64,000 nt of DNA, from positions 62,001-126,000 of the forward strand of contig NZ_AULM01000005.1 of NCBI RefSeq assembly GCF_000422285.1. Reading direction: 5' to 3'. A program made the position numbers and the translations under genes. This document shows positions 1 through 64,000 of this stretch, piece by piece (the stretch's first letter is position 1; each line of letters begins with the position of its first letter). The notes under the pieces are model-generated. The model was not told where the DNA came from, made no database searches, and worked only from the letters and a program-made list of their open reading frames with translations. The stretch is from Desulfatiglans anilini DSM 4660 (lineage in GTDB: Bacteria; Desulfobacterota; DSM-4660; Desulfatiglandales; Desulfatiglandaceae).

Positions 1-280
<280 letters not shown>

Positions 281-294
281 GATCAGTCCGGCAT

Positions 295-2424
295 ATGACG
301 GTCAAACGGCTACTGCTCTGGGTGCCGCTGGCACTCATGCTCTTTCTGGTGCAGGCCTATTTCTGGGTGCCGAGCTATGAGGAGCAGACCCGGGGGAACC
401 CGGAGCGGCTGGAGTCGTTCATCACGGGGTCCATCGGGGATGCGAGTATCCTCAACCCCATTCTCTCTGCGGATTCCGCGAGCAGTGAGATCAATGCGCT
501 CGTCTTCGAGGGGCTGCTCGACCGCGATGAGGAGCTGCGGCTGCGGGGCCGTCTGGCCGAGTCCTGGGAGATCCGGGAGGAGGCGTGGTTCTACCTGAAT
601 CCGGCCGCCTCGGAGACGGGGGGAGCGGACGGCGCCGAGGTGGTCGCGCGCCTCATCAAGGCCCGCGGGGGATTGCTGGACCTACCGCCTGAAGTGGCGG
701 AATCCCTCGCCCATATCCAGGGCGTGGAGGTCTTGCCGGCCCGGACCTTTACCGAAACCCGCAAGGTGCGCCAGGGGTCCGGTGAGGGCGAGGAGACCGG
801 GATCGAACTGACCGTCCATGCGCCGGAAAGGATTTGGTTGAGCCTCGACCGCGTCGATCCGGAGATCTTCGACCGGCTTCGGACGGTGCTGGGAGAAGAG
901 GTTCTCGCCCCGTTCCAGAGCGCGGGTCTCGTGCAGGCCTCCGCGCCGATCGAGGAGGCGCTCCTTGTCCGGCTCGCGGAGGAGCTGCTGCCGCAGACCG
1001 AGCACAACCCCATCGTCACCTTCCGCCTCCGCCCCGGGGTGCGCTTCCACGACGGACACCCCGTCACCGCCAGGGATGTCCGCTTCACCTACGATGCCAT
1101 CATGGACCCCCGGAATCTCTCGCCGCGCGTCTCCGACTACGAACCGGTGAAGTCGGTCGAGGTCCCGGACCCGCTGACGGTCCGGATCGTTTACAAGCGC
1201 CTGTATTCTCCGGCCCTGGCGAGCTGGGGCATGGGCATCCTCCCCGAACACCTCTTGAATGCGGAGGCGCTGAAGCGCGAAGCCGCCGAGCGGGGGATGG
1301 ACCCCGAGGCGTTTTCCATGCGCCAGAGCCGCTTCAACCGCCGGCCCGTCGGATGCGGACCGTTCGTCTTCAAGGAGTGGCTCTCCGATCAGCACATCGA
1401 GCTGACACGCTTCGAGGATTACTGGGAGGGCGCCCCCAACTACCGTCGCTATGTCTACCGGGTGATCCCGGACCTTCTGACCCAGGAGATGGAGTTCTAT
1501 GCCGGGACGGTGGACAACTACGCGGTGCAGCCGCACCAGGTCGAAAGGTTGTCCCGGGATCCGCGCTTCCAGAGCTTTTCCGGGGTGAGCTTCGGGTACA
1601 CCTATATCGCCTACAACCTGCGCCGCGAGCCGTTCAATGACGCGCGCGTCCGCCGGGCGCTCGGGATGGCGATCGATGTCGAGAAGATCATCCGCTTTGT
1701 GCTTTACGGGCAGGGCGAGCGCATCACCGGCCCTTTCGTGAAGCAGACCGACTTTTACGACCACTCGATCGAGCCGCTTCCTTACGACCCGGAAGCGGCG
1801 CTTGCGCTGCTGGCGGAGGCCGGATGGCGCCGGGGTCCGGAGGGCTGGCTCGAGAAGGACGGACGCCGGCTCCAGTTCACGCTCATCACGAACGGCGGCA
1901 ACGACACGCGGAAGGCCATCCTGGCCATTGCGCAGGACGCCTGGAAGCAGATCGGGATCGACGTGCGGACCGACATCCTGGAGTGGTCGGTTTTTATCGA
2001 GGAGCGGGTCAACAAGCAGGATTTCGACGCCCTGGTCCTCGGCTGGAGCATGGGCGTCGACCCGGACCTTTTCCAGATCTGGCATTCGAGCCAGACGAAG
2101 CCCTTCCACCTGAACTTTGCAGGTTTCGCGAATGAGGCGGCCGACGACCTCATCCTGCGGATCCGGGAGACCTACGACCACGACCGGCAGGTCCAGTACT
2201 GCAGCGACCTGCATGCGATCATCGCCGAAGAGCAGCCTTACACCTTCTTGTATGTCGGGAAGTGGACCGCCATTCTCGACCAGCGCATCGTCATCCAGCG
2301 GACCGATGCGTCTGGCGACCCCGTCTATGAGCGGATAAAGCCCACGAAAACAGGGAGCTACACCTTTCATTTCAACCGCTGGATCAAACTGCCGCATGTG
2401 CCCGACTTCGCGGCGGAGGGCTGA
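295..2424 (+). CDS. ABC transporter substrate-binding protein, peptide/nickel family (SBP_bac_5)
   Basis: A 709-residue periplasmic binding protein and first gene of a five-gene oligopeptide/dipeptide ABC operon. An N-terminal hydrophobic segment (about residues 5-22) acts as a signal peptide or membrane anchor. The family core is clear: the SILNPILSADSAS region, the FRLRPGVRFHDGHPVTARDV motif and the C-terminal WSMGVDPDLF region. It is longer than the usual 500-550 residues. About 135 extra residues (roughly 100-235) separate the AESWEI segment from the FRLRPG motif, and the reading frame is intact throughout. The ligand cannot be read from sequence; peptides are the family default. The permease gene starts 4 bases after the stop. 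Confidence 0.9.
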   Translation: MTVKRLLLWVPLALMLFLVQAYFWVPSYEEQTRGNPERLESFITGSIGDASILNPILSADSASSEINALVFEGLLDRDEELRLRGRLAESWEIREEAWFYLNPAASETGGADGAEVVARLIKARGGLLDLPPEVAESLAHIQGVEVLPARTFTETRKVRQGSGEGEETGIELTVHAPERIWLSLDRVDPEIFDRLRTVLGEEVLAPFQSAGLVQASAPIEEALLVRLAEELLPQTEHNPIVTFRLRPGVRFHDGHPVTARDVRFTYDAIMDPRNLSPRVSDYEPVKSVEVPDPLTVRIVYKRLYSPALASWGMGILPEHLLNAEALKREAAERGMDPEAFSMRQSRFNRRPVGCGPFVFKEWLSDQHIELTRFEDYWEGAPNYRRYVYRVIPDLLTQEMEFYAGTVDNYAVQPHQVERLSRDPRFQSFSGVSFGYTYIAYNLRREPFNDARVRRALGMAIDVEKIIRFVLYGQGERITGPFVKQTDFYDHSIEPLPYDPEAALALLAEAGWRRGPEGWLEKDGRRLQFTLITNGGNDTRKAILAIAQDAWKQIGIDVRTDILEWSVFIEERVNKQDFDALVLGWSMGVDPDLFQIWHSSQTKPFHLNFAGFANEAADDLILRIRETYDHDRQVQYCSDLHAIIAEEQPYTFLYVGKWTAILDQRIVIQRTDASGDPVYERIKPTKTGSYTFHFNRWIKLPHVPDFAAEG

Positions 2425-2427
2425 TCG

Positions 2428-3387
2428 ATGCTGTCGTTTCTGGGCCGGAGCCTGATTCAGAAGATCGTCACCCTGTTTTTCGTGTCGGTGGTGTCCTTTC
2501 TCATCATCCATCTCGCCCCGGGGAGCCCGAGCCAGGTGGACCCGATGAATCCGAAGTTCACGCCCGAGATGGTGGAGCGCTTCCGGGAGGCCTTTCACCT
2601 GGATGAGCCGCTCCACGTCCAGTACCTCCGCTTCTACGCGGATCTTCTGACCGGACGGAGCGTCTCCTGGAAGGACAACCAGCCGGTGCTCCTCAAGATC
2701 TGGGAGCGCTTCCTGAACAGTCTGCCGCTTTTCATCGTCGGGACGCTCATCACCTGGACCCTCTCGTTTCCGGTGGGCATCCGCTCCGCGATCCACCGCG
2801 GAGGGTTCTACGACCGGAGCACCACCTTCATCGCCTACTTCCTCATCTCGATTCCCGGATTTTTCTTCGCCTATGTCCTGATCATCCTCGTCGTCAACAG
2901 CCTGGAAGTGCCGGTGATCGGGATGAAGACCTTCGGGGTGGGGGATGCCTCCTGGATCCATGGGGTCATGGACCGTGTCTGGCACCTGCTCCTGCCTTCC
3001 GTCCTGGGGGCCACCGGAGGGATCGCTGTCCTTTCCCGCTACGTGCGCAGCCAGATGCTCGAGGTGGAGAGCCAGGACTACGTTCGCACGGCCCGCGCCA
3101 AAGGGCTCACGTTCGACCAGGTACATTACAAGCACGCCCTCAGGAACGCCCTCCTGCCTTTCGTCACCATGTTCGGGCTGATTTTGCCCGGCCTGATCGG
3201 GGGGTCGGTGATCATCGAATCCATCTTTTCCTGGCCGGGCATGGGCCGCATGGCCTACGAGGCGATCCTTGCGCGGGACTATCCGGTCATTCTGACCGTG
3301 AATTTCATCTCAGCCGTCCTGGTTCTGGCCGGGACGCTCGTTTCGGACATCCTGTACGTGGTGGTGGACCCGAGGATTCGGCTGTGA
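2428..3387 (+). CDS. ABC transporter permease, DppB/OppB type
   Basis: A 319-residue inner-membrane permease with the typical N-terminus (FLGRSLIQKIVTLFFVSVVS) and about six membrane segments. The cytoplasmic EAA loop that docks on the ATPase is present around residues 205-235 (YVRTARAKGL). The C-terminal SIFSWPGMGRMAYEAI motif is characteristic of DppB/OppB proteins. It would pair with the following DppC-type permease to form the channel. Its stop codon overlaps the GTG start of the next gene (GTGA), indicating translational coupling. Confidence 0.93.
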   Translation: MLSFLGRSLIQKIVTLFFVSVVSFLIIHLAPGSPSQVDPMNPKFTPEMVERFREAFHLDEPLHVQYLRFYADLLTGRSVSWKDNQPVLLKIWERFLNSLPLFIVGTLITWTLSFPVGIRSAIHRGGFYDRSTTFIAYFLISIPGFFFAYVLIILVVNSLEVPVIGMKTFGVGDASWIHGVMDRVWHLLLPSVLGATGGIAVLSRYVRSQMLEVESQDYVRTARAKGLTFDQVHYKHALRNALLPFVTMFGLILPGLIGGSVIIESIFSWPGMGRMAYEAILARDYPVILTVNFISAVLVLAGTLVSDILYVVVDPRIRL

Positions 3388-4526
3388 GCGAGGCGCAAAA
3401 CACCTGCCATGCGGACCCGTCGGCCGCGGTGCCTGCAGGGGAGGGGCGGATCGTGGCCTTCCGGCGGATGCTCGAGGGCAACCGGATGGCCTTCGCGGGG
3501 CTGGTGGTCTTCCTCGCCTTCTTCCTGACCGCGTTCGCGGGGCTGTTCCTGACCTCGGGGTCCGACCCGGTCTTCGACCCGGCGCAGGTGAGGCTCGAGA
3601 ACAAGCTCCGTCCGCCGTTGAGCGCCCCCTTTGCCGGGACCCTGGAGGAGGACGACCGGCCGCCTTTCGGGGTCTTCCTGCTTGGAACCGACGATCTGGG
3701 AAGGGACGTCTTCGCACGCATGCTGCAGGGGGCGTGGGTCTCCCTCACCGTCGGCTTCGTGGCGGTGGGGATCGCCGTGGCCGTGGGGATCCTGCTGGGC
3801 GGGATTGCGGGGTATTTCGGTGGGAACCGGTTGCAGGTCGGGCAGGTGCTCTGGGCGTGCGCCTGGGCGGCGGCGCTGCTTTCTTTGGCGCAGGGCGCGG
3901 GGCGTTTGGCGCTCGGCCTCTTCCTGGCCGGTCCCGTCATCCCTCTTCTTCGGCGATTGAGATTGCTGCGCGGCCCCCTGCGCTTCCTGGAGTGGGGGAC
4001 CTTTTCGGTCGACACCCTCGTCATGCGGCTGGTCGACATCATGCTCTGCTTCCCGAGCTTCTTCCTCATCCTGACCGTGGTGGCGCTTCTCCCCGCAAGC
4101 ATGTACAACATCATGATCGTCATCGGGCTGACCAGTTGGATGGGGACGGCGCGCTTCGTGCGGGCGGAGTTCCTCTCGCTCCGGGAGCAGGATTTCGTGA
4201 CGGCGGCCAGGGCCCTGGGGATCGGGACCTGGCGGATCATCTTCCGGCACATGATGCCGAACGCGATTGCCCCCGTGCTGGTCTCGGCCACGATCGGCAT
4301 CGCGACGGCCATCCTGACCGAGGCCGGACTCAGCTTCCTCGGCTTCGGCGTCCCCCCGCCGCACGCCACATGGGGGAACATCCTCTCCGACGGCAAGAAC
4401 TTCATCTTCGACGCCCCGTGGCTCACCTTCGTGCCAGGGGTGGCGATCCTCATCGTCGTGCTGTGTTTCAACCTGTTTGGCGAAGGGCTGCGGGAGGCCT
4501 TGAATCCAAAACTGCGGGAGAGGTGA
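3384..4526 (+). CDS. ABC transporter permease, DppC/OppC type, with an inserted membrane segment
   Basis: A 380-residue permease starting at GTG 3384, which overlaps the stop of the upstream permease. Family marks are the N-terminal RMLEGNRMAFAGLVV helix, the FLLGTDDLGRDVFARML motif, the EAA loop (FVTAARALGIGTWRIIFRHM) and the terminal FNLFGEGLREALNPKLRER. It is about 80 residues longer than a normal DppC. The extra part (roughly 150-205) adds hydrophobic sequence between the first periplasmic motif and the EAA loop. The following ATPase starts at ATG 4526, overlapping the stop by one base. Confidence 0.92.
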   Translation: MSEAQNTCHADPSAAVPAGEGRIVAFRRMLEGNRMAFAGLVVFLAFFLTAFAGLFLTSGSDPVFDPAQVRLENKLRPPLSAPFAGTLEEDDRPPFGVFLLGTDDLGRDVFARMLQGAWVSLTVGFVAVGIAVAVGILLGGIAGYFGGNRLQVGQVLWACAWAAALLSLAQGAGRLALGLFLAGPVIPLLRRLRLLRGPLRFLEWGTFSVDTLVMRLVDIMLCFPSFFLILTVVALLPASMYNIMIVIGLTSWMGTARFVRAEFLSLREQDFVTAARALGIGTWRIIFRHMMPNAIAPVLVSATIGIATAILTEAGLSFLGFGVPPPHATWGNILSDGKNFIFDAPWLTFVPGVAILIVVLCFNLFGEGLREALNPKLRER

Positions 4527-5566
4527 TGGAGCTGAAAACCGAAACCCTGCTGAGTGTGGCGGATCTTCACATTACGTTCAAAACCCTGGCCGGCCCTGCG
4601 AAGGCGGTGGAAGGGGTGTCCCTCGGCGTTCGCCGGGGGGAGACCGTTGCGCTGGTGGGGGAGTCCGGCTGCGGAAAGAGCGTCACGGCGCTTTCTTTCC
4701 TCGGCCTGCTGCCGCGGGCGGCCGTGGTCGAACAGGGGAGTGCGAGGCTCGGGGGGGTCGAGCTGCTCGGGCTGGATGAAGAGGAACTGCGGAAGATTCG
4801 GGGAAGGCGGATCTCGATGGTCTTTCAGGAACCGTTGACTTCATTGAACCCGGTATTCAAGGTCGGGGATCAGATCGGGGAAGCCATCCGGGTGCACGAG
4901 GCAGTCGATGAAGATGAAATCAGAAGGCGCGTGGTCACTCTCTTGAGGGACGTCGGCATTCCGAACCCGGAGGAGCGCCTGGACGACTATCCGCATCAGC
5001 TGAGCGGAGGACAGCGCCAGCGGGTCATGATCGCGATGGCGCTGTCGTGCAACCCGGAGCTGATGATCGCGGACGAGCCGACGACGGCCCTCGACGTGAC
5101 CGTGCAGGCCCAGATCCTGGCGCTGATGCGCTCGCTTCAGGAGGAGCGGCGGATGTCGATCCTGTACATCACGCATGACCTGGGGGTCGTATCCCAGGTG
5201 GCGGAGCGGGTCTATGTCATGTATGCAGGGATGATCGTCGAGGAGGGGCGGACGCCGACGCTTTTCGAGGACCCGAGGCACCCTTATACGCAGGGGCTGC
5301 TGGCCTCGCTCCCCAGCCGCGGGAAGAGGGGGCGAAGATTGAGCAGCATCCCAGGACACGTGCCCGATCCGGCCTGCAGACCCGCGGGCTGCCCCTTTCA
5401 CCCCCGCTGCCCGAGGGCGATGGAATCGTGCCGGGGATCGGTCCCGACGATGATCGATTTGGGCGACGGACACCAGGCGCGCTGCCTGAGAGCTCACGAG
5501 AGCGCGCCGAATCCGGCAGAACCGGGGCAAAGGCCGGCTGACGGGGATCGGCGGGTGAAGGGATGA
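4526..5566 (+). CDS. ABC transporter ATP-binding protein, DppD/OppD type
   Basis: A 346-residue ATPase that powers the peptide importer. Visible motifs are Walker A GESGCGKS, the Q-loop [10 protein letters not shown], signature LSGGQRQRV, Walker [13 protein letters not shown] and the switch histidine in ITHDLGVV. The C-terminus carries the cysteine-containing oligopeptide-transporter extension ([15 protein letters not shown]). The open frame extends far upstream, but ATG 4526 is chosen because it overlaps the permease stop and gives the normal length; GTG 4523 is one codon upstream. It ends in an ATGA overlap with the second ATPase. Confidence 0.93.
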
Positions 5567-6549
5567 TCCGGACTGCGGCCACCGAGACAGCGCCGATCCT
5601 GAAGGTCAACGACCTGAGGGTGCATTTCCCCGTCCGGCGCGGTTTTCTGCAGCGGATTCGCGGCTGGATCAAGGCTGTGGACGGGGTCGACCTCGAGGTT
5701 CGCCGGAGCAGGACCCTGGGACTGGTCGGAGAGTCGGGCTGCGGCAAGTCCACCTTGGCCCGCGCGGTTCTCGGGCTCCTGTCTGCCAGCGGCGGGAGTG
5801 TGGTCTACCGCGGCCGGGACATGACCGGCCTCTCGGAAAAGGAAATGCGGCCATACCGCCGGGAGTTCCAGATGATTTTTCAGGATCCCTATGGCTCTTT
5901 GAACCCCCGCATGACGATCGGGCAATCCATCGAAGAGGGGCTGCGGACGGTCGGGATGGAGCGGCGTGAACGCAAGGCGCGAGTGGGGGAACTGCTCGAA
6001 CAGGTGGGGCTTGCCGCAGCGAACGAGGACCGCTACCCTCACGAGTTCAGCGGGGGGCAGCGGCAGCGTGCCGGGATCGCCCGCGCCCTGAGTGTTGGAC
6101 CGTCTCTGGTCATCTGCGACGAACCGATATCGGCCTTGGACGTCTCGATCCAGGCCCAGATCATCAACCTTCTGAACGATCTCCAGGAAAGCCTGGGGCT
6201 GGCCTACCTCTTCATCTCGCACGACCTGAACGTGGTGGGCTATCTGAGCCACGATGTGGCGGTGATGTACCTTGGGCAGATCGTGGAATATGCGCCGGCC
6301 GAGGCCCTCTATGCCGCCCCGCGGCATCCGTATTCGAAGGCGCTCCTGGCGGCTGTGCCCACGATCGAAAAAGGGCGGGAAGGCTTTGTACGCCCCTTGG
6401 GCGGCGATGTCCCCAGCCCTATGGATCCTCCGCCGGGCTGCCGGTTCCAGGGGCGCTGTCCGCTTGTGGAGGACCGCTGCCGCGAGGCGCCCGTCACACT
6501 CGAAGCGGTCGCACCCGATCACCTGGTGCGTTGCTGGAAAGCACTGTGA
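5563..6549 (+). CDS. ABC transporter ATP-binding protein, DppF/OppF type
   Basis: A 328-residue ATPase and last gene of the peptide ABC operon. Motifs are Walker [10 protein letters not shown]-loop FQDPYGSLNPRMTIG, signature FSGGQRQRAGIARAL and Walker B LVICDEPISALDVS, followed by the Cys-containing extension CRFQGRCPLVEDRC. The SLNPRMTIG sequence after the Q-loop marks the F-type subunit that pairs with the D-type upstream. The start overlaps the previous stop (ATGA). No clear terminator follows; two TTGACA hexamers and the tRNA genes come next. Confidence 0.93.
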   Translation: MIRTAATETAPILKVNDLRVHFPVRRGFLQRIRGWIKAVDGVDLEVRRSRTLGLVGESGCGKSTLARAVLGLLSASGGSVVYRGRDMTGLSEKEMRPYRREFQMIFQDPYGSLNPRMTIGQSIEEGLRTVGMERRERKARVGELLEQVGLAAANEDRYPHEFSGGQRQRAGIARALSVGPSLVICDEPISALDVSIQAQIINLLNDLQESLGLAYLFISHDLNVVGYLSHDVAVMYLGQIVEYAPAEALYAAPRHPYSKALLAAVPTIEKGREGFVRPLGGDVPSPMDPPPGCRFQGRCPLVEDRCREAPVTLEAVAPDHLVRCWKAL

Positions 6550-6556
6550 ATTGAGT

Positions 6557-6607
6557 TTGACATGCCGGTTTTTGCTTGACATGGTGACTTCGTTCGGGCA
6601 AACTACT
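6557..6607 (+). promoter_or_regulatory. Candidate sigma-70 promoter for the tRNA pair
   Basis: Two perfect -35 hexamers TTGACA lie at 6557-6562 and 6576-6581. A -10 is weak: AAACTA or CAAACT lies 17-18 bases after the second one. The position, 10-40 bases before tRNA-Gln, fits a tRNA promoter. Confidence 0.4.
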
Positions 6608-6616
6608 ACTTTCGAC

Positions 6617-6690
6617 TGGGGGATCGTCCAGCGGCAGGACGACGGGTTCTGGCCCCGTTAACCGAGGTTCGAATCCTCGTCCCCCAGCCA
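6617..6690 (+). tRNA. tRNA-Gln (anticodon CTG)
   Basis: The 74-nt gene folds as a complete cloverleaf. The acceptor stem TGGGGGA/TCCCCCA pairs over 7 bp, the D stem is GTCC/GGAC, and the anticodon stem ACGGG/CCCGT encloses loop TTCTGGC with anticodon CTG. The T arm contains GTTCGAATC, and the 3' CCA is encoded. It reads CAG. Its charging enzyme gene glnS lies 21 kb downstream in this window. Confidence 0.96.
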
Positions 6691-6754
6691 CTTTTTTTGG
6701 GCTTGTAGTCAAAGAAGAGGGGTTGCAGCACACTGCGCGCGTACGTATGTTGAA

Positions 6755-6830
6755 GGTCCCATCGTCTAGCGGTCCAGGATATCGGCCTCTCACGCCGGGG
6801 ACACGGGTTCGAGTCCCGTTGGGACCACCA
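6755..6830 (+). tRNA. tRNA-Glu (anticodon CTC)
   Basis: The 76-nt gene has acceptor stem GGTCCCA/TGGGACC, the D-arm TCGTCTAGCGGTCCAGGA typical of tRNA-Glu, and anticodon loop CTCTCAC with anticodon CTC. The T arm is GGGTTCGAGTCCC and CCA is encoded. It reads GAG. It lies 64 bases after tRNA-Gln and is followed by a terminator, so the two are probably one transcript. Confidence 0.96.
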
Positions 6831-6837
6831 AGGAAAA

Positions 6838-6878
6838 ACAAGGGGTTGCGCCAAAAGCGTAGCCCCTTTGTTGTTTTT
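6838..6878 (+). terminator. Rho-independent terminator after the tRNA pair
   Basis: ACAAGGGGTTGCGC pairs imperfectly with GCGTAGCCCCTTTGT across a short CAAAA loop, followed by TGTTTTT. It lies 8 bases after tRNA-Glu. The remaining bases to 7171 show no convincing gene. Confidence 0.8.
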
Positions 6879-7171
6879 CGCGTACTGTCCCCAACCGTAT
6901 CACCACCGGCGCGCCCGGTCACTCGTCCGCAAAAATTGTTCCGTAACGCTCCGGGGCCGCAATGCATTATCACTCTTTGAAAAATTTGAAGGCCGGGTGA
7001 TCCCGCGCCGCTGCCAAACCTGGATTTCCACAGATTCGAACTGCCGCAACAGAACGCGGCTGGTGCCTCAAATCACGGTTTTGCTGCGCGACCTATGCAC
7101 TGGTGGGTAACGGTGAGTTCAGGAAGCGGAAACCGGGTCGCGTTTGATGATGATTTCCCGATAGACACTCC

Positions 7172-7804
7172 CTAGCGGAGCGCCCTTTTTCTTTTCATAT
7201 AGATGACACTCAGTATCATCATTATGGCGATCAACGCAGCGCCGCCGAAGGCGTTGAACGTCGGGACGGCCTGTGGCTCTTGCGTTGAACACGGCTGCGC
7301 ATCATTCAGGAGGATCGGCCCGAAAATCGTATAGTCACACTGGTCGGATTCCAGCAGGATAAAATATGCCCCATTTGCACCGGGATCGGCGCATGCACGG
7401 AAGGACAGAGAGGCATTGTTGGGGAAACAGAGCGCATGTTCCGGGTGATACCGCTCCAAAAAGCGGTTGAGCAGGGTCTTGTTGAAAGGTGCGCGAATGA
7501 TTTCACACATTTCGGTGGTGTTTGCGCCCTCGACGTAGACAATCGCGCTATCTATTTGACTCGTTCCCGGGAAGGAGATGGTTCCATCCCAACTCTCGCA
7601 TGATTTAGTTTGACCGGATGACGTGATATGCCAATTATAGATAGGATTTCCCAAAGAAACATATTGGGGATCGGTGCAATTGAAATCGCAGTCTTGTGCG
7701 GATAAACCACCGTCTGCAGTGATGGTCAGGTCCGCCAAAGAAAGTGAGGCCGAGGCGAAAAGGATCAATCCAGCCAGAACTATCACCCAGAATCGCTTTT
7801 TCAT
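7172..7804 (-). CDS. Secreted protein with a VPTF-type C-terminal sorting/anchor signal
   Basis: A 210-residue exported protein. The N-terminus is a signal peptide (MKKRFWVIVLAGLILFASAS, cleavage near SLA). The mature part has several cysteines (CDFNCTDP, CESW, CEII, CFPN, CADP, CDYT) that could form disulfides. The C-terminus is tripartite: VPTF, then a hydrophobic span of about 20 residues (GGAALIAIMMILSVIYM), then a basic tail KRKRALR. That layout matches the IPTL/PEP-CTERM class of exosortase substrates, though the motif here is a variant. The function of the mature domain is not recognised. It overlaps the upstream gene by ATGA, so the two are coupled. No exosortase gene is visible. Confidence 0.65.
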   Translation of the reverse strand: MKKRFWVIVLAGLILFASASLSLADLTITADGGLSAQDCDFNCTDPQYVSLGNPIYNWHITSSGQTKSCESWDGTISFPGTSQIDSAIVYVEGANTTEMCEIIRAPFNKTLLNRFLERYHPEHALCFPNNASLSFRACADPGANGAYFILLESDQCDYTIFGPILLNDAQPCSTQEPQAVPTFNAFGGAALIAIMMILSVIYMKRKRALR

Positions 7805-8124
7805 CTCTTCCCTCCCGCTAAGGATGTTTTCCGTCCCTGATATATTTTTTCACCATATAAATCAAGACAATAATCTCCGGTATGGGTACACGGAGTGGCT
7901 GTCTTCTTCATCCCAGAGGGCACTCCAGGCGGCGCGGTTATTTTGCAGCTTCCTCCGGCAATGTTACTGATGAGGTAATAATGCAATATATTGAAATACA
8001 AGATCATGCAGAGCGTGCCCGCTATGGCGACTTTACGATAGGATCCTAAAAAGAATTCCAGTACAATCAAAAAAGCTTGATTCTTGCCGTATCGATTGCG
8101 AATGAGTGAGAGTTGGGTTTTCAT
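7801..8124 (-). CDS. Hypothetical membrane protein coupled to the VPTF-tailed protein
   Basis: A 107-residue protein I do not recognise. A basic N-terminus (RNRYGKN) precedes a hydrophobic region (about 18-55) forming one or two membrane helices. A short polar domain with three cysteines (CKIT, CTHT, CLDL) follows, presumably outside the membrane. Its stop overlaps the start of the sorting-signal gene (ATGA), which supports it being real and functionally paired. The surrounding DNA is more AT-rich than the chromosome around it, suggesting an acquired segment. It could be an assembly or anchoring partner, but that is only inference from position. Confidence 0.5.
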   Translation of the reverse strand: MKTQLSLIRNRYGKNQAFLIVLEFFLGSYRKVAIAGTLCMILYFNILHYYLISNIAGGSCKITAPPGVPSGMKKTATPCTHTGDYCLDLYGEKIYQGRKTSLAGGKR

Positions 8125-8159
8125 TTATCAGAGGTTGAAATGAAGAACCACTGCATTTA

Positions 8160-8209
8160 AAAATTAAAGTCACCGGAGCTCTGTGAAAAACAGAGTTTCG
8201 GTGACTTTA
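8160..8209 (-). terminator. Strong hairpin with T-rich tail (terminator-like)
   Basis: AAAGTCACCG pairs with CGGTGACTTT and the inner CTCTGT with ACAGAG around a TTTTT loop, giving about 16 paired bases. On the minus strand it is followed by AATTTTTAAAT. It sits between the DUF4168 gene and the 8124 gene, so it probably ends the former's transcript. Confidence 0.65.
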
Positions 8210-8346
8210 TAGCGGAAATGATGTTATTGGAGTGTATTACAATGAACTATCTGCTTTTAATATTTTTATGAATATCTATATGGTGTATTATTTGCATATT
8301 TCACTAAATTGTCATGTTTCAAGATAAAATAATGTTTTGTCAACAT

Positions 8347-8733
8347 CTATCTCGGTAATTCCTGAATCTTTTCCATGAATTTCTGTCTCATATCTTCGTC
8401 CGAGCTAACAGCCGCCATTATCTGTCTGTACTTTTCAACATCAATGCCTTCCCCTTCAACTGCCTGGATCATCTTCTGATTGGCGTTTTCCTGAAGGGCT
8501 TGCCGTTGATCGAGATCTGGAGCCGTTTGCAAAGATTCCTGCAATTCCCTTTGAATCTGCGCAACCTCCACGTAGGCCGCTGCGGCCTTGTCCATGTCTG
8601 CGTCTTTCACCTCTATCTGTGGCTGGGTCGCACCCTCTTTTCCCTGTTGATGCTGCTGGGACGGTGCCGGGACTGCCCACAAGAGTGCACAAACGATGAC
8701 TGCCAAAATCACAAAACCAAATTTGTTCAACAT
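8347..8733 (-). CDS. DUF4168 domain exported protein
   Basis: A 128-residue protein with an N-terminal signal peptide (FGFVILAVIVCALLWAVPAPS), a Gln-rich linker, and a helical domain matching DUF4168: AAAYVEVAQIQRELQESL, then LQENANQKMIQAVEGEGI and VEKYRQIMAAVSSD. The domain is found in small periplasmic or surface proteins whose biochemical role is unknown. The RBS AAAGGAG lies just upstream of the minus-strand start. The product is probably periplasmic. Confidence 0.8.
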   Translation of the reverse strand: MLNKFGFVILAVIVCALLWAVPAPSQQHQQGKEGATQPQIEVKDADMDKAAAAYVEVAQIQRELQESLQTAPDLDQRQALQENANQKMIQAVEGEGIDVEKYRQIMAAVSSDEDMRQKFMEKIQELPR

Positions 8734-9375
8734 TCAAACAACTCCTTTCTCATTTGATAAGGTTTAAAAACCGATCCGAATCCACTTGAAACATAGGATT
8801 TGAATCTATAGCTTCGCGCTCATCGGTCAAAAAGACCGGCCGCCGCCCACTGGTTGTGGGGCCTGCCTCTGAGGCGGCTCTGGCGGTTCGAATACCATCT
8901 CGATCCCGGTAAGCGATCTGGGTACCGATGCCAGTTCCTGGCCCACACCCTGGGTTCCCTGTCCCTAAGGGCATCCAAGCTCGGGAGCCGAGCGTCCAGT
9001 GCCATTAGTTGCTGCCGGACTTCCTGGGCCTGGCTCTACAACGGCTTGGCCTCATCGCTGCTGATCCCTCCTTGAGGGCATCTGGTCGAACTCGCGGCAA
9101 GAGCCATGGCGGCCGCCACAACCATGATGGGCCGTCCAGGCTTCTACAGCGGTCCCATGATCTCCTTCTTCCTGTTCGGCCCCCGCCCGTATGCAAGCCC
9201 CTGTAAACGACGATCACATTGCGCCGAGTGCTGAATCGTGAGGCTTGAATCTTGATCTTCACTTTTATGCACGTAATGTACCAGTTTTATGCACGTAGTG
9301 TGCAAGTCCGGCTACAGATTTAGATGTTTTGATAAGTATTTGGTATTAAAAGAATTTTGTAGAGATTAACGAGTT
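8734..9375. other. Gene-poor stretch with a tandem 22-bp repeat
   Basis: I see no supportable gene here. A minus-strand frame across about 8820-9230 reads protein-like but carries two in-frame TAG codons, so it is at best a decayed gene. At 9263-9306 a 22-bp unit beginning TTTTATGCACGTA occurs twice in tandem with three mismatches. The stretch may be the scar of a lost mobile element. Confidence 0.4.
9263..9306. repeat. Tandem 22-bp direct repeat
   Basis: The copies at 9263-9284 and 9285-9306 begin TTTTATGCACGTAATGTACC and TTTTATGCACGTAGTGTGCA. They lie about 70 bases upstream of the kinase promoter, so they could be an activator site or an insertion-element end. Confidence 0.6.
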
Positions 9376-9404
9376 TTGCCTACAATCAGATCATTGTGTA
9401 TAAT
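9376..9404 (+). promoter_or_regulatory. Sigma-70 promoter for the kinase/regulator operon
   Basis: The -35 element is TTGCCT (9376-9381), the spacer is 17 bases, and the -10 is a perfect TATAAT (9399-9404). Transcription would start about 30 bases before the RBS AAAGGAG of the histidine kinase. Confidence 0.7.
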
Positions 9405-9444
9405 AATGGCACATGTGTTAATTTGGTGTGTCAAAGGAGATATG

Positions 9445-10920
9445 ATGCGTAGCATTGCCATTTTCCCTCCCACTCTTGGTTTGCGGTCGGCCCTCTTGAT
9501 CTACGTGGTGACCCCGCTGATCAGCGCCTTGGGTCTCAGCGGATACTTTGCACTCAACTCGTTTGAAAAGGAGGTCGAGGCGCGGATGAAAAGCGACCTG
9601 GAGCTTGTAGCCCGCGCTGTCCAGCTGCCCCTGAGTTACGCCCTGGAAAAGGACAGAATGGGGAGCATAATGTTAGCGTTGGAGTCGGTTTTCTCCATCA
9701 AGCGGGTATACAGCGCCTATGTCTATGACAAGGAAGGAGCTGAGATCGCCACCCTCGGATTGGAGGATCCAGACCCAGAGCCTGAACGGCTGACCAAACT
9801 CGCGGCTGATGGAAAGCGACGGGGTGAGTATCTCCGTATTGCAGGGCGAGAGGTATATTCCTACTTCGTGCCTTTGACCGACACAAGCGGGCAGATCAAC
9901 GGGCTTTTCCAGTTGACCCGGAAAGGTACGGATTTCGTCGATCACCTGCGGTCCGTTAGAATAAAAGGGGCCGTAGCCTTGCTTTTTCTGCTCCTGATAC
10001 TCTCCGGCGTTGTCCTTTACGGTCATCACCGCGCGCTCGGACTGGATCTGAAGCGCCTGGCATCGGTCATGTCGAGGGTCGCACAGGGGGACCGTGAAGA
10101 GAGGTTTGCTCACAAAGGGCCGAGGGAGATTGCGGCATTGGGGGCCAGCTTCAACCACATGCTCAACAGCATTCAGAAGGCAGAGCAGCAACTGGAGGAG
10201 CAGCGCAAGGAACAGGCCAAATTGGAGGAGGAGTTGCGCCGTGCTGAAAAATTGGCCGCCATGGGGAGATTTGCTGCAGGGACGGCCCACGAACTGGGGA
10301 CTCCTTTGAGCGTCATCAGCGGGAAGGCTCAGCGAGCTCTTCGGAATCCGCACTTAGAACCTGAGCATCGGCAGGCATTCCTCGCCATCCGAAATCAGGT
10401 CCTTCGGATGCAATGCATCATCAAGCAGTTGATGGACTTTACACGCAGCAATCCCATCAGGTATGCCGCTGCACTCCCATCTCGCCTGGCGGGATCTGCG
10501 GCTGCTGCCGTAGCAGAAGATAGCGAGGCCAACCGGACGGCCGTCGCCCTGCGGGGTCCCAAAGACGCTAAGCCGATCCTGATGGACGCCATGAGGGTTG
10601 AGCAGGCCCTCATTAATCTCCTTCGCAACGCTATCCAGAGCGCCAGCGGGGGGAACGTCCTTCTTTCGTGGGAACAAGGAGAGGAATGGGTGGGCTTTTG
10701 CGTGGAAGACAACGGTCCGGGCGTACCCGTGGAAAAGCGCTCCGAAATCTTTGAGCCATTTTATACGACGAAACAGGTGGGACAAGGCACAGGCCTTGGT
10801 CTGTCTGTGGTGTATGCAGTAGCCGAAGAACATGGCGGCTATGTAGAGGTAGACGACAGTCGGATGGGGGGCGCATGTTTCAGGCTCATGCTCCCTGCGA
10901 GGGCGGCTGACAATGGGTAG
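9445..10920 (+). CDS. Sensor histidine kinase (HAMP, HisKA, HATPase), NtrB-like partner
   Basis: About 491 residues from ATG 9445; ATG 9442 is adjacent, and AAGGAG at 9434-9439 favours 9445. Two membrane helices (about 10-35 and 170-195) flank a periplasmic sensor of about 130 residues. Then come HAMP, a coiled segment (AEQQLEEQRKEQAKLEEELR), the HisKA box FAAGTAHELGTPLSVISGKA with the phospho-acceptor His, and the ATPase domain (LINLLRNAIQSA, VEDNGPGVP, FEPFYTTK, GTGLGLSVVYAVAEEHGG). An upstream frame extension to 9376 overlaps the promoter and is rejected. It is cotranscribed with the NtrC-type regulator that starts 15 bases later. The stimulus is unknown. Confidence 0.9.
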   Translation: MRSIAIFPPTLGLRSALLIYVVTPLISALGLSGYFALNSFEKEVEARMKSDLELVARAVQLPLSYALEKDRMGSIMLALESVFSIKRVYSAYVYDKEGAEIATLGLEDPDPEPERLTKLAADGKRRGEYLRIAGREVYSYFVPLTDTSGQINGLFQLTRKGTDFVDHLRSVRIKGAVALLFLLLILSGVVLYGHHRALGLDLKRLASVMSRVAQGDREERFAHKGPREIAALGASFNHMLNSIQKAEQQLEEQRKEQAKLEEELRRAEKLAAMGRFAAGTAHELGTPLSVISGKAQRALRNPHLEPEHRQAFLAIRNQVLRMQCIIKQLMDFTRSNPIRYAAALPSRLAGSAAAAVAEDSEANRTAVALRGPKDAKPILMDAMRVEQALINLLRNAIQSASGGNVLLSWEQGEEWVGFCVEDNGPGVPVEKRSEIFEPFYTTKQVGQGTGLGLSVVYAVAEEHGGYVEVDDSRMGGACFRLMLPARAADNG

Positions 10921-10934
10921 ATAAGAGGAAATCC

Positions 10935-12347
10935 ATGCCGGAAAGAAATGCAGAAAAGGAACTCGTATTGATTGTGGAGGACGACGAAGCCCTCGGGACA
11001 CTTCTTGAGGAGGAGATAGAGGATTGTGGACTGGAGGTGCGTTGGACGCCAAGCGCCGAGGAAGCATGGAAACTCATGGAGGGTTGGTGGCCTGACGTGA
11101 TTGTCTGTGACCTGAGGCTTCCGGGCATGGACGGCCTCGGCTTTCTCAAAGAAGTTCAGGAAAAGGCGGCCGATTTGCCTCCCAAATTCCTGATTATCAC
11201 GGCCTTCGGCACCATTTCAAGGGCCGTGGAGGCTTTGAAGGCAGGCGCAGAGGACTTTCTCACAAAACCCCTTGACTTGGAGCATTTCACGTTGTCTGTA
11301 ACACGGATACTGGAGAGAAAGCGTCTCCAGGAGGCGGTCAATTGGATGAAGGGAGCGTTTCCGCCGGACAGCTTCCACGGCATGTATGGTAGCAGTGCAG
11401 CCATGCGCCTTCTGTTCGAACAGATACGCCAAGTTGCGGATGCCCAGGGGCCTGTCCTGATCCTGGGGGAGAGCGGCTCGGGAAAAGAACTGGTAACGAG
11501 GGCTATTCATAACGAGAGCACACGCGCAAACGGGCCCTTTCTGCCTGTCAACTGCGCCGGGATCCCGGAACATCTGGTGGAAAGCGAATTTTTCGGCCAT
11601 GCAGCGGGTTCCTTCACCGGCGCACAGAGGAGCCGTCAGGGCCTTTTTGCGGAGGCTGAAGGGGGCTCGTTGTTCCTGGACGAGATTTCCGAAATGCCCC
11701 TTTTTCTCCAGGCAAAACTCCTGCGCATCCTCCAGGACGGGAAGGTCAGGCGGGTGGGAGAGAACAAGGAACACCAGGCAGACGTACGAGTCCTGGCAGC
11801 CACCCACAGGGACCTTGAGGAAGAGGTCCGCCAGGGCCGTTTTCGGGAGGACCTCTTTTTCCGGTTAGAGACCTTTACCGTAAAGGTCCCGCCGCTGAGG
11901 GAACGGGGCGAAGATATCGAACTGCTTGCGGGCAGATTCCTGCAGCAGTTTTCCCTTGCCCTCAACAGGAGGATCAAAGGATTCTCCCATACCGCCCTGG
12001 AAAAGATCGCCAGATATCCCTTTCCGGGGAATGTGCGGGAACTCCGCAATGCCGTGGAAAGGGCCGTCACCTTTGCCACCGGAGCATGGATTCAACCAGA
12101 GCACCTGCCGACGAGGATCAGGAATTACAATTCGGCGATAGGCGAACCAAGGAACGATAAACGCGAGTTCCTCGGGGCAGGTGAGATACTCCCGCCCCTG
12201 GCTGAAATCGAACAGCGCTATATTCGTCATGTTCTAAAACGGGTCAATGGAAACAAGCGTCAAGCCGCCGCCATCCTGGGCATCGGTAGGAGGACTCTTT
12301 ACCGAAAAATCGGGGAGAAAATGCAAGATGGGTTGAATACAGAGTAG
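10935..12347 (+). CDS. Sigma-54-dependent response regulator (NtrC/AtoC family)
   Basis: A 470-residue regulator in three parts. The receiver (about 1-125) has acidic residues EDDE and phospho-acceptor Asp in VIVCDLRLPGMDG. The AAA+ domain (about 150-380) has Walker A GESGSGKE, the sigma-54 loop GSFTGA, and Walker B GGSLFLDEI. The Fis-type HTH ends the protein (NKRQAAAILGIGRRTLYRKI). The loop reads GSFTGA rather than GAFTGA. It pairs with the upstream kinase. No obvious -24/-12 promoter lies nearby, so its targets may be elsewhere. Confidence 0.93.
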   Translation: MPERNAEKELVLIVEDDEALGTLLEEEIEDCGLEVRWTPSAEEAWKLMEGWWPDVIVCDLRLPGMDGLGFLKEVQEKAADLPPKFLIITAFGTISRAVEALKAGAEDFLTKPLDLEHFTLSVTRILERKRLQEAVNWMKGAFPPDSFHGMYGSSAAMRLLFEQIRQVADAQGPVLILGESGSGKELVTRAIHNESTRANGPFLPVNCAGIPEHLVESEFFGHAAGSFTGAQRSRQGLFAEAEGGSLFLDEISEMPLFLQAKLLRILQDGKVRRVGENKEHQADVRVLAATHRDLEEEVRQGRFREDLFFRLETFTVKVPPLRERGEDIELLAGRFLQQFSLALNRRIKGFSHTALEKIARYPFPGNVRELRNAVERAVTFATGAWIQPEHLPTRIRNYNSAIGEPRNDKREFLGAGEILPPLAEIEQRYIRHVLKRVNGNKRQAAAILGIGRRTLYRKIGEKMQDGLNTE

Positions 12348-12415
12348 GAACGCTCAGGGGGCCTAAGGCTCGGGACGTTGAAAAAAACTAACTTTTTAAC
12401 GGTGGCCCGGTGTAT

Positions 12416-12664
12416 TCAAAGGCGCGGTGATTGAGTGGACACCATCTCGTATCGTTCTTCATTGCATTGAATTGATTTCGGGATTTTATGCATTTGGAGC
12501 ATGAATTTACCGGAATGGTCCACGGCAACGAGAGCGCCGGTTAGATTCTGGACGATATTCCTGAGCGATGCTTCGATGCGATCGCAAACAAGCCCGATGC
12601 CATTGGATATCAACAACCGCGTCAAAAAATAAATTCCAATGGGCAGCAGCAAGACCGAGGACAT
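12416..12664 (-). CDS. Doubtful small membrane protein
   Basis: An 82-residue frame. The N-terminus is hydrophobic (SSVLLLPIGIYFLTRLLI), followed by an amphipathic part and the phrase NLTGALVAVDHSGKF, which resembles the start of a PAS-type sensor domain. It then ends abruptly. It could be a truncated sensor remnant or a chance frame. No clear ribosome-binding site was found. Confidence 0.25.
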   Translation of the reverse strand: MSSVLLLPIGIYFLTRLLISNGIGLVCDRIEASLRNIVQNLTGALVAVDHSGKFMLQMHKIPKSIQCNEERYEMVSTQSPRL

Positions 12665-12926
12665 CAGAAAGGAATTGATTTAAGACAATGAAAAAAGCCA
12701 CGGCAAGGAAAATCTCTGAGACGGTAGAGATCTTACGGTTGCCTGTAGTGATATCGCTTTATGAGGAGCGGCGATCGTCTTGCTCGGGGAACTCTTTTGA
12801 CTGAGGCCTTAGGAATGGCTTTCGGATTGACATGTGCGACGAGTGCGCATATGGTCTCAAATGTTGTCGAAATGGATTGCTGGAATGCATAAACAGATCA
12901 TGGTGTCCATGCGGAAAAAACGCTTT

Positions 12927-12983
12927 GGAAACGAAATCGTTTCCAGCCGGGAAATGAGAATTTTTCTTCATCATTGGAAACGA
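12927..12983 (+). promoter_or_regulatory. Candidate operator: GGAAACGA inverted repeat plus a third half-site
   Basis: GGAAACGA-AA-TCGTTTCC forms an 18-bp dyad at 12927-12944, and the same half-site recurs at 12976-12983, 18 bases before the ATG of the lipoprotein gene. The arrangement fits a dimeric repressor or activator site controlling that gene. Confidence 0.45.
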
Positions 12984-13001
12984 GTTAGACAGGGAACGAC
13001 G

Positions 13002-14012
13002 ATGGCTCTACTCAGATGGCTTTTGGCGATGGTTCCAGCGGTATTCATTTGTCTGGCCGGGTGCGGTGAGAGGGCAGGGCTCAATCTGCGCGAGCGCGCG
13101 ACCGTGCAATTGAAATGGGTTCATCAGGCGCAGTTTGCGGGGTTTTATGCGGCCCAGGAAAATGGGTTGTATACGCGGGAGAATCTGCAGGTGGACTTCC
13201 TCGAGGGCGGAGAGGAGGTCGATGTGGTGGGTTCCCTCCTTTCGGGGAAGGCGCAGTTTGCGGTCTTGAGTCCTGAAGATGTGTTGGTGAGGCGGAGTGC
13301 CGGGGCGCCGCTCGTGGCGGTTGCCGCGTTGTACAGGCGCAGCGCGGTGGTATATGCTGTCAAAAAAGGGTCGGGGATTGGGAGGCTCTCTGATTTTAGA
13401 GGGAGGACCGCAGCGGTGAGCGGGGAGAAGGATTCGTTCTGCGAATTCGAGTACCAGTTTCGTGCATTGCTCAAAAGGGCCGGCCTGCCGGAATCCGAGG
13501 TCGACTTTCTGCCTTACGACAGCTCCTACAAGGAGTTCATCGAGGACAGAGCGGACATCACCGCCGCGTATATCACGGCAGGGGTTGTCAAACTGAACCG
13601 CGAGGGATGCGAACTCGATCTCTTCCGGCCTGCGGATTACGGCATACGATTTTATTCCGACCTCCTCGTGACGACTGAAAAAATGCTGGTACGGGATCCG
13701 GGGTTGGTCGAGCGGTTTTCGCGTGCGACCCTGGAAGGGTGGCGCATCGCCCTGGCGGACCGGGATGCCGCCCTTGATGCCGTGATGAAGTATGCCCGGA
13801 TCAAAGACAGGGAGTACCAGTCGGCGATGATGGAAGCACAGGCGCCCCTGGTCGACACCGGCGAAGACAGGATCGGGTGGATGAAGGAGAAAGACTGGCA
13901 CGAAATGCAGGCGGTGTTGGTGGAGGAGGGGGTTCTGACCTCGCCGGTAGACGTGAGCAGGGCATTTACTATGGCCGTCCTCGAGAGAATCTATGCAGGG
14001 GGCGGGAGATGA
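13002..14012 (+). CDS. NMT1/THI5-like ABC substrate-binding lipoprotein
   Basis: A 336-residue protein from ATG 13002, chosen because it begins a proper lipoprotein signal (MALLRWLLAMVPAVFICLAG with lipobox LAGC, Cys about residue 22). Longer upstream starts would bury this signal. The body matches NMT1/THI5-type binding proteins: VQLKWVHQAQFAGFYAAQEN, a GGEEVDVVGSLLSGKAQFAV segment, and ITAAYITAGVV. Relatives bind pyrimidine/thiamine precursors or alkanesulfonates, but no permease or ATPase gene is adjacent, so it may act with distant partners. The GGAAACGA dyad lies directly upstream. Confidence 0.82.
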   Translation: MALLRWLLAMVPAVFICLAGCGERAGLNLRERATVQLKWVHQAQFAGFYAAQENGLYTRENLQVDFLEGGEEVDVVGSLLSGKAQFAVLSPEDVLVRRSAGAPLVAVAALYRRSAVVYAVKKGSGIGRLSDFRGRTAAVSGEKDSFCEFEYQFRALLKRAGLPESEVDFLPYDSSYKEFIEDRADITAAYITAGVVKLNREGCELDLFRPADYGIRFYSDLLVTTEKMLVRDPGLVERFSRATLEGWRIALADRDAALDAVMKYARIKDREYQSAMMEAQAPLVDTGEDRIGWMKEKDWHEMQAVLVEEGVLTSPVDVSRAFTMAVLERIYAGGGR

Positions 14013-14125
14013 TCATCGGCGCGGGCAGGTGGCCAGGCGGTTCAGTGAGAGGATCTTGCAGCGAACGCGCGGGATTTTCTTCCTGTTCCCGGAGAACTTG
14101 ACCGGATCGAAACAGAGGGTGACAG

Positions 14126-15418
14126 ATGGCGCTTAATCATTCCATCGAGCGCGGATCCCCGGACGAAGGCTCTACATCCGATCGCGAGACGCAGTTGATC
14201 GGGCGCGTCGCCCTGTATGCCTTTCTGGTGAACGTGGGTCTCGCTGGCATGAAAGCGGCCCTGGCTTTTTTCTCGAACAGCCTGGCGGTGACGGCCGGGG
14301 CGATCGATTCGGGAACCGATGCCGTCGCCTCACTGGTCCTTTTTGCGGGCGTGAAACTTTCGACCCGCAAGTCCGCATCCTTTCCTCTAGGACTCTACAA
14401 GATCGAGAACCTCCTCTCGGTCTTCGTCGCCATTTCGATATTTTTTGCAGGCTATGAGATCGCGAGAAGGATTCTGCAGGAATCCCTCGTGCCGCCCGAG
14501 ATCTCGCTTGACATTTTGCTCCTGCTCCTTGCAGGCACGGTCGTGACCTACCTCTTCGGACTCTATGCGCTGCGGGTCGGACGCCGGACAGGTTCTCCGA
14601 CGCTGATCGCCGAGGGGAAGCACCGGCAGGTGGATGTTCTATCGTCTGTTGTCGTTCTGGCAGCGGTGCTGCCTCCTTTTCTTGGATGGGATTTCGAGGT
14701 CAGGGGTGTTTCGATCGATCAGGTCGCCGCGGGCGTCGTCCTGCTTTTTATCGCAAGGGCGGGGTGGGAACTGCTCTCAGACGGGATGCGGGTGCTGTTG
14801 GACGCCTCGGCTGATTTCAAAACGTTGACCGATGTGCGGGAGATTCTGCTGGGCCACCCGCTCGTGACGGAGGTCCGTTCCCTGACAGGCCGCAACGCCG
14901 GACGATTCCGCTTTTTGCAGGCAAGCGTGGCAGTGAGGACAGACAACCTCGAGGCGGCGCACCGGATCAGTGGGGAACTTGAAACAGCGATCCGGGACAA
15001 GATCCCCCACGTCGAGCGCGCGATGATCTATTGCGAGCCCGAGCCCCGGGTAAACGTGCGGATAGCGGTCCCCCTGGCGGACCGGGAGGGGACGGTCAGC
15101 CGGCACTTTGGGGAGGCGCCGTATTTCGGCATCGTGACGCTGAGGACCTCCGACGGGGAGATTCAGGCGCGGGACCTGGTCGAAAATCCTCATTCGCAGG
15201 TGGGTACGGGCAAAGGGCTGCGCGTGGCCGAGCGGCTGGTGGAGCTTAAGGTGGACAAGGTCTATGTGACGGAGGATATCTCGCACAAGGGGCCGGGGTA
15301 TGTCTTCGGAAACGCGGGAGTGGAGGTCGGAATGACCGCCTCTGAACGGTTGGACGAGATTACCGATGAGATCGCATCAAGAAGAAGATGGCTCCGAACG
15401 GACCTCCATCGGAAGTAG
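14126..15418 (+). CDS. Cation diffusion facilitator fused to a NifX/NifB-type domain
   Basis: A 430-residue divalent metal exporter with an extra domain. Residues about 25-215 form the six-helix CDF core; the metal site is suggested by SLAVTAGAIDSGTDAVASL and by HRQVDVLSSVVV. A CDF cytoplasmic domain follows (about 215-300; VREILLGHPLVTEVRSL). From about residue 307 the protein continues into a dinitrogenase iron-molybdenum cofactor (NifX/NafY-like) fold: VRIAVPLADREGTVSRHFGE, then YFGIVTL and GLRVAERLVELKVDKVYV. That domain binds metal clusters in nitrogenase assembly proteins, so here it may sense or chaperone metal. The end overlaps the convergent kinase gene by 42 bases. Confidence 0.9.
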   Translation: MALNHSIERGSPDEGSTSDRETQLIGRVALYAFLVNVGLAGMKAALAFFSNSLAVTAGAIDSGTDAVASLVLFAGVKLSTRKSASFPLGLYKIENLLSVFVAISIFFAGYEIARRILQESLVPPEISLDILLLLLAGTVVTYLFGLYALRVGRRTGSPTLIAEGKHRQVDVLSSVVVLAAVLPPFLGWDFEVRGVSIDQVAAGVVLLFIARAGWELLSDGMRVLLDASADFKTLTDVREILLGHPLVTEVRSLTGRNAGRFRFLQASVAVRTDNLEAAHRISGELETAIRDKIPHVERAMIYCEPEPRVNVRIAVPLADREGTVSRHFGEAPYFGIVTLRTSDGEIQARDLVENPHSQVGTGKGLRVAERLVELKVDKVYVTEDISHKGPGYVFGNAGVEVGMTASERLDEITDEIASRRRWLRTDLHRK

Positions 15419-16510
15419 GCCCTTCTGGCGTTTCGGCTTCGGCAGCACTACGCTGAAGGTCGACCCTTGCCCCCAGAGGCTTCGGACCTCGATGCGGCCG
15501 CCATGGGCTTTGACAATGCGTTTTGCCCCGGCAAGCCCCAGACCGAAGCCTTCCTTCGTGGCAGAGGTGCGTCCACGTCCGAAGGCGTCGAAGATGAAAG
15601 GCAGGTCTTCGGACCGGATGCCCGTCCCCTGGTCCTGCACGCTTACGCGGATCTCGTCCGCAGTCTCGGAGAGGGTCACCGTGATCTTCGTGCTTGGCTT
15701 CGAGAACTTCAGGGCATTGTCGAGCAGATTCCTGAAGACCCTTCGCAGGTGCTGACTGTCGGCTTCTACGGGGGAAAGCGGCTCCTCCGAAACAAGTTCG
15801 AGATCGATCCCGGAGGCGGCTGCCTGGACTTGATAGCTTTCGAGGAGGTCTAGGATTTCGCGATCGATCGAGATCAGGGCCAGGTCGAGCTTCAGCCTGC
15901 CGGACATCAGGCGGGAAAAGTCCAGAAAACTCGAGATCAGCGAGTCGACCTGGGAGACCTCCTTGCGGATGATGTTCAGATAGTCTTCCTGCTTCTCGTC
16001 GGAGAGGTTTTTGCGATGCTTGAGCAACCGCAGCACAAACCCGCCGATGATGCTGATGCTGGATTTGAGGTCGTGGGCGAACATGGAGACGATGTTGTTC
16101 CGTTCGCGCTCGAGCGTCTTGATACGGGAGATGTCCTGGAAGGATTCGACGCCGCCGATGAGCGCCCCCTGGTCATCGAGCAGCGCGGCTGCGCTCATCC
16201 TGACGGGGATGATCTCTCCGTGTCGGTTCGTGATGGTGCTCTCGACCAGCGAAACGGGCTTCATGCCGTTGATGGCGGCCTGCAGGGGGCAGCGTCCGCG
16301 GCACATGGAGCTTCTCATGATGTCCCCGCAGAACCGGCCTTTCACTTCTTCCAAGGTGTAGCCCAGCATCCGTTCGGCCCAGGGGTTGAGGCCCGTTATG
16401 CGCATGTCGGAATCCACCGTCACCACAGCGGTGGGGAGGCTGTTGATAACGAATCGGTGGAATTTCAACCGGTCGTCATCCGTTTCTGAGGATGGAATCC
16501 GGGTCTCCAT
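15377..16510 (-). CDS. PAS-domain sensor histidine kinase (soluble)
   Basis: A 377-residue cytoplasmic kinase without membrane helices. The PAS domain (about 20-135) contains a cysteine group, CGDIMRSSMCRGRCPL, which might bind a metal or cofactor or respond to redox. Then come the HisKA box (FAHDLKSSISIIGGFVLRLL) and the ATPase domain (NLLDNALKFS, VQDQGTGI, FGLGLAGAKRIVKAHGG). No response regulator is adjacent, so it is an orphan kinase. It overlaps the 3' end of the CDF gene tail to tail. Confidence 0.9.
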   Translation of the reverse strand: METRIPSSETDDDRLKFHRFVINSLPTAVVTVDSDMRITGLNPWAERMLGYTLEEVKGRFCGDIMRSSMCRGRCPLQAAINGMKPVSLVESTITNRHGEIIPVRMSAAALLDDQGALIGGVESFQDISRIKTLERERNNIVSMFAHDLKSSISIIGGFVLRLLKHRKNLSDEKQEDYLNIIRKEVSQVDSLISSFLDFSRLMSGRLKLDLALISIDREILDLLESYQVQAAASGIDLELVSEEPLSPVEADSQHLRRVFRNLLDNALKFSKPSTKITVTLSETADEIRVSVQDQGTGIRSEDLPFIFDAFGRGRTSATKEGFGLGLAGAKRIVKAHGGRIEVRSLWGQGSTFSVVLPKPKRQKGLLPMEVRSEPSSS

Positions 16511-16570
16511 GGTGAATCCTCCACAGGACTTCGCAGGACAGGAATGCGCTTCAATCGCGGCGGTTTGAGA

Positions 16571-16605
16571 CCCGGGAAGGCGTTTTAACGCTTTCCCGGG
16601 TTTTT
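16571..16605 (+). terminator. GC-rich hairpin followed by T5, overlapping the end of the lipoprotein gene
   Basis: CCCGGGAAGGCGTT pairs with AACGCTTTCCCGGG and is followed by TTTTT on the plus strand. On the minus strand there is no T-run. It overlaps the last codons of the 16585-17040 gene and could stop antisense transcription or stabilise that mRNA's end. Confidence 0.5.
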
Positions 16606-17040
16606 GTTCCTGCCCTTTCCTCTGCCCTGGTTGTCCTCCAGCCCCGGCGGATATCTTTTGACCACGTCCGAGTGGTAGACATAGGGCCGGTCTGTGTCCA
16701 TTTCGATGACAGCGTAACGGTCCAGGTCGATGCGGATGGAAGAGGGCAGAGCGACCGCCGCCCTCCAGCCGCCGCCCTCATAATAGAAATAGAGGCGCCG
16801 GGACCCGTCATAGTAGACATAGTCGTCAGGATAATAACGGTAGCGATATTTGGCACGGTATCCATGCGCCGGGGCCCAGGGCGGCGGACCCTGGCCTTCC
16901 GGCTCAGCGCGGTATGCGCTGCCGCCTTCGCCGGCGGAGACGGCCACGCCGGCACAGCCGAGGCCTAGCAGGCCGAGGCCCACCAATGCGAGCGTCAAAA
17001 GAACGAGTTGTCTTTTCACGGTCGAGGGTTTGCCATGCAT
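16585..17040 (-). CDS. Hypothetical lipoprotein, Tyr-rich
   Basis: A 151-residue exported protein. The signal sequence (RQLVLLTLALVGLGLLGLGC) ends in a lipobox-like GLGC, so it is probably lipid-anchored. The mature part is rich in aromatic residues (YRAKYRYRYYPDDYVYYDGS, then RLYFYYEGGGW) and ends in a basic tail (GRGKGRNKNPGKR). A similar look is seen in small envelope proteins described as YXWXXGXW-like, but I do not recognise a defined family. No operon partner is evident. Confidence 0.7.
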   Translation of the reverse strand: MHGKPSTVKRQLVLLTLALVGLGLLGLGCAGVAVSAGEGGSAYRAEPEGQGPPPWAPAHGYRAKYRYRYYPDDYVYYDGSRRLYFYYEGGGWRAAVALPSSIRIDLDRYAVIEMDTDRPYVYHSDVVKRYPPGLEDNQGRGKGRNKNPGKR

Positions 17041-17373
17041 CGTTCTGCCTCCGGGCTAAAATGAATCAGGACAGGTTCAAACTTCCCGGGCTGGAAACCC
17101 GGCGCGTCTGAACCGTTCAGTTTTGGGTCACACGCGGCCCGTGTCCGCTTTCTGCTTCGCCAGGGACTATTGAAGCGCGATTGAAGACGGCTGTCAAGGA
17201 AGACCTTTTTTGAGCAGCCGCAGGGCGGGCTGCGTGGCCTCGAGGGAGTGTGAGGCAGGGATGGGGCGCCCTTCGCGCTCCGAACGTATTTTCTCCTTTA
17301 TTCCGCAGGGCTTCCTGATGATAATGTGAACCCGAATGGAGAATCGTGGTTACCCGGTCTCGAGGGATGTCCT
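17041..17373. other. Divergent intergenic region
   Basis: Bases between the lipoprotein and the antiporter gene. I see only a GC-rich dyad near 17213-17233 (GCAGCC with GGCTGC). No gene or clear promoter is visible. Confidence 0.4.
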
Positions 17374-18453
17374 ATGCTGCTGCAGTTGATGTTTCTGACG
17401 ATGGGGTTCGGCTGCCTCGTTCTGGGCGCGGAGATTCTGGTGCGAGGATCCTCCAGGCTGGCTTCGGCCTGGGGTGTTTCGCCTTTGGTCATCGGCCTGA
17501 CGGTCGTCGCTTTCGGCACGAGTTCACCCGAGGCGGCGGTGAGCGTCTGGGCCTCCATCGGGGGCCAATCCGGGCTCGCCATGGGCAATGTCATCGGGAG
17601 CAATATCTTCAACATCCTGGTGGTGCTGGGGATGTCGGCCGTCGTATGCCCCCTGGTAGTCGCGCAACAGGTGGTGAGGCTCGATGTGCCGCTGATGATC
17701 GGGGCCTCGCTCCTCCTTTATGTCCTGCTCCTCGACGGGGCGCTTGGGAGGTGGGACGGCGCGCTGCTGTTTACGATTCTGGTCCTGTACACCGTTTGGG
17801 CGATCCGCAAAAGCCGCAGGGAAACGAAGGCGGTAGAGGCGGCTTACCGCGAAGCGTTCGAGCCGCCGCCGAGTGCAGTGGGGCCCAGCCGCCCGGTGTT
17901 CAACGGCCTCCTTGTGGCCGGCGGGCTCGGCCTACTCCTTGCGGGCTCGCATCTGCTTGTCCAGAGCGCTGTATTCATCGCCAGGGTCTGGGGGGTGAGC
18001 GAACTGGTGATCGGATTGACGATCGTCGCGGCGGGCACCTCCCTGCCTGAACTGGCCACTTCGGTGATCGCCGCATTCCGAAAAGAACGCGATATCGCGG
18101 TAGGTAACGTTGTCGGGAGTAATCTGTTCAATATCCTCGGCGTACTCGGGATGAGCGCACTTGCCGCTTCGACGCCTCTGAGCGTGGCCGAGGCCTCTCT
18201 GAAGCTCGATCTGCCGGTGATGGTCCTGGCGGCGCTGGCCTGTCTGCCCGTCTTTTTCACCGGTCATCGGATCAATCGCTGGGAGGGTTTCTTTTTTCTG
18301 ATCTATTACGGAGTGTACATCCTCTATCTCATCCTTCTCCTCAGGGACAGGGGCGGCCTCCTCACCCTGGAGTGGGTCGTGGCTGTTTTCGTCTTGCCGG
18401 TCACGGCGGTTACCCTGGCCGTCTCGGTTTACCGCCAGATGAGAGGGCGCTAA
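17374..18453 (+). CDS. Na+/Ca2+ exchanger-type antiporter (CaCA family, YrbG-like)
   Basis: A 359-residue inner-membrane cation antiporter made of two inverted repeats, each with the alpha motif: GTSSPEAAVSVWAS with GNVIGSNIFNILVV in the first half, and GTSLPELATSVIAA with GNVVGSNLFNILGVLG in the second. About ten membrane helices are visible. The acidic residues in the two motifs (SPE, LPE) form the ion site in the family. ATG 17374 is chosen because AGGG lies 8 bases upstream and the protein begins directly in the first helix; GTG 17326 would add 16 polar residues. It meets the minus-strand glycosyltransferase tail to tail. Confidence 0.92.
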   Translation: MLLQLMFLTMGFGCLVLGAEILVRGSSRLASAWGVSPLVIGLTVVAFGTSSPEAAVSVWASIGGQSGLAMGNVIGSNIFNILVVLGMSAVVCPLVVAQQVVRLDVPLMIGASLLLYVLLLDGALGRWDGALLFTILVLYTVWAIRKSRRETKAVEAAYREAFEPPPSAVGPSRPVFNGLLVAGGLGLLLAGSHLLVQSAVFIARVWGVSELVIGLTIVAAGTSLPELATSVIAAFRKERDIAVGNVVGSNLFNILGVLGMSALAASTPLSVAEASLKLDLPVMVLAALACLPVFFTGHRINRWEGFFFLIYYGVYILYLILLLRDRGGLLTLEWVVAVFVLPVTAVTLAVSVYRQMRGR

Positions 18454-18466
18454 CGCCGGGGAGTCT

Positions 18467-19681
18467 TCAGCGAGAGGGGGCTTCAGGCTGTTTGTATCGA
18501 GGCGCTCCAGCCAGTTTTTCGATCTCCTGCAGGATCGACGCGCCGGCGTCGGGCCGGGCGAAAGCCTCGATCCCGGTTGAAACCCCGTTTAGATCCTCGG
18601 GGCTTCCAATGGCAGCGAGAATGGTGTCGGTGAGGCTCGAAGCGGAGGCCTCCTCCCTGACGAGGATGCATGCACCGGCGGCGGCATATTTTCGGGCGTT
18701 GGCGATCTGATGCCCTTCGGTGGCCTTGGAGGAGGGAACGACGATAACCGGTTTTCTCCACAGGGCGAGTTCTGTCATGGTGATCGCGCCTGCGGCGCTC
18801 ACCACCAGATCGGCGGCGGCATAGGCCTGGGCGATGGAGGCAATGAAGGGGAATATTCTGCAGTGCTTGAGGAGGTTAGGAGGAATGCCCGCTTGAATAC
18901 GTTTAAAATGCTGGTCACCAGTCTGCCAGATCACTTGGAGGCCGCTCGCGATCAGGCGATGCACTTCGAGACTTAGCGCCTTGTTGAGGCTGTCAAGCCC
19001 CAGGCTGCCTCCCACGATCAGAACGGTTTTCAATCCCGGATTCAGATCGAAGCGGATACATGCCTCTTCACGGGTGATGCTCGAGGGGAGGGCGGCCTGG
19101 CGCACCGGCGTGCCGGTCAAAGCGATCTTGCGGCGCGGGAAGAATGCTGCTGTGTCCTTGAAAGCGATGCAGATCCGGTCCGCCGCTGCGGCGAGAAAGC
19201 GGTTGGCCAGGCCGGGATGAAGATTCGGCTCGACAAGAAGGGTGGGAATGTGTTTCAGTCGCGCCGCCAAAACGAGAGGGCCTGTGGGGTAACCCCCGAG
19301 GCCGACGACGACATGGGGGCGGCGCTGGGCCAGGATGCGCAGGGACTGGCGGAGACTGCGAATGAAATCCAATGGAAGCCGAAGGTTATTTCCAGGATTT
19401 CCCCTGTCGTAGGGTCCGATGTCAAGGAAGAGGATGTCGTATCCGCAATCGCGCATACGTTTGGATGGAAATCTGCCGGCCGCGCAGACAAGCACGATCT
19501 CGGCCGCAGGGAAGCAGACGTCAGCCTCCTCTGCGATGGCAACCCCCATGTGGATGTGACCGGCTGTGTCTCCAGCACCGATCATGATCCTGATCGGACG
19601 GTCGGCGGGGAGGGGTCGGCTCCGGGAGCTGCCTGCCAGGAGGGAAGGAGAAAGACAACCGGTTTTCATGAACTCGGCCAT
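18467..19681 (-). CDS. MurG/ALG13-14-family (GT28) N-acetylglucosaminyltransferase-like protein
   Basis: A 404-residue glycosyltransferase. The N-terminal acceptor domain shows the glycine-rich lipid-binding motif GAGDTAGHIHMGVAIAEE, then VVVGLGGYPTGPLVLAARL. The C-terminal UDP-sugar domain has VIVGGSLGLDSLNKA, a VSAAGAITMTELALWRKPVI loop, and a GHQIANARKYA segment. It is MurG-like, but the location beside an oligosaccharyltransferase and a polyprenyl-phosphate sugar transferase suggests it adds the second sugar to a lipid-linked oligosaccharide, as ALG13/14 do in eukaryotes. It begins inside the last 16 bases of the STT3 gene, so the two are coupled. It may still be a peptidoglycan MurG; the context argues against this. 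Confidence 0.82.
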   Translation of the reverse strand: MAEFMKTGCLSPSLLAGSSRSRPLPADRPIRIMIGAGDTAGHIHMGVAIAEEADVCFPAAEIVLVCAAGRFPSKRMRDCGYDILFLDIGPYDRGNPGNNLRLPLDFIRSLRQSLRILAQRRPHVVVGLGGYPTGPLVLAARLKHIPTLLVEPNLHPGLANRFLAAAADRICIAFKDTAAFFPRRKIALTGTPVRQAALPSSITREEACIRFDLNPGLKTVLIVGGSLGLDSLNKALSLEVHRLIASGLQVIWQTGDQHFKRIQAGIPPNLLKHCRIFPFIASIAQAYAAADLVVSAAGAITMTELALWRKPVIVVPSSKATEGHQIANARKYAAAGACILVREEASASSLTDTILAAIGSPEDLNGVSTGIEAFARPDAGASILQEIEKLAGAPRYKQPEAPSR

Positions 19682-21792
19682 GGGTTCAATCTGTAGATCC
19701 TTACGGAGGGAGAGCGGTCCAGAACCAGATCGAAATAAGGGGCAAAGCTTTCCGGCTTGCCGATCAGCATCTGGACCATCATCGAGTGGTAAATACCGTC
19801 ATCCATCAGCGCTATGGTTTGAGTGTTCAAGTCGCTGAGAACGTGCCAGCCGCCCCTGTTCCAGGGGTACTCGTAATGCCGGTTGTCTTCCTTCGAGAGC
19901 AGGTCGATCGTCCGGGTTTTAAAGCGCTTGCCGGATGCGTCGATGGTGCCCTCGGAGGTATGAAGGGCGATTCGTCCCGTAGGTACCATCAGGTTGGGGT
20001 TTTCTGTTTGGCCCGTAACGATATCCCATGTTCCGAACCTTCTGATCGCGAGGGAGATCCTGATGTTCTCCCAGGCAAGAACCAGGTATTGCTCCGGGAT
20101 GGAAGCCTTGTCCGGAAGGGCCAGGTCTTGGATGCCATCGAAAAAGGTCTTTGCTTTTCGAGGGGGCATCTTGTCCAGAATCTCGGCCGTGGGGTTCGGG
20201 TAGACGGGCCGATTGGCGCATGGATGGCCGGCATTCCCCATCAGCGTCTGTTCCTGAGCAATGAAGCGGATCAGCGCGCCGGCCTCCTTAGGGGAATGTG
20301 TGGCATGCACGCGGGCAAGCGGCAGGACGTACTCGCCGCTGTTGCGGGAGCCGTCTGCGAAGGTGCTTACGCGGCTGTAGAATTGGCAGGCGTATCCAAA
20401 GTCCCACCAGACCCAGAACTGGGCGTCGGACGACACTCGGGATCGCATTTCCACCAAGGCCTCGCCAAAGGCCTTCGAAATGAAGAAGAACGGCTTTTGA
20501 TCGTGGATCAAATGGGCGGGGTGCCACAGAGCCGCTGCGAGAAGCAGGAGTTGTAGAGGGAGATTGAGGCGCGTGGCCCAGCGCCTCGAGGAGGAGAGGA
20601 AGGTAAGGCCGAAACCCAGTCCGAGCCCGATGGCCACGCTGCCGTACATGGAAAACCTGGCCCCCAGTTTTGTGGCGGCCACAGCCAGGAAAAGCATCGG
20701 TGCAAAAACGAGCGCGGCGGGGCGTCGCACGCAGAGATAGGCATAGGCGATGATGCCGAGGAAGAAGAGCACGCTGTTTCCTGCCAGAGCGCGCTGCAAT
20801 GAGTGCCATTCGATGGTCCGGGCTTCTATGACGGTCGATAGGGTGGCCGGGTAGTTGATGGCAGCGCCTGTGGCCGATCTGTCGCCGTAGCGCACAAGAT
20901 GCCAGATGGTCGTGCCTATCCTTTCGCTTAAGCCGGAAAAGAGGATCAAAGCGATCAGAAGAATCAAGCAGGGCAAGATCGCGCGTTTGCCTTGCTGGTA
21001 AATGCCAGGTTGGAGGAAAGCCAGAAGGGTTGCCCCTCCTGCCAGAACAAACCCTGCCCAGCCGGCGTTTCCGGCAAGAAAGGCAATGAGAAGCCCTGTC
21101 AGAATCAAAACGCGCATGCCGGTCATACCGAATATGCATCCGACGAGAGCGGCGACTGCGAAAAGGGTTAAACTGATGGGTTCACCGCTGGGATACGTGA
21201 AAAGATAAAGTCTGCCCCAGATTCCGATCAGGAAGGCGAATCCGAAGAATCTCCGGGGCGAAGGTGCTGCATCGCTTTTGCGGGGCAGGCGGAGAACGGG
21301 CTCCAGCCAGCAAACGAGAGCGACCCCCAGGCCGACTGCGAAAAAGAGGGCCAAAGGGTCGGTGTCGTAAAATCCGAGCCGGCTTCGGATCAGATAGCCG
21401 CTGGAGACGGTGCAGAGGGTGCCCGCAAGGACCGTTCCCAGGGGGGCTCTCCACCAGAGGCCGAGAACGACGATTGGGAGCGCCGCCAGGGGAGCCATGA
21501 AAACGGGGAGCCAGAATGCAAGGTTGGCGACGCCCAATCCCGTGGCGGCGTGAAGGAATCGCAGCAGGAGGGCCATAGGGTGGCAGCTGTATTGGTTGAC
21601 CCTTTCGGCCCCCGCCAGCCACGCGTAGGCATCGTGCGTGGCCATGACCCTTTGTCCGTCTATGAAAAGGTCCGGCCTGTCCCAGTGGATGAGGTCGATG
21701 AGCCTGATGCCGGTGCACAGCAGAAAAACCAGGATAATCGGCAGGATCCAATCGCGGTGTCGACAAATGAAGTGGCTTGCTTCCGGCTTCAT
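19666..21792 (-). CDS. STT3/PglB/AglB-type oligosaccharyltransferase
   Basis: A 708-residue membrane enzyme that transfers a lipid-linked glycan to protein asparagines on the outer face of the inner membrane. About eleven to thirteen helices fill residues 12-425, followed by a periplasmic domain. Signature residues are present: the first catalytic Asp in ATHDAY (about 51-56), the second acidic motif FYDTD (141-145), the Glu of the external loop in STVIEARTIE (about 319-328), and the substrate-binding WWDFGY (462-467), equivalent to WWDYG of PglB. It lies between the WecA-like and MurG-like genes on the same strand, and a PglK-like flippase is encoded divergently nearby. The target proteins are unknown. 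Confidence 0.92.
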   Translation of the reverse strand: MKPEASHFICRHRDWILPIILVFLLCTGIRLIDLIHWDRPDLFIDGQRVMATHDAYAWLAGAERVNQYSCHPMALLLRFLHAATGLGVANLAFWLPVFMAPLAALPIVVLGLWWRAPLGTVLAGTLCTVSSGYLIRSRLGFYDTDPLALFFAVGLGVALVCWLEPVLRLPRKSDAAPSPRRFFGFAFLIGIWGRLYLFTYPSGEPISLTLFAVAALVGCIFGMTGMRVLILTGLLIAFLAGNAGWAGFVLAGGATLLAFLQPGIYQQGKRAILPCLILLIALILFSGLSERIGTTIWHLVRYGDRSATGAAINYPATLSTVIEARTIEWHSLQRALAGNSVLFFLGIIAYAYLCVRRPAALVFAPMLFLAVAATKLGARFSMYGSVAIGLGLGFGLTFLSSSRRWATRLNLPLQLLLLAAALWHPAHLIHDQKPFFFISKAFGEALVEMRSRVSSDAQFWVWWDFGYACQFYSRVSTFADGSRNSGEYVLPLARVHATHSPKEAGALIRFIAQEQTLMGNAGHPCANRPVYPNPTAEILDKMPPRKAKTFFDGIQDLALPDKASIPEQYLVLAWENIRISLAIRRFGTWDIVTGQTENPNLMVPTGRIALHTSEGTIDASGKRFKTRTIDLLSKEDNRHYEYPWNRGGWHVLSDLNTQTIALMDDGIYHSMMVQMLIGKPESFAPYFDLVLDRSPSVRIYRLNPWPSS

Positions 21793-21815
21793 GGTTTACC
21801 GAACCCTTTTTCGAT

Positions 21816-22742
21816 TTACTGGATCAAGAACGCAGCGAGGCCCATCAGGCCGGACAATAGGCAAAGGACGACGGTTGTGCCGCGGACGCCCAGACCGGAA
21901 TCGGAGAGGAGGTGGTGAAGATGATCGCGGCCGCCGATCCATGGTTTACGGCCTCTCATGAGGCGCAGAACGATCACCCGTCCCATGTCGAGCAGTGGAA
22001 TGGCCATGACCATCAATGTGACCACCCATTTTCCGGTTGAGAGGATGGCGGTCACCGCCAGGACGAATCCGACCAGCATAGCCCCGGCCTCTCCATAGTA
22101 GATCCGGGCCGGATGCCAGTTCCAGGGGAGGTAGCCGAGAAGCACCCCTCCGAGCAGAAAGGCAAGGGAAGCGGTCCGCTCGTCGCCGGGAACCAAGAGG
22201 GCGACGGCCCCGATGGTTGCGGATGCGATGGCCCCGATCCCAGCCGACAATCCATCGATGCCGTCCAGAATTTTAACGGATAGGACCATGGCCACGATCC
22301 AGCAGACAGTCAAGAGGTGCGCGAACCACAGGGCGGATTCCAGATTGAAATATCCGTTGAAAGGGTTCGTCACGGCACGGATGTGAGAACCTGTCAAAGA
22401 GACGACGAGCCCAGCGGTGAGCGGGGCCAAGAGCTGAAGGGCCGGGGACAGATCGAATCGATCGTCGAGGGTGCCCGAAATCGCCAGGATGCAGACACCG
22501 ATCAAGACCGCGCCGTAAGGTCCGTCCAAAGGAAAGAAGAGGCAAAGGGGCACGATGAAGCCGATGCTGACCACGAGCCCTCCGCCTCTTGCGACCGGGG
22601 CGCTGTGCATTCGCCGATGGGCGTCCCGCTCGGAAGGGTTGTCCGTGAAGCCGATGCTGGCTGCCAGGCGGATCATGACGGGCATCAGGACCAGGCTGAT
22701 GAGAAAAGCGATGAAACCCGGGAGAAAAAGCCGTAAATTCAT
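21816..22742 (-). CDS. Polyprenyl-phosphate HexNAc-1-phosphate transferase (WecA/MraY/ALG7 family)
   Basis: A 308-residue polytopic membrane enzyme of glycosyltransferase family 4, with about ten helices. Family motifs are the Mg-binding DDRFDLSP (about residue 88), ILDGIDGLSAGIGA (about 160), the APVARGGGLVVSIGFIVP region near the N-terminus, and the C-terminal IGGRDHLHHLLSDSGL. It would start lipid-linked glycan synthesis by moving a sugar-1-phosphate, usually GlcNAc, from UDP to undecaprenyl phosphate. It is the first gene of the minus-strand glycosylation arm; STT3 starts 23 bases after its end. Confidence 0.92.
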   Translation of the reverse strand: MNLRLFLPGFIAFLISLVLMPVMIRLAASIGFTDNPSERDAHRRMHSAPVARGGGLVVSIGFIVPLCLFFPLDGPYGAVLIGVCILAISGTLDDRFDLSPALQLLAPLTAGLVVSLTGSHIRAVTNPFNGYFNLESALWFAHLLTVCWIVAMVLSVKILDGIDGLSAGIGAIASATIGAVALLVPGDERTASLAFLLGGVLLGYLPWNWHPARIYYGEAGAMLVGFVLAVTAILSTGKWVVTLMVMAIPLLDMGRVIVLRLMRGRKPWIGGRDHLHHLLSDSGLGVRGTTVVLCLLSGLMGLAAFLIQ

Positions 22743-23189
22743 GGGAATCGATCCGGGTCGAAATGAGGTCTACTGGAAAAAGGTTTTCCTCGGACGGGTA
22801 CAGAACCGAACGGGATCTATGGGTCTTGGACGGACTGAAGACCGCCCCGATACGAATAGTCCATGGGGAAAACGCGCGCTTGAATCCTTCCTTCCCTGAA
22901 GGATGCGTTTCGAGGACGCGGGGGCTTCTTCAGGGTGGGTTCCGACGGCTGGAGCCCGCAAAAGCCGGCAAGCAAAATCTTCCATGCGTATGCCGATGTC
23001 GTTCGGGGCTTCGATTCTGTCCAGATAGGCCAGGCGGCATCCTTCGTAAAAGAGAACCGCAACGTTGAAGACACGGGCAAACTACTACAGCTGCGGCGGA
23101 ATGGCAATGATAGAGTTTAGGGCTTGCACCTGTCCAGGCAGACTGACCGACGCCCCTTCCGGGCGGATTTAAAGCATTGGGGGTGGTGT
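22743..23189. other. Divergent promoter region of the glycosylation locus
   Basis: These 447 bases separate the two arms. Several short frames exist on both strands, but none has a recognisable family or RBS. I cannot identify a definite promoter. Confidence 0.4.
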
Positions 23190-24479
23190 ATGGAGCGCAG
23201 CTCGCATGGCGTGGGGGCGGAGGGCACGGGCAAGGGTGGATCAGCCTCGAGAAGGCTCAAGATCGCTATCTTGCACCCGGAACTGGGCATCGGCGGCGCT
23301 GAGCGGCTGATGGTCGATGCGGCCGTGGAACTGAGCGCCCTGGGGCACGAGGTTCGCATTTTTACGGCTCGATACGATCCAGGTCGATCTTTTGCTGAGA
23401 CGTCTACGGGCGGTTTTTCTATCGCGGTCCGCGGCCGTCCAGTGCCCGGCGCCGTCCGCAATCGTTTCCGCGCCGTCTTTTCAATTGTCCGCATGCTGCT
23501 TTTGTCCTTTTCCACACGGGTGGGCGAGTTCAAACCGGATATCTTCCTTTGCGATCTCGTTCCCCACGTGCTACCGTTCCTTCAATGGATCACAGGCAAA
23601 CCGGTGGTGTTTTACTGCCACTACCCCGATCTTTTACTCACTCCTGTCAGGCAGGGCGCTTACACATGGTACCGGATATTCTTCGACCGGCTGGAGAAAC
23701 GGGCCATGAGGCTTCATGCGGATCAGATCCTCGTCAATAGCGAATTTACAGCGAAAGTCTTTCGTGATACCTTTCAAGGTTTGAAATACCCGGAGCCATC
23801 GGTGGTGTATCCCGGCGTCCCTGTCGAACGATTCGCATCCGGCAGCCCCCCCCGCCTGGAGGGTTTGATGCAACTCGAACCGGATGACCTGTTCATCTTG
23901 TCGCTCAATCGTTTCGACCCGCGGAAAAACCTAGGCCTCGCCATCGAAAGTCTCGACTGCCTGAGGCAGGAGATAGGCCCTGAAACCTTTTCCCATATGT
24001 GGCTCGTTATGGCAGGCGGCTATGACGAAAGCCTGCCCGAAAACCGCGACGTTCTGGAAGACCTTCGCGGACTCGCTCAAAGGCTCGGCCTGCTGGATCG
24101 CGTGGTCTTCTTGAAATCCGTGACCGATGAACAGCGTGCCGGTTTGCTCAAAGGATGCCACTGCCTCGTTTACACGAGTCAGGACGAACACTTCGGGATC
24201 GGCATCGTCGAGGGCATGGCCGCAAGCCGTCCGGTGGTGGCGGTGAACCGGGGCGGCCCTCTGGAAACGGTCATCGATGGAGTGACAGGCTTTCTGAGGG
24301 AAAACGAGCCCGAGGCCTTCGCTCGAGCTCTCGCCTTGCTCGTCGCTGAGCCAGGCTTGGCTGACAGGATGGGGGCCGCCGGCTGCGTGCGCGCCCAGCA
24401 ATTGTTTTCCCGGGAGGCCTTCGGCCGACGCCTCGATGTGAACCTCAGGTCCGTGCTGAACAGGTATGCCCGTGATTGA
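23190..24479 (+). CDS. ALG2-like glycosyltransferase (GT4 family)
   Basis: A 429-residue retaining glycosyltransferase. From memory it looks unusually close to eukaryotic ALG2 over its length: the N-terminal HPELGIGGAERLMVDAAVEL, the central VFYCHYPDLLLTP and QILVNSEFTAKVFRDTFQ, then SLNRFDPRKNLGLAIE, MAGGYDE, and the C-terminal DEHFGIGIVEGMAASRPVVA with NRGGPLETVIDGVTGF (the EX7E nucleotide-sugar site). ALG2 adds mannoses to the dolichol-linked oligosaccharide, so this enzyme probably extends the undecaprenyl-linked glycan. ATG 23190 is chosen (GGGGGTGG upstream); a TTG start at 23124 is possible. The next gene starts inside its last 14 bases. Confidence 0.9.
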   Translation: MERSSHGVGAEGTGKGGSASRRLKIAILHPELGIGGAERLMVDAAVELSALGHEVRIFTARYDPGRSFAETSTGGFSIAVRGRPVPGAVRNRFRAVFSIVRMLLLSFSTRVGEFKPDIFLCDLVPHVLPFLQWITGKPVVFYCHYPDLLLTPVRQGAYTWYRIFFDRLEKRAMRLHADQILVNSEFTAKVFRDTFQGLKYPEPSVVYPGVPVERFASGSPPRLEGLMQLEPDDLFILSLNRFDPRKNLGLAIESLDCLRQEIGPETFSHMWLVMAGGYDESLPENRDVLEDLRGLAQRLGLLDRVVFLKSVTDEQRAGLLKGCHCLVYTSQDEHFGIGIVEGMAASRPVVAVNRGGPLETVIDGVTGFLRENEPEAFARALALLVAEPGLADRMGAAGCVRAQQLFSREAFGRRLDVNLRSVLNRYARD

Positions 24480-26280
24480 CGGCATCAAAAAGGCCTATCA
24501 TCTGCTCGATCCGCGAAGCCGCCGACAATGGTTGTGGCTGGTGCCGCTCGCATTCCTGGAAGGCATCGTTGAAAGTGTCGGGGCTGCCGGCGTCTTCACG
24601 CTGATCCGGGTGATCGAACAGCCTTTCATGATTCTCGACCTCCCTGTCCTGGGGCCTGCGTATCGCTATCTGGGATGGGAAAGCGGCAAGATCATCATTC
24701 TTTCCTTCACTTTTTTGGTCGCCGCCTATTACATCGGGAAGAATTTCTTTTTGATTGCTTCCATTTATATTCGTTCGTCCATGACATCTTCTGCGGTTGA
24801 AAAAATAAGCGTCAGGCTGATGAAAAAGTATCTGTATGCACCTTATACGCTCTATCTCGAACGAAACCATGCCGAACTTGTCGATAGGATCTCTCAAAGC
24901 GTCGATCTCGCAGTGCGTATGACACTCGAGTCTGCTGTCGCATTGGTTTCAGAGATACTTATTCTGATTGGCATAGCCGTTGTTCTCATAATGGTTTCAC
25001 CTGTGATGACGTTGCTTTCGATAGGAATGCTTGCCGCTATTTTGGGCGTGATGCTCGCACTGACACATAAGATATTTTTTAAGATTGGTTCACGGCATCA
25101 AAAGCTTCGTCAGGAATCTCTTTCAATTATCGATCAGAGTCTTGGCGGTATCAAAGAAATCAAGGTAATGGGAAGAGAATTCTACTGGGAAGGACAATTT
25201 GCAGACAAACAGAGCAGAATAGCCCGAATCAGACGCTGGCACAGCACCCTCAACCACTTGCCGCGCGCCATCGTCGAGACCGTTTTTATCTGCATTCCGC
25301 TGGTGATGGTGCTGCTTTCCGCCGATCGGCTGGACCAGATCGGCGGTGGCATTCTGCCGCTTCTGGGGCTCTTTGCGTATGCCGGGTTCCGTGCGATTCC
25401 GTCCTTCAACCGTCTTTCCCTCAACATTACCAACATGCGGTATTCAGGAGCCGAAGTGGATCTCTTATATCGGGATCTCCGGATGCTCGACGAACCTCCG
25501 GTCTACCCCGAGAAAGGCGCGGCGAACGTCCCTGCCCTTCGGTTCGAGCGTGAACTCAGGCTCGAAGGCGTTTCATTCTTTTACAAGGGGCATGAGCAGC
25601 CGGTCCTCGAGGACATCGATTTGTCGGTGCAAAAGGGTGAGGCGATCGGGATCGCCGGTGTGACCGGCTCGGGGAAGAGCACGCTCCTCGACCTCATCCT
25701 CGGTCTGCTCGAGCCCTCCCGCGGGCGAATTACGATCGACGGCCGGGATGTCCGGGGCTGCCTCCCGGAATGGCATCGTCTGCTCGGCTATGTCCCGCAG
25801 CAGATTTACCTCATGGATGACACCCTGCGACGGAATATCGCCTTCGGCGTGCCCGACGATGCCATCGACGCGGGGCGTGTAGCGGACTGTCTTGCTGCTG
25901 CACAGCTCGACGGGTTTGTAAAAAGGCTGCCTCAGGGGCTTGACACGCGCCTGGGGGAACGGGGGGTCAAGATCTCCGGAGGTGAGAAGCAGAGGGTGGC
26001 CATCGCCCGTGCCCTCTATCGTGATCCGGAAGTGCTGGTCTTCGATGAGGCTACATCGGCGCTGGACGGGTTCACCGAAAAGGTTGTGACCGACGCGCTG
26101 CATGCGTTTCACGGGCGGATGACGATGCTTGTGGTCGCCCATCGCCTGAGTGCCCTGCAGCACTGCGACCGGGCCCTTTTCATCCAACGCGGAAGGATCG
26201 AAACGGTGGGCCCTGTTGAGGCGCTTCTGAAGGAAAACGCCGCGTTCCGGCGGATGGTTTCAACCGGGGAGGAGGTCTGA
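24466..26280 (+). CDS. ABC transporter, PglK/MsbA-like lipid-linked oligosaccharide flippase
   Basis: A 604-residue half-transporter with a membrane domain of about six helices (residues 15-320) and a nucleotide-binding domain. Motifs are Walker A GVTGSGKST (about 400), Q-loop VPQQIYLMD, signature ISGGEKQRVAIARAL (about 505), Walker B VLVFDEATSALD and the H-loop VVAHRL. The N-terminal LVPLAFLEGIVESVGAAGVF resembles PglK, which flips the undecaprenyl-diphosphate heptasaccharide for PglB. The gene starts within the end of the ALG2-like gene, so they are coupled. A role in moving the glycan outward for the STT3 enzyme is the simplest reading. Confidence 0.88.
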   Translation: MPVIDGIKKAYHLLDPRSRRQWLWLVPLAFLEGIVESVGAAGVFTLIRVIEQPFMILDLPVLGPAYRYLGWESGKIIILSFTFLVAAYYIGKNFFLIASIYIRSSMTSSAVEKISVRLMKKYLYAPYTLYLERNHAELVDRISQSVDLAVRMTLESAVALVSEILILIGIAVVLIMVSPVMTLLSIGMLAAILGVMLALTHKIFFKIGSRHQKLRQESLSIIDQSLGGIKEIKVMGREFYWEGQFADKQSRIARIRRWHSTLNHLPRAIVETVFICIPLVMVLLSADRLDQIGGGILPLLGLFAYAGFRAIPSFNRLSLNITNMRYSGAEVDLLYRDLRMLDEPPVYPEKGAANVPALRFERELRLEGVSFFYKGHEQPVLEDIDLSVQKGEAIGIAGVTGSGKSTLLDLILGLLEPSRGRITIDGRDVRGCLPEWHRLLGYVPQQIYLMDDTLRRNIAFGVPDDAIDAGRVADCLAAAQLDGFVKRLPQGLDTRLGERGVKISGGEKQRVAIARALYRDPEVLVFDEATSALDGFTEKVVTDALHAFHGRMTMLVVAHRLSALQHCDRALFIQRGRIETVGPVEALLKENAAFRRMVSTGEEV

Positions 26281-26435
26281 GTGGAACACCTTGTCCGCCC
26301 GCCCGATCGGGCTCGGATGTGGATTCGATGAGGGAGCGGTTTCGTTTTGGAAAGAGGTCCCCACGACGTATGCAGGACATTCTTGTTAACACGGCAGGCG
26401 TGACGGACACGAGCCGCGATTTCCGGGGAGAAGGG

Positions 26436-27635
26436 ATGGCGCGACGCGGAAGGCTGCGGATCCTTTTCTTGTCCCACCGGCTGCCCTACCCGCCGTTGAG
26501 CGGCGGGGCGATCAAACGCTGGAAGGTAGCCGAATATCTTGCCGGGAACTACGATCTTTCCATCGCAGTGCTCTGTGCACCGGAGGATCTGCCGCACAGG
26601 GAGGCTTTTCTGCGCCTCGTAAACCCTGTTCACTTTTCCGCTACGCTCATCCACCGCCCGCGGAGCGCGCTGAATCTCTTCCGCAGTTGGTTGAGAGGAC
26701 TGCCGCTTGCCGTTTACCGCAACGATGCTTCCGTTTTCAGGGCGGAGGTCGAGAAGGCGTCGGACTCTGTCGACGTCCTATACCTGGATTCGCTTCTTGT
26801 CCTGCCTGCCCTGCCTGAGGCGTTCCGGGGGAAAATCGTTCTGCATGCCCACAATGCCGAATATATCATCTGGAAACGCTATGCCGCGAGGGAGAAAAAC
26901 CCGGTCCGCAGGGCGGCGGTGCTGCTGGAAGCAGGCCGCATGCGGCGCTACGAGGCCCTCGCCTGCCGGAGAGCCGATCGGATCCTGGCCGCCCCGAACG
27001 ACCAGGTTTTCCTGCGCCGACTCGGGGCGAATCCGGCGAAATGGGTGGACACATCCCACTTGGGGGATGAAACGCTGCTGGACCTGCCCGACATCGCTTT
27101 CCGGGACACGGAACCAGCCCTCCTGCACGTGGGCTCCCTCGATTGGGAGCCCAATCTGGACGGCCTGGTCTTTTTTTTGAGAGAGGTGTGGGACGGGCTG
27201 AAGGAGAGACATCCCCAACTGCGCTTTTATATCCTCGGGCGAGGCGGAGGGAGGCGCCTGCGTGAAGCGGCCCGCGGCCGGCCGGGGGTCCTGATGCCCG
27301 GATTCGTGCCGGATCTGGAGCCGTACCATCGGCGTTGCAGGCTCTTCGTCGCTCCCGTGCGCTTCGGCGGTGGGATGAAAGTCAAGATCATCAATGCGAT
27401 GTACCGCGGCATTCCGGTACTGACGACTCCGGTGGGTGCTGAAGGCCTCGAGGTGATCGATAGGCGGCATCTCTCGATTTCGAGCGATGCGGCGAAAATG
27501 CGCAGGGATGCCGACCACCTCCTGAAGGACGCCGGTGCTTGGGAGCGCATGCGGGACGCATCGCGCCGGCATGCGCGCGAGCGTTTCGACTGGGGCGGGG
27601 TTTATGGATCGCTTCGCTCTGCAATCGAACAGTGA
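26436..27635 (+). CDS. Glycosyltransferase, GT4 type (resembles sugar transferases of PEP-CTERM/exosortase loci)
   Basis: A 399-residue transferase from ATG 26436, which has GGGGAGAAGG immediately upstream; a longer frame starts at 26319. Key features are the N-terminal RILFLSHRLPYPPLSGGAIK, the central IVLHAHNAEYIIWKR, and the GT4 core LHVGSLDWEPNLDGLVFFL with the C-terminal VAPVRFGGGMKVKIINAM and TTPVGAEGLEV. The opening phrase resembles transferases I know from exosortase-associated exopolysaccharide loci. It follows the flippase by 155 bases and probably adds a later sugar to the lipid-linked glycan. The sugar donor cannot be read from sequence. Confidence 0.85.
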   Translation: MARRGRLRILFLSHRLPYPPLSGGAIKRWKVAEYLAGNYDLSIAVLCAPEDLPHREAFLRLVNPVHFSATLIHRPRSALNLFRSWLRGLPLAVYRNDASVFRAEVEKASDSVDVLYLDSLLVLPALPEAFRGKIVLHAHNAEYIIWKRYAAREKNPVRRAAVLLEAGRMRRYEALACRRADRILAAPNDQVFLRRLGANPAKWVDTSHLGDETLLDLPDIAFRDTEPALLHVGSLDWEPNLDGLVFFLREVWDGLKERHPQLRFYILGRGGGRRLREAARGRPGVLMPGFVPDLEPYHRRCRLFVAPVRFGGGMKVKIINAMYRGIPVLTTPVGAEGLEVIDRRHLSISSDAAKMRRDADHLLKDAGAWERMRDASRRHARERFDWGGVYGSLRSAIEQ

Positions 27636-27730
27636 TGCATGGCCGAGAGGAAAAGTGTATTGACAGCCGGCCTGCAAACGGCGAGATTAAAAAATTTGAA
27701 TCCGATTGAAAGAAGAGGAGTTTTCAAACC

Positions 27731-29419
27731 ATGACCACGGAGCCGACTGCTCAGGGGCAGGACTTCATTCGCCGCATGATCAACGAGCACAACAGGAACG
27801 GCCGATTCGAGGGCCGTGTCCATACGCGCTTTCCGCCCGAGCCGAACGGGTATCTGCACATCGGACACGCCAAGTCCATCTGCCTCAATTTCGGGATTGC
27901 CGCCGAGTACGGCGGCCTGTGCAACCTGCGCTTCGATGACACCAACCCGACCAAGGAAGAGACCGAGTACGTGGCATCGATCCAGGAGGATGTGCGGTGG
28001 CTGGGCTTCGACTGGGGCGACCGGAAATTCTATGCGTCGGACTATTTCGAGGCCCTGTTCGACTACGCGGTGGCGCTCATCCGAAAAGGAAAAGCTTACG
28101 TGGACAGCCGGAGCGCGGAGGAGATCCGCGGCACCCGCGGGACCTTGACCGAGCCGGGCACGGACAGCCCTTACCGGGAGCGGACGGCCGAGGAGAACCT
28201 GGACTTGTTCACGCGCATGCGTGCGGGGGACTTTCCGGATGGAAGCCATGTGCTCCGGGCCAAGATCGACATGGCATCACCCAACATCAACCTGCGCGAC
28301 CCGGTCATTTACCGCATCCTCCATGCGCCTCACCATCGGACCGGGAATAGTTGGTGCATCTATCCCATGTACGATTTCGCCCACTGCCTCTGTGATTCGA
28401 TCGAGCGGATCACGCACTCGATCTGCACGCTGGAGTTCGAGGATCACCGCCCGCTCTACGACTGGTTCCTGGAGCAATTGGAGGCTTACCACCCGCAGCA
28501 GATCGAGTTCGCCCGGCTGAATCTGACCTATACGGTGATGAGCAAGCGGAAGCTTCTCAAACTGGTGCAGGAAGGGGTGGTGGACGGTTGGAGCGATCCC
28601 CGCATGCCGACGATCTCGGGGCTGCGCCGACGCGGCTACACACCGGAGTCCATCCGCGCCTTCTGCGAGCGGATCGGGGTTGCCAAGCGCGACAGCACGG
28701 TGGATATCGCCCTGCTCGAGCATTGCCTCCGGGAAGATCTCAACCTCAGGGCAGCCCGCGTCATGGGAGTTCTGGACCCGCTCAAGGTGGTGATCGAAAA
28801 CTATCCGGAGGATCGGGTCGAGGAGCTCGAGGCCGTCAACAACCCGGAGGACCCTGCAGCGGGGACCCGGCTGGTGCCTTTTTCGCGGGAGCTGTACATC
28901 GAACGGGACGACTTCCGCGAGGAGCCTCCGCGCAAGTATTTCCGGCTCGCTCCCGGGCGGGAGGTGCGCCTGCGCTACGGCTATTTTATTACCTGCACGG
29001 ACTGCGTGAAGGACGAAAAGGGCGAGATCCGGGAAATCCGCTGCACCTATGACCCCCAAACCCGGGGGGGCGCGGCACCCGACGGGCGGAAGGTGAAAGG
29101 CACCATCCATTGGATTTCGGCCCGCCACGCCGTACCGGCAGAGGTCCGGCTCTACGAACACCTTTTTACCGCTCCGGACCCGGAGGAGGCGAAGGAGGAG
29201 GGCGGTTTCATGGACCGTCTCAACTCCCGCTCCCTCACGGTGCTTCCCTCGTGCCTGGTGGAACCGAGCCTCGCCGCGGCCGCCAAGGAAGGGCGTTACC
29301 AGTTCGAGCGGCAAGGGTATTTCTGCCTCGACGCTCAGGATTCCCGGCCCGACAGGCTGGTGTTCAACCGGACGGTTACCCTGCGCGACAGCTGGGCCAA
29401 GATGGAAAAGAAGGCGTAA
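27731..29419 (+). CDS. glnS: Glutaminyl-tRNA synthetase
   Basis: A 562-residue class I synthetase that charges tRNA-Gln. The catalytic domain has the HIGH motif in [10 protein letters not shown] (about residue 40) preceded by TRFPPEPNG. The second motif is [10 protein letters not shown] (about 268), equivalent to KMSKS. The C-terminal beta-barrel anticodon-binding region includes [16 protein letters not shown]. The length matches bacterial GlnRS (550-560). GlnRS in bacteria was acquired from eukaryotes and is absent in many lineages that use the amidotransferase route. It sits inside the sugar-nucleotide locus with an upstream TTGACA at 27660, so it may have its own promoter. Confidence 0.96.
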
Positions 29420-29432
29420 GGCCGGAATCCCC

Positions 29433-29461
29433 TTGACATCGTTGATCCGGCCGTCTATGAA
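29433..29461 (+). promoter_or_regulatory. Candidate sigma-70 promoter upstream of the nucleotide-sugar dehydrogenase
   Basis: TTGACA (29433-29438), a 17-base spacer and TATGAA (29456-29461). The -35 lies within an inverted repeat GGCCGG (29420-29425) / CCGGCC (29447-29452) that could be an operator or the end of the glnS transcript. Confidence 0.55.
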
Positions 29462-29607
29462 TCAGGCTGTCGGCGTCAGCTGTACGAAAACTGAACATTA
29501 ACTTTCAAACCTGTCCACTATCGGTTTACTGGCCTTTCAACACCTTTTTAAGAGCGGCGACCGGCTGTAAAGACGGGCCCTCTGCCGGTCCCGGACTGGA
29601 GAGAAAC

Positions 29608-31272
29608 GTGACGAAGCCCATGGAAGAAATCGCCTTTTCTGTGTGTCCGGCAGGAGAGAGGTTCCCGCTGCCCGGCCCGGAAGAGTATGAGCGCGAGGCT
29701 TCGCGCCTGCGGGAGTGCGCCGCCCTTGAACGTGAGAAAGGCCGGCAGATCGTCGTGGTGATGGGGGTTGGCTTCGTCGGGGCGGTCATGGCCGGCGTGG
29801 TAGCGGACTCGGTGGATCCCGAAACCGGGGAGCCGTGTTTTTTCGTGATCGGGATGCAGCGTCCATCGCCCAGGAGCTACTGGAAGATCCCTTACCTCAA
29901 CCGGGGGGTGGCGCCGGTCGAGGCCGAAGACCCGGAGGTCGCGCCGCTGATCGAGCGATGCGTCAAAGAAAAGAAGACGTTGACCGCGACCTTCAGCTAT
30001 GAGGCGCTGAGCCTTGCCGACATCGTGGTGGTCGATGTGCAGTGCGATTACCGCAAGGAGGCCCTCGGCGAGGTGCGTCAGGGGTATGCCGAGATCGCCG
30101 CCCTGGAGGACAGCCTGAGGGTGATCGGGCAGCAGATCACGCCCGAGTGCCTGGTTCTGATCGAGACGACCGTGCCGCCGGGGACCACGGAATACATCGC
30201 CTATCCCATCATCAAGAAGGCCTTCGAGAGGCGCGGCTTGAGGGATCAGGAGCCGCTTCTCGCCCATTCGTTCGAGCGGGTCATGCCCGGAAGGGAATAT
30301 GTCGCTTCGATCCGGGATTTCTGGCGGGTGTGCAGCGGCATCAACGAAGCGGCCCGGCAAGGGGTCGAACAGTTCCTCCGGCGCGTCATCAACGTCGATC
30401 GTTTCCCGTTGACGGTCCTCGACCGCCCGATCGAGAGCGAGACCTGCAAGATCGTCGAGAACGCCTATCGAGCCACGACTCTCGCCTTCCTGAACGAGTG
30501 GAGCCTCTTTGCCGAGCGCAACGGCGTCGACCTGACCAAGGTGATCCAGGCGATCAAGGTGCGTCCGACCCATTCCAACATCATCTTTCCCGGCCCCGGG
30601 ATCGGCGGGTACTGTCTGCCGAAGGACGGCGGCCTCGGTGTGTGGGCTTACCACACCCTGATGGGGTTCGAGGACGACATCTTCAAGCTCACTCCGCTCG
30701 CGATAGACATCAACGACACCCGTGCACTCCATGTGGCCCGGATCACCCGCGACGCGCTGAGGAACATGGGGCGCATCGTAGCCGCCTCCAAGATCGCGCT
30801 GCTCGGGGCATCCTATCGAGAGGACGTGGGCGACACCCGCTACAGCGGCTCCGAGATGGTGGTGCGCAAGTTGACGGAGATGGGCGCCGAGTTGAGCGTA
30901 CATGACCCTTATGTCAAGCACTGGTGGGAGTTGGAGAAGCAGGAGACTTACCCGGCGCCGGGGCAGTCCTGGTCGCGCTTTTTCCGGAACCAGGAGCGTT
31001 TGACCGAGACCCGTGTGCACGAGGACCTGCAGGGGGTGCTGGACGGGGCCGACGCCGTCATTTTTGCCGTCCGCCACAAGGCCTATCTGCATCTGGACCC
31101 CGATCGCGTGGTCGAGATGATCGGCCGCCCTGCGGCGGTCATCGACTGCTTCGGCATCCTCGATGACGTCGCCATCCGCCGTTATTTCGAACTTGGATGC
31201 GAGGTGAAGGGGCTTGGGAGGGGGCACGTCAAACGCATAAAGGATGCGGTCAGGAACAGGCCTGCATCCTGA
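29608..31272 (+). CDS. Nucleotide-sugar dehydrogenase (UDP-glucose/UDP-HexNAc/GDP-Man DH family)
   Basis: A 554-residue NAD-dependent four-electron dehydrogenase making a sugar acid nucleotide for glycan synthesis. GTG 29608 is chosen because GGAGAG lies 5 bases upstream. The NAD site is [16 protein letters not shown] (about 50-65). Substrate and catalytic segments follow: SCN-type [27 protein letters not shown], and [12 protein letters not shown], whose Cys (about 335) is the nucleophile. The C-terminal UDP-binding domain is present. It is about 100 residues longer than usual, with an N-terminal extension of about 45. The next gene encodes a UDP-glucuronate epimerase-like protein, so UDP-glucuronate or a relative is a plausible product. 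Confidence 0.88.
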
Positions 31273-31327
31273 GTTCCTCTTACTGGACAGGCGTTGCCCC
31301 AATGCGGACGCAGAAAGGAAATCCATC

Positions 31328-32365
31328 ATGCAAATTCTGGTGACGGGGGCGGCCGGCTTCATCGGTTTCCACTTGAGCAAACGCCTGCTCGAGATGGGCC
31401 ATGATGTCATGGGGCTGGATAATCTGAACGTCTATTACGATCCGAAACTGAAGGAAGAGCGATTGAAGCTCCTGAAGTCCTGGGAGGGCTTCAGCTTCAA
31501 GAAGCTCGACCTGGCCGACCGCAAGGGAATGGAGCGCCTTTTCAAGGCCCAGGCCTTCGAGCGGGTGATCAACCTGGCCGCTCAGGCGGGCGTTCGCTAC
31601 AGCCTCGAAAACCCGCACGCTTACATTGAAAGCAATATTCTGGGATTCCTGAACGTCCTCGAAGGGTGCCGCCGGAGCGCTGTGCCGCAGCTGCTCTTCG
31701 CATCGAGCAGCTCCGTCTACGGGCTCAACACCCGCATGCCGTTCTCGGTCCATGACAACGTGGACCATCCCATCAGCCTGTACGCTGCGAGCAAGAAGGC
31801 GAACGAGCTGATGGCGCATACCTACAGCTATCTCTACAACATCCCCGCCATCGGCCTTCGATTCTTCACGGTCTACGGGCCCTGGGGGCGCCCCGACATG
31901 GCGCTCTTCCTCTTTACCCGCGCCATCCTCGAAGGAAAACCGATCCAAGTCTTCAACCACGGGCATATGAAGCGGGACTTCACCTACATCGACGACATCA
32001 TAGAAGGCGTGGTGAGGCTGATCGAAACGATCCCAGCTGCGGACCCGCTCTGGTCGGGGACTGCTCCGGACCCGGGTTCGAGCCCCGCACCCTATCGGCT
32101 TTACAACATCGGCAACAACCAACCGGTTGCGCTGATGGATTTCATTGCGGCGATCGAGGCCAAGCTCGGCAAGAGGGCCGAGAAAACCTTCCTCCCGCTT
32201 CAACCCGGAGACGTGCCGGCTACCTATGCGGAGATCGACGACCTCTTCAAAACCGTGGGCTTCAAACCGCAGACCTCGATCGAGGAAGGCGTCTCCCGCT
32301 TCATCGACTGGTACAAAGAATACTACGGCGCCGGCAAACCCAAGACTCCAAAATCGGAAGGATGA
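31328..32365 (+). CDS. NAD-dependent epimerase, UDP-glucuronate 4-epimerase-like
   Basis: A 345-residue short-chain dehydrogenase/reductase. It has [17 protein letters not shown] at the N-terminus for NAD binding, [17 protein letters not shown] typical of UDP-GlcA 4-epimerases, SSSSVYG with the catalytic Tyr-Lys pair in YAASKKANE (Tyr about 152), and [20 protein letters not shown]. It would interconvert UDP-glucuronate and UDP-galacturonate. ATG 31328 follows AGAAAGGAAATCC; a longer upstream frame overlaps no RBS. It lies 55 bases after the dehydrogenase, giving a two-step pathway to a uronic acid donor. Confidence 0.88.
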
Positions 32366-32456
32366 GAGGGTTACGGGACTTGCGAACTGAGATGTTCCCA
32401 GAGCGCTGAGCGGCTTTGGGGCATCGTCCCCAGGGGGCTGTGGCGAGGATCGAAAG

Positions 32457-33533
32457 ATGGTGAAATCGGCACGTATCTTTGTGGCAGGGCATCGGGGGAT
32501 GGTCGGATCGGCGATCCTGCGCAGGCTCCGCTCCGAAGACTACACGAATATCGTCACCCGGACCCATGCAGATCTGGATTTGCTTGACCAGCAGGCGGTG
32601 CGGGCCTTTTTCACCTCCGAACGGATCGATCAGGTGGTGCTGGCAGCAGCGCGCGTCGGCGGGATCTGGGCCAACAACGCCTATCCGGCCGAGTTTATCT
32701 ACCAGAACCTGATGATCGAGACCAACGTCATCCACGAGGCTTGGCGCGCCGGCGTCGAAAGGCTGCTCTTCCTCGGCAGTTCCTGCATCTACCCGAAGTT
32801 CGCCTCTCAGCCCATGCAGGAGTCCTGTCTGCTGACGGGGCCCCTCGAACCGACGAATGAACCGTATGCCATCGCGAAGATCGCGGGCATCAAACTATGC
32901 GAGTCCTACAACCGGCAATACGGCACCAGGTTCCGCTCGGTCATGCCCACCAACCTGTACGGGCCCCACGACAATTATGACCTCCGAACCTCGCATGTGC
33001 TCCCTGCGCTCATCCGGAAGTGCCATCTCGCGAAGCTTGCATCGAACGAGGACTGGGAGGGGATCCAAAGGGACGAGGCCCTGCACGGCCCGATTCCGGA
33101 AGACGTCCGTGAGAGCCTCGGCTTCGGAGAGGCCGGCGGCCGCAAGCCGCGCCTCCTCCTCTGGGGCACCGGCGGCGCCTACCGGGAGTTCCTGCATGTA
33201 GACGATATGGCTTCGGCGTCCGCCTTTGTCATGTCGCTCGATGACGATCTTTACAGCCGCTTCACCGAACCGATGCTTTCGCACATCAACGTGGGGTCCG
33301 GAGAAGATCTGACGATCGCTGAACTGGCGAAAATGACGGCCGATGTGGTTGGCTACCGGGGAGAGATCGTATGGGACGCATCGAAACCCGACGGGACCCC
33401 GCGAAAACTACTCGATGTGTCGCGTCTTCGATCCATGGGTTGGCGGCCCCGCATCGGCTTGAAAGAGGGCATCGAAGCAACCTACCGTGGTTATTGCGAG
33501 GCCGCCCTGGCCTCTCGACCTGAAGCGGTCTGA
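32457..33533 (+). CDS. fcl: GDP-L-fucose synthase (GDP-4-keto-6-deoxymannose epimerase/reductase)
   Basis: A 358-residue SDR enzyme converting GDP-4-keto-6-deoxy-mannose into GDP-L-fucose. The NADPH site is [18 protein letters not shown]. Characteristic GMER segments are [54 protein letters not shown] (catalytic Tyr about 137 and Lys about 141) and YGPHDNYD. An insertion of about 35 residues (about 195-230; [20 protein letters not shown]) precedes the [14 protein letters not shown] motif, as in some bacterial homologues. The partner gmd is not in the window. It closes the glycan arm and suggests a fucose-type deoxysugar in the glycan. Confidence 0.92.
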
Positions 33534-33612
33534 TGGTTCGGGAGCTGGAGAGCGGGCGGGATAAAAGGCGCGAACCATTCGAAGCTACCGGGATCTCCCG
33601 TGCGACAAGCCG

Positions 33613-34914
33613 CTAGGAATCGGCACCGGTCGACCATCGTTGCGCTTTGGAAAACTCGGGATAGAGCTTTTTCTCGCAATCCGGACAGATGCTGTGGCTG
33701 AACTGGACCCCGTCATGATGTTCGTGCACGTAGTCCTCGACGTTTTTCCAATACCCCTGGTCATCCCTGATCTTTTTGCAGTTCGCGCAGATGGGTAGGA
33801 GCCCGCTCAAAGTCTTCACCTTTTCGAGGGCCTCCTGCAGTTCGCAGATGAGCTGGTTCCGCTCTTCCTCCATCCGCTTGCGAAGGGTGATGTCCCGCAA
33901 TATCAGAATATGACCATCGATTTTATCCCGCGCCGATATAAGGGGCTTCCAGGCGGCGTCGCACCAACGGGTATCCCCGTCGACCCGATAGGGCATCTCG
34001 ACAAGGGGTTTTCGGGGACCGATCTGAGCCCGGACGACCGCCTCCCACAGAGGGATGCCTGCAGCCGCGTTTCGGCCGATCAGATCGGAGGGACTTTGAG
34101 CGAAGAAACCGGCCGCCGTTTGGTTGATGTCGACGATCCGGTCTTGAGCGTCGAACACGACAATTCCGTCCGGGAGGCTTTCGACGATCTGGCTGCGGGC
34201 CCTTGGAAGGAGGTCGAAAGCCTTTAGACGGAACACAGCTGCCGCCAGGATCAGGCCGGATGCCAGAAACGCCAAAGGGGTCCAGTCGAGCCCTGGGATC
34301 GGGTTGATGTTGAATACGTACATGGCGTTGCCGATAACCGGGAAGAGCGCGCCGAGGAGCAACAGAAGCGTTTGCGGCCGGTAGTGCGCGGGATACCTGA
34401 AGGCATCTGCCAGGAGAAGCAGAAACCCTGCCAAAAGCAGGCTGTACGCATAAGCGATGTATACCCAAAACATTCCGCCGTGGACGTAGATGGCAAAGGG
34501 GCTGTCCGATTGAAGGACGATGTCTTTCCAGATCCACCCATGAAGCGGGTTCGTCGCCGCTAACGCGGTGGTAGCGAACGGTGGAAGGGCCAGGACGGCG
34601 ATGTTGCGTCCGGTGAGGTATTTTTGCTGACGGGAGTAGGCAAGCGCGAACAGGAAAAAGAAAAGAGGCGCCATGGTCGTTCCCGGGTAGGCTGCAATAG
34701 ACCAGAAGAGTTTGAGGCTGCGTGTTACGGCCGCGGCTTCGAAAGCGACGGGAAGCGCCCACGCGGCCACTGAGAGCTCGAACCATGCGAGGTGGAGTGC
34801 GGGCGCTCCATCTCGCCGCCGGAGGACGCGAAACAGCAGGAGGGCAACGACAGTAGTCGCAAACAGTACCCAACTGTAGAGCGTGAAAGAATACCAGCCT
34901 AAATCCAGCGCCAT
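33613..34914 (-). CDS. 7TM-PAS sensor protein without kinase domain, ending in a CxxC domain
   Basis: A 433-residue membrane sensor. Residues about 5-215 hold seven helices of the histidine-kinase N-terminal 7TM type. A PAS domain follows (about 235-350; VESLPDGIVVFDAQDRIVDI, HILILRDITLRKRM), then a coiled segment, and a C-terminal domain of about 55 residues with four cysteines: GLLPICANCKKIRDDQGYWK, then FSHSICPDCEKKLYPE. No HisKA, ATPase, GGDEF or EAL domain follows. The CxxC pairs could bind zinc. Its output partner is unknown; similar tails follow PAS or receiver domains in other deltaproteobacterial proteins. It is transcribed toward fcl. Confidence 0.85.
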   Translation of the reverse strand: MALDLGWYSFTLYSWVLFATTVVALLLFRVLRRRDGAPALHLAWFELSVAAWALPVAFEAAAVTRSLKLFWSIAAYPGTTMAPLFFFLFALAYSRQQKYLTGRNIAVLALPPFATTALAATNPLHGWIWKDIVLQSDSPFAIYVHGGMFWVYIAYAYSLLLAGFLLLLADAFRYPAHYRPQTLLLLLGALFPVIGNAMYVFNINPIPGLDWTPLAFLASGLILAAAVFRLKAFDLLPRARSQIVESLPDGIVVFDAQDRIVDINQTAAGFFAQSPSDLIGRNAAAGIPLWEAVVRAQIGPRKPLVEMPYRVDGDTRWCDAAWKPLISARDKIDGHILILRDITLRKRMEEERNQLICELQEALEKVKTLSGLLPICANCKKIRDDQGYWKNVEDYVHEHHDGVQFSHSICPDCEKKLYPEFSKAQRWSTGADS

Positions 34915-35427
34915 GACAAAAGGGCCTCAATGCCGCTGAAAGTCTGCACGAACGCCGTGCAGTATGGGTATAGGCATATCGAGATTTCCCATATTATTTG
35001 CTTTGCTGGTGCAAAATCACACGTCGATCATCCAGCGCATTCGGGGAAGAAACGGGGCCGCTAAGCGAATTTTAAGATTAATTATTTTAGTGGATATCAG
35101 GGTGTATGTCCACACAAATATCGCTCCCACCAGCGGCGGATGAAAGCTCGGGGCCTATCCTGTCAGGTTCCGAGAATGCTTGCCTAATTCGGCCTGTTCC
35201 AGTATGATCGCACCATGTTTATGGGGGGTTGATCCATTGATACAGGCGGAGGAACAGCTTCCGGGGATGCAGTGATGCGACGCTCTTGCCCAGGATAACA
35301 TGAATGAATTCATTGTTTTCCGGCAATAAACGGCATGCCTGGCCCGCAGGCGCGCGCACTGGCGAAAGTGGGTCGAGTGCCTGTGCAATTTGAATGTTGA
35401 CTTTTTGACTGGCGAAGGTGGGATGAG
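34915..35427. other. Divergent intergenic region with a 20-bp direct repeat
   Basis: These 513 bases contain no supportable gene. The segment near 35060-35100 is AT-rich. A repeat (listed separately) abuts the next start codon. Confidence 0.4.
35358..35427. repeat. Direct repeat of about 20 bp, second copy touching the Tim44-like start
   Basis: ACTGGCGAAAGTGGGTCGAG (35358-35377) and ACTGGCGAAGGTGGGATGAG (35408-35427) differ at three positions and are 50 bases apart. The second copy ends immediately before ATG 35428 and contributes its GGTGGGATGAG RBS region. Confidence 0.6.
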
Positions 35428-36300
35428 ATGAAAAAGAGGACAATATTGTGCATGTGGATCGTTTTTATCGGAATGTACTGGTGCCTGGCCGAGACGGCTG
35501 ACGCACGCAGGATGGGAGGCGGAAAATCGTTTGGGAGCCGGCCCCAATACAACAGGGCGGCCCCAAGCCAGTCGAGTCCGCAGCGAAGTGTCGACCAGCC
35601 TTCGCAGGGGCAGAAGAGCACGGTCGATCAAAGCGGCCGCCGCCCCGGGCTTTTCGGCGGTTTCGGCGGCATGCTCGGCGGAATGCTCATGGGCGGCATG
35701 ATCGGTTCCCTGCTCTTTGGAGGGGGGCACGGAGGTGGCATCGGTATCCTGGATATTCTGATCATCGGCGGAGGGCTTTTCCTCCTGTTCCGTTTTCTGA
35801 GTGCGCGCAGGGCGGCAACTGCATCTGCGGGGGTGTCGGGGGCGGGGTCCGGGTCGGCCGCCGCCTACGAGGCGTCTCAGCCCAGGCGGGTCTACAGCGA
35901 GAGACAGGCGGCTGCAACCCCCGTTCCTGCCGGCTTCGACGAGGAAGAATTCCTGAAAGGCGCCCGGGCGGCTTTCGTGAGGCTGCAGTCTTCGTGGGAC
36001 AAGCGCGACATGGAAGACATCCGCCAGTTCACTTCGGCGGAGGTTTGGGAGGAGATCAACCGCCAGGCGCAGGAAGATCCTGAACCGAGCACCACGGAGA
36101 TCGTGAGCCTGCAGGCCGAAGTCACGAAGACGGAGGAGAAAGAGGGGAGGAGCGTCGTGAGCGTTCTTTTCAACGCGCTCCTGAGGGAGGATTCGAACCG
36201 GGATGCGGCCGAGGATATGCGCGAGATCTGGCATTTCAGCCGCGAGGAAGGAAAACCCGGCTCCTTTTGGAAACTCGAGGGCATCCAACAGGTGGAATAA
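35428..36300 (+). CDS. Tim44-like domain membrane protein
   Basis: A 290-residue protein. A signal-like segment (ILCMWIVFIGMYWCLAETADA) is followed by a polar Ser/Gln-rich linker, then a glycine-rich hydrophobic block (GLFGGFGGMLGGMLMGGMIG and ILDILIIGGGLFLLFRFL, about 75-125) that inserts in the membrane. The C-terminal Tim44/MRPL45-like domain (about 170-290) contains FLKGARAAFVRLQSSWDKRD, FTSAEVWEEI and WHFSREEG...FWKLEGIQQVE. Bacterial relatives are envelope proteins of uncertain role. It appears monocistronic; a 12-bp inverted repeat follows the stop. Confidence 0.88.
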   Translation: MKKRTILCMWIVFIGMYWCLAETADARRMGGGKSFGSRPQYNRAAPSQSSPQRSVDQPSQGQKSTVDQSGRRPGLFGGFGGMLGGMLMGGMIGSLLFGGGHGGGIGILDILIIGGGLFLLFRFLSARRAATASAGVSGAGSGSAAAYEASQPRRVYSERQAAATPVPAGFDEEEFLKGARAAFVRLQSSWDKRDMEDIRQFTSAEVWEEINRQAQEDPEPSTTEIVSLQAEVTKTEEKEGRSVVSVLFNALLREDSNRDAAEDMREIWHFSREEGKPGSFWKLEGIQQVE

Positions 36301-36312
36301 GATTCCGCACGT

Positions 36313-36358
36313 CCGCTCGTGCGGCGGCGACCGGTGCACATCTTTTCCGCACGAGCGG
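36313..36358 (+). terminator. Perfect 12-bp inverted repeat after the Tim44-like gene
   Basis: CCGCTCGTGCGG (36313-36324) and CCGCACGAGCGG (36347-36358) can form a stem with a 22-base loop, followed by ATGATTTTCT. The weak T-tract makes terminator a likely but not certain call. The remaining bases to 36624 hold only the TRAP leader. Confidence 0.5.
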
Positions 36359-36530
36359 ATGATTTTCTCGTAAGCGGGCGGAGCGGGCCCCGCCCGGCAG
36401 GTGTGGGAGCGGGCACGGAAAGCGTGTAAAGAAAGGAATGGTCCAATTCCGGCTGGAAAACCGGGCTGTGCTGGGCACGCATTTCCAGACGGACACGAAT
36501 CAGGGCGCACGACATCCATCCTGAGAAGGG

Positions 36531-36542
36531 AAGGAGGTGATC
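36531..36542 (+). promoter_or_regulatory. Unusually perfect Shine-Dalgarno sequence in the TRAP leader
   Basis: AAGGAGGTGATC is fully complementary to the 3' end of bacterial 16S rRNA, yet no ATG follows at normal distance. A 13-codon frame could start at the GTG inside it (36537) and stop at 36578. It may initiate a leader peptide or be a ribosome standby site ahead of dctP. Confidence 0.35.
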
Positions 36543-36624
36543 AGAGGCAGACCTTTGTGGATGAGTTGCAGACTGTAGACCGGTAACACTGTTTCTTAAC
36601 CGTCAAAGGAGAGGAGAAAGTCAA

Positions 36625-37650
36625 ATGAGCAAAAAAGGGTTCGTCGTCTCCGCCTTTTTGGGCGTGATGCTGATTATGATGTCCTTTTCAGCTGTCCCGG
36701 GTGTCTCCGCAGCCACAACACTCACCTATAGCTGTTTCTTCCCCCCCACCCACATCCAATCCATTCTGGCTGAACAGTGGAGCCAAGAAGTCGAAAAACG
36801 GACCAACGGCGAGGTCAAGGTGCAGTATTATCCGGGCCAGAGCCTGACCAAGGCCGATCAGTGCTATGACGGCGTGGTGCAGCACATCTCCGACATCGGA
36901 TTTTCGGTGCTCGCTTACACCCGTGGGCGTTTCCCGGTCATGTCCGCCGTGGATCTCCCGCTGGGCTATATGAGCGGACGGGCAGCCACCGCCGTCATCA
37001 ATGCTGTCTATGAGAAATTCAACCCGGTCGAACTGCAGGATACGAAGGTCATGTACCTGCACGCCCACGGCCCCGGCCTGATCCACACCAAGGGCAAGGC
37101 GGTGCGGAAGCTCGAGGACATGAAGGGGTTGAAGTTCAGAGGCCATGGCACCAGCGCGGATGTCGTCAAGGCCCTGGGAGGAACCCCGGTCCCGAAGCCC
37201 ATGCCCGAGACCTACGAAATGCTCCAGAAAGGCGTGGTGGACGGCGGCGTCTATCCGCTCGAATCCAACAAGGGCTGGAAGCTCGGCGAGGTGGTGGACT
37301 ACTGTACGGCCGACTTCACCTCTGCCTACACGACCTCCTTTTTCGTCGTGATGAACAAGGACAAGTGGGCCGAGATCTCCCCCGAAAACCAGAAGATCAT
37401 CGAAGAGATCAATGCCGAATGGGTGGTCAAACACGCCGAGGCATGGGATACGAGCGACATGGAGGGGCTGCGTTACCTTTTGAACCAGGGCAGCGAGATG
37501 ATCGGCCTCGACGCGAAAGAAGCGGCCAGGTGGAAGGCCGCCGTGCAGCCCATCATCGACGGCTACGTGACGGAATTGGACAAGAAGGGCCTGAACGGAA
37601 AGGAAATCGTGGAGTTTATCGCGAAGACGCTGGAAAAAGAACAGCAATGA
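36625..37650 (+). CDS. dctP: TRAP transporter solute-binding protein (DctP family)
   Basis: A 341-residue periplasmic binding protein. The signal peptide is KKGFVVSAFLGVMLIMMSFS with cleavage near VSAA. The body has LTYSCFFPPTHIQS, the QYYPGQSLTKADQCYDGV segment, a FRGHGTSADVVKALGGTPVP domain and VDGGVYPLESNKGWKLGEVV, as in DctP proteins that bind carboxylates through a conserved Arg. The RBS AAAGGAGAGGAG precedes the ATG. It is first in a dctPQM set powered by an ion gradient. The ligand is unknown but likely an organic acid. Confidence 0.93.
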   Translation: MSKKGFVVSAFLGVMLIMMSFSAVPGVSAATTLTYSCFFPPTHIQSILAEQWSQEVEKRTNGEVKVQYYPGQSLTKADQCYDGVVQHISDIGFSVLAYTRGRFPVMSAVDLPLGYMSGRAATAVINAVYEKFNPVELQDTKVMYLHAHGPGLIHTKGKAVRKLEDMKGLKFRGHGTSADVVKALGGTPVPKPMPETYEMLQKGVVDGGVYPLESNKGWKLGEVVDYCTADFTSAYTTSFFVVMNKDKWAEISPENQKIIEEINAEWVVKHAEAWDTSDMEGLRYLLNQGSEMIGLDAKEAARWKAAVQPIIDGYVTELDKKGLNGKEIVEFIAKTLEKEQQ

Positions 37651-37751
37651 TGCGGTAAGGTCGTGAACCTCTCATATGACCGATTGCAGAGCGCTTCCTG
37701 GCGCACGGGGAGGTGCCCTGAAAGGGGCCTTCCCCGTAAGGGGATTGTTCT

Positions 37752-38240
37752 ATGTCTTTTTTGAGCCGCATTCTCGAATGGCTGGTCGATAAGCTCAATG
37801 CGTTGGGAGCGATCACGCTGACCGGGATGATGCTGATGACCTGCGTGGATGTCGTCGGGCGTTTTTTTGGACATCCGGTCCTCGGGTCGGTCGAGATCGT
37901 CGGTTTTCTGGCGACGCTCACGGTGGCTTTGGCCCTTCCTTACACGCACCACATGGATGGTCACATCGGTGTCGAGCTCTTTATCCGGACCGTTTCACCG
38001 CGGATACAGGCGGTGGTCCGGCTGTGCACGACCCTCCTGGCTCTCGGGCTTTTTGCCATCGTCACCTGGAGAATGGCCGATTATGCGCAGGTCATGAAGG
38101 CAAGCGGCCAGGTCTCCATGAATCTCCGCTTCCCGGAATACACTATCATCTACCTTGTCGCCTTCGCGTTCCTGATCCTGACACTCGTTCTGATCCAGGA
38201 TATCGTCCGGTGCGTCAACGAACTGAGGGGGGAGTCATGA
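37752..38240 (+). CDS. dctQ: TRAP transporter small permease (DctQ family)
   Basis: A 162-residue membrane protein with four helices. It shows the family pattern MLMTCVDVVGRFFGHPVLGS near the first helix, LPYTHHMDGHIGVELF, and a C-terminal helix pair ending IQDIVRCVNELRG. It associates with the large permease DctM to form the TRAP translocator. It lies 101 bases after dctP, and its stop overlaps the dctM start by ATGA, so the two membrane subunits are translated together. Confidence 0.92.
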   Translation: MSFLSRILEWLVDKLNALGAITLTGMMLMTCVDVVGRFFGHPVLGSVEIVGFLATLTVALALPYTHHMDGHIGVELFIRTVSPRIQAVVRLCTTLLALGLFAIVTWRMADYAQVMKASGQVSMNLRFPEYTIIYLVAFAFLILTLVLIQDIVRCVNELRGES

Positions 38241-39550
38241 GCCCAGCGCTGATTGGAACGATCGGCATCCTGATCATGCTGTTTCTCTTCATGACCCGCA
38301 TGCCCGTGGCCTACGTCATGGCCCTGGTGGGTTTTGCAGGGTTCTCCTACATGGTCTCGGGGATCGGGGGGCTCAACCTGCTCTCACGCACGATTTACGA
38401 GTCCTTCGCCTCCTATGGGCTGACGACCATCCCTCTTTTCATCCTGATGGGGCAGTTCGCCTTCAACAGCGGGATCGGACGGCGCATGTACGACACAGCC
38501 AACAAGTTTCTCGGCAGCACGCGCGGCGGCCTCGCCATGGCGACCGTGGTGGCCTGCACCGCCTTCGGCGCCGTGTGCGGTTCGAGCCCTGCGACCGCAG
38601 CGACCCTCGCCACGGTGGGGCTGCCTGAGATGCGGCGCTATCTTTACGGTGACGAGCTTGCAACCGGCTCGGTCGCCTCCGGTGGAGGGCTCGGGATGAT
38701 CATGCCGCCCAGCGTGGTGCTGATCGTCTACGGGATCCTGACGGAGCAGTCGATCGGCGCCCTTTTTGTCGCCGGCATTCTTCCCTCCATCGTGGTGACG
38801 CTTCTTTTTATCCTCTGCATCTATATCTACTGCCTTATCAAGCCCAAGCAAGGGCCTCGGGGCGAGAAGTTCAGCTGGAGCCAGAAATTCCGGTCGCTCA
38901 CAAACATGGGCGACACGCTCCTCATTTTTGTCATCGTGATGGGCGGGCTTTTCCTGGGGATCTTCACTCCGACGGAGGCCGCGGCGGTCGGGGCTTTTGC
39001 GGTGCTCGCGGTTTCGGTCATCCGCCGTCATTTGAGCTGGGCGGGCTTCGTCAAATCGCTTTACGAGACCCTGCGGACGAGCTGCATGGTCATGTTCCTG
39101 GTGACGGGGGCGGTGGTCTTCGGGAAGTTCCTCGCGGTCACCCGGATCCCTTACAACATCGCGAGCTGGGTGGGCGGCTTCGATCTGCCGCCGTTTCTCA
39201 TCCTGGCGGCCATCGTGGCGGTCTACTTCGTCGGAGGATGCATCATGGACGCACTGGCGCTCGTGATGCTGACCATCCCGATCTTCTATCCTGTGCTGAT
39301 CGATCTCGGCTACGATCCGATCTGGTTCGGGATCATCATCGTGCTCGTGACACAGATCGGCGTGATCACGCCGCCTGTCGGCATCAATGTCTACGTTGTT
39401 TACGGGGTGGCGCAGAGCGTCGTCGGGAAGATCAAACTCGAGTCGATCTTCAAGGGGACGATCCCGTTTCTCTTCGCGATTATTGCGGCCATCATCATCA
39501 TGACCATTTTTCCGCAGATCATCATGATCCTGCCACAGCTGATGTATTGA
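38237..39550 (+). CDS. dctM: TRAP transporter large permease (DctM family)
   Basis: A 437-residue membrane protein with about 12 helices. Family motifs include PLFILMGQFAFNSGIGRRMY, GGLAMATVVACTAFGAVCGS with SPATAATLATVGLPEMRRY, GGGLGMIMPPSVVLIVYG, and GIFTPTEAAAVGAF. ATG 38237 is used because it overlaps the dctQ stop (ATGA); longer upstream frames run through dctQ. It carries the substrate path and the ion coupling site. It is the last gene of the TRAP operon. Confidence 0.94.
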   Translation: MSPALIGTIGILIMLFLFMTRMPVAYVMALVGFAGFSYMVSGIGGLNLLSRTIYESFASYGLTTIPLFILMGQFAFNSGIGRRMYDTANKFLGSTRGGLAMATVVACTAFGAVCGSSPATAATLATVGLPEMRRYLYGDELATGSVASGGGLGMIMPPSVVLIVYGILTEQSIGALFVAGILPSIVVTLLFILCIYIYCLIKPKQGPRGEKFSWSQKFRSLTNMGDTLLIFVIVMGGLFLGIFTPTEAAAVGAFAVLAVSVIRRHLSWAGFVKSLYETLRTSCMVMFLVTGAVVFGKFLAVTRIPYNIASWVGGFDLPPFLILAAIVAVYFVGGCIMDALALVMLTIPIFYPVLIDLGYDPIWFGIIIVLVTQIGVITPPVGINVYVVYGVAQSVVGKIKLESIFKGTIPFLFAIIAAIIIMTIFPQIIMILPQLMY

Positions 39551-39843
39551 GAGGCGGTTCGGCTTGCGCCGCCTTCACGGGGGATGCAGCTCAAGCGGCT
39601 CTTTGTCCAGTGGGTGCGAAGCTGCATGGGGTGCAAGCAAAGATGCTCCAGTGGACCAAGGTCGAGCAGACTTTTTGCGCGCAGCCTGATCGAGCGTTTT
39701 GAATCTTTGCCGCCCATTCACCGAGCGGCGGGCATCCGGCTTGAGATTGGGGCGCGGGATGCGGACTTGGTTGGAATGGTTTCCAAACACGCTTGTTTTG
39801 AAGAGAGATGCCGTCCGTCACGGCAACGGGGAAGGGGTTGGTC

Positions 39844-40332
39844 ATGAACGGAAAATCTAGACTGGAGGGGAAAAGGATCCTCCTCGTGGATGATGAACCG
39901 GATGTGCTGGAGAGCCTGGCCGACCTCCTGCCGATGTGCGAGTTGAGCAAGGCGACCAGTTTCGAGGAGGCGCGGGATCTGCTCGAGTCGCAGCCGTTCG
40001 ACATCGCCGTCTTGGACATCATGGGGGTCGCCGGATACGATCTTCTCGAACTCGCCAACCAGCGGGGCGTCACGGCGGTCATGCTGACGGCCCGGGCGAT
40101 CAGCCCAGGCGACATCAAGAAGTCCTTCAAGGGCGGGGCGGCCTCTTACGTACCCAAGGACAAGATGCTCCATATCACGGAGTTTCTGGAAGACATCCTC
40201 GAGGCTAGGGAAAAGGGCCGGCATCCCTGGTCGCGCTGGTTCGAGAAGATGGGGGATTTCTGCGAAAAACGGTTCGGCAAGGACTGGCAGAAAGGCGACA
40301 AGGAATTCTGGGACAAGATGCCGTTTTATTGA
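39844..40332 (+). CDS. Single-domain response regulator with an aromatic C-terminal tail
   Basis: A 162-residue protein with GAAGGGG just upstream of ATG 39844 (ATG 39808 is also possible). The receiver domain has acidic residues in LLVDDEPD, the phospho-acceptor Asp in FDIAVLDIMGVAGYDLLE, a Thr in VMLTARA and the Lys in YVPKDK. No DNA-binding or enzymatic domain follows. Instead there is a 40-residue tail rich in Trp, Phe, Lys (HPWSRWFEKMGDFCEKRFGK and WQKGDKEFWDKMPFY), presumably a protein-interaction element. No kinase is adjacent. Confidence 0.85.
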   Translation: MNGKSRLEGKRILLVDDEPDVLESLADLLPMCELSKATSFEEARDLLESQPFDIAVLDIMGVAGYDLLELANQRGVTAVMLTARAISPGDIKKSFKGGAASYVPKDKMLHITEFLEDILEAREKGRHPWSRWFEKMGDFCEKRFGKDWQKGDKEFWDKMPFY

Positions 40333-40389
40333 TGTTCAAGGGCCCGGTTTTTTTAGGGGTGTGCTCGGCCTCTCGGCGGACTTATCGAA

Positions 40390-40750
40390 CTTGCCTCAGG
40401 CGCCCGGCGCGCGGAACCGGCCTTTTTCGATCCCGTGCTTCCGCATGCGATTCCAGACCGTCACCCGGCTGATGTTCAAGAGGCGGGCCGCGGCCGATTG
40501 ATTGCCCCGGGAGGCCCGCAGGGCCTCGACGAGGGCTTCTTTCTCCGCCTGATCGAGTGAAAAGACAGGCGGCGCGGTGCCGCAGGCGCTTGATGAAAGT
40601 GTTCACGAGCAGCGGAATGTCCTCCTTTCGCTCGCGCAGGGGCGGGATGTGGATCGGGATGACATTGATCCGGAAGAAAAAGTCCTCGCGGAAAAGCTTC
40701 TCTGCCACGAGCTGACGCAAGTCTTTGTTGGTTGCGGTGATGATGCGGTC
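40390..40750 (-). pseudogene. Remnant of a sigma-54-dependent regulator (AAA+ fragment and Fis HTH, frame broken)
   Basis: On the minus strand an AAA+ fragment reads [20 protein letters not shown], then [20 protein letters not shown] and [20 protein letters not shown]. Just downstream, in another frame, comes a Fis-type [23 protein letters not shown], then [20 protein letters not shown]. About 50 residues normally between them are missing and the frame is broken. The 5' two-thirds of the gene (sensor, Walker A, GAFTGA loop) is absent and replaced at about 40750 by unrelated sequence. It is clearly non-functional. Confidence 0.8.
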
Positions 40751-40991
40751 AACGGTCAAACACGGCGACATGAACGGCATCCTCTACTATCCATCGCGCA
40801 GTTGCGACGTCCACATGGGCGGGATGGATTTCCAGTTCCACGAATGCCACAAGACCCGGAACCACAAGATCGCGGGGCGATCCCTCTCTCTTCCCGTCTC
40901 GGAGGGAAGCCGGTTTTGCGAGGACTGCCACACCTCTCAGCCCCACCGGAGGCCGTTCAAGGAAGGCTCGGAACGGACTTCGCCTGGATGA
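40746..40991 (+). pseudogene. Remnant of a multiheme (octaheme-type) cytochrome c
   Basis: On the plus strand a fragment reads [20 protein letters not shown], then MGGMDFQFHECHKTRNHKIA, then SEGSRFCEDCHTSQPHR. FCEDCH is an intact CxxCH heme site. In DFQFHECH the first Cys of CxxCH is Phe, one base away from Cys. The spacing and phrases recall octaheme tetrathionate-reductase-like cytochromes. A following segment in another frame (IGFKALGYPGDPILQGGRFK, about 41040-41105) may be more of the same gene. There is no start, signal peptide or intact frame. Confidence 0.65.
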
Positions 40992-41168
40992 AATCGCGCG
41001 GACGGGATGTATCGGATCTGGAAGGGAAGACGGATTTCATCGGCTTCAAGGCGCTGGGTTACCCTGGAGATCCTATCCTGCAAGGCGGGCGCTTTAAGAA
41101 ACTGCCGCTCGGCACTGGTGAGGCATCTGAGCGATAGGTGAGAAAAAGAGGGTTAGATTGCCATGAAC

Positions 41169-41206
41169 GGGCGCTGCCCACCGCTGCACAGCGGGAAGCA
41201 GCGCCC
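41169..41206. terminator. Stable nested hairpin downstream of the CBS gene
   Basis: GGGCGCTGC (41169-41177) pairs with GCAGCGCCC (41198-41206), with a smaller CCGC/GCGG pairing inside. There is no T-run on either strand, so it may be a pause or protective hairpin rather than a true intrinsic terminator for the minus-strand CBS gene. Confidence 0.35.
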
Positions 41207-41308
41207 GGCAAAAGTCGAACCGGCAGCGGCACGCCGCCCTGAGAACACGAGAGATCCGCAATCCTCTGGCGGGCAGCCGCGGCGGTTTCCATCAAGCCGC
41301 CCGCGATC

Positions 41309-41869
41309 TCACGCCGGCGCAGGGCAGGCCCGCATCGTCTCTTTGATTTTGCGGTAGACGTCGGAGAAACGGATCAAGCCCACGATCTCATTGTCCTCTT
41401 TGACGAAGAGCGAGTCGTGCCGGCCGACGACGAACAGGTGAAATGCCGTGTCCATCGGGTCATCGGCCTTCACCATGTGGTCGGGGGTCGGAAGTTTGAT
41501 GAAGTTTTCGATCTTGACCTCGTAGGCCTTCTTGCACAACTCCGACAGGGGTTTCACCCACAGGCGGAGTTCCTGCTTCATGCCTTCGAGCATCGTTTCG
41601 GTCAAACCGAAGCGGGGCATGTCCTTCAATCGATCGATCCTCTCGTAATTCGGCTCCAATCCCTGCACCACGTCCATGGGGGACATCTTCCCGATGATCT
41701 TTTCGGTCTTGTCATAGACCAGCAGGATCCTCTGAGGAGCCTTTCCGGCCTGAAACTCCTCATCGGCCTTCTCGAGTGCGTCGACCGCTTCCATGAGCGT
41801 GGCCTGGCTCGAGATGCGCGGGAAATACTGGATGGGTTGCATGAGATCCTTTACTTTCGTGTTTTCCAT
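41309..41869 (-). CDS. CBS-domain pair protein
   Basis: A 186-residue cytoplasmic protein of two CBS motifs. The first is VKDLMQPIQYFPRISSQATL followed by PQRILLVYDKTEKIIGKMSP; the second is PTPDHMVKADDPMDTAFHLF followed by DSLFVKEDNEIVGLIRFSDV. A helical insert of about 45 residues separates them. Such modules usually bind adenine nucleotides and report energy state to partner proteins. No partner gene is adjacent, so its target is unknown. The start is preceded on the minus strand by AAGAAAGGGG. Confidence 0.88.
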   Translation of the reverse strand: MENTKVKDLMQPIQYFPRISSQATLMEAVDALEKADEEFQAGKAPQRILLVYDKTEKIIGKMSPMDVVQGLEPNYERIDRLKDMPRFGLTETMLEGMKQELRLWVKPLSELCKKAYEVKIENFIKLPTPDHMVKADDPMDTAFHLFVVGRHDSLFVKEDNEIVGLIRFSDVYRKIKETMRACPAPA

Positions 41870-42492
41870 GGGTGCGCCCCTTTCTTGCTTTTGCCTCTGG
41901 GTCCGTTATCAGACAATCCCTGTTTTTTGACTTTACCCGCGGTTCTTCTCCCGGTCAACACGTCTTTGCCCGCGGACCGTAAAAGCCTGCTTCGCATCGG
42001 CTGCAGAACAGACTGCAACAACGATCGGCATTTTCGGAGAATAGGCCACGCCTTTGGGGATCTGCGCTACAATAGGAAGAAAAATCAGCGGACTCGGGGG
42101 GTGGAGGAGTTTTGGCGGGAAAATGCTCCGCCTGAGCGCCTTGGCGAAAGACCGGCATACTCGCGGAAGCGCACCCTTTCAGGCATCGTCGCATTGGAAG
42201 CATATTTCTGCGCCCGATCGCCATCGAAGCGCGGAGGATCGAAAGGGTTTCAGGAGCCGAATCCCCGTTCGCTCGGCGGTTGACTCTTCTGTCCGGTTAT
42301 GCGAAGGTCTTGCGGAACAGGCTTCTGCCCGGGCGGATCAATGAGATGATTCCGGGGCCTTTGGGGCCGATGGCAGACTGCCCAGCCCCGCACCGCCTTC
42401 CTGGCGCTCGCTGGAAGCGACGAACCGAAAAGGCGCCGCCGATCGGCGGCGGCCCTGCCGGATGAACGAACCCTCATCCCATAAGGTGACGT
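41870..42492. other. Intergenic region of about 620 bases, no gene recognised
   Basis: Short frames on both strands lack RBS, family or consistent codon use. The region separates the CBS gene from the divergently transcribed UPF0182 gene and must contain both promoters, but I cannot place them with confidence. Confidence 0.4.
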
Positions 42493-45258
42493 ATGAAGAA
42501 TTTTTTTGGACCGGAGAACCCCGGGGGTGAAATGCCCCAGATTCGGATCGAGGACCTGGATTTCGCAAAATTCAGGCGCACACTCCGCTGGATCCTGCTG
42601 CTGCTCGGGGCAGTTTTCTTGCTGCGGGCGCTTGCTTGGGGGCTTTCTTTCTACACCGATCTTCTCTGGTTCGAGGATCTCGGTTATCGCGCGGTGCTGA
42701 TGAAAGTCCTCTCTTCGCGGGTCCTTCTTTTTGCCGCGGGCTCGACGATCTTCGCCGTCTTCGCCGCCGTGAATCTTTTCCTGGCCTATCGCTTCATGGG
42801 GGGCCTGTCGGCCGTCCCCGGAGCCAAACTCCCGCCGGGGGTCCAGGGCTCCGCACGCCAACTCTTGATCCTGAGCACGATCGTGATCGTCATCCTGGGT
42901 GCCCTGCTTCTCGGGGCCCGGCCTGCCTCGAGATGGGAGACGATGCTGCTTTTCATGAACGGGCAGCCGTTCAATGAAATCGACCCCATTTTTCAGAAGG
43001 ATCTGTCGTTCTTTATTTTCACGCTCCCGGCGCTCGCCTTCGTCCGCTCATGGTGCGTGACCCTTGTCGCCGGGACGCTCCTGGTGTGCGTGGCTTTTTA
43101 CTACGTGGCGGCCCCGCTGCGGGGTGAGCGCTTCGCGCTCCAAGGGCGGGTCAAGCGGCATCTGGCCGTTTTGGGAGCGCTGCTTTTCCTGCTCATCGCT
43201 GCGGGGCACTGGCTGGGGCGCTACGAACTGCTTTATTCGCAAACGGGCGCCGTTTACGGCGTCGGCTACACCGACAGCCATGTGACCCTCCCGGCGCTAG
43301 GCTTTCTCACGGTGGTCGCCGTCCTCTGTGCGGCCGCCCTGCTTGCCGCCTCCTTTTTATACAGACGCAACATGGTCTTCCTGTATATCCTCGGTGCATG
43401 GGTGGCGCTGAACCTCGTGGCAGGGAGCCTGGTCCCCATGCTCGTTCAGCGGCTGCAGGTCGAGCCGAGCGAACTGGCCCGCGAAAGGCCTTTCCTCTCG
43501 CACAACATCGCCCTCACGCGGAAGGCCTACGGGCTCTCCGAGATCGAGACACGGAGCCACCCGGCCCGGGGGGAAATCGATGCAGCCACCGTCGCTGCGA
43601 ACCAGGGTACGATCAGCAATGTCCGCTTGTGGGACGAGGGGCCTCTGCTCCAGAGCTACAACCAGATCCAGTTCTTCCGGCTCTATTACGATTTCCTGGC
43701 GGTGCACACGGACCGCTACATCGTGGAGGACACCCTGCGCCAGGTTATGTTGGCCACCCGGGAGCTTTCGGCGGAAAAGCTTCCGGAGGAGGCGCAGCGG
43801 TGGGTGAACCGGCATCTCCAGTTCACCCACGGCTACGGCGTGGCCGTAAGCCCGGTGACCGAGGTGGCATCCGGCGGCCGGCCGAGTTTTCTGATCAAGG
43901 ACGTACCGCCCGCCGGTGAGATTCGGCTCGATCGGCCCGAGATCTACTTCGGCTTGAAAAGCCTGGATTTTCTGGTCGTGCGCAGCAAAATGCAGGAGTT
44001 CAACTATCCCGGCCCGAACGGTCCGGTCTACACTAGTTATGGCGGCGAGGGCGGCGTTGTGCTCAACTCCTTTTTTCGACGTCTGGTTTACGCCCTGAAG
44101 TTCGCCGATCTGAACATCCTGATATCGGGTGAGATCCAGCCCGAGAGCTTGATACAATACCGGCGGACCGTCCAGGAGCGGTTCACGAGCGTGACGCCGT
44201 TTCTCCTGCGCGACCGGGAGGCATACAGCGTCGTGGCCGACGGCCGCCTCTTCTGGATCCAGGATGCCTACACCTACACGCAGCGCTATCCTTACGCGAC
44301 GCCGTGGGAAAGGCGGTTCAACTACCTGCGGAACAGCGTCAAGGCCGTCGTGGACGCCTACCACGGCTCGATCGATTATTACGTCTGCGATCCGGCCGAC
44401 CCCCTGATTCGGGCGTATCAAGCGATTTTTCCGAATCTCTTCAAGCCGATGACCGAGATGCCGGACTTCCTGCGGGCGCACACACGCTACCCGCTCGACC
44501 TGTTTACCGTCCAGACGGAGATGCTCCTCCAGTATCACATGGAGGACCCCGTCGTCTTCTACAACAAGGAGGATCAATGGTCCATCCCCGTCCAATCCTC
44601 CTTCGGCGAGGCGCAGGCCCTCAAGCCGTACTACATCGTCGGCCGCCTGCCGGGGGAAGCGAAGGAGGAGTTTTTGCTGATCCAGCCCTTTACACCGTCC
44701 AACCGGCACAACCTGGTCGGCTGGATCGCGGCCCGGAGCGACGGGGATCGATACGGAGAGAGGCTCTTGTTCCGTTTTCCTACAGGCAGGCACGTGGACG
44801 GCCCGAATCAGGTCGAGGCGCGCATCGACAACGACGCCGTGATCTCGGAGCAATTCACGTTATGGGGCCAGGTGGGCTCCGAGGTCTTCCGCGGCATCCT
44901 GCTGGTGATCCCGGTCGGAGACGCCGTCCTCTACGCCGAGCCGGTCTTCCTGAAACCGGAAACACTGGATTTTCCGGAACTGCGCCGGATCATCCTCGCG
45001 GATAGCCGCCAGGTGGTGATGCACAAGACGATGGACGCTTCCATCCAGGCCCTGGTGGGCGAGGGGCCGGCCATAGCCCCCATGGTCGAGGAGGACCAGG
45101 CGCTGATCGATGCGGGTGCGCCATCGGGGCCGGGCTTCGAAGGGCTCGAACGAATCCAGGAAGGGCTGCAGGAGGTCGTCGGCAAGCTGCAGGAGCTTCT
45201 CCAGGAACTGAAGCGCGTGAGCCCCGGAAGCAACGAGCGGCAGGGCGCGGCAGAGTGA
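42493..45258 (+). CDS. UPF0182 family large membrane protein
   Basis: A 921-residue protein matching UPF0182 (COG1615). The N-terminal third (to about residue 320) has seven membrane helices and the family phrase FYTDLLWFEDLGYRAVLMKV. The rest is a large extracytoplasmic domain with IRLWDEGPLLQSYNQIQFFR-like sequence (VRLWDEGPLLQSYNQIQFFR), RYPYATPWERRFNYLRNSVK, VDAYHGSIDYYVCDPADPLI and LPGEAKEEFLLIQPFTPSNR. It ends in a coiled tail (IQEGLQEVVGKLQELLQELK). The function of the family is unknown. The RBS AGGTGA precedes the ATG, and a 125-bp inverted-repeat element follows. Confidence 0.93.
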   Translation: MKNFFGPENPGGEMPQIRIEDLDFAKFRRTLRWILLLLGAVFLLRALAWGLSFYTDLLWFEDLGYRAVLMKVLSSRVLLFAAGSTIFAVFAAVNLFLAYRFMGGLSAVPGAKLPPGVQGSARQLLILSTIVIVILGALLLGARPASRWETMLLFMNGQPFNEIDPIFQKDLSFFIFTLPALAFVRSWCVTLVAGTLLVCVAFYYVAAPLRGERFALQGRVKRHLAVLGALLFLLIAAGHWLGRYELLYSQTGAVYGVGYTDSHVTLPALGFLTVVAVLCAAALLAASFLYRRNMVFLYILGAWVALNLVAGSLVPMLVQRLQVEPSELARERPFLSHNIALTRKAYGLSEIETRSHPARGEIDAATVAANQGTISNVRLWDEGPLLQSYNQIQFFRLYYDFLAVHTDRYIVEDTLRQVMLATRELSAEKLPEEAQRWVNRHLQFTHGYGVAVSPVTEVASGGRPSFLIKDVPPAGEIRLDRPEIYFGLKSLDFLVVRSKMQEFNYPGPNGPVYTSYGGEGGVVLNSFFRRLVYALKFADLNILISGEIQPESLIQYRRTVQERFTSVTPFLLRDREAYSVVADGRLFWIQDAYTYTQRYPYATPWERRFNYLRNSVKAVVDAYHGSIDYYVCDPADPLIRAYQAIFPNLFKPMTEMPDFLRAHTRYPLDLFTVQTEMLLQYHMEDPVVFYNKEDQWSIPVQSSFGEAQALKPYYIVGRLPGEAKEEFLLIQPFTPSNRHNLVGWIAARSDGDRYGERLLFRFPTGRHVDGPNQVEARIDNDAVISEQFTLWGQVGSEVFRGILLVIPVGDAVLYAEPVFLKPETLDFPELRRIILADSRQVVMHKTMDASIQALVGEGPAIAPMVEEDQALIDAGAPSGPGFEGLERIQEGLQEVVGKLQELLQELKRVSPGSNERQGAAE

Positions 45259-45264
45259 CCTCGG

Positions 45265-45389
45265 CAGGCTATTGAAAAACAGCCGGATGCAGGGCCTGCA
45301 AAATCCCGTGGAATGCGGTGCCCCTAGAAGTGCGTCGCAGAAACACCGGATGGATGCAGCGCAGCAGAGGGGCCTTTTTTAACAGCCTG
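45265..45389. repeat. 125-bp element bounded by inverted repeats
   Basis: The left end CAGGCTATTGAAAAA and right end TTTTTTAACAGCCTG are inverted copies with two mismatches. The interior has near-repeats GGATGCAGGGCC and GGATGCAGCGCA. No coding capacity is visible. It resembles a small non-autonomous repeat (MITE/REP-like). The CCTTTTTT run near the right end may also terminate the UPF0182 transcript. Confidence 0.55.
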
Positions 45390-45456
45390 TGTAGAGAGGA
45401 CTTTTCAAAACCTTAGGGGGTAAAAAGGGCTGTTCAGGAAGATCCAGAGTAAATTG

Positions 45457-47283
45457 ATGATCCTCTTTTCGCTGTTCGCGCTCGTACCGCTTTGCGCGGT
45501 GGGGCTTTTTTCGATGCGGACGGCGGAGGAGGTCATCCTCAAGATGGCCGGCAACCAGGTCGAACAGCTCGCGCGGGACAAGGAGGCGCTCCTCGAGCGC
45601 TGGATCTCGGAGAGAAAAGCGGATATCGCCGTCGTGGCGGGCTCCTCGATCCTTTCTTCTGCAGATCTGGAAGCGATGGGGGCCTATCTCCGGCTGGTGA
45701 AGGAGAACTACCGGGTCTACAGCGGGATTGCGGTCGTCGGGGGAGACGGCGGGCTGATCTATGCCACGCCGGGGGGGCCGCCCCTCCCGGCGCTGGGCGC
45801 CTGGTTTGAAGAAGCGCGACGGGGCCGCCTGTACATGTCCGATATCCGGTTCGACCCGGAGGTGCCCCAATCCTTCTTCCACATTGCCGCGCCGCTGGGG
45901 AACGACCCTGACAAGGTGGAGCGCATCGTCTGCGCCACGGTCGGAACCGGCGCCATCCTTTCCGCGGTCCTGTCCATCTCCCTTGGCGAGACGGGGGAGT
46001 GCTACCTGGTCAACCGCGAGGGGATGTTTCTCGCCCACAAAGAGCCGCAAAGGATCCTCACGGAAAACATCGCCCAGTCCGAGAGCTTCAGAAACATCTT
46101 CAGCGAGCGAAGAAAACGGATCACCTACGTGGACTACCGCGGGATCGAGGTCATCGGGGCCTCGGCCAGGGTCCAAGGCACCGACTGGGCGCTGGTCGTC
46201 GAGCAGGATCGGGATGAGGCCTTTCGCAGCGCTGATGTCATGGGGCGCTATATTCTGCTGGTGACCGCTTTTTCAACCCTGGCGGCGCTCCTTTCCGCCT
46301 GGCTACTGTCCCGCACCGTCGCGACGCCGATCCGCAAACTGAGCGGCGCCGCCCGGAGCCTCGCCGCCGGCAACTATCAGCGCAGCGACATCCGAAGCGA
46401 GCGGAAGGACGAGATCGGCCTGTTGTACGCTGCTTTTGCCGAGATGGCCGAACAGTTGAGGGATCGCCAGCAGAACCTCGAGGCACAGGTCGTGCTGCGT
46501 GAGGCCGAGTTGAAGGAAACCGGCGTCGAACTGAAGCGGACGCAGGAGGCGGCCGCCCGCTCGCAGCAATTGGCGGCGCTCGGACGGCTGGCTGCAGGCG
46601 TCGCCCACGAGATCCGCACGCCGCTGACGTCCCTCAAGTTGTACCTGGAATCCATCGAAGACGACATCGAGATCTCCCCGGAGGTCGAGGAAGACTACCA
46701 GGTGGCCATGACGCAGATCCGCCGGATGGAGGCCACGATCAACCGCTTCCTCGATTTCGCGCGGCCGCAGACCCCGATCCTGGCCGACATCGACCCGGCT
46801 GAACTGATCGAAGAGGCGCTGCTGGTGGCGGGCCCCCGCGCAAGACAGCAGGAGACGTTGATCGCGGCGGAGATTCCGGACGATCTTCCGCGCGTGCGGG
46901 GGGACCGGAAGCAGCTCGAGGAGGTGTTCGTCAACCTGATGATCAACGCCCTCGAGGCGGTGACCGCCGGGGGGGAACTCCGGATCCGGGCCGGAACCGA
47001 AAACGGAAAGGACGGTCCGGCTGGAGCCGGCCCGGGTTTTGTCCGCATCGATGTCGAAGACACCGGGCCCGGCATCGATGCCGAGAATCTCCCGCGGCTC
47101 TTCGATCCCTTTTTCACCACCAAGGCCACAGGAACCGGTTTGGGCCTCTCCATCGCATTCACGACGCTTCAGCGGCACGGCGGCATGATCAAGGTGCAAT
47201 CACGGGAGGGGATCGGGACCGTTTTTTCCGTCTTCATCCCCATTCCAGACTGGCAAGAAGGAGAGCGATGGAAAAGGTGCTGA
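45457..47283 (+). CDS. Cache-domain sensor histidine kinase (HAMP, HisKA, HATPase)
   Basis: About 608 residues from ATG 45457. A periplasmic double-Cache-like domain (about 30-265) lies between two helices. HAMP follows (TPIRKLSGAARSLAAGNYQR), a coiled coil, then HisKA (LAAGVAHEIRTPLTSLKLYL) and the ATPase domain (NLMINALEAV, VEDTGPGID, FDPFFTTK, GTGLGLSIAFTTLQRHGG). The frame is open to 45424 and the sequence upstream reads as a typical pre-helix (LFRKIQSKL), with AGGGGG 9 bases before CTG 45430. The real start may therefore be CTG 45430. The regulator gene starts inside its last 16 bases. Confidence 0.9.
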   Translation: MILFSLFALVPLCAVGLFSMRTAEEVILKMAGNQVEQLARDKEALLERWISERKADIAVVAGSSILSSADLEAMGAYLRLVKENYRVYSGIAVVGGDGGLIYATPGGPPLPALGAWFEEARRGRLYMSDIRFDPEVPQSFFHIAAPLGNDPDKVERIVCATVGTGAILSAVLSISLGETGECYLVNREGMFLAHKEPQRILTENIAQSESFRNIFSERRKRITYVDYRGIEVIGASARVQGTDWALVVEQDRDEAFRSADVMGRYILLVTAFSTLAALLSAWLLSRTVATPIRKLSGAARSLAAGNYQRSDIRSERKDEIGLLYAAFAEMAEQLRDRQQNLEAQVVLREAELKETGVELKRTQEAAARSQQLAALGRLAAGVAHEIRTPLTSLKLYLESIEDDIEISPEVEEDYQVAMTQIRRMEATINRFLDFARPQTPILADIDPAELIEEALLVAGPRARQQETLIAAEIPDDLPRVRGDRKQLEEVFVNLMINALEAVTAGGELRIRAGTENGKDGPAGAGPGFVRIDVEDTGPGIDAENLPRLFDPFFTTKATGTGLGLSIAFTTLQRHGGMIKVQSREGIGTVFSVFIPIPDWQEGERWKRC

Positions 47284-48710
47284 TCGTCGATGACGATGAA
47301 GGCCTGGTGCATTTCCTGCGCCGGTTCCTTTCGAGGGAGGGTTATACGGTCGAATCCTGCAGCCGCGGGGAGCAGGCCCTCGAGGTCGCGGGGAGGGAAA
47401 GCTTCGATCTGATCCTGCTCGACTACAAGATGTCCGGAATGAACGGCCTCGACACCCTGCGCGAGCTGCGCCGGCTGCAGGTCAAAACCCCCGTGATCAT
47501 CATGACGGCCTACGGCACCACGGACACGGCCATCGAGGCCATGAAGCGCGGCGCCTACGATTACCTCCCGAAGCCTTTCGAGCGGGATGAGCTCAAGCGG
47601 CTGGTGGCGGACGCCCTGACGGTGAATCACCTCATGAAGGAGGTGGTCAGCTACCCGGATGCGGGACCGAAGCCGGCGGAGCAGGGGCGGGCGGCCCGGA
47701 TCATCGGCAGCCACAAGCGAATGCAAGCCGTCTACAAACTGATCGGGCAGGTTGCCGGCAAGGACGTCATCGTTCTCATCACCGGCGAATCGGGCACCGG
47801 CAAGGAACTGGTAGCGCGCGCGATCTATCACCACAGCCACCGCAAGGACAAGCCTTTTCTGGCGGTCAACTGCGCCGCCATCCCTGAGACCCTCTTCGAA
47901 AGCGAGCTCTTCGGGCATGAACGGGGCGCGTTTACCGGGGCCGAGCGGGTCCACCTGGGGAAGTTCGAGCGCTGCGACGGCGGGACCCTCTTCTTCGACG
48001 AGATCGGCGATATGCCGCTGGGTACGCAGGCGAAGGTCCTGCGTGTCCTCCAATACGGCGAATTCGAACGCCTTGGCGGCACCGAAACCCTCAAGGCGAA
48101 CGTGAGGATCATCGCCGCCACCAACAAGAACCTGGAGCGCGAAGTGGAGGAGGGGCGTTTCAGGGAAGACCTTTACTGGCGGCTGAAGATCATTTCCATC
48201 GAGCTTCCCCCGCTCAGGGAGCGCCATGAGGACATCCCCGCCCTCGTAAGGCACTTCATCGCCCGCTTCAGCGAGGAATACGACGCCCCCATCCGCTACG
48301 TCGACGAAGCCGTGCTTGAAAGGCTTCAAGCCTATCCGTGGCCAGGCAACGTACGGGAACTCGAGAACTGCATCCGCAGGGCGGTCTTGCTCTCGCAGGG
48401 GGATATGATCCTTCCTGAGCACATACAGCTTGTCCGTGACGGCACCGCTGCATCCCCCGGCGAAGAGCGCGGCTCCGTGTTCGAGCGCATCGAACGGAAG
48501 ATGGATGAACTCTTCCCCGATCTTCTTCGGGCGGTGGAAGAAACCGGGAGCGGCGACATGCTCGAGATCCTGGAGCGCGGCTGCATCATCCGGGTGCTCG
48601 GTCACTGCGGCCAGAACCAGGTCAAGGCGGCACGGATGCTTGGCATCAGTCGGAACACCCTCCGGCTTCGGATGAAAAAATTCGGCATCACAGGCTCCCC
48701 CTCCGAATGA
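47268..48710 (+). CDS. Sigma-54-dependent response regulator (NtrC/AtoC family)
   Basis: A 480-residue regulator translationally coupled to the upstream kinase (16-base overlap). The receiver has VLIVDDDEG, phospho-acceptor Asp in FDLILLDYKMSGMNG, and the Lys in YLPKPFERDE. The AAA+ domain has Walker A GESGTGKE, the sigma-54 contact loop GAFTGA and Walker B GGTLFFDEI. The Fis-type HTH is KAARMLGISRNTLRLRMKK. A consensus -24/-12 promoter lies about 270 bases beyond its end, so the downstream operon is its most likely target. Confidence 0.94.
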   Translation: MEKVLIVDDDEGLVHFLRRFLSREGYTVESCSRGEQALEVAGRESFDLILLDYKMSGMNGLDTLRELRRLQVKTPVIIMTAYGTTDTAIEAMKRGAYDYLPKPFERDELKRLVADALTVNHLMKEVVSYPDAGPKPAEQGRAARIIGSHKRMQAVYKLIGQVAGKDVIVLITGESGTGKELVARAIYHHSHRKDKPFLAVNCAAIPETLFESELFGHERGAFTGAERVHLGKFERCDGGTLFFDEIGDMPLGTQAKVLRVLQYGEFERLGGTETLKANVRIIAATNKNLEREVEEGRFREDLYWRLKIISIELPPLRERHEDIPALVRHFIARFSEEYDAPIRYVDEAVLERLQAYPWPGNVRELENCIRRAVLLSQGDMILPEHIQLVRDGTAASPGEERGSVFERIERKMDELFPDLLRAVEETGSGDMLEILERGCIIRVLGHCGQNQVKAARMLGISRNTLRLRMKKFGITGSPSE

Positions 48711-48861
48711 CCGGCCTTCCAGCCGAATCATCTTCCGTCTGCAGTTCCCAACCATCCCCGCTGCCCTCTCGCTCCCCGCGATCTCCAAAATCCCCACGCT
48801 CCTCGCTGCATCTCAGAACAAGCAAGAACTGTGTAGAGCCGAGGCACGTTATTGAACAGGG

Positions 48862-48880
48862 CTGTGCAGAGACTGCGCAG
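48862..48880 (+). promoter_or_regulatory. Candidate upstream activator site for the sigma-54 promoter
   Basis: CTGTGCAGAGACTGCGCAG is a 19-bp dyad of two CTGYGCAG halves, about 100 bases upstream of the -24 element, a normal distance for an NtrC-type activator. Confidence 0.45.
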
Positions 48881-48978
48881 GGAATGGGTCCTGCATCGTT
48901 ATATTGCTGCATTAGATATATACTATAAGGGATCTATTTAAAATATCAAATAGAGGCTTGCATTTCCCTCTTATCCCT

Positions 48979-48993
48979 TGGCACACCTATTGC
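48979..48993 (+). promoter_or_regulatory. Sigma-54 (-24/-12) promoter
   Basis: TGGCACACCTATTGC matches TGGCAC-N5-TTGC exactly, with GG at 48980-48981 and GC at 48992-48993 spaced by 10 bases. It lies 65 bases before the first of two small genes and downstream of the sigma-54 regulator gene. Confidence 0.85.
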
Positions 48994-49059
48994 TTTAACA
49001 GTCACCAACCAAATCAACACCCGTTGGGAAACGACTCAGGGAAGCGTGGCGCACCGGTG

Positions 49060-49485
49060 ATGAGCCGGAAACAGCGCGTCACGCCATGGAACTGGAACAT
49101 GCTTGAGAGGGTGGTCACGATGAACGAAACCGCCAAGGCCCGGGCGCGCGAAGGGGAAACGCAAGATGACGCCGCCAAGAGGCGGGAGATCGAGCGCACC
49201 AATGCAAGGCTCCGGCACTTCAGGGGCGTGGCTGCGAGCGTGCTTGCCGAGGCGATCGGCCTCTGGAAGGAGATCTGGCTCGCTCTGGAAGATCCGCGCA
49301 GCTGCATGGAGATTTTGGACGATGCCGAAGGCTCCGAGTCTCTTCGGCTCGTCGGCGAAAGGGTCGAACTCCTCGAAAAGCTGCATGTCCTGGGTGTGAA
49401 GATCGACTATGCGAAACGTCTCTGCGAGGGAGATATCGGCAGGGAGAAAGACGGAAGGGAGGCGGAGCGATGGAAAAACAGCTGA
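49060..49485 (+). CDS. Small helical protein of unknown function, first gene of the sigma-54 operon
   Basis: A 141-residue protein from ATG 49060; the longer frame from 48958 would overlap the promoter. It is mostly alpha-helical and charged, without signal or membrane segment. A core of FRGVAASVLAEAIGLWKEIW, a short variable part, and LEKLHVLGVKIDYAKRL appears in related form in the next gene (FRNVMGSLIQGAQDSWGDIW and LEKMWILKHHLDHAKRL), so the two are paralogues. I do not recognise the family. Expression from a sigma-54 promoter with glutamate dehydrogenase downstream suggests a role tied to nitrogen or carbon status. Confidence 0.7.
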   Translation: MSRKQRVTPWNWNMLERVVTMNETAKARAREGETQDDAAKRREIERTNARLRHFRGVAASVLAEAIGLWKEIWLALEDPRSCMEILDDAEGSESLRLVGERVELLEKLHVLGVKIDYAKRLCEGDIGREKDGREAERWKNS

Positions 49486-49781
49486 GGCTGGTCGGAAGCG
49501 CGCGTACAGAACAGGGAGCGGCGCACCGGGAGCTTTCGCCGGAGGAAAGGCAGCGCCATTTCAGAAACGTCATGGGGTCTCTGATCCAGGGCGCCCAGGA
49601 CAGCTGGGGCGACATCTGGCAGGAGTTCCAGGGAAATGTGGTCGAGAACGTGGTCGTGCATCCGAGTGCTCGGGAGGGATTCACTCCCGCCTGCGGATGG
49701 CCCGAGTTCCTCGAGAAGATGTGGATTTTGAAACACCATCTCGACCACGCCAAACGTCTTACGGAAAAAGGTTCACTCTAA
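49470..49781 (+). CDS. Small helical protein, paralogue of the preceding gene
   Basis: A 103-residue soluble protein overlapping the end of the previous gene by 16 bases, so translationally coupled. It shares the block FRNVMGSLIQGAQDSWGDIW and the C-terminal WILKHHLDHAKRL with its neighbour. It also carries a conserved-looking GWPEFLEKM. No known domain is recognised. It is followed after 23 bases by glutamate dehydrogenase with RBS AGGAGG. It may be an accessory or regulatory partner, but that is inference from position only. Confidence 0.7.
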   Translation: MEKQLRLVGSARTEQGAAHRELSPEERQRHFRNVMGSLIQGAQDSWGDIWQEFQGNVVENVVVHPSAREGFTPACGWPEFLEKMWILKHHLDHAKRLTEKGSL

Positions 49782-49804
49782 ATCTTTCAGGAGGTATTGA
49801 AACC

Positions 49805-51061
49805 ATGTCCACCGGCAACCAAGACAATCCTTTCGAGATCGCACAGCGGCAGATCAACGCTTGCGCCGACATCCTCAAACTGGACGAGAGCACTCGGCAG
49901 GGGCTTCTGCATCCGATGCGGGAGTTTCATGTAACCTTTCCGGTTCACATGGATGACGGCACCACCCGGCTCTTCAAGGGCTACCGCGTCCAGTACAACG
50001 ATGCGAAGGGGCCGACAAAAGGCGGCATCCGCTTCCATCCCGATGAGACCATCGACACGGTGAGGGCCCTCGCCGCCTGGATGACATGGAAGTGCGCTCT
50101 GCTCGACCTTCCGCTCGGAGGCGGGAAGGGCGGCGTGATCTGCAACCCCAAGGAGCTCTCGCAGCAGGAGTTGGAAAGGGTGAGCCGCGGCTACATCAAG
50201 GCCATCGCGTCCTTCATCGGCCCTGACAAGGATGTGCCTGCGCCGGACGTTTACACCAATCCGCAGGTGATGGCCTGGATGGTGGACGAGTATTCCTCCA
50301 TCGTAGGAAAGAATCAGTTCGGGGTCATGACCGGCAAGCCCCTGGTGATCGGTGGCTCCCCGGGGCGCGGCGACGCGACGGCGCGGGGCGGTCTGTACAC
50401 CTTGCGCGAGGCGGCGAAGAAAATCGGCCTCGATTTGGGAAAGGCGACCATCGCGGTGCAGGGGTTCGGAAACGCGGGCAGCTTCGCGGCTTCGCTCGCC
50501 GAATCCCTGTTCGGTTCGAAGATCGTGGCGGTCTGCGATTCGCGCGGGGCGGTCTGCTGCCTGGGCGGTTTTTCGGCCATGGCGGTGAACCAGCACAAAC
50601 AGGCCACCTCCACCGTGTTGGAGTGCGCGGGCGGCGAGTGCATCACGAGTGACGAACTGCTGGAAATGGACGTGGACGTGCTCGTACTCGCGGCCCTCGA
50701 GGGCACGCTGACCCAGCGGAACGCCGGCCGTGTCAAGGCGAAGATCGTGATGGAACTCGCCAACGGTCCGACAACGCCCGAGGCCGACGAGATCCTCTAC
50801 GAAAAGGGCGTGCACGTCATCCCGGACTTCCTCTGCAATGCCGGCGGCGTCACCGTTTCCTATTTCGAGATGGTGCAGAACGCCTCCATGTATTACTGGG
50901 ACGAAAAAGAGGTCCACGAGAAGCTCGACAAACGGATGACGCGCGCCTACCACGAGGTGGCGGAGATGAGCGAGAAGCACGCCATCAACATGCGCAAGGC
51001 GGCCTACGCCGTGGCGGTTGCCCGGGTGGTGGAAGCCATGAAAGTGCGCGGGTGGGTCTAA
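49805..51061 (+). CDS. gdhA: Glutamate dehydrogenase (Glu/Leu/Phe/Val dehydrogenase family)
   Basis: A 418-residue enzyme that reversibly converts glutamate to 2-oxoglutarate and ammonia with NAD(P). ATG 49805 follows the strong RBS CAGGAGG. The substrate domain has KGYRVQYNDAKGPTKGGIRF and the catalytic Lys in LPLGGGKGGVICNPK. The nucleotide domain has VQGFGNAGSFAASLAESLFG. NGPTTPEADEILYEKGVHVI and DFLCNAGGVTVSYFE are family-typical. The length matches hexameric GDH of the 420-residue class. It lies under the upstream sigma-54 promoter with two small genes. GACCCGCC/GGCGGGTC (51101-51124) forms a hairpin after the stop. Confidence 0.93.
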   Translation: MSTGNQDNPFEIAQRQINACADILKLDESTRQGLLHPMREFHVTFPVHMDDGTTRLFKGYRVQYNDAKGPTKGGIRFHPDETIDTVRALAAWMTWKCALLDLPLGGGKGGVICNPKELSQQELERVSRGYIKAIASFIGPDKDVPAPDVYTNPQVMAWMVDEYSSIVGKNQFGVMTGKPLVIGGSPGRGDATARGGLYTLREAAKKIGLDLGKATIAVQGFGNAGSFAASLAESLFGSKIVAVCDSRGAVCCLGGFSAMAVNQHKQATSTVLECAGGECITSDELLEMDVDVLVLAALEGTLTQRNAGRVKAKIVMELANGPTTPEADEILYEKGVHVIPDFLCNAGGVTVSYFEMVQNASMYYWDEKEVHEKLDKRMTRAYHEVAEMSEKHAINMRKAAYAVAVARVVEAMKVRGWV

Positions 51062-51100
51062 CAGGCGCACCGGTTCGGTAAGGCCCGACCGCCGTTCAGC

Positions 51101-51124
51101 GACCCGCCGCCTTCGTGGCGGGTC
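51101..51124 (+). terminator. GC-rich hairpin after glutamate dehydrogenase
   Basis: GACCCGCC and GGCGGGTC pair across an 8-base loop. There is no T-run, so it could be a partial terminator or an mRNA stability element; read-through into the next gene is possible. Confidence 0.4.
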
Positions 51125-51178
51125 CTGTGGCGGCGGCCGGGGTCTCGGAGCGGCACAGCATTTGCGGACGAGGCCTCC

Positions 51179-53884
51179 ATGTTGCAGACCAAGACGGTTG
51201 ACAGCGGCATCCCGGCGTTGAATCAGGTGCTCGGCGGGTTGCGCCTGGGGGACAACGTCGTCTTCCAGGTGGATCGGCTCGAGAACTATCTCAAGGTGGC
51301 CTGCCCCTTCGTGCAACAGGCTCTGCACGATGGACGCAAAGTGGTGTATCTGCGCTTCGCCCCGCACCAGAGGATCATCCCGGAGAAGCCGGGGCTCCAG
51401 ACGATCGAGGTCGATCCGCGCCCCGGGTTCGATCTGTTCAGCGCCCAGGTGAACAAGGTCATCGAGGAGCAGGGGGCCGGCGTCTTTTACGTCTTCGACA
51501 ACCTCTCCCTGCTCGTGGGCGAGTGGGCGACGGACGAGCTCCTGGCGAACTTCTTCCAAGTCACCTGCCCCTATCTCCACGAACTTGACACGGTGGCCTA
51601 TTTTGCCCTAAAGCGCGGGCAGCATTCGCACAGCGCCGTCGCGCGGATTCGTGATACCTCCCAGGTCGTCATCGACCTCTACCACGTTCAGAACGACCTC
51701 TACATCCACCCCATCAAGGTGTTCGACCGCTACTCCTCCGAGATGTTCCTGCCGCATATCTTCACGGGGGAAACGCTCACCCCGGTCTTTCGGAGCGGAG
51801 ATGCTTCAAGCATCCTGATTTCGGCCAGCAAATCGCCCCTCAAGATCAAGGCGGACTCCATCGCCCCTTGGCACAGCGTCTATCGGAAGCTCTCCCAGTA
51901 CGATCCCGAAGAGCTCGAGCGCCTCGAAGGCACGGTGGAGGTCCAGGCGCTCAAGATGGAACTGGCTCAGATGCTGATCGGACCCTATCCCGAGTTCCGG
52001 CGGCTGGCGGAGCGCTATCTGACGATCCATGATCTGCTGGCGATCCGCAACCGCCTGATCGGTTCGGGGCGGATCGGCGGAAAGGCAGCCGGGATGCTCC
52101 TGGCGCGCCGCATTCTGCTTTCGGACCCCGGGCCGGTCGATTTTTCGGAGGTCCTGGAGGAACACGACTCCTTCTTTGTGGGATCCGATGTCTTTTTCAC
52201 CTTTCTCGTCAACAATGGACTCTTCAGACTGCGTCTGCGCCTCACCCGCAACTCCCGGATCCTGCCCGAGGAGTTCGAGGCGGTGGAGGACCGTTTCAGG
52301 GCGGGAGGGTTCTCGGCCGAGATCATGGAGCAATTCAAGGACCTACTGGACTACTTCGGACAGGCCCCGATCATTGTGCGCTCCAGCAGCCTCCTGGAGG
52401 ACGGCTTCGGGAACGCCTTCGCGGGAAAATACCGGAGTGAATTCTGCGTCAACCAGGGCAGCCCCGAGGACCGCATGGAGGCCTTCCTCGAGGCGATCAA
52501 GCTCGTTTATGCGAGTGCGGTGAATCCCGACGCCCTCGCCTACAGACGTCAGAGGGGGCTCGGGGAGTCCGACGAGCAGATGGCGATTTTGATCCAGCGC
52601 GTATCCGGGATGCGTCATCGGCACTATTTTTTTCCTCCGCTTGCCGGGGTCGCCTTTTCCCACAACCTCTACCGGTGGACGGACCGCATCGACCCTGAGC
52701 AGGGGATGATCCGCCTGGTTTTGGGCCTCGGGACCCGCGCGGTCAATCGGCTCGGGGGGGATTACACGCGTCTGATCGCCGTGAGCCACCCGAAGCTGCG
52801 CCCGGAGGCGCCTCACAAGCTGGCGGTTTATTCACAGCATCGGATGGACGTCCTGGACATCGCTGAAAACCGCCTGCGAAGCCTTCCCATGCCTGAGGCC
52901 GTGGGCGCGGACGGCTTCCCGTCCTTTTGCTTTTTCGCATCCGACATGAAGGAAGGCTTCCTGAAAGAGGTCGAGGGCGACAGCCTTTCCGATCTCGAGC
53001 AACCGGTGCTCACCTTCGACCGTCTGATCGCCCGCACGCGCTTCGTCCCCATCATGCGGGATCTCCTCGCCAAATTGGAGGCGGCCTACGGCTATACCGT
53101 CGATACTGAATTTACGGCCTTCGTGGCGCCCGACGGCGAGATCAAGGTCAACCTGCTGCAGTGCAGGCCCATGCGCCTGCCCGGCGCGGCGGCCTCGGCC
53201 AGGATCCCGGTCGACATCGCGCCCGAACGGATTCTCTTCAGGGCCAACCGTACGATCTCGGGCGGCGTGGTCCGCGATATCCGCTACATCGTCTACATCG
53301 ATCCCCAGGTCTATGCCAGCCAAACCCCGCTCGAGGCCAAACGCGTGGTCGGACGGATGGTCGGGCGGCTGAACCGCCACCCGGAGTTTACCGCCCACCG
53401 GATCATGATGATGGGCCCCGGCCGCTGGGGGAGTTCGAACATCAACCTCGGAGTGAACGCCACTTATTCCGACATCAACAATGCGGCGATCCTCGTCGAG
53501 ATGGCCCGGGAGGAGCACGGGCATGTACCGGATGTCTCCTACGGAACCCACTTTTTTCTCGATCTGGTGGAATCGCGCATCATCTATCTGCCGCTCTATC
53601 CAGATGAATCGGAAACGGCCTTCAACCGGAGCTTCTTCGACGGCGCTCGAAACGACCTTCTGCGCCTGCTCCCCGAGGCCGAAGGGTTCGAGGGGGTCAT
53701 CAAGCTGATCCACGTCCCTTCAGCGGCAGCCGGGCTGAGCGCGCGGCTCATCGCTGATGCCAGGACCGGGAGCGCACTCTGCTACCTGACCCCCGCCGAT
53801 GACCCGGATGAACCGGCCGACGAAAAACCCCCGGAGGCCGGGAAGGATTCCACCAAAGGCGCGAAGTTCAACTACCTGCCCTAA
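51179..53884 (+). CDS. RecA/KaiC-like N-terminal domain fused to a PEP/pyruvate-binding (PPDK_N) domain
   Basis: A 901-residue cytoplasmic protein. Residues 1-about 240 resemble a RecA/KaiC fold: VDSGIPALNQVLGGLRLGDN in place of the usual ALNEVLGGG start, but with no Walker A lysine (the region reads VFQVDRLENYLKVACPFVQQ), and VFYVFDNLSLLV in the Walker B position. Residues about 290-670 are the ATP-grasp domain of PEP synthase/PPDK: GGKAAGMLLARRIL (about 300), then IVRSSSLLEDGFGNAFAGKY (about 400-420) and YTVDTEFTAFVAPDGEIKVN. The swivelling phospho-histidine domain and PEP-binding barrel are absent. The last part has MMGPGRWGSSNINLGVNATY (about 742). It lies 117 bases after gdhA. Its reaction is unknown. 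Confidence 0.85.
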   Translation: MLQTKTVDSGIPALNQVLGGLRLGDNVVFQVDRLENYLKVACPFVQQALHDGRKVVYLRFAPHQRIIPEKPGLQTIEVDPRPGFDLFSAQVNKVIEEQGAGVFYVFDNLSLLVGEWATDELLANFFQVTCPYLHELDTVAYFALKRGQHSHSAVARIRDTSQVVIDLYHVQNDLYIHPIKVFDRYSSEMFLPHIFTGETLTPVFRSGDASSILISASKSPLKIKADSIAPWHSVYRKLSQYDPEELERLEGTVEVQALKMELAQMLIGPYPEFRRLAERYLTIHDLLAIRNRLIGSGRIGGKAAGMLLARRILLSDPGPVDFSEVLEEHDSFFVGSDVFFTFLVNNGLFRLRLRLTRNSRILPEEFEAVEDRFRAGGFSAEIMEQFKDLLDYFGQAPIIVRSSSLLEDGFGNAFAGKYRSEFCVNQGSPEDRMEAFLEAIKLVYASAVNPDALAYRRQRGLGESDEQMAILIQRVSGMRHRHYFFPPLAGVAFSHNLYRWTDRIDPEQGMIRLVLGLGTRAVNRLGGDYTRLIAVSHPKLRPEAPHKLAVYSQHRMDVLDIAENRLRSLPMPEAVGADGFPSFCFFASDMKEGFLKEVEGDSLSDLEQPVLTFDRLIARTRFVPIMRDLLAKLEAAYGYTVDTEFTAFVAPDGEIKVNLLQCRPMRLPGAAASARIPVDIAPERILFRANRTISGGVVRDIRYIVYIDPQVYASQTPLEAKRVVGRMVGRLNRHPEFTAHRIMMMGPGRWGSSNINLGVNATYSDINNAAILVEMAREEHGHVPDVSYGTHFFLDLVESRIIYLPLYPDESETAFNRSFFDGARNDLLRLLPEAEGFEGVIKLIHVPSAAAGLSARLIADARTGSALCYLTPADDPDEPADEKPPEAGKDSTKGAKFNYLP

Positions 53885-54050
53885 ACGAAACTGCAACGGC
53901 TGAGGGGGATCGACTGCCGCCTTCAAAGACAGAGGGGATTTTTTGAAAGATTCAGGGTCTGGTGAGACGAGGCGTTTGCTGTTTAAGGAAGAAGAGTGAC
54001 CATCCTTAAAACGGTGATTCGGCTGAGATGAGGCGGACGTTGCGCCGAAC

Positions 54051-54075
54051 GAGCCCGCCGCAGAGCGGCGGGCTC
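54051..54075. terminator. Perfect GC-rich hairpin downstream of the radical SAM gene
   Basis: GAGCCCGCCGC pairs fully with GCGGCGGGCTC around a 3-base loop, 26 bases past the sbtM-like stop (minus strand). It has no T-run, but its stability makes it a likely transcript end. Confidence 0.5.
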
Positions 54076-54100
54076 CCGGGAGGGGTCTGGAAAGGATCCT

Positions 54101-55687
54101 CTAGAGAGGCCCCGGGCAGAATGGATCACGCTCCCGAAAGATGTCGATCCCAGAGCTGTAAGCGATCGCCAGGCACCCCCCGCACACAGGACGTATCGCG
54201 CAGGACGCGCAGGCCTCGGAGCCTGCGCGGTAAAGACCGGCCGCCTCACCCTCATAGATTTCGAGGATGCTTGACGTCAGGACATTTCCTATCGGGGAGG
54301 GAAATTTGCGGCAGGCGTGGGCCTCTCCATCCGGAAGCACCGTCATGAAGTTGAATGCCGCTCCACAACCATAGCCGGCACACCCACCGAAAACCCCGTT
54401 TCCTCTTTCGTACAGCAGACGGTTCAAAAGGTTGTCCTTCACGCCGATGACAGGGTTTCTCGTCGCCGCCTCGAGATAGGCCTCGCAAAACCTTCGGTAG
54501 GCCTCCTGCGAAGGCAGCCGCAAGTGCACTCCTTCCCCCACGAGTGAAAGCCGGTTGAAGGTGAACAGGTCGGTCCGCCCCTGCAGGAGATCAGCCAACG
54601 GCAGCACTTGATCGATGTTCGCGTCGGTAAGGGTGAGCATCACCATCGAGTAGATGCGGAACTCCCGCAGGAGTTCCAGGAAGGAGAGGGTGCGGTCGAA
54701 ATGGCCCGCCTGCCGGACCGCGTCATTGTGCTCCCTCAACCCCTCGAGGCTCACCTGGTAGTAAACGGGCGTTTCGATTTCGACAATCGCTTCGATGTCT
54801 TCGCGCGAAGCCGGGTTTCCGAGGACGGCCAGGGCGAAGCCCAGATCGGACGCCCTCCGGTAGAGTTCGAGGAAGCGAGGGTGGAGGAGGGGGTTCCCGC
54901 CCGTAAAAGAGATCTGACCGCGGACGTGCTTTGCTTCGCAGAAGCCGTAGAACCCCTCCAGGACGCCGAGCGCCGTTTCATAAGGGAGGGAGGTTCTTGC
55001 CGAGCGGTCGTAACAGTGCCTGCAATGGAGGTCGCAGGCCTGGGTGATGTGCCACTGAAGCGTGAACACGTCGGCCGTCAGGAAACGCTCTTCAAACCCC
55101 TCGGGGATCGAAAACAGCGTTTCGCTCCGCCTGATCGCGGAAGGCGGGGCGATCAGCAGACCGGTCCGAACCGCTCGGTCGACCGCCTGATCCAGGGCCG
55201 CCGGCGGGATGCCGGCCTCTTCCGCCGCCTGTTTCCGGGGGATTTCATCGGCGAGCAATTTCAAGGCGAGAAGATCGTCATTCCCGGCTGCGCGGAAAAT
55301 GACGTCGCCGCTTTCGGGGTGGCGATACGCAAGCACGAACTCGCGCCCCTTTTGCGGTTCGGGGGCCCCATCAGGATCGTTCATGAGGGATGGGAGATGC
55401 TTCCAGCCGAGATCGAGAAGACTCAGCGTGGGATTGACGGCGATCCGCTCGAATGAGCGGCGCGCCGGCAGCTGAATCGAAGCCGCCTCCCCGATCGCTC
55501 CTTCGAGCCGCGCAAGGTCCCCGATAAAGGGCCTTTCTTCGAACATATCCTGCAGGGTTTGGTAGAAGCTTTCCGAGCCGGGCGGGCTCGGGCAGGATCC
55601 CTCGAATTGACGCCAGCGGGACTCGCCGACCAATCGCCGGCAATGAGGAAACTGTGTCCGAAAGGGTCGTTCCGCTTCGCTGTCCAT
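54101..55687 (-). CDS. sbtM: Radical SAM/SPASM peptide maturase, selenobiotic (SbtM) type
   Basis: A 528-residue protein from ATG 55687, preceded by GGTGAGAG; ATG 55717 would add 10 residues without an RBS. An N-terminal domain (to about 150) is followed by a winged-helix-like part (IPRKQAAEEAGIPPAALDQA). The radical SAM core begins at CDLHCRHC (Cys 218, 222, 225), which ligates the 4Fe-4S cluster that cleaves SAM; GGNPLLHP follows. The C-terminal SPASM region has many cysteines (CAGYGCG, HACRKFP, CASCAIRPVCGGC, DPFC) for auxiliary clusters. The TGA-containing peptide gene directly upstream is its probable substrate. As I recall, this is the architecture of thio(seleno)oxazole/selenobiotic maturases. 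Confidence 0.85.
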   Translation of the reverse strand: MDSEAERPFRTQFPHCRRLVGESRWRQFEGSCPSPPGSESFYQTLQDMFEERPFIGDLARLEGAIGEAASIQLPARRSFERIAVNPTLSLLDLGWKHLPSLMNDPDGAPEPQKGREFVLAYRHPESGDVIFRAAGNDDLLALKLLADEIPRKQAAEEAGIPPAALDQAVDRAVRTGLLIAPPSAIRRSETLFSIPEGFEERFLTADVFTLQWHITQACDLHCRHCYDRSARTSLPYETALGVLEGFYGFCEAKHVRGQISFTGGNPLLHPRFLELYRRASDLGFALAVLGNPASREDIEAIVEIETPVYYQVSLEGLREHNDAVRQAGHFDRTLSFLELLREFRIYSMVMLTLTDANIDQVLPLADLLQGRTDLFTFNRLSLVGEGVHLRLPSQEAYRRFCEAYLEAATRNPVIGVKDNLLNRLLYERGNGVFGGCAGYGCGAAFNFMTVLPDGEAHACRKFPSPIGNVLTSSILEIYEGEAAGLYRAGSEACASCAIRPVCGGCLAIAYSSGIDIFRERDPFCPGPL

Positions 55688-55717
55688 TCTGCTCTCACCG
55701 CGTTCATCCGATATCAT

Positions 55718-56038
55718 CGAAAAGCGGTCGCCAGGCCGCCAGGCCGCTTCGCGGCCCGGCTTCGTCAGCCTGCCGCCGGCTGGGGCGTTGCAATGACGGC
55801 GGAATTTCCCGGCAGCCTCCCTGACGGAAAGGGGTCGAAAACTCGATGGCCATCGAGTCAGGCCTTGGCGCAGGCCGCCGTTTCAACCGTATAGGTTGAA
55901 CAAAGAACACCGCATGCCTGTCTCGCGCAGGAACACTCTGGAAACATTCCTGGTGTTTCACCGAATCTCCACATTGCGCGTTTCATGTGCGTGGGACGGG
56001 GGGAGGATCACAAAAAACCTTACAAAAAAAAGCTTCGC
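55718..56038. other. Spacer between sbtA-like and sbtM-like genes with two dyads
   Basis: ACTCGATGGCCATCGAGT (55841-55858) is a perfect 18-bp palindrome. TTCAACC-N5-GGTTGAA (55882-55900) is a second dyad. A 42-codon Cys-rich minus-strand frame (55858-55986) has no RBS and is not called. The palindromes could be protein-binding or RNA structures controlling the maturase. Confidence 0.5.
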
Positions 56039-56053
56039 AGTGCGGACCGCACT
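56039..56053 (-). promoter_or_regulatory. SECIS-like hairpin 3, possibly doubling as terminator
   Basis: AGTGC-GGTCC-GCACT begins 16 bases after the third TGA and contains the TAG stop within it. It is followed by GCGAAGC and eight T residues on the minus strand, so the same hairpin may end the transcript. Confidence 0.7.
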
Positions 56054-56357
56054 ACTTCTTGCTGCCGCCTCAGCCGCTTTGGCCGGGCTGTTTTTGTGGC
56101 TGCGTCGTTTCTCCGGCAGGTTGGGTTGCATTTTGATCGGCTTCACCGGGTTGGGCTTGCGGGGCGCTTCCAGCGCCGCTTTGCTGCCCGCCTCACCCCG
56201 AGGAACCGGCCGCTTTTCCAGGTGGTTGGGTGCTGCCTGCACCGCCTTTGGCGCCCCCTCAGCCACTCGAGGATCCGGCAAAGACCAGCCCCGCGCCGGA
56301 TATGAGGGTCGCCACGCAGACGCCGGAAAGCACCTTCTTGATTTCTTTCAATTCCAT
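56052..56357 (-). CDS. sbtA: Selenocysteine-containing RiPP precursor peptide (SbtA type), three in-frame TGA codons
   Basis: A 101-residue peptide if TGA is read as selenocysteine (U). It starts at ATG 56357 with RBS GAGAGGT five bases upstream and stops at TAG 56052. The leader is MELKEIKKVLSGVCVATLIS then GAGLVFAG, a charged then hydrophobic stretch like a signal or recognition leader. The core has three G-U-GG sites, at residues 33, 55 and 96: SSSGUGGAKGG, GSSGUGGQQSG and GQSGUGGSKK. These are separated by Gly/Ser/Pro/Gln-rich linkers. All three TGA codons lie in one frame in the same tetrapeptide context, and each is followed by a matching hairpin. A radical SAM maturase follows on the same strand. 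The mature product is probably exported and antimicrobial or redox-active, but that is inference. Confidence 0.9.
56163..56177 (-). promoter_or_regulatory. SECIS-like hairpin 2
   Basis: GGCGC-TGGAA-GCGCC begins 15 bases after the second in-frame TGA (56195-56193). The loop holds GG, as bacterial SelB-binding SECIS loops do, and the distance fits. Confidence 0.75.
56229..56243 (-). promoter_or_regulatory. SECIS-like hairpin 1
   Basis: GGTGC-AGGCA-GCACC begins 15 bases after the first in-frame TGA (56261-56259), with GG in the loop. It has the same stem and loop sizes as the two hairpins after the other TGA codons. Confidence 0.75.
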
Positions 56358-56592
56358 GGGTTACCTCTCGAAAGAACAGGGTGTTCAGTTGTTGGCCATG
56401 ATTCGTTCAATCCGATACCTCCCCCCGTTGCCTCCATGATACACCGATAACGCTGCGCATGCAATCCATGCCTGTTGCTTCTTGACATTCGCCGGAATGC
56501 CCGCTAAGAGTCCGTTTCGTGAACGCTTCGCTTCCCCTCGGGGCGCAGCCGGGTCCTGAGCCGGCCCAAATAGAAGCTGGAGGTGATGCTCG

Positions 56593-57354
56593 ATGCTCTT
56601 TTTCTGGAAAAAAGCGGTGTCGCCGCTATTCCTGCCGCTATCTGTTTCGACCGTTTTTCTGGTTTTGGGGTTGGTGCTCCTGTGGACGGCGAGGCGGCGC
56701 AAGGCAGGGCGCCTGCTGGTGTCGATCGGCACCTTTTGGCTTCTGATCTTTGCCTATTCACCCGTGCCGGACTTTCTCGCCCGATGCCTGGAACAGCGCC
56801 ACATGCCGGTCATGGAGCTTGATCCGGCACAGAAAGTCGGTTATGTTGCGGTACTCGGCGGGGGGAGCATCGAGGCGGACAACCTCCCCGCAACGGCGCG
56901 TCTGAGGCCTGTCAGCGCGACCAGGCTGCTCGAAGGAATCAGGCTTTATCACGGTCTCGAGGATGGCCGGCTCATCGTCTCTGGAGGGACATGGCTGGGT
57001 GAAGCCGGAAGCGGTCCAACGATGGCCGAGGCGGCCGAGACACTTGGAATCCCGGCTGCCGACCTGACGGTATGCGGCACGCCGCGCGATACCGAAGAGG
57101 AGGCGGAGGCTATCCTGCGGATCGTCGGTGAGGAGCCCTTCCTGATGGTGACTTCCGCGGCGCACATGCCGCGGGCGATGCTTCTCTTCGAACGTCTTGG
57201 GATGCATCCGATCCCTGCGCCTGTCGATTACAGCGCCGCCGGAAGGTCTCGTTGGTCGCCGGAGGACCTTTATCCTTCAAGCGAAAACCTGGCCAAGGCC
57301 GACAACGTGATCCATGAGTATCTGGGTATTCTGTGGGCGTATCTGCGGCATTGA
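56593..57354 (+). CDS. YdcF/ElyC-family DUF218 membrane protein
   Basis: A 253-residue protein from ATG 56593, preceded by GGAGGTGAT. Two N-terminal helices (about 10-30 and 40-60) anchor a DUF218 domain: YVAVLGGGSIEADN, GRLIVSGGTWLGEAGSGPTM, TPRDTEEEAEAI and the end LMVTSAAHMPRAMLLFERLG. E. coli ElyC, a relative, supports peptidoglycan and undecaprenyl-lipid metabolism. Its neighbour downstream makes nucleotide sugars, which fits an envelope role. It is divergent from the selenobiotic locus and shares the 235-base region between them. Confidence 0.88.
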   Translation: MLFFWKKAVSPLFLPLSVSTVFLVLGLVLLWTARRRKAGRLLVSIGTFWLLIFAYSPVPDFLARCLEQRHMPVMELDPAQKVGYVAVLGGGSIEADNLPATARLRPVSATRLLEGIRLYHGLEDGRLIVSGGTWLGEAGSGPTMAEAAETLGIPAADLTVCGTPRDTEEEAEAILRIVGEEPFLMVTSAAHMPRAMLLFERLGMHPIPAPVDYSAAGRSRWSPEDLYPSSENLAKADNVIHEYLGILWAYLRH

Positions 57355-57485
57355 AAGCGTGCCGTGCTCTGTGCATTGCATGAAACGGCAACGGCGTTGA
57401 GCGGGCGCGCGGGCATTTTCCCATGCGGCGGATCGTATGCCGCTGCCGCCGCAAGTCGAGTGGAGGCCCTCCGTTCCCCATTCCG

Positions 57486-59399
57486 ATGGAAATGCGTATG
57501 CTGAATCTCCTCAAGAGGCGAAACTTCTATATCATGCTGGCGATCGACAGCCTGCTGGTCCTCGCTGCGCTTTTCCTCGCATTCTATTTTCGTTTCGAAT
57601 TCACCATACCGAAGCGCCAATGGCCTCTCCTGAGCCAGCTCCTTCCGCTCGTCATCCCGATCAAGATATCGTGCTTCCTCTTCTGCGGAATGTATCGCGG
57701 AATGTGGCGTTACACGAGCCTGCGCGATCTGTATCGTCTGCTGTACGGCGTTGCGCTTTCCTCCCTTCTTCTGACGGCCGTGGTGGGGCTCTCCTACCGG
57801 CTCGAAGGATATCCGCGCTCGGTGTTCATCATCGACGGCCTCCTGACGCTGGTTTTCCTGGTGGGCATAAGGGTCTTGGTGCGGATCTATTTTGTCAAGA
57901 AGGCGGTCCATTCGAACTTCTTTCAACATGCCCAAGGGGAAACACCCCTTAAAAAGAGGCTGATGATCGCGGGAGCCGGAAATTTCGGCGAGAAGGTCCT
58001 CCGGGAGATCAAGGAAAACCCGAGGATGTTCTACCAGGCCGTCGGCTTTGTCGATGATGATCCCTATAAAAAAGGATTGACGATTCACGGCGTTCCGGTT
58101 CTGGGGCCTGTTTCCGATTTGAAGCGTCTGCTCGGTGAAACAAGGGCGGAAGAACTGCTGATCGCCATGTCTTCCGTGAAGGGGGAAGTGATCCGCAGGA
58201 TTGTGGAATCCTGCAAGGAGGCAGGCGTTCCTTCCAAGACCCTCCCCGGGATCGGAGAGTTGATTGACGGGAGCGTGAGTATCAAAACCTTGCGTGATGT
58301 GCGCTACGAAGATCTTCTGGGTCGGGAGCCGGTGGAACTGGACGTCACCGCCATCCAGAATTACCTCAAGAATCGGACGATCCTGATCAGCGGCGCAGGA
58401 GGATCGATCGGCTCAGAGATCTGCCGGCAGCTGATCCGCTTCCACCCCGAAAGGCTGGTGCTGGTGGACGCTGCGGAGTCCAACCTGTACAGCATCCAAA
58501 TGGAGCTGAAACACAAGGTCGGCTATCTCGACTATGCGACGGTCCTCGGGCGGGTCCAGGATCGGACGCTCATGGAAAAGATCTTCGGAAAATACCGCCC
58601 GGACGTTGTCATTCATGCGGCGGCTTACAAACACGTGCCAATGCTCGAGCGAAACCCCTGGGAGGCCGTCAACAACAACATCGTAGGCTCGAAGATCCTG
58701 ATGGAAACCGCGGTTGCAGCCCAGGTGAAAAAGTTCGTCATGATCTCGACGGACAAGGCCGTCCGGCCGACCAATGTCATGGGGGCCAGCAAACGGGTCT
58801 GCGAGATGCTGCTGCACCTCTATCGGGAGAGCGGGACGCGCTTCATGGCGGTGCGGTTCGGAAATGTCGTAGGTTCATCCGGTTCGGTGGTGCCTCTTTT
58901 CCGTGAGCAGATCGCGCGCGGGGGACCGGTTACGGTTACCCATCCGGAAGTCACCCGCTTTTTCATGACCATTCCGGAGGCCTGCCAATTGGTTCTGCAG
59001 GCCGGTGCCTTGGGAAGAGGCGGCGAGATATTCATCCTGGACATGGGGGTCCCGGTGCGGATTCTGGACATCGCCCGGGATCTCATCCGGCTCTCAGGAA
59101 AGGAGCCGGAAAGAGACATCCCGATCTCCTTTATAGGCTTGCGCCAGGGCGAGAAGCTCTACGAAGAGCTGATCACCCAGGGCGAAGGGATCGTCAAGAC
59201 CACCCATGACAAGATCATGGTGCTGTATTCCGATTACAGGGCCAGATTCGAAGAGACGTTCAATTTCGGGAACTACATCGCCAGGCAAATCGATGAAATG
59301 GCGCGGCTCGCGGAAGCGAAAGACGGACGCGGGATCCGGCTTCAATTCAAGGAATGCGTGCCCGAATACGCGGCGGATGATGGGGAGTGCATCATATAA
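57486..59399 (+). CDS. Membrane-bound nucleotide-sugar 4,6-dehydratase (WbpM/PglF/CapD family)
   Basis: A 637-residue enzyme. Four N-terminal helices (to about 150) are followed by a Rossmann-like domain (MIAGAGNFGEKVLREIKENP, GFVDDDPYKKGLTIHGVPV) and the catalytic SDR domain. The latter has ISGAGGSIGSEICRQLI, the MISTDKAVRPTNVMGASKRV active-site stretch in which Met replaces the usual Tyr of YxxxK, and RFGNVVGSSGSVVPLFREQI. It converts UDP-GlcNAc to a 4-keto-6-deoxy sugar, the first step to bacillosamine or similar residues. ATG 57486 is chosen over 57423 for a normal N-terminus, but no start has a good RBS. It may supply sugar to the glycosylation locus 25 kb upstream. Confidence 0.92.
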   Translation: MEMRMLNLLKRRNFYIMLAIDSLLVLAALFLAFYFRFEFTIPKRQWPLLSQLLPLVIPIKISCFLFCGMYRGMWRYTSLRDLYRLLYGVALSSLLLTAVVGLSYRLEGYPRSVFIIDGLLTLVFLVGIRVLVRIYFVKKAVHSNFFQHAQGETPLKKRLMIAGAGNFGEKVLREIKENPRMFYQAVGFVDDDPYKKGLTIHGVPVLGPVSDLKRLLGETRAEELLIAMSSVKGEVIRRIVESCKEAGVPSKTLPGIGELIDGSVSIKTLRDVRYEDLLGREPVELDVTAIQNYLKNRTILISGAGGSIGSEICRQLIRFHPERLVLVDAAESNLYSIQMELKHKVGYLDYATVLGRVQDRTLMEKIFGKYRPDVVIHAAAYKHVPMLERNPWEAVNNNIVGSKILMETAVAAQVKKFVMISTDKAVRPTNVMGASKRVCEMLLHLYRESGTRFMAVRFGNVVGSSGSVVPLFREQIARGGPVTVTHPEVTRFFMTIPEACQLVLQAGALGRGGEIFILDMGVPVRILDIARDLIRLSGKEPERDIPISFIGLRQGEKLYEELITQGEGIVKTTHDKIMVLYSDYRARFEETFNFGNYIARQIDEMARLAEAKDGRGIRLQFKECVPEYAADDGECII

Positions 59400-59518
59400 C
59401 GGCGTCCATCAGGAAAATGACGCTTCAGCGCAACCCGTTTCCGTTTCTGGAAGAGGGATTTTTTCTTCTCATCAGGGCGCTTGCTCGAAAAGCGCAAACA
59501 GGATCGATGGGCAGGGGA

Positions 59519-59929
59519 TCAGCGGCTTTTGGCTGTCGATTCCTTGAAGGCCTGTCGTGCGGTCGTCAGAAGGAGCTTCTTGTTGAAGGGTTTGGTAAAG
59601 TACCCGTCAAAACCCGCTCGGACGCATTCGGAAAATTCATATTTGCTGGGATAAGCGGTGATCGCGAAGATCCTGGGCCCAGGCATGGTCGAGCGGATCC
59701 GCCTGCAAAGCTCTTGTCCGCCAGTCTCCGGCATGTCGAGGTCGATGAACATGACGGGATAGGCCTCTTTGCTGAGAAGTTCCAGCGCGCCGGCAGCGCC
59801 CGGGGCGGTGGCGACTGTGTAGCCCTCCTTCCTGAACATATCCGCAAGCGTTTCCAGAATCGATGGGCTGTCGTCGACGATCAGGATTTTTCGCTGGGTG
59901 GTCTTCGGCATAGCTTTGAACCCGCTCAA
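59519..59929 (-). CDS. Single-domain response regulator (CheY-like)
   Basis: A 136-residue receiver protein; the start may be ATG 59911 (MPKTTQRK), since the first six residues add nothing to the domain. It has ILIVDDSPS, phospho-acceptor Asp in VMFIDLDMPETGG, Thr in FAITAYP and Lys in YFTKPF. No output domain follows. No kinase is adjacent. It is transcribed away from a short AT-rich stretch that probably holds its promoter. Confidence 0.9.
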   Translation of the reverse strand: MSGFKAMPKTTQRKILIVDDSPSILETLADMFRKEGYTVATAPGAAGALELLSKEAYPVMFIDLDMPETGGQELCRRIRSTMPGPRIFAITAYPSKYEFSECVRAGFDGYFTKPFNKKLLLTTARQAFKESTAKSR

Positions 59930-59973
59930 TCGCGTAGAGTGAATTAAAGATTTATATTAATAAAGCATTTTTA

Positions 59974-60000
59974 TAAAAAAGCAAGAGGGAAATGCCCTCT
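59974..60000 (-). terminator. Rho-independent terminator of the chalcone-isomerase-like gene
   Basis: On the minus strand AGAGGG-CATTT-CCCTCT is followed by TGCTTTTTT. It lies about 95 bases after the stop of the 60097-60666 gene. Confidence 0.7.
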
Positions 60001-60096
60001 ATGCTGTCAGCGTCTTCTGCAGGGCGAAAAAACCCCTGGATCCCTGCCGTCCCCGGCTGCGGGCATCAGAGAAAACCGTCTTCAACGCATGAGCCG

Positions 60097-60666
60097 TCAG
60101 GGGTTTCCCAGCATGCCCCGCTTCAGATCCTGGCTCGGCGGGGAATCGCCCAACCAGATTCCAAAGAGCGCCTTCTTGAAATCAGCGCCGGCGATGGTCG
60201 TTTTCAGCTGCTGGTTGAGGACGACCCGGACACCTTCCTTTTGAAGATAGATGAGGTCCCACACGTCGCCCTCACGGGTTTTTTCCGTAAAACAGCCATT
60301 GAAGGCGTCGATCCTTTCCTGGAGAGAGGGCGTTATCCCCCCGCTGGTCTTCGAGAAGCCTTCGTTCCAGGTTTCGATCAGGGTCGCAGGATCGATGTCC
60401 CCCCGGATGAACTGCATGCGGATAGCCATAGGCTCGTCGGCCTCGAGGATCGCCTTTTCCGAGCTGTTGGGTGCAGTGAGGTAAAGGGCGCAGGCATAGA
60501 CCTTGACCACGAATTTCTTCCGCAGGCCCGCGCCGTTCAACAAAAGGGTTCGATCCCCCGCCTCGAGTTCGAGGGGGAATTGGACTCCGCCCGTTTCAAA
60601 TGCGGGAGAAAGCGACGGCAAAAGCAACAGACCCAGCACCGCACAGAGCATCCTTTTCATCATCAC
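60097..60666 (-). CDS. Chalcone isomerase-like exported protein
   Basis: A 189-residue protein with a signal peptide (RMLCAVLGLLLLPSLSPAF). The mature domain matches the bacterial chalcone-isomerase-like family: GVQFPLELEAGDRTLLLNGA, GLRKKFVVKVYACALYLTAP, MQFIRGDIDPATLIETWNEG, and a final ALFGIWLGDSPPSQDLKRGM. Plant chalcone isomerases and fatty-acid-binding proteins share the fold, but bacterial members lack an assigned reaction. It is probably periplasmic. It stands alone with its own terminator. Confidence 0.88.
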   Translation of the reverse strand: MMMKRMLCAVLGLLLLPSLSPAFETGGVQFPLELEAGDRTLLLNGAGLRKKFVVKVYACALYLTAPNSSEKAILEADEPMAIRMQFIRGDIDPATLIETWNEGFSKTSGGITPSLQERIDAFNGCFTEKTREGDVWDLIYLQKEGVRVVLNQQLKTTIAGADFKKALFGIWLGDSPPSQDLKRGMLGNP

Positions 60667-60839
60667 TCACCCTCCTCTTGACTTTTAACCACCTTTGTTG
60701 GCAAGCCTTTTTCCCGAACTTCGATATAGGCTACGCTTCTTCGATCTGCAACCCTTTTTACTCCTGTCATCAAACCTTTACGCTCCGGACAAGCTCAAGG
60801 GAAGTTCTTGCCGCTGCACCCGCGTGCGGCTCCATCCGA

Positions 60840-62078
60840 TCAGTACTTCCTCAGTTCGAAGAGCTTCCTGTCCTGTGTCGCGACGATATGGTAGTACCGA
60901 TCCTGGGGCATGTAAATATAGGGGACGTCCTCCTGGCGGCGGTAGAGAAAGTGGGAGAGGATCATCCGGTTGACGGCGCGATGGCCGATGATCATGATGT
61001 TTTCGGAGTTGCAGCTGAGGTAGAGGGCCTTCTTGATCCCGAGGTCGATCCGCTCTTTCATGGTGGCATACCCTTCGCCCTGCGGGTAGACATAATGATA
61101 CTTGTCCGCCTGCCGGGCGAGGTAGACCTCCGGCATGTCCCGCCGAATCTCTTCATAGCTCATGCACTCGCAGATGCCGCTGTCGATTTCGTCGAATTCG
61201 GACAGGGGGATGATCGTGCAGCAGGGCTGAAGGGCCTGGATCGGCTGTGCTGTCTGGATCGTGCGGATGCGCTTGCTGGTGAAGATGATGGGGATCTTCC
61301 TGCGCTTGAAGTGCGCAGCCAGGGCCTCCGCCTGCCAACGCCCCTTTTGTGTCAACCCCGAATCCCCGCCGATCCTGTTTTCGAGATTGAAGGTGGTCTC
61401 ACCATGACGGATCACGTAGAGGTGTTTGACGGTGTCGGTGACGAGGAAATCGCGGATGCGGTCGTAGTGGGGAATCGGATCCTGTATCCGTTCCGCATTG
61501 ATGCGGTTGTTGAGGGAGTCGAGCTTGACGAAGTTGCGCTCCTCCGATAGGGGGGCATAGATGCTCTGGTAATACCGGATGCGCTTCTTGAAGCTCGCTA
61601 CGGCCTCCTCCGCAGACAGGTGCTGGAACTCATTCAGGTCGATCTTGCGCAGAATGCTGGCCTCGAGGATCTCCGGGTCGTTGTTGATGCATTCGATGAA
61701 GAGGAGCGGGTGCCCTTTCAGGCGCTCGACCAGCATCATCCGACGCTTCACGCTGGCATTGGTCGCATCCAGAATAGCCACCTGACCCTTGCCGCTTTCG
61801 AGGTAGCGCCGGGCCATATCCATGTTCATAAAGGCGATCTTCTCGCGGAGGGCGACGCCGTTCTGGTTCCTCGGGTCGTAGAATTCCGCATAGGAGGTGT
61901 CTTTCCGGATATAGCGGCGCCTGAGATTGCCGTTGTTGAAGATGCGGACCTTGATCCCGTCCCGAACGAGATTTTCACGAAGCTTGGTGGCGATGGTCGA
62001 TTTTCCCCTTGCGGGGAGTCCGACCATCGCGATGTAGAGGCGGTTGTTATGGTCCATGACCCTATCCAATAGGCCCAA
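60840..62078 (-). CDS. Bifunctional 6-phosphofructo-2-kinase/fructose-2,6-bisphosphatase-like protein
   Basis: A 412-residue protein in two halves. The N-terminal kinase has Walker A MVGLPARGKSTIATKL (about residue 18), FNNGNLRRRYI, and LDATNASVKRRMML. The C-terminal phosphatase (about 215-412) has the phosphoglycerate-mutase-type catalytic motif LYVIRHGETTFNLENRIGGD, a second active-site Glu region (SEFDEIDSGICECMSYEEI), and IIGHRAVNRMILSHFL. The order is that of eukaryotic PFKFB, which sets the level of fructose 2,6-bisphosphate. In bacteria this metabolite is not normally used, so substrate and role are open. It is divergent from the Bax-inhibitor-1 gene. Confidence 0.9.
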   Translation of the reverse strand: MGLLDRVMDHNNRLYIAMVGLPARGKSTIATKLRENLVRDGIKVRIFNNGNLRRRYIRKDTSYAEFYDPRNQNGVALREKIAFMNMDMARRYLESGKGQVAILDATNASVKRRMMLVERLKGHPLLFIECINNDPEILEASILRKIDLNEFQHLSAEEAVASFKKRIRYYQSIYAPLSEERNFVKLDSLNNRINAERIQDPIPHYDRIRDFLVTDTVKHLYVIRHGETTFNLENRIGGDSGLTQKGRWQAEALAAHFKRRKIPIIFTSKRIRTIQTAQPIQALQPCCTIIPLSEFDEIDSGICECMSYEEIRRDMPEVYLARQADKYHYVYPQGEGYATMKERIDLGIKKALYLSCNSENIMIIGHRAVNRMILSHFLYRRQEDVPYIYMPQDRYYHIVATQDRKLFELRKY

Positions 62079-62232
62079 ACTGCGAAAAGTTCAACCGAAA
62101 AATATTGAACGAACCTTTTCAAATCCTTATGATATATAAAATAGTTCGAAATCTCGAAAACGGGTTCGACGGCGGCGCACGCGGCAGCGCCGATAAAACG
62201 GTATTAATCAAATTTAAAGGAGGTTTGAAAAC

Positions 62233-62937
62233 ATGGTAACGGCGGCATCGACACAGACCCGGACCGGGGTCCTGGTCAACAGCTTCGTGCGCAGCGTTTA
62301 CAACTGGATGGCGGTGGGCCTCGGTCTGACAGGCTTCGTCGCCTATTACGTCGCCAACAGCCCGGGGCTCCAGGCTGCCCTTGTCCAGAACCCCCTGATG
62401 CTGATCGTCCTCATCGTTGCCCAGCTCGGCCTCGTGTTCGCCATCAGCGGCGCGATCAACCGCCTCAGCGCCGGGGCGGCGACCGGGCTCTTCGTGCTTT
62501 ACGCCGGGTTGAACGGGGTGATTCTCTCCTTCGTCTTCCTTGCCTACACGCAGACATCCATCGTCAGCACCTTTTTCATCTGCGCGGGGACATTCGTGGG
62601 ATGCAGCATCTACGGCTGGACGACGAAGCGCGACCTGACCTCTTTCGGCGGATTCCTGATGATGGGCCTGATCGGGATCATCATCGCATCCCTCGTGAAC
62701 CTGTTCATCCGCAGCAGCGGAATGAGCCTCATCATCAGCTACATCGGAGTCTTCGTGTTTGTCGGGCTGACTGCCTGGGACACGCAGAAGCTCAAGAACA
62801 TGGCGCTCGCTCAGCCGGCGGATCTGGAGGCGGGGGTCCTGCGGAAGGGGGCGATCCTGGGGGCGCTTTCCCTGTACCTGGACTTCATCAATCTCTTCCT
62901 GATGCTCCTGCGCATCTTCGGGCAAACCAGGGATTAG
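62233..62937 (+). CDS. Bax inhibitor-1/YccA family membrane protein
   Basis: A 234-residue protein with seven membrane helices. Family marks are SFVRSVYNWMAVGLGLTGFV, the AGLNGVILSFVFLAYTQTSI region, FICAGTFVGCSIYGWTTKRD, and the C-terminal FVFVGLTAWDTQKLKNMALA with an Asp-containing motif. Relatives conduct or control calcium leak across the membrane. The RBS AAAGGAGG is strong. A hairpin with a T6 run follows the stop. Confidence 0.93.
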   Translation: MVTAASTQTRTGVLVNSFVRSVYNWMAVGLGLTGFVAYYVANSPGLQAALVQNPLMLIVLIVAQLGLVFAISGAINRLSAGAATGLFVLYAGLNGVILSFVFLAYTQTSIVSTFFICAGTFVGCSIYGWTTKRDLTSFGGFLMMGLIGIIIASLVNLFIRSSGMSLIISYIGVFVFVGLTAWDTQKLKNMALAQPADLEAGVLRKGAILGALSLYLDFINLFLMLLRIFGQTRD

Positions 62938-62971
62938 CCGGCCGCACCGCTCCTCCGATGTCCCGGAACGC

Positions 62972-63008
62972 TCCCCCCGGGGGTCCAGCCCTCAGGGGGA
63001 TTGTTTTT
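62972..63008 (+). terminator. Rho-independent terminator after the YccA-like gene
   Basis: TCCCCC pairs with GGGGGA across a loop of about 17 bases and is followed by TTGTTTTTT. Confidence 0.65.
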
Positions 63009-63163
63009 TGCGGGCTGTGTGCCAGGCAGTCCGATCACAGAAGATGGCGTACATGGAGAGCTTTCCAAGTGCTAAACTCCATCAGACAGGGAGTGAAGGG
63101 GTAGAGCCAGGTTGCAGGCTGAATTGTTTTCGTGAGGCATCGACCTCGTGAAGGAGAGGGCAC

Positions 63164-64000
63164 ATGGCCGAGGGAGCATGGGTGCCGGGATATGTCGGTC
63201 TGTTCGAAACCGGAGAATTTGCACGCAGGATCGAAGCCGGCCTCGGGATGATGGAGTCCTGCACGCTTTGCCCCCGCCGCTGCGGCATCAACCGGCTGGC
63301 GGGTGAAACCGGGTACTGCCGGACCGGCCGCAGGGCCCGCATTGCAAGCTACAACGCGCATTTCGGGGAGGAGGCGCCCCTGGTCGGACGCCGCGGATCG
63401 GGGACCATCTTCGTGAGTTCGTGCAACCTGCTCTGCAGCTTTTGCCAGAATGCCGAGATCAGCCACGGGAACGAAGGGGTGGACGTCATGCCCGGGCAGA
63501 TGGCCGCCATGATGCTGGATTTGGCGGCGATGGGCTGCCACAACATCAACATCGTCACGCCGACCCATATCGTGCCGATGCTGCTCGAGGCGCTGGCGGC
63601 AGCCGTCCCGCAAGGGCTCTCGCTCCCGCTCGTTTACAATTGCGGAGGGTACGAATCGGTGGAGGCCCTGAGGCTGCTCGAGGGTGTCGTGGACATCTAC
63701 ATGCCCGATTTCAAGTTCTGGGATCCGCAGTGGGCCGAGCGGTTTTGCCAGGCCGACGATTACCCCGAACGCGCGCGGGAAGCCCTGCATGAGATGCACC
63801 GGCAGGTTGGGGACCTGGTCCTTGACGAGATGGGGATCGCCCGCAAGGGGCTTCTGGTGCGCCACCTCGTCATGCCCAACAGCGTCGGGGGAACCGCCGA
63901 GATCATGCGCTTCCTGGCGCGCGAGATCTCGCCAGACACCTATGTGAATGTCATGGATCAGTACCGCCCCTGCTGGGAGGCCCGAAAGGATCGGCTGATC
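63164..64000 (+). CDS. Radical SAM protein of the pyruvate-formate-lyase-activating-enzyme-like (PflX) family, 3' truncated
   Basis: At least 279 residues, running off the window. ATG 63164 follows AAGGAGAGGG. It starts with a Cys-rich zinc-like part (CTLCPRRCGINR, then GYCRTG). The radical SAM motif CNLLCSFC comes next (CxxxCxxC), then NAEISHGNEG, NINIVTPTHIVP, YNCGGYESVEALRLLEGVVD and IYMPDFKFW. This is the layout of putative PFL-activating-enzyme-like proteins of unknown partner. The C-terminus is missing. Confidence 0.9.
   Translation, partial: MAEGAWVPGYVGLFETGEFARRIEAGLGMMESCTLCPRRCGINRLAGETGYCRTGRRARIASYNAHFGEEAPLVGRRGSGTIFVSSCNLLCSFCQNAEISHGNEGVDVMPGQMAAMMLDLAAMGCHNINIVTPTHIVPMLLEALAAAVPQGLSLPLVYNCGGYESVEALRLLEGVVDIYMPDFKFWDPQWAERFCQADDYPERAREALHEMHRQVGDLVLDEMGIARKGLLVRHLVMPNSVGGTAEIMRFLAREISPDTYVNVMDQYRPCWEARKDRLI

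What the first reader, a model, noticed from the sequence alone, without database searches (positions are those of the whole stretch)
56052..56357. Hidden seleno-RiPP precursor: a small gene with three in-frame TGA codons
A 102-codon frame on the minus strand (ATG 56357, TAG 56052) is interrupted only by three TGA codons, at positions 33, 55 and 96. All three sit in the same context, Gly-TGA-Gly-Gly, within a low-complexity Gly/Ser/Gln core behind a charged-hydrophobic leader. It has a good RBS and lies directly upstream of a radical SAM/SPASM gene. This is what I recall of the selenobiotic/thio(seleno)oxazole (SbtA) peptides. Standard gene callers break it at TGA, so it would be missed.
Basis: partly seen in the sequence, partly recalled or inferred. 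Interest (0 to 1): 0.96.

Follow-up and report, generated by a model that had tools for sequence, protein, structure and literature searches.

The report
Three-selenium exported peptide, SbtA type
A small gene that gene finders would break at its three internal TGA codons encodes a member of the known SbtA peptide family; each TGA is followed by its own RNA hairpin and is predicted to be read as selenocysteine, and the neighbouring enzyme SbtM, whose front part resembles the helper proteins of copper-binding peptide makers, would likely turn the three selenium residues into selenium-oxazole rings on a peptide that probably leaves the cytoplasm.

The parts
56052..56357 (-). sbtA: precursor peptide gene, 101 residues with Sec predicted at 33, 55 and 96; stop TAG
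   Evidence: frame; TIGR04081, 42.4 bits, cut-off 30.5; the only match in its genome
56363..56368 (-). ribosome-binding-like AGAGGT before the ATG
   Evidence: sequence; by eye
56277..56357 (-). leader, residues 1-27; signal-peptide-like with a possible signal peptidase I site LVFA|GSS
   Evidence: on L018, whose first 35 residues are identical; motif inference, no trained predictor run
56259..56261 (-). TGA codon 33, predicted Sec
56229..56243 (-). SECIS-like hairpin 1, GGUGC-AGGCA-GCACC, loop starts at nt 21 after the TGA; encodes GAGST
56193..56195 (-). TGA codon 55, predicted Sec
56163..56177 (-). SECIS-like hairpin 2, GGCGCU-GGA-AGCGCC, loop starts at nt 22 after the TGA; encodes GAGSA
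56070..56072 (-). TGA codon 96, predicted Sec
56037..56055 (-). SECIS-like hairpin 3, GUAGUGCG-GUC-CGCACUGC; the stop codon TAG (56052-56054) lies in its 5' arm
56024..56031 (-). run of eight T after hairpin 3; terminator-like with it
   Evidence: a T-run (5 or more within 14 nt) follows in 1 of 64 terminal sites, so not a family feature
54101..55717 (-). sbtM: thio(seleno)oxazole radical SAM/SPASM maturase (start perhaps 55687, by comparison with relatives)
   Evidence: TIGR04082, 713.3 bits, cut-off 350
55136..55687 (-). N-terminal module of SbtM, homologous to MNIO partner proteins (DUF2063 plus recognition-like winged helix)
54587..55048 (-). radical SAM domain of SbtM
   Evidence: PF04055
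54200..54367 (-). SPASM domain of SbtM
   Evidence: PF13186

Best explanation
This is an SbtA/SbtM pair: the small gene carries three in-frame TGA codons, each followed by a SECIS-like hairpin and each predicted to be read as selenocysteine, and the adjacent radical SAM/SPASM enzyme SbtM would likely cyclise those residues into selenooxazoles on a precursor that is probably exported. Shown here: the frame, the hairpins with coding covariation across the family, the selA/selB/selC/selD set, the two curated family matches, the signal-peptide-like leaders of the family (by motif), and the homology of SbtM's N-terminal module to MNIO partner proteins. From the literature on a relative: SbtM-treated Cys- and SeCys-containing peptides lost four hydrogens, and NMR of the Cys product gave a thiooxazole (PMC11002830 section 14). 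Inferred: SbtM's partner-like module holds the signal-peptide-like leader while the radical SAM domain works on each SGU site; the modified peptide then leaves by the general Sec route, which would explain why no other gene family travels widely with the pair; outside, the exposed selenolates would bind Cu(I) or another soft metal, as reported for the thiooxazoles of bufferins and related peptides. Least certain step: the metal.
Against: No expression, selenium labelling or mass data for this organism. Taken alone the window's three hairpins are not unusually stable (z 0.32, -0.04, -0.04), and synonymous versions of this peptide form hairpins by the same criterion at site 33 in 12%, at site 55 in 62% and at both in 7.5% of 5000 draws: the case rests on the family, not on the window. 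13 of 181 sites lack a 5-bp hairpin, 9 of them internal sites of four Nitrospirota loci. In one search one of the 38 hairpins (L143 codon 72) starts beyond the published distance and several close Sec pairs share one hairpin. The SPI criterion is loose on Ala-rich leaders, and no signal-peptide predictor was run. 12 of 20 second-set leaders have no lipobox by the rule. No copper or other metal gene is linked; 0 of 27 SbtM genomes having an MNIO gene is not significant (about 0.8 expected). Four of 27 SbtM matches in the phylum align only from model position 102-107, so the DUF2063-like half may be missing or diverged there. For one thiooxazole peptide, bulbicupramide, the authors hesitate to assign a copper-protective role (PMC12538549).
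Confidence: 0.62

Rival explanations
1. The product is a secreted antimicrobial ('selenobiotic', 'selenobacteriocin') that is cut from its leader and acts on competitors.
For: Both names are in use: source annotations 'selenobiotic family peptide radical SAM maturase' and the review table entry 'Selenobacteriocin', TIGR04081 (PMC13188914).
Against: No gene family at all recurs widely beside the pair, so no dedicated immunity, transporter or peptidase gene is conserved within 3 kb. Leaders look like ordinary signal peptides, many with a lipobox that would anchor the product to a membrane. The window's core is low-complexity Gly/Ser/Gln.
Confidence: 0.15
2. The exported selenopeptide is a redox or selenium-handling device (selenolate relay, peroxide or selenium scavenging) and not a metal binder.
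For: Selenols are strong nucleophiles and reductants (established knowledge); precursors hold 1 to 4 predicted Sec.
Against: Converting every Sec into an aromatic ring would spend redox chemistry rather than use it (inference); chemically related thiooxazole peptides are reported as copper binders (PMC12668002, PMC12452194).
Confidence: 0.22
3. The TGA codons are real stops: the gene makes only a 32-residue leader peptide or is decaying.
For: The three hairpins are individually unremarkable in energy.
Against: The frame continues with conserved cores in 77 genes of 72 loci, four of them all-Cys; hairpin covariation; three of three TGAs kept in the same-genus relative.
Confidence: 0.02
4. SbtM's N-terminal resemblance to MNIO partner proteins is only a shared recognition winged helix joined to an unrelated helical domain.
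Against: The helical half (residues 1-75) alone matches the DUF2063 profile at 97.8% and the winged half at 94.4%; both halves superpose in one alignment on 3dee, 168 residues, 3.7 A.
Confidence: 0.1

Closest known systems
SbtA/SbtM thio(seleno)oxazole RiPPs (TIGR04081/TIGR04082; Lewis et al. 2021, Biochemistry 60:3347, not held, seen only as cited)
   Same: Same leader family, SGU core motif, adjacent SbtM of the same equivalog; PMC11002830 section 14 reports loss of four hydrogens and a thiooxazole by NMR on the Cys product
   Different: Three Sec codons here; the review table gives SGUG and '2', which I take as the number of Sec in its example (PMC13188914). Hairpin-peptide imprint, signal-peptide-like leaders and the MNIO-partner-like module were not described in the passages I saw
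Captophorins: bufferins, oxazolin, fontiphorin, gonophorin, bulbicupramide (MNIO + DUF2063-type partner)
   Same: 5-thiooxazole from Cys; Sec signal peptides in bufferins and oxazolins (PMC12452194); partner protein homologous to SbtM's N-terminal module; in Cys-type SbtA relatives a Cys-x4-Cys spacing as in bulbicupramide Cys40/Cys45
   Different: Radical SAM/SPASM catalyst fused to the partner module instead of a separate MNIO; selenium instead of sulphur in most members; no metal data
DAG-RiPPs (RiPP-lipoprotein hybrids, PMC12636315)
   Same: A RiPP precursor using the lipoprotein signal (lipobox), as suggested for 49 of 74 SbtA leaders
   Different: MNIO-made; the window's own SbtA lacks the lipobox; the paper's main text does not mention SbtA, SbtM or selenium
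Bacterial selenoproteins with an in-frame SECIS (bSECIS model as in PMC13188914)
   Same: G in the first two loop bases, 3-9 nt loop, 4-16 bp stem, loop 16-37 nt after UGA
   Different: Several modules in tandem in one short peptide; terminal hairpin across or beyond the stop codon

Membership tests
SbtA precursor (TIGR04081) | leader profile at or above the curated cut-off | tested here: met
   42.4 bits against 30.5; 43.7 bits in the genome search
SbtA precursor (TIGR04081) | Sec/Cys core motif SGU(G/S) after the leader | tested here: met
   three SGUGG sites
SbtM maturase (TIGR04082) | profile at or above cut-off with the radical SAM Cys triad and the SPASM cysteines | tested here: met
   713.3 bits against 350; C228, C232, C235 and eight further cysteines (446-534) invariant in 36 sequences
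SbtM maturase (TIGR04082) | forms a thio(seleno)oxazole on SbtA | not testable with these tools
   known for a relative only (PMC11002830 section 14)
Bacterial Sec insertion | selA, selB, selC and selD in the genome | tested here: met
Bacterial Sec insertion | SECIS hairpin of the published bSECIS form after each UGA | tested here: met
   window loops start at nt 21, 22 and 23 after UGA, stems 5, 6 and 8 bp, G in the first two loop bases. The model's energy limit was not computed per hairpin; 50-nt folds gave -15.1, -19.4 and -13.8 kcal/mol
Bacterial Sec insertion | Sec shown in the product | not testable with these tools
   needs 75Se labelling or mass spectrometry
Captophorin / bufferin class | MNIO (PF05114) catalyst with a separate DUF2063 partner | tested here: not met
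   no PF05114 in the genome at E <= 1e-10; no PF09836 at E <= 0.001. The partner is present only as a module within SbtM
Captophorin / bufferin class | 5-thiooxazole and Cu(I) binding | not testable with these tools
   inferred by analogy
Captophorin / bufferin class | Sec signal peptide on the precursor (bufferins, oxazolins) | tested here: inconclusive
   signal-peptide-like by motif; no trained predictor was run
Bacterial lipoprotein (SPII) | lipobox Cys | tested here: not met
   none in the window's SbtA; 49 of 74 leaders of the family have one

The most novel reading that the evidence does not exclude
SbtA/SbtM is the oxygen-independent, selenium-using branch of the exported copper-binding thiooxazole peptides: anaerobes fused the partner protein that aerobes pair with an oxygen-using MNIO enzyme to a radical SAM enzyme, kept signal-peptide precursors with single- or double-site cassettes, and replaced the cysteines by selenocysteine, so the cell would display seleno-oxazole ligands for copper(I) or other soft metals on its envelope.
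Probability: 0.45. Interest if true: 0.82.

Novelty: new member of a known kind. Interest (0 to 1): 0.62.

Why it matters
I found no stated function for SbtA peptides in the passages I saw, and the names in use suggest antibiotics. The signal-peptide-like leader, the lack of a conserved transporter or peptidase, and the MNIO-partner module inside SbtM point instead to an exported ligand like bufferins, which is directly testable. If right, two unrelated enzyme chemistries (oxygen-using MNIO, oxygen-free radical SAM) make the same heterocycle through one shared precursor-recognition module. The hairpin-pentapeptide imprint also warns that conserved peptide repeats next to Sec codons may be RNA constraints rather than parts of the active peptide, and gives a sensitive way to find further genes broken at TGA.

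Tried and rejected
Single-sequence folding of the three window hairpins was uninformative. Rfam gave only tRNAs and chance-level matches. A viral-contig scan gave no SbtM relative. The idea that the terminal SECIS doubles as a transcription terminator across the family was rejected: a T-run follows in 1 of 64 terminal sites, the window itself. Neighbour clustering found no widely recurring partner gene (ORFs under 70 aa and genes beyond 3 kb not seen). Sequence search of the PDB with the N-terminal profile gave only chance hits, and a DUF2063 protein gave none; the link to 3dee and TglI came from structure and profile-profile comparison. With the full-length model the listed matches were radical SAM proteins. 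The check that the TGA in selD sits at its usual Sec position failed (regex found nothing usable), so only the count of one in-frame TGA is claimed. A first window/L018 alignment failed and was done. Papers: Lewis et al. 2021 is not held and was seen only through citing papers. Listings for selenobiotic, RiPP + selenocysteine, SbtM, selenooxazole, SECIS/RiPP combinations, SbtA + selenocysteine, SbtM/DUF2063/TglI/thiooxazole, selenobacteriocin/TIGR04081/TIGR04082 (99) and captophorin/thiooxazole, and the passages opened from them, showed nothing linking SbtM with DUF2063 partners or SbtA with signal peptides; papers not opened (for example PMC13419390, PMC13174530) or not held may do so. PMC9469722 was opened and its 'SbtA' is a bicarbonate transporter.

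Full report
Observation. The minus-strand frame 56357-56052 is as described: 102 codons to a TAG, with TGA at 33, 55 and 96, all in Gly-TGA-Gly-Gly. The leader matches TIGR04081 (SbtA) at 42.4 bits, cut-off 30.5, and the gene 334 nt downstream matches TIGR04082 (SbtM) at 713 bits, cut-off 350. It is the only TIGR04081 match in its genome, and none of the 14 control genomes has one. A same-genus genome carries the same gene with all three TGAs and ten codon differences, six of them synonymous. The genome has selA, selB, selD and a tRNA-Sec with anticodon TCA. TGA is the stop of 21 of 35 long ORFs in the window, so it is not reassigned genome-wide.

Family set. A profile of 36 SbtM proteins matched 318 stretches of GTDB contigs, of which the best 80 are kept. 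With a leader profile and TGA read as Sec I found 77 precursor genes in 72 loci, counting the window's locus and its same-genus relative: 70 of the 80 kept loci, several of which are cut by contig ends. Four genes are all-Cys (L056, L082, L114, L125); among the other 73, by the rule, the numbers of Sec are 1 (7 genes), 2 (24), 3 (40) and 4 (2). Three Sec is therefore the commonest state. SbtM over its cut-off occurs in 2 of 61 genomes of the window's genome and relatives and in 27 of 297 genomes across the phylum.

SECIS modules. Of 230 TGA positions read in these frames I kept 183 by a context rule (181 unique); 47 rows, listed, were dropped, mostly stops two codons after a Sec or read-through past the gene, but L054 U41, L099 U33 and L107 U127 look real. 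168 of 181 have a hairpin of five or more pairs, 165 with G in the first two loop bases, against 52.4 and 30.3 on average in 20 shuffles. In the window the loops begin at nt 21, 22 and 23 after the TGA, inside the 16-37 nt of the published model (PMC13188914, passages). In internal sites the hairpin is made by the codons of a pentapeptide (GAGST, GAGSA, GAVST, SAVSA and others). Choosing such pentapeptides by amino-acid pattern alone gave 101 sites. The wobble base of the first codon pairs Watson-Crick with the first base of the fifth in 99 of 101 (U with A 69, C with G 20, A with U 10; the other two are G-U); no permutation within amino acids, of 20000, reached this. All five pairs form in 97 of 101 against 9.2 (maximum 19) when synonymous codons are redrawn. 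The peptide repeat thus follows the RNA at least as much as the reverse. At C-terminal sites the hairpin lies across or beyond the stop, where no or little peptide constrains it, and is there in 64 of 65; the one miss (L115 codon 92) is, on inspection, that gene's stop codon. In 29 of 64 the stop codon overlaps the 5' arm, as in the window. In the four all-Cys genes 18 of 21 core Cys sites have no such hairpin (one Cys after the L056 stop left out; Cys sites of mixed genes vary). A second set of phylum loci, not used to form the rule, gave 38 of 38 Sec sites with a hairpin and 20 of 20 pentapeptides with all five pairs; 24 of 26 loci had a leader match, and the counts used the 20 genes with E <= 1e-4 whose first 40 residues were not seen before. 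Two of these, L154 and L167, are near-copies of L127; without them the counts are 32 of 32 and 16 of 16. One hairpin (L143 codon 72) starts beyond the published distance, and several close Sec pairs share one hairpin. Against: taken alone the window's hairpins are not unusual (synonymous draws give both internal hairpins in 7.5%), and internal sites of four Nitrospirota loci lack them. Sec codons 3 to 6 apart stand before one hairpin in, for example, L064, L071, L153 and L159, which suggests a shared SECIS; this was not tested.

Leader and export. Leaders share a K-K start, a hydrophobic stretch and, in 49 of 74, a lipobox whose Cys is at residue 29 in 42; the other 25, including L018, whose leader is identical to the window's (LVFA|GSS), have an Ala-terminated signal-peptidase-I-like site by a loose rule. 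In the second set 8 of 20 have a lipobox. Apart from SbtM, and ORFs antisense to it, the most frequent cluster of neighbouring ORFs occurs in 16 of 80 loci (flanks of 3 kb or less, ORFs of 70 aa or more). A two-gene cassette with signal-peptide-like leaders fits use of the general Sec or lipoprotein route. This is inference from motifs.

Mechanism proposed. Predicted Sec insertion at three UGAs; capture of the signal-peptide-like leader by SbtM's N-terminal module; oxidation of each Sec, with the carbonyl of the residue before it (by analogy with the 5-thiooxazole structure in PMC12668002), to a selenooxazole (on a relative: four hydrogens lost from Cys and SeCys substrates, thiooxazole by NMR on the Cys product; PMC11002830 section 14); Sec export; metal binding outside. 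The last two steps are inferred from bufferins and related peptides: thiooxazoles, Sec signal peptides, periplasmic copper sequestration (PMC12452194, passages), copper binding and the class name captophorins (PMC12668002, abstract and passages), and lipidated relatives (PMC12636315, abstract and section 12). A result against a simple copper-protection role: for bulbicupramide the authors hesitate to assign one (PMC12538549, passages). In SbtA relatives with core Cys the commonest Cys-Cys spacing is five (14 pairs, two of them in read-through stretches), as for Cys40/Cys45 of bulbicupramide; three Sec-type relatives (L151, L153, L159) have U-x4-U. No genome of 297 was listed with both SbtM and an MNIO, which is not significant.

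Verdict. The finding is real and its identification right; it is a new member of the SbtA/SbtM family. What raises its interest is the family-level picture, which turns the question of what SbtA is for into direct tests.

Noticed in passing
window 56037-56055 and 56024-56031 (-): The terminal SECIS-like hairpin contains the stop codon and is followed by eight T, so it also looks like an intrinsic terminator between sbtA and sbtM; a T-run of 5 or more within 14 nt is absent in the other 63 terminal sites with a hairpin.
   Followed up: yes
L064 (U36/U39), L071 (U37/U40), L108 (U40/U43), L054 (U38/U41), L153 and L159 (U35/U40): Pairs of predicted Sec codons 3 or 5 residues apart stand before a single hairpin; one SECIS may serve two UGA codons.
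   Followed up: partly
L061, L062, L063, L070: Internal TGA sites in these Nitrospirota precursors lack a recognisable hairpin although their terminal sites have one; how these internal UGAs are decoded is unexplained.
   Followed up: no
L092, residue 29: The codon at the lipobox position, Cys in most relatives, is TGA; no hairpin by the rule follows. Sec at a lipobox, a mutation or an assembly error.
   Followed up: no
L155, L162, L164: Cys-type or mostly Cys-type SbtA-like precursors carry Met and, in L155 (weak leader match, 1.9e-3), His beside the Cys sites, as copper-handling peptides often do (recalled).
   Followed up: no
L051, L058, L101, L107, L111: Core repeats in which the Sec position appears replaced by Gly, Val or Gln, or lost, with a relic of the GAGST-type segment in some; they look like decayed Sec sites.
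   Followed up: no
G000:C18:45500-46420: The selD of the genome has one in-frame TGA and is probably itself a selenoprotein.
   Followed up: partly
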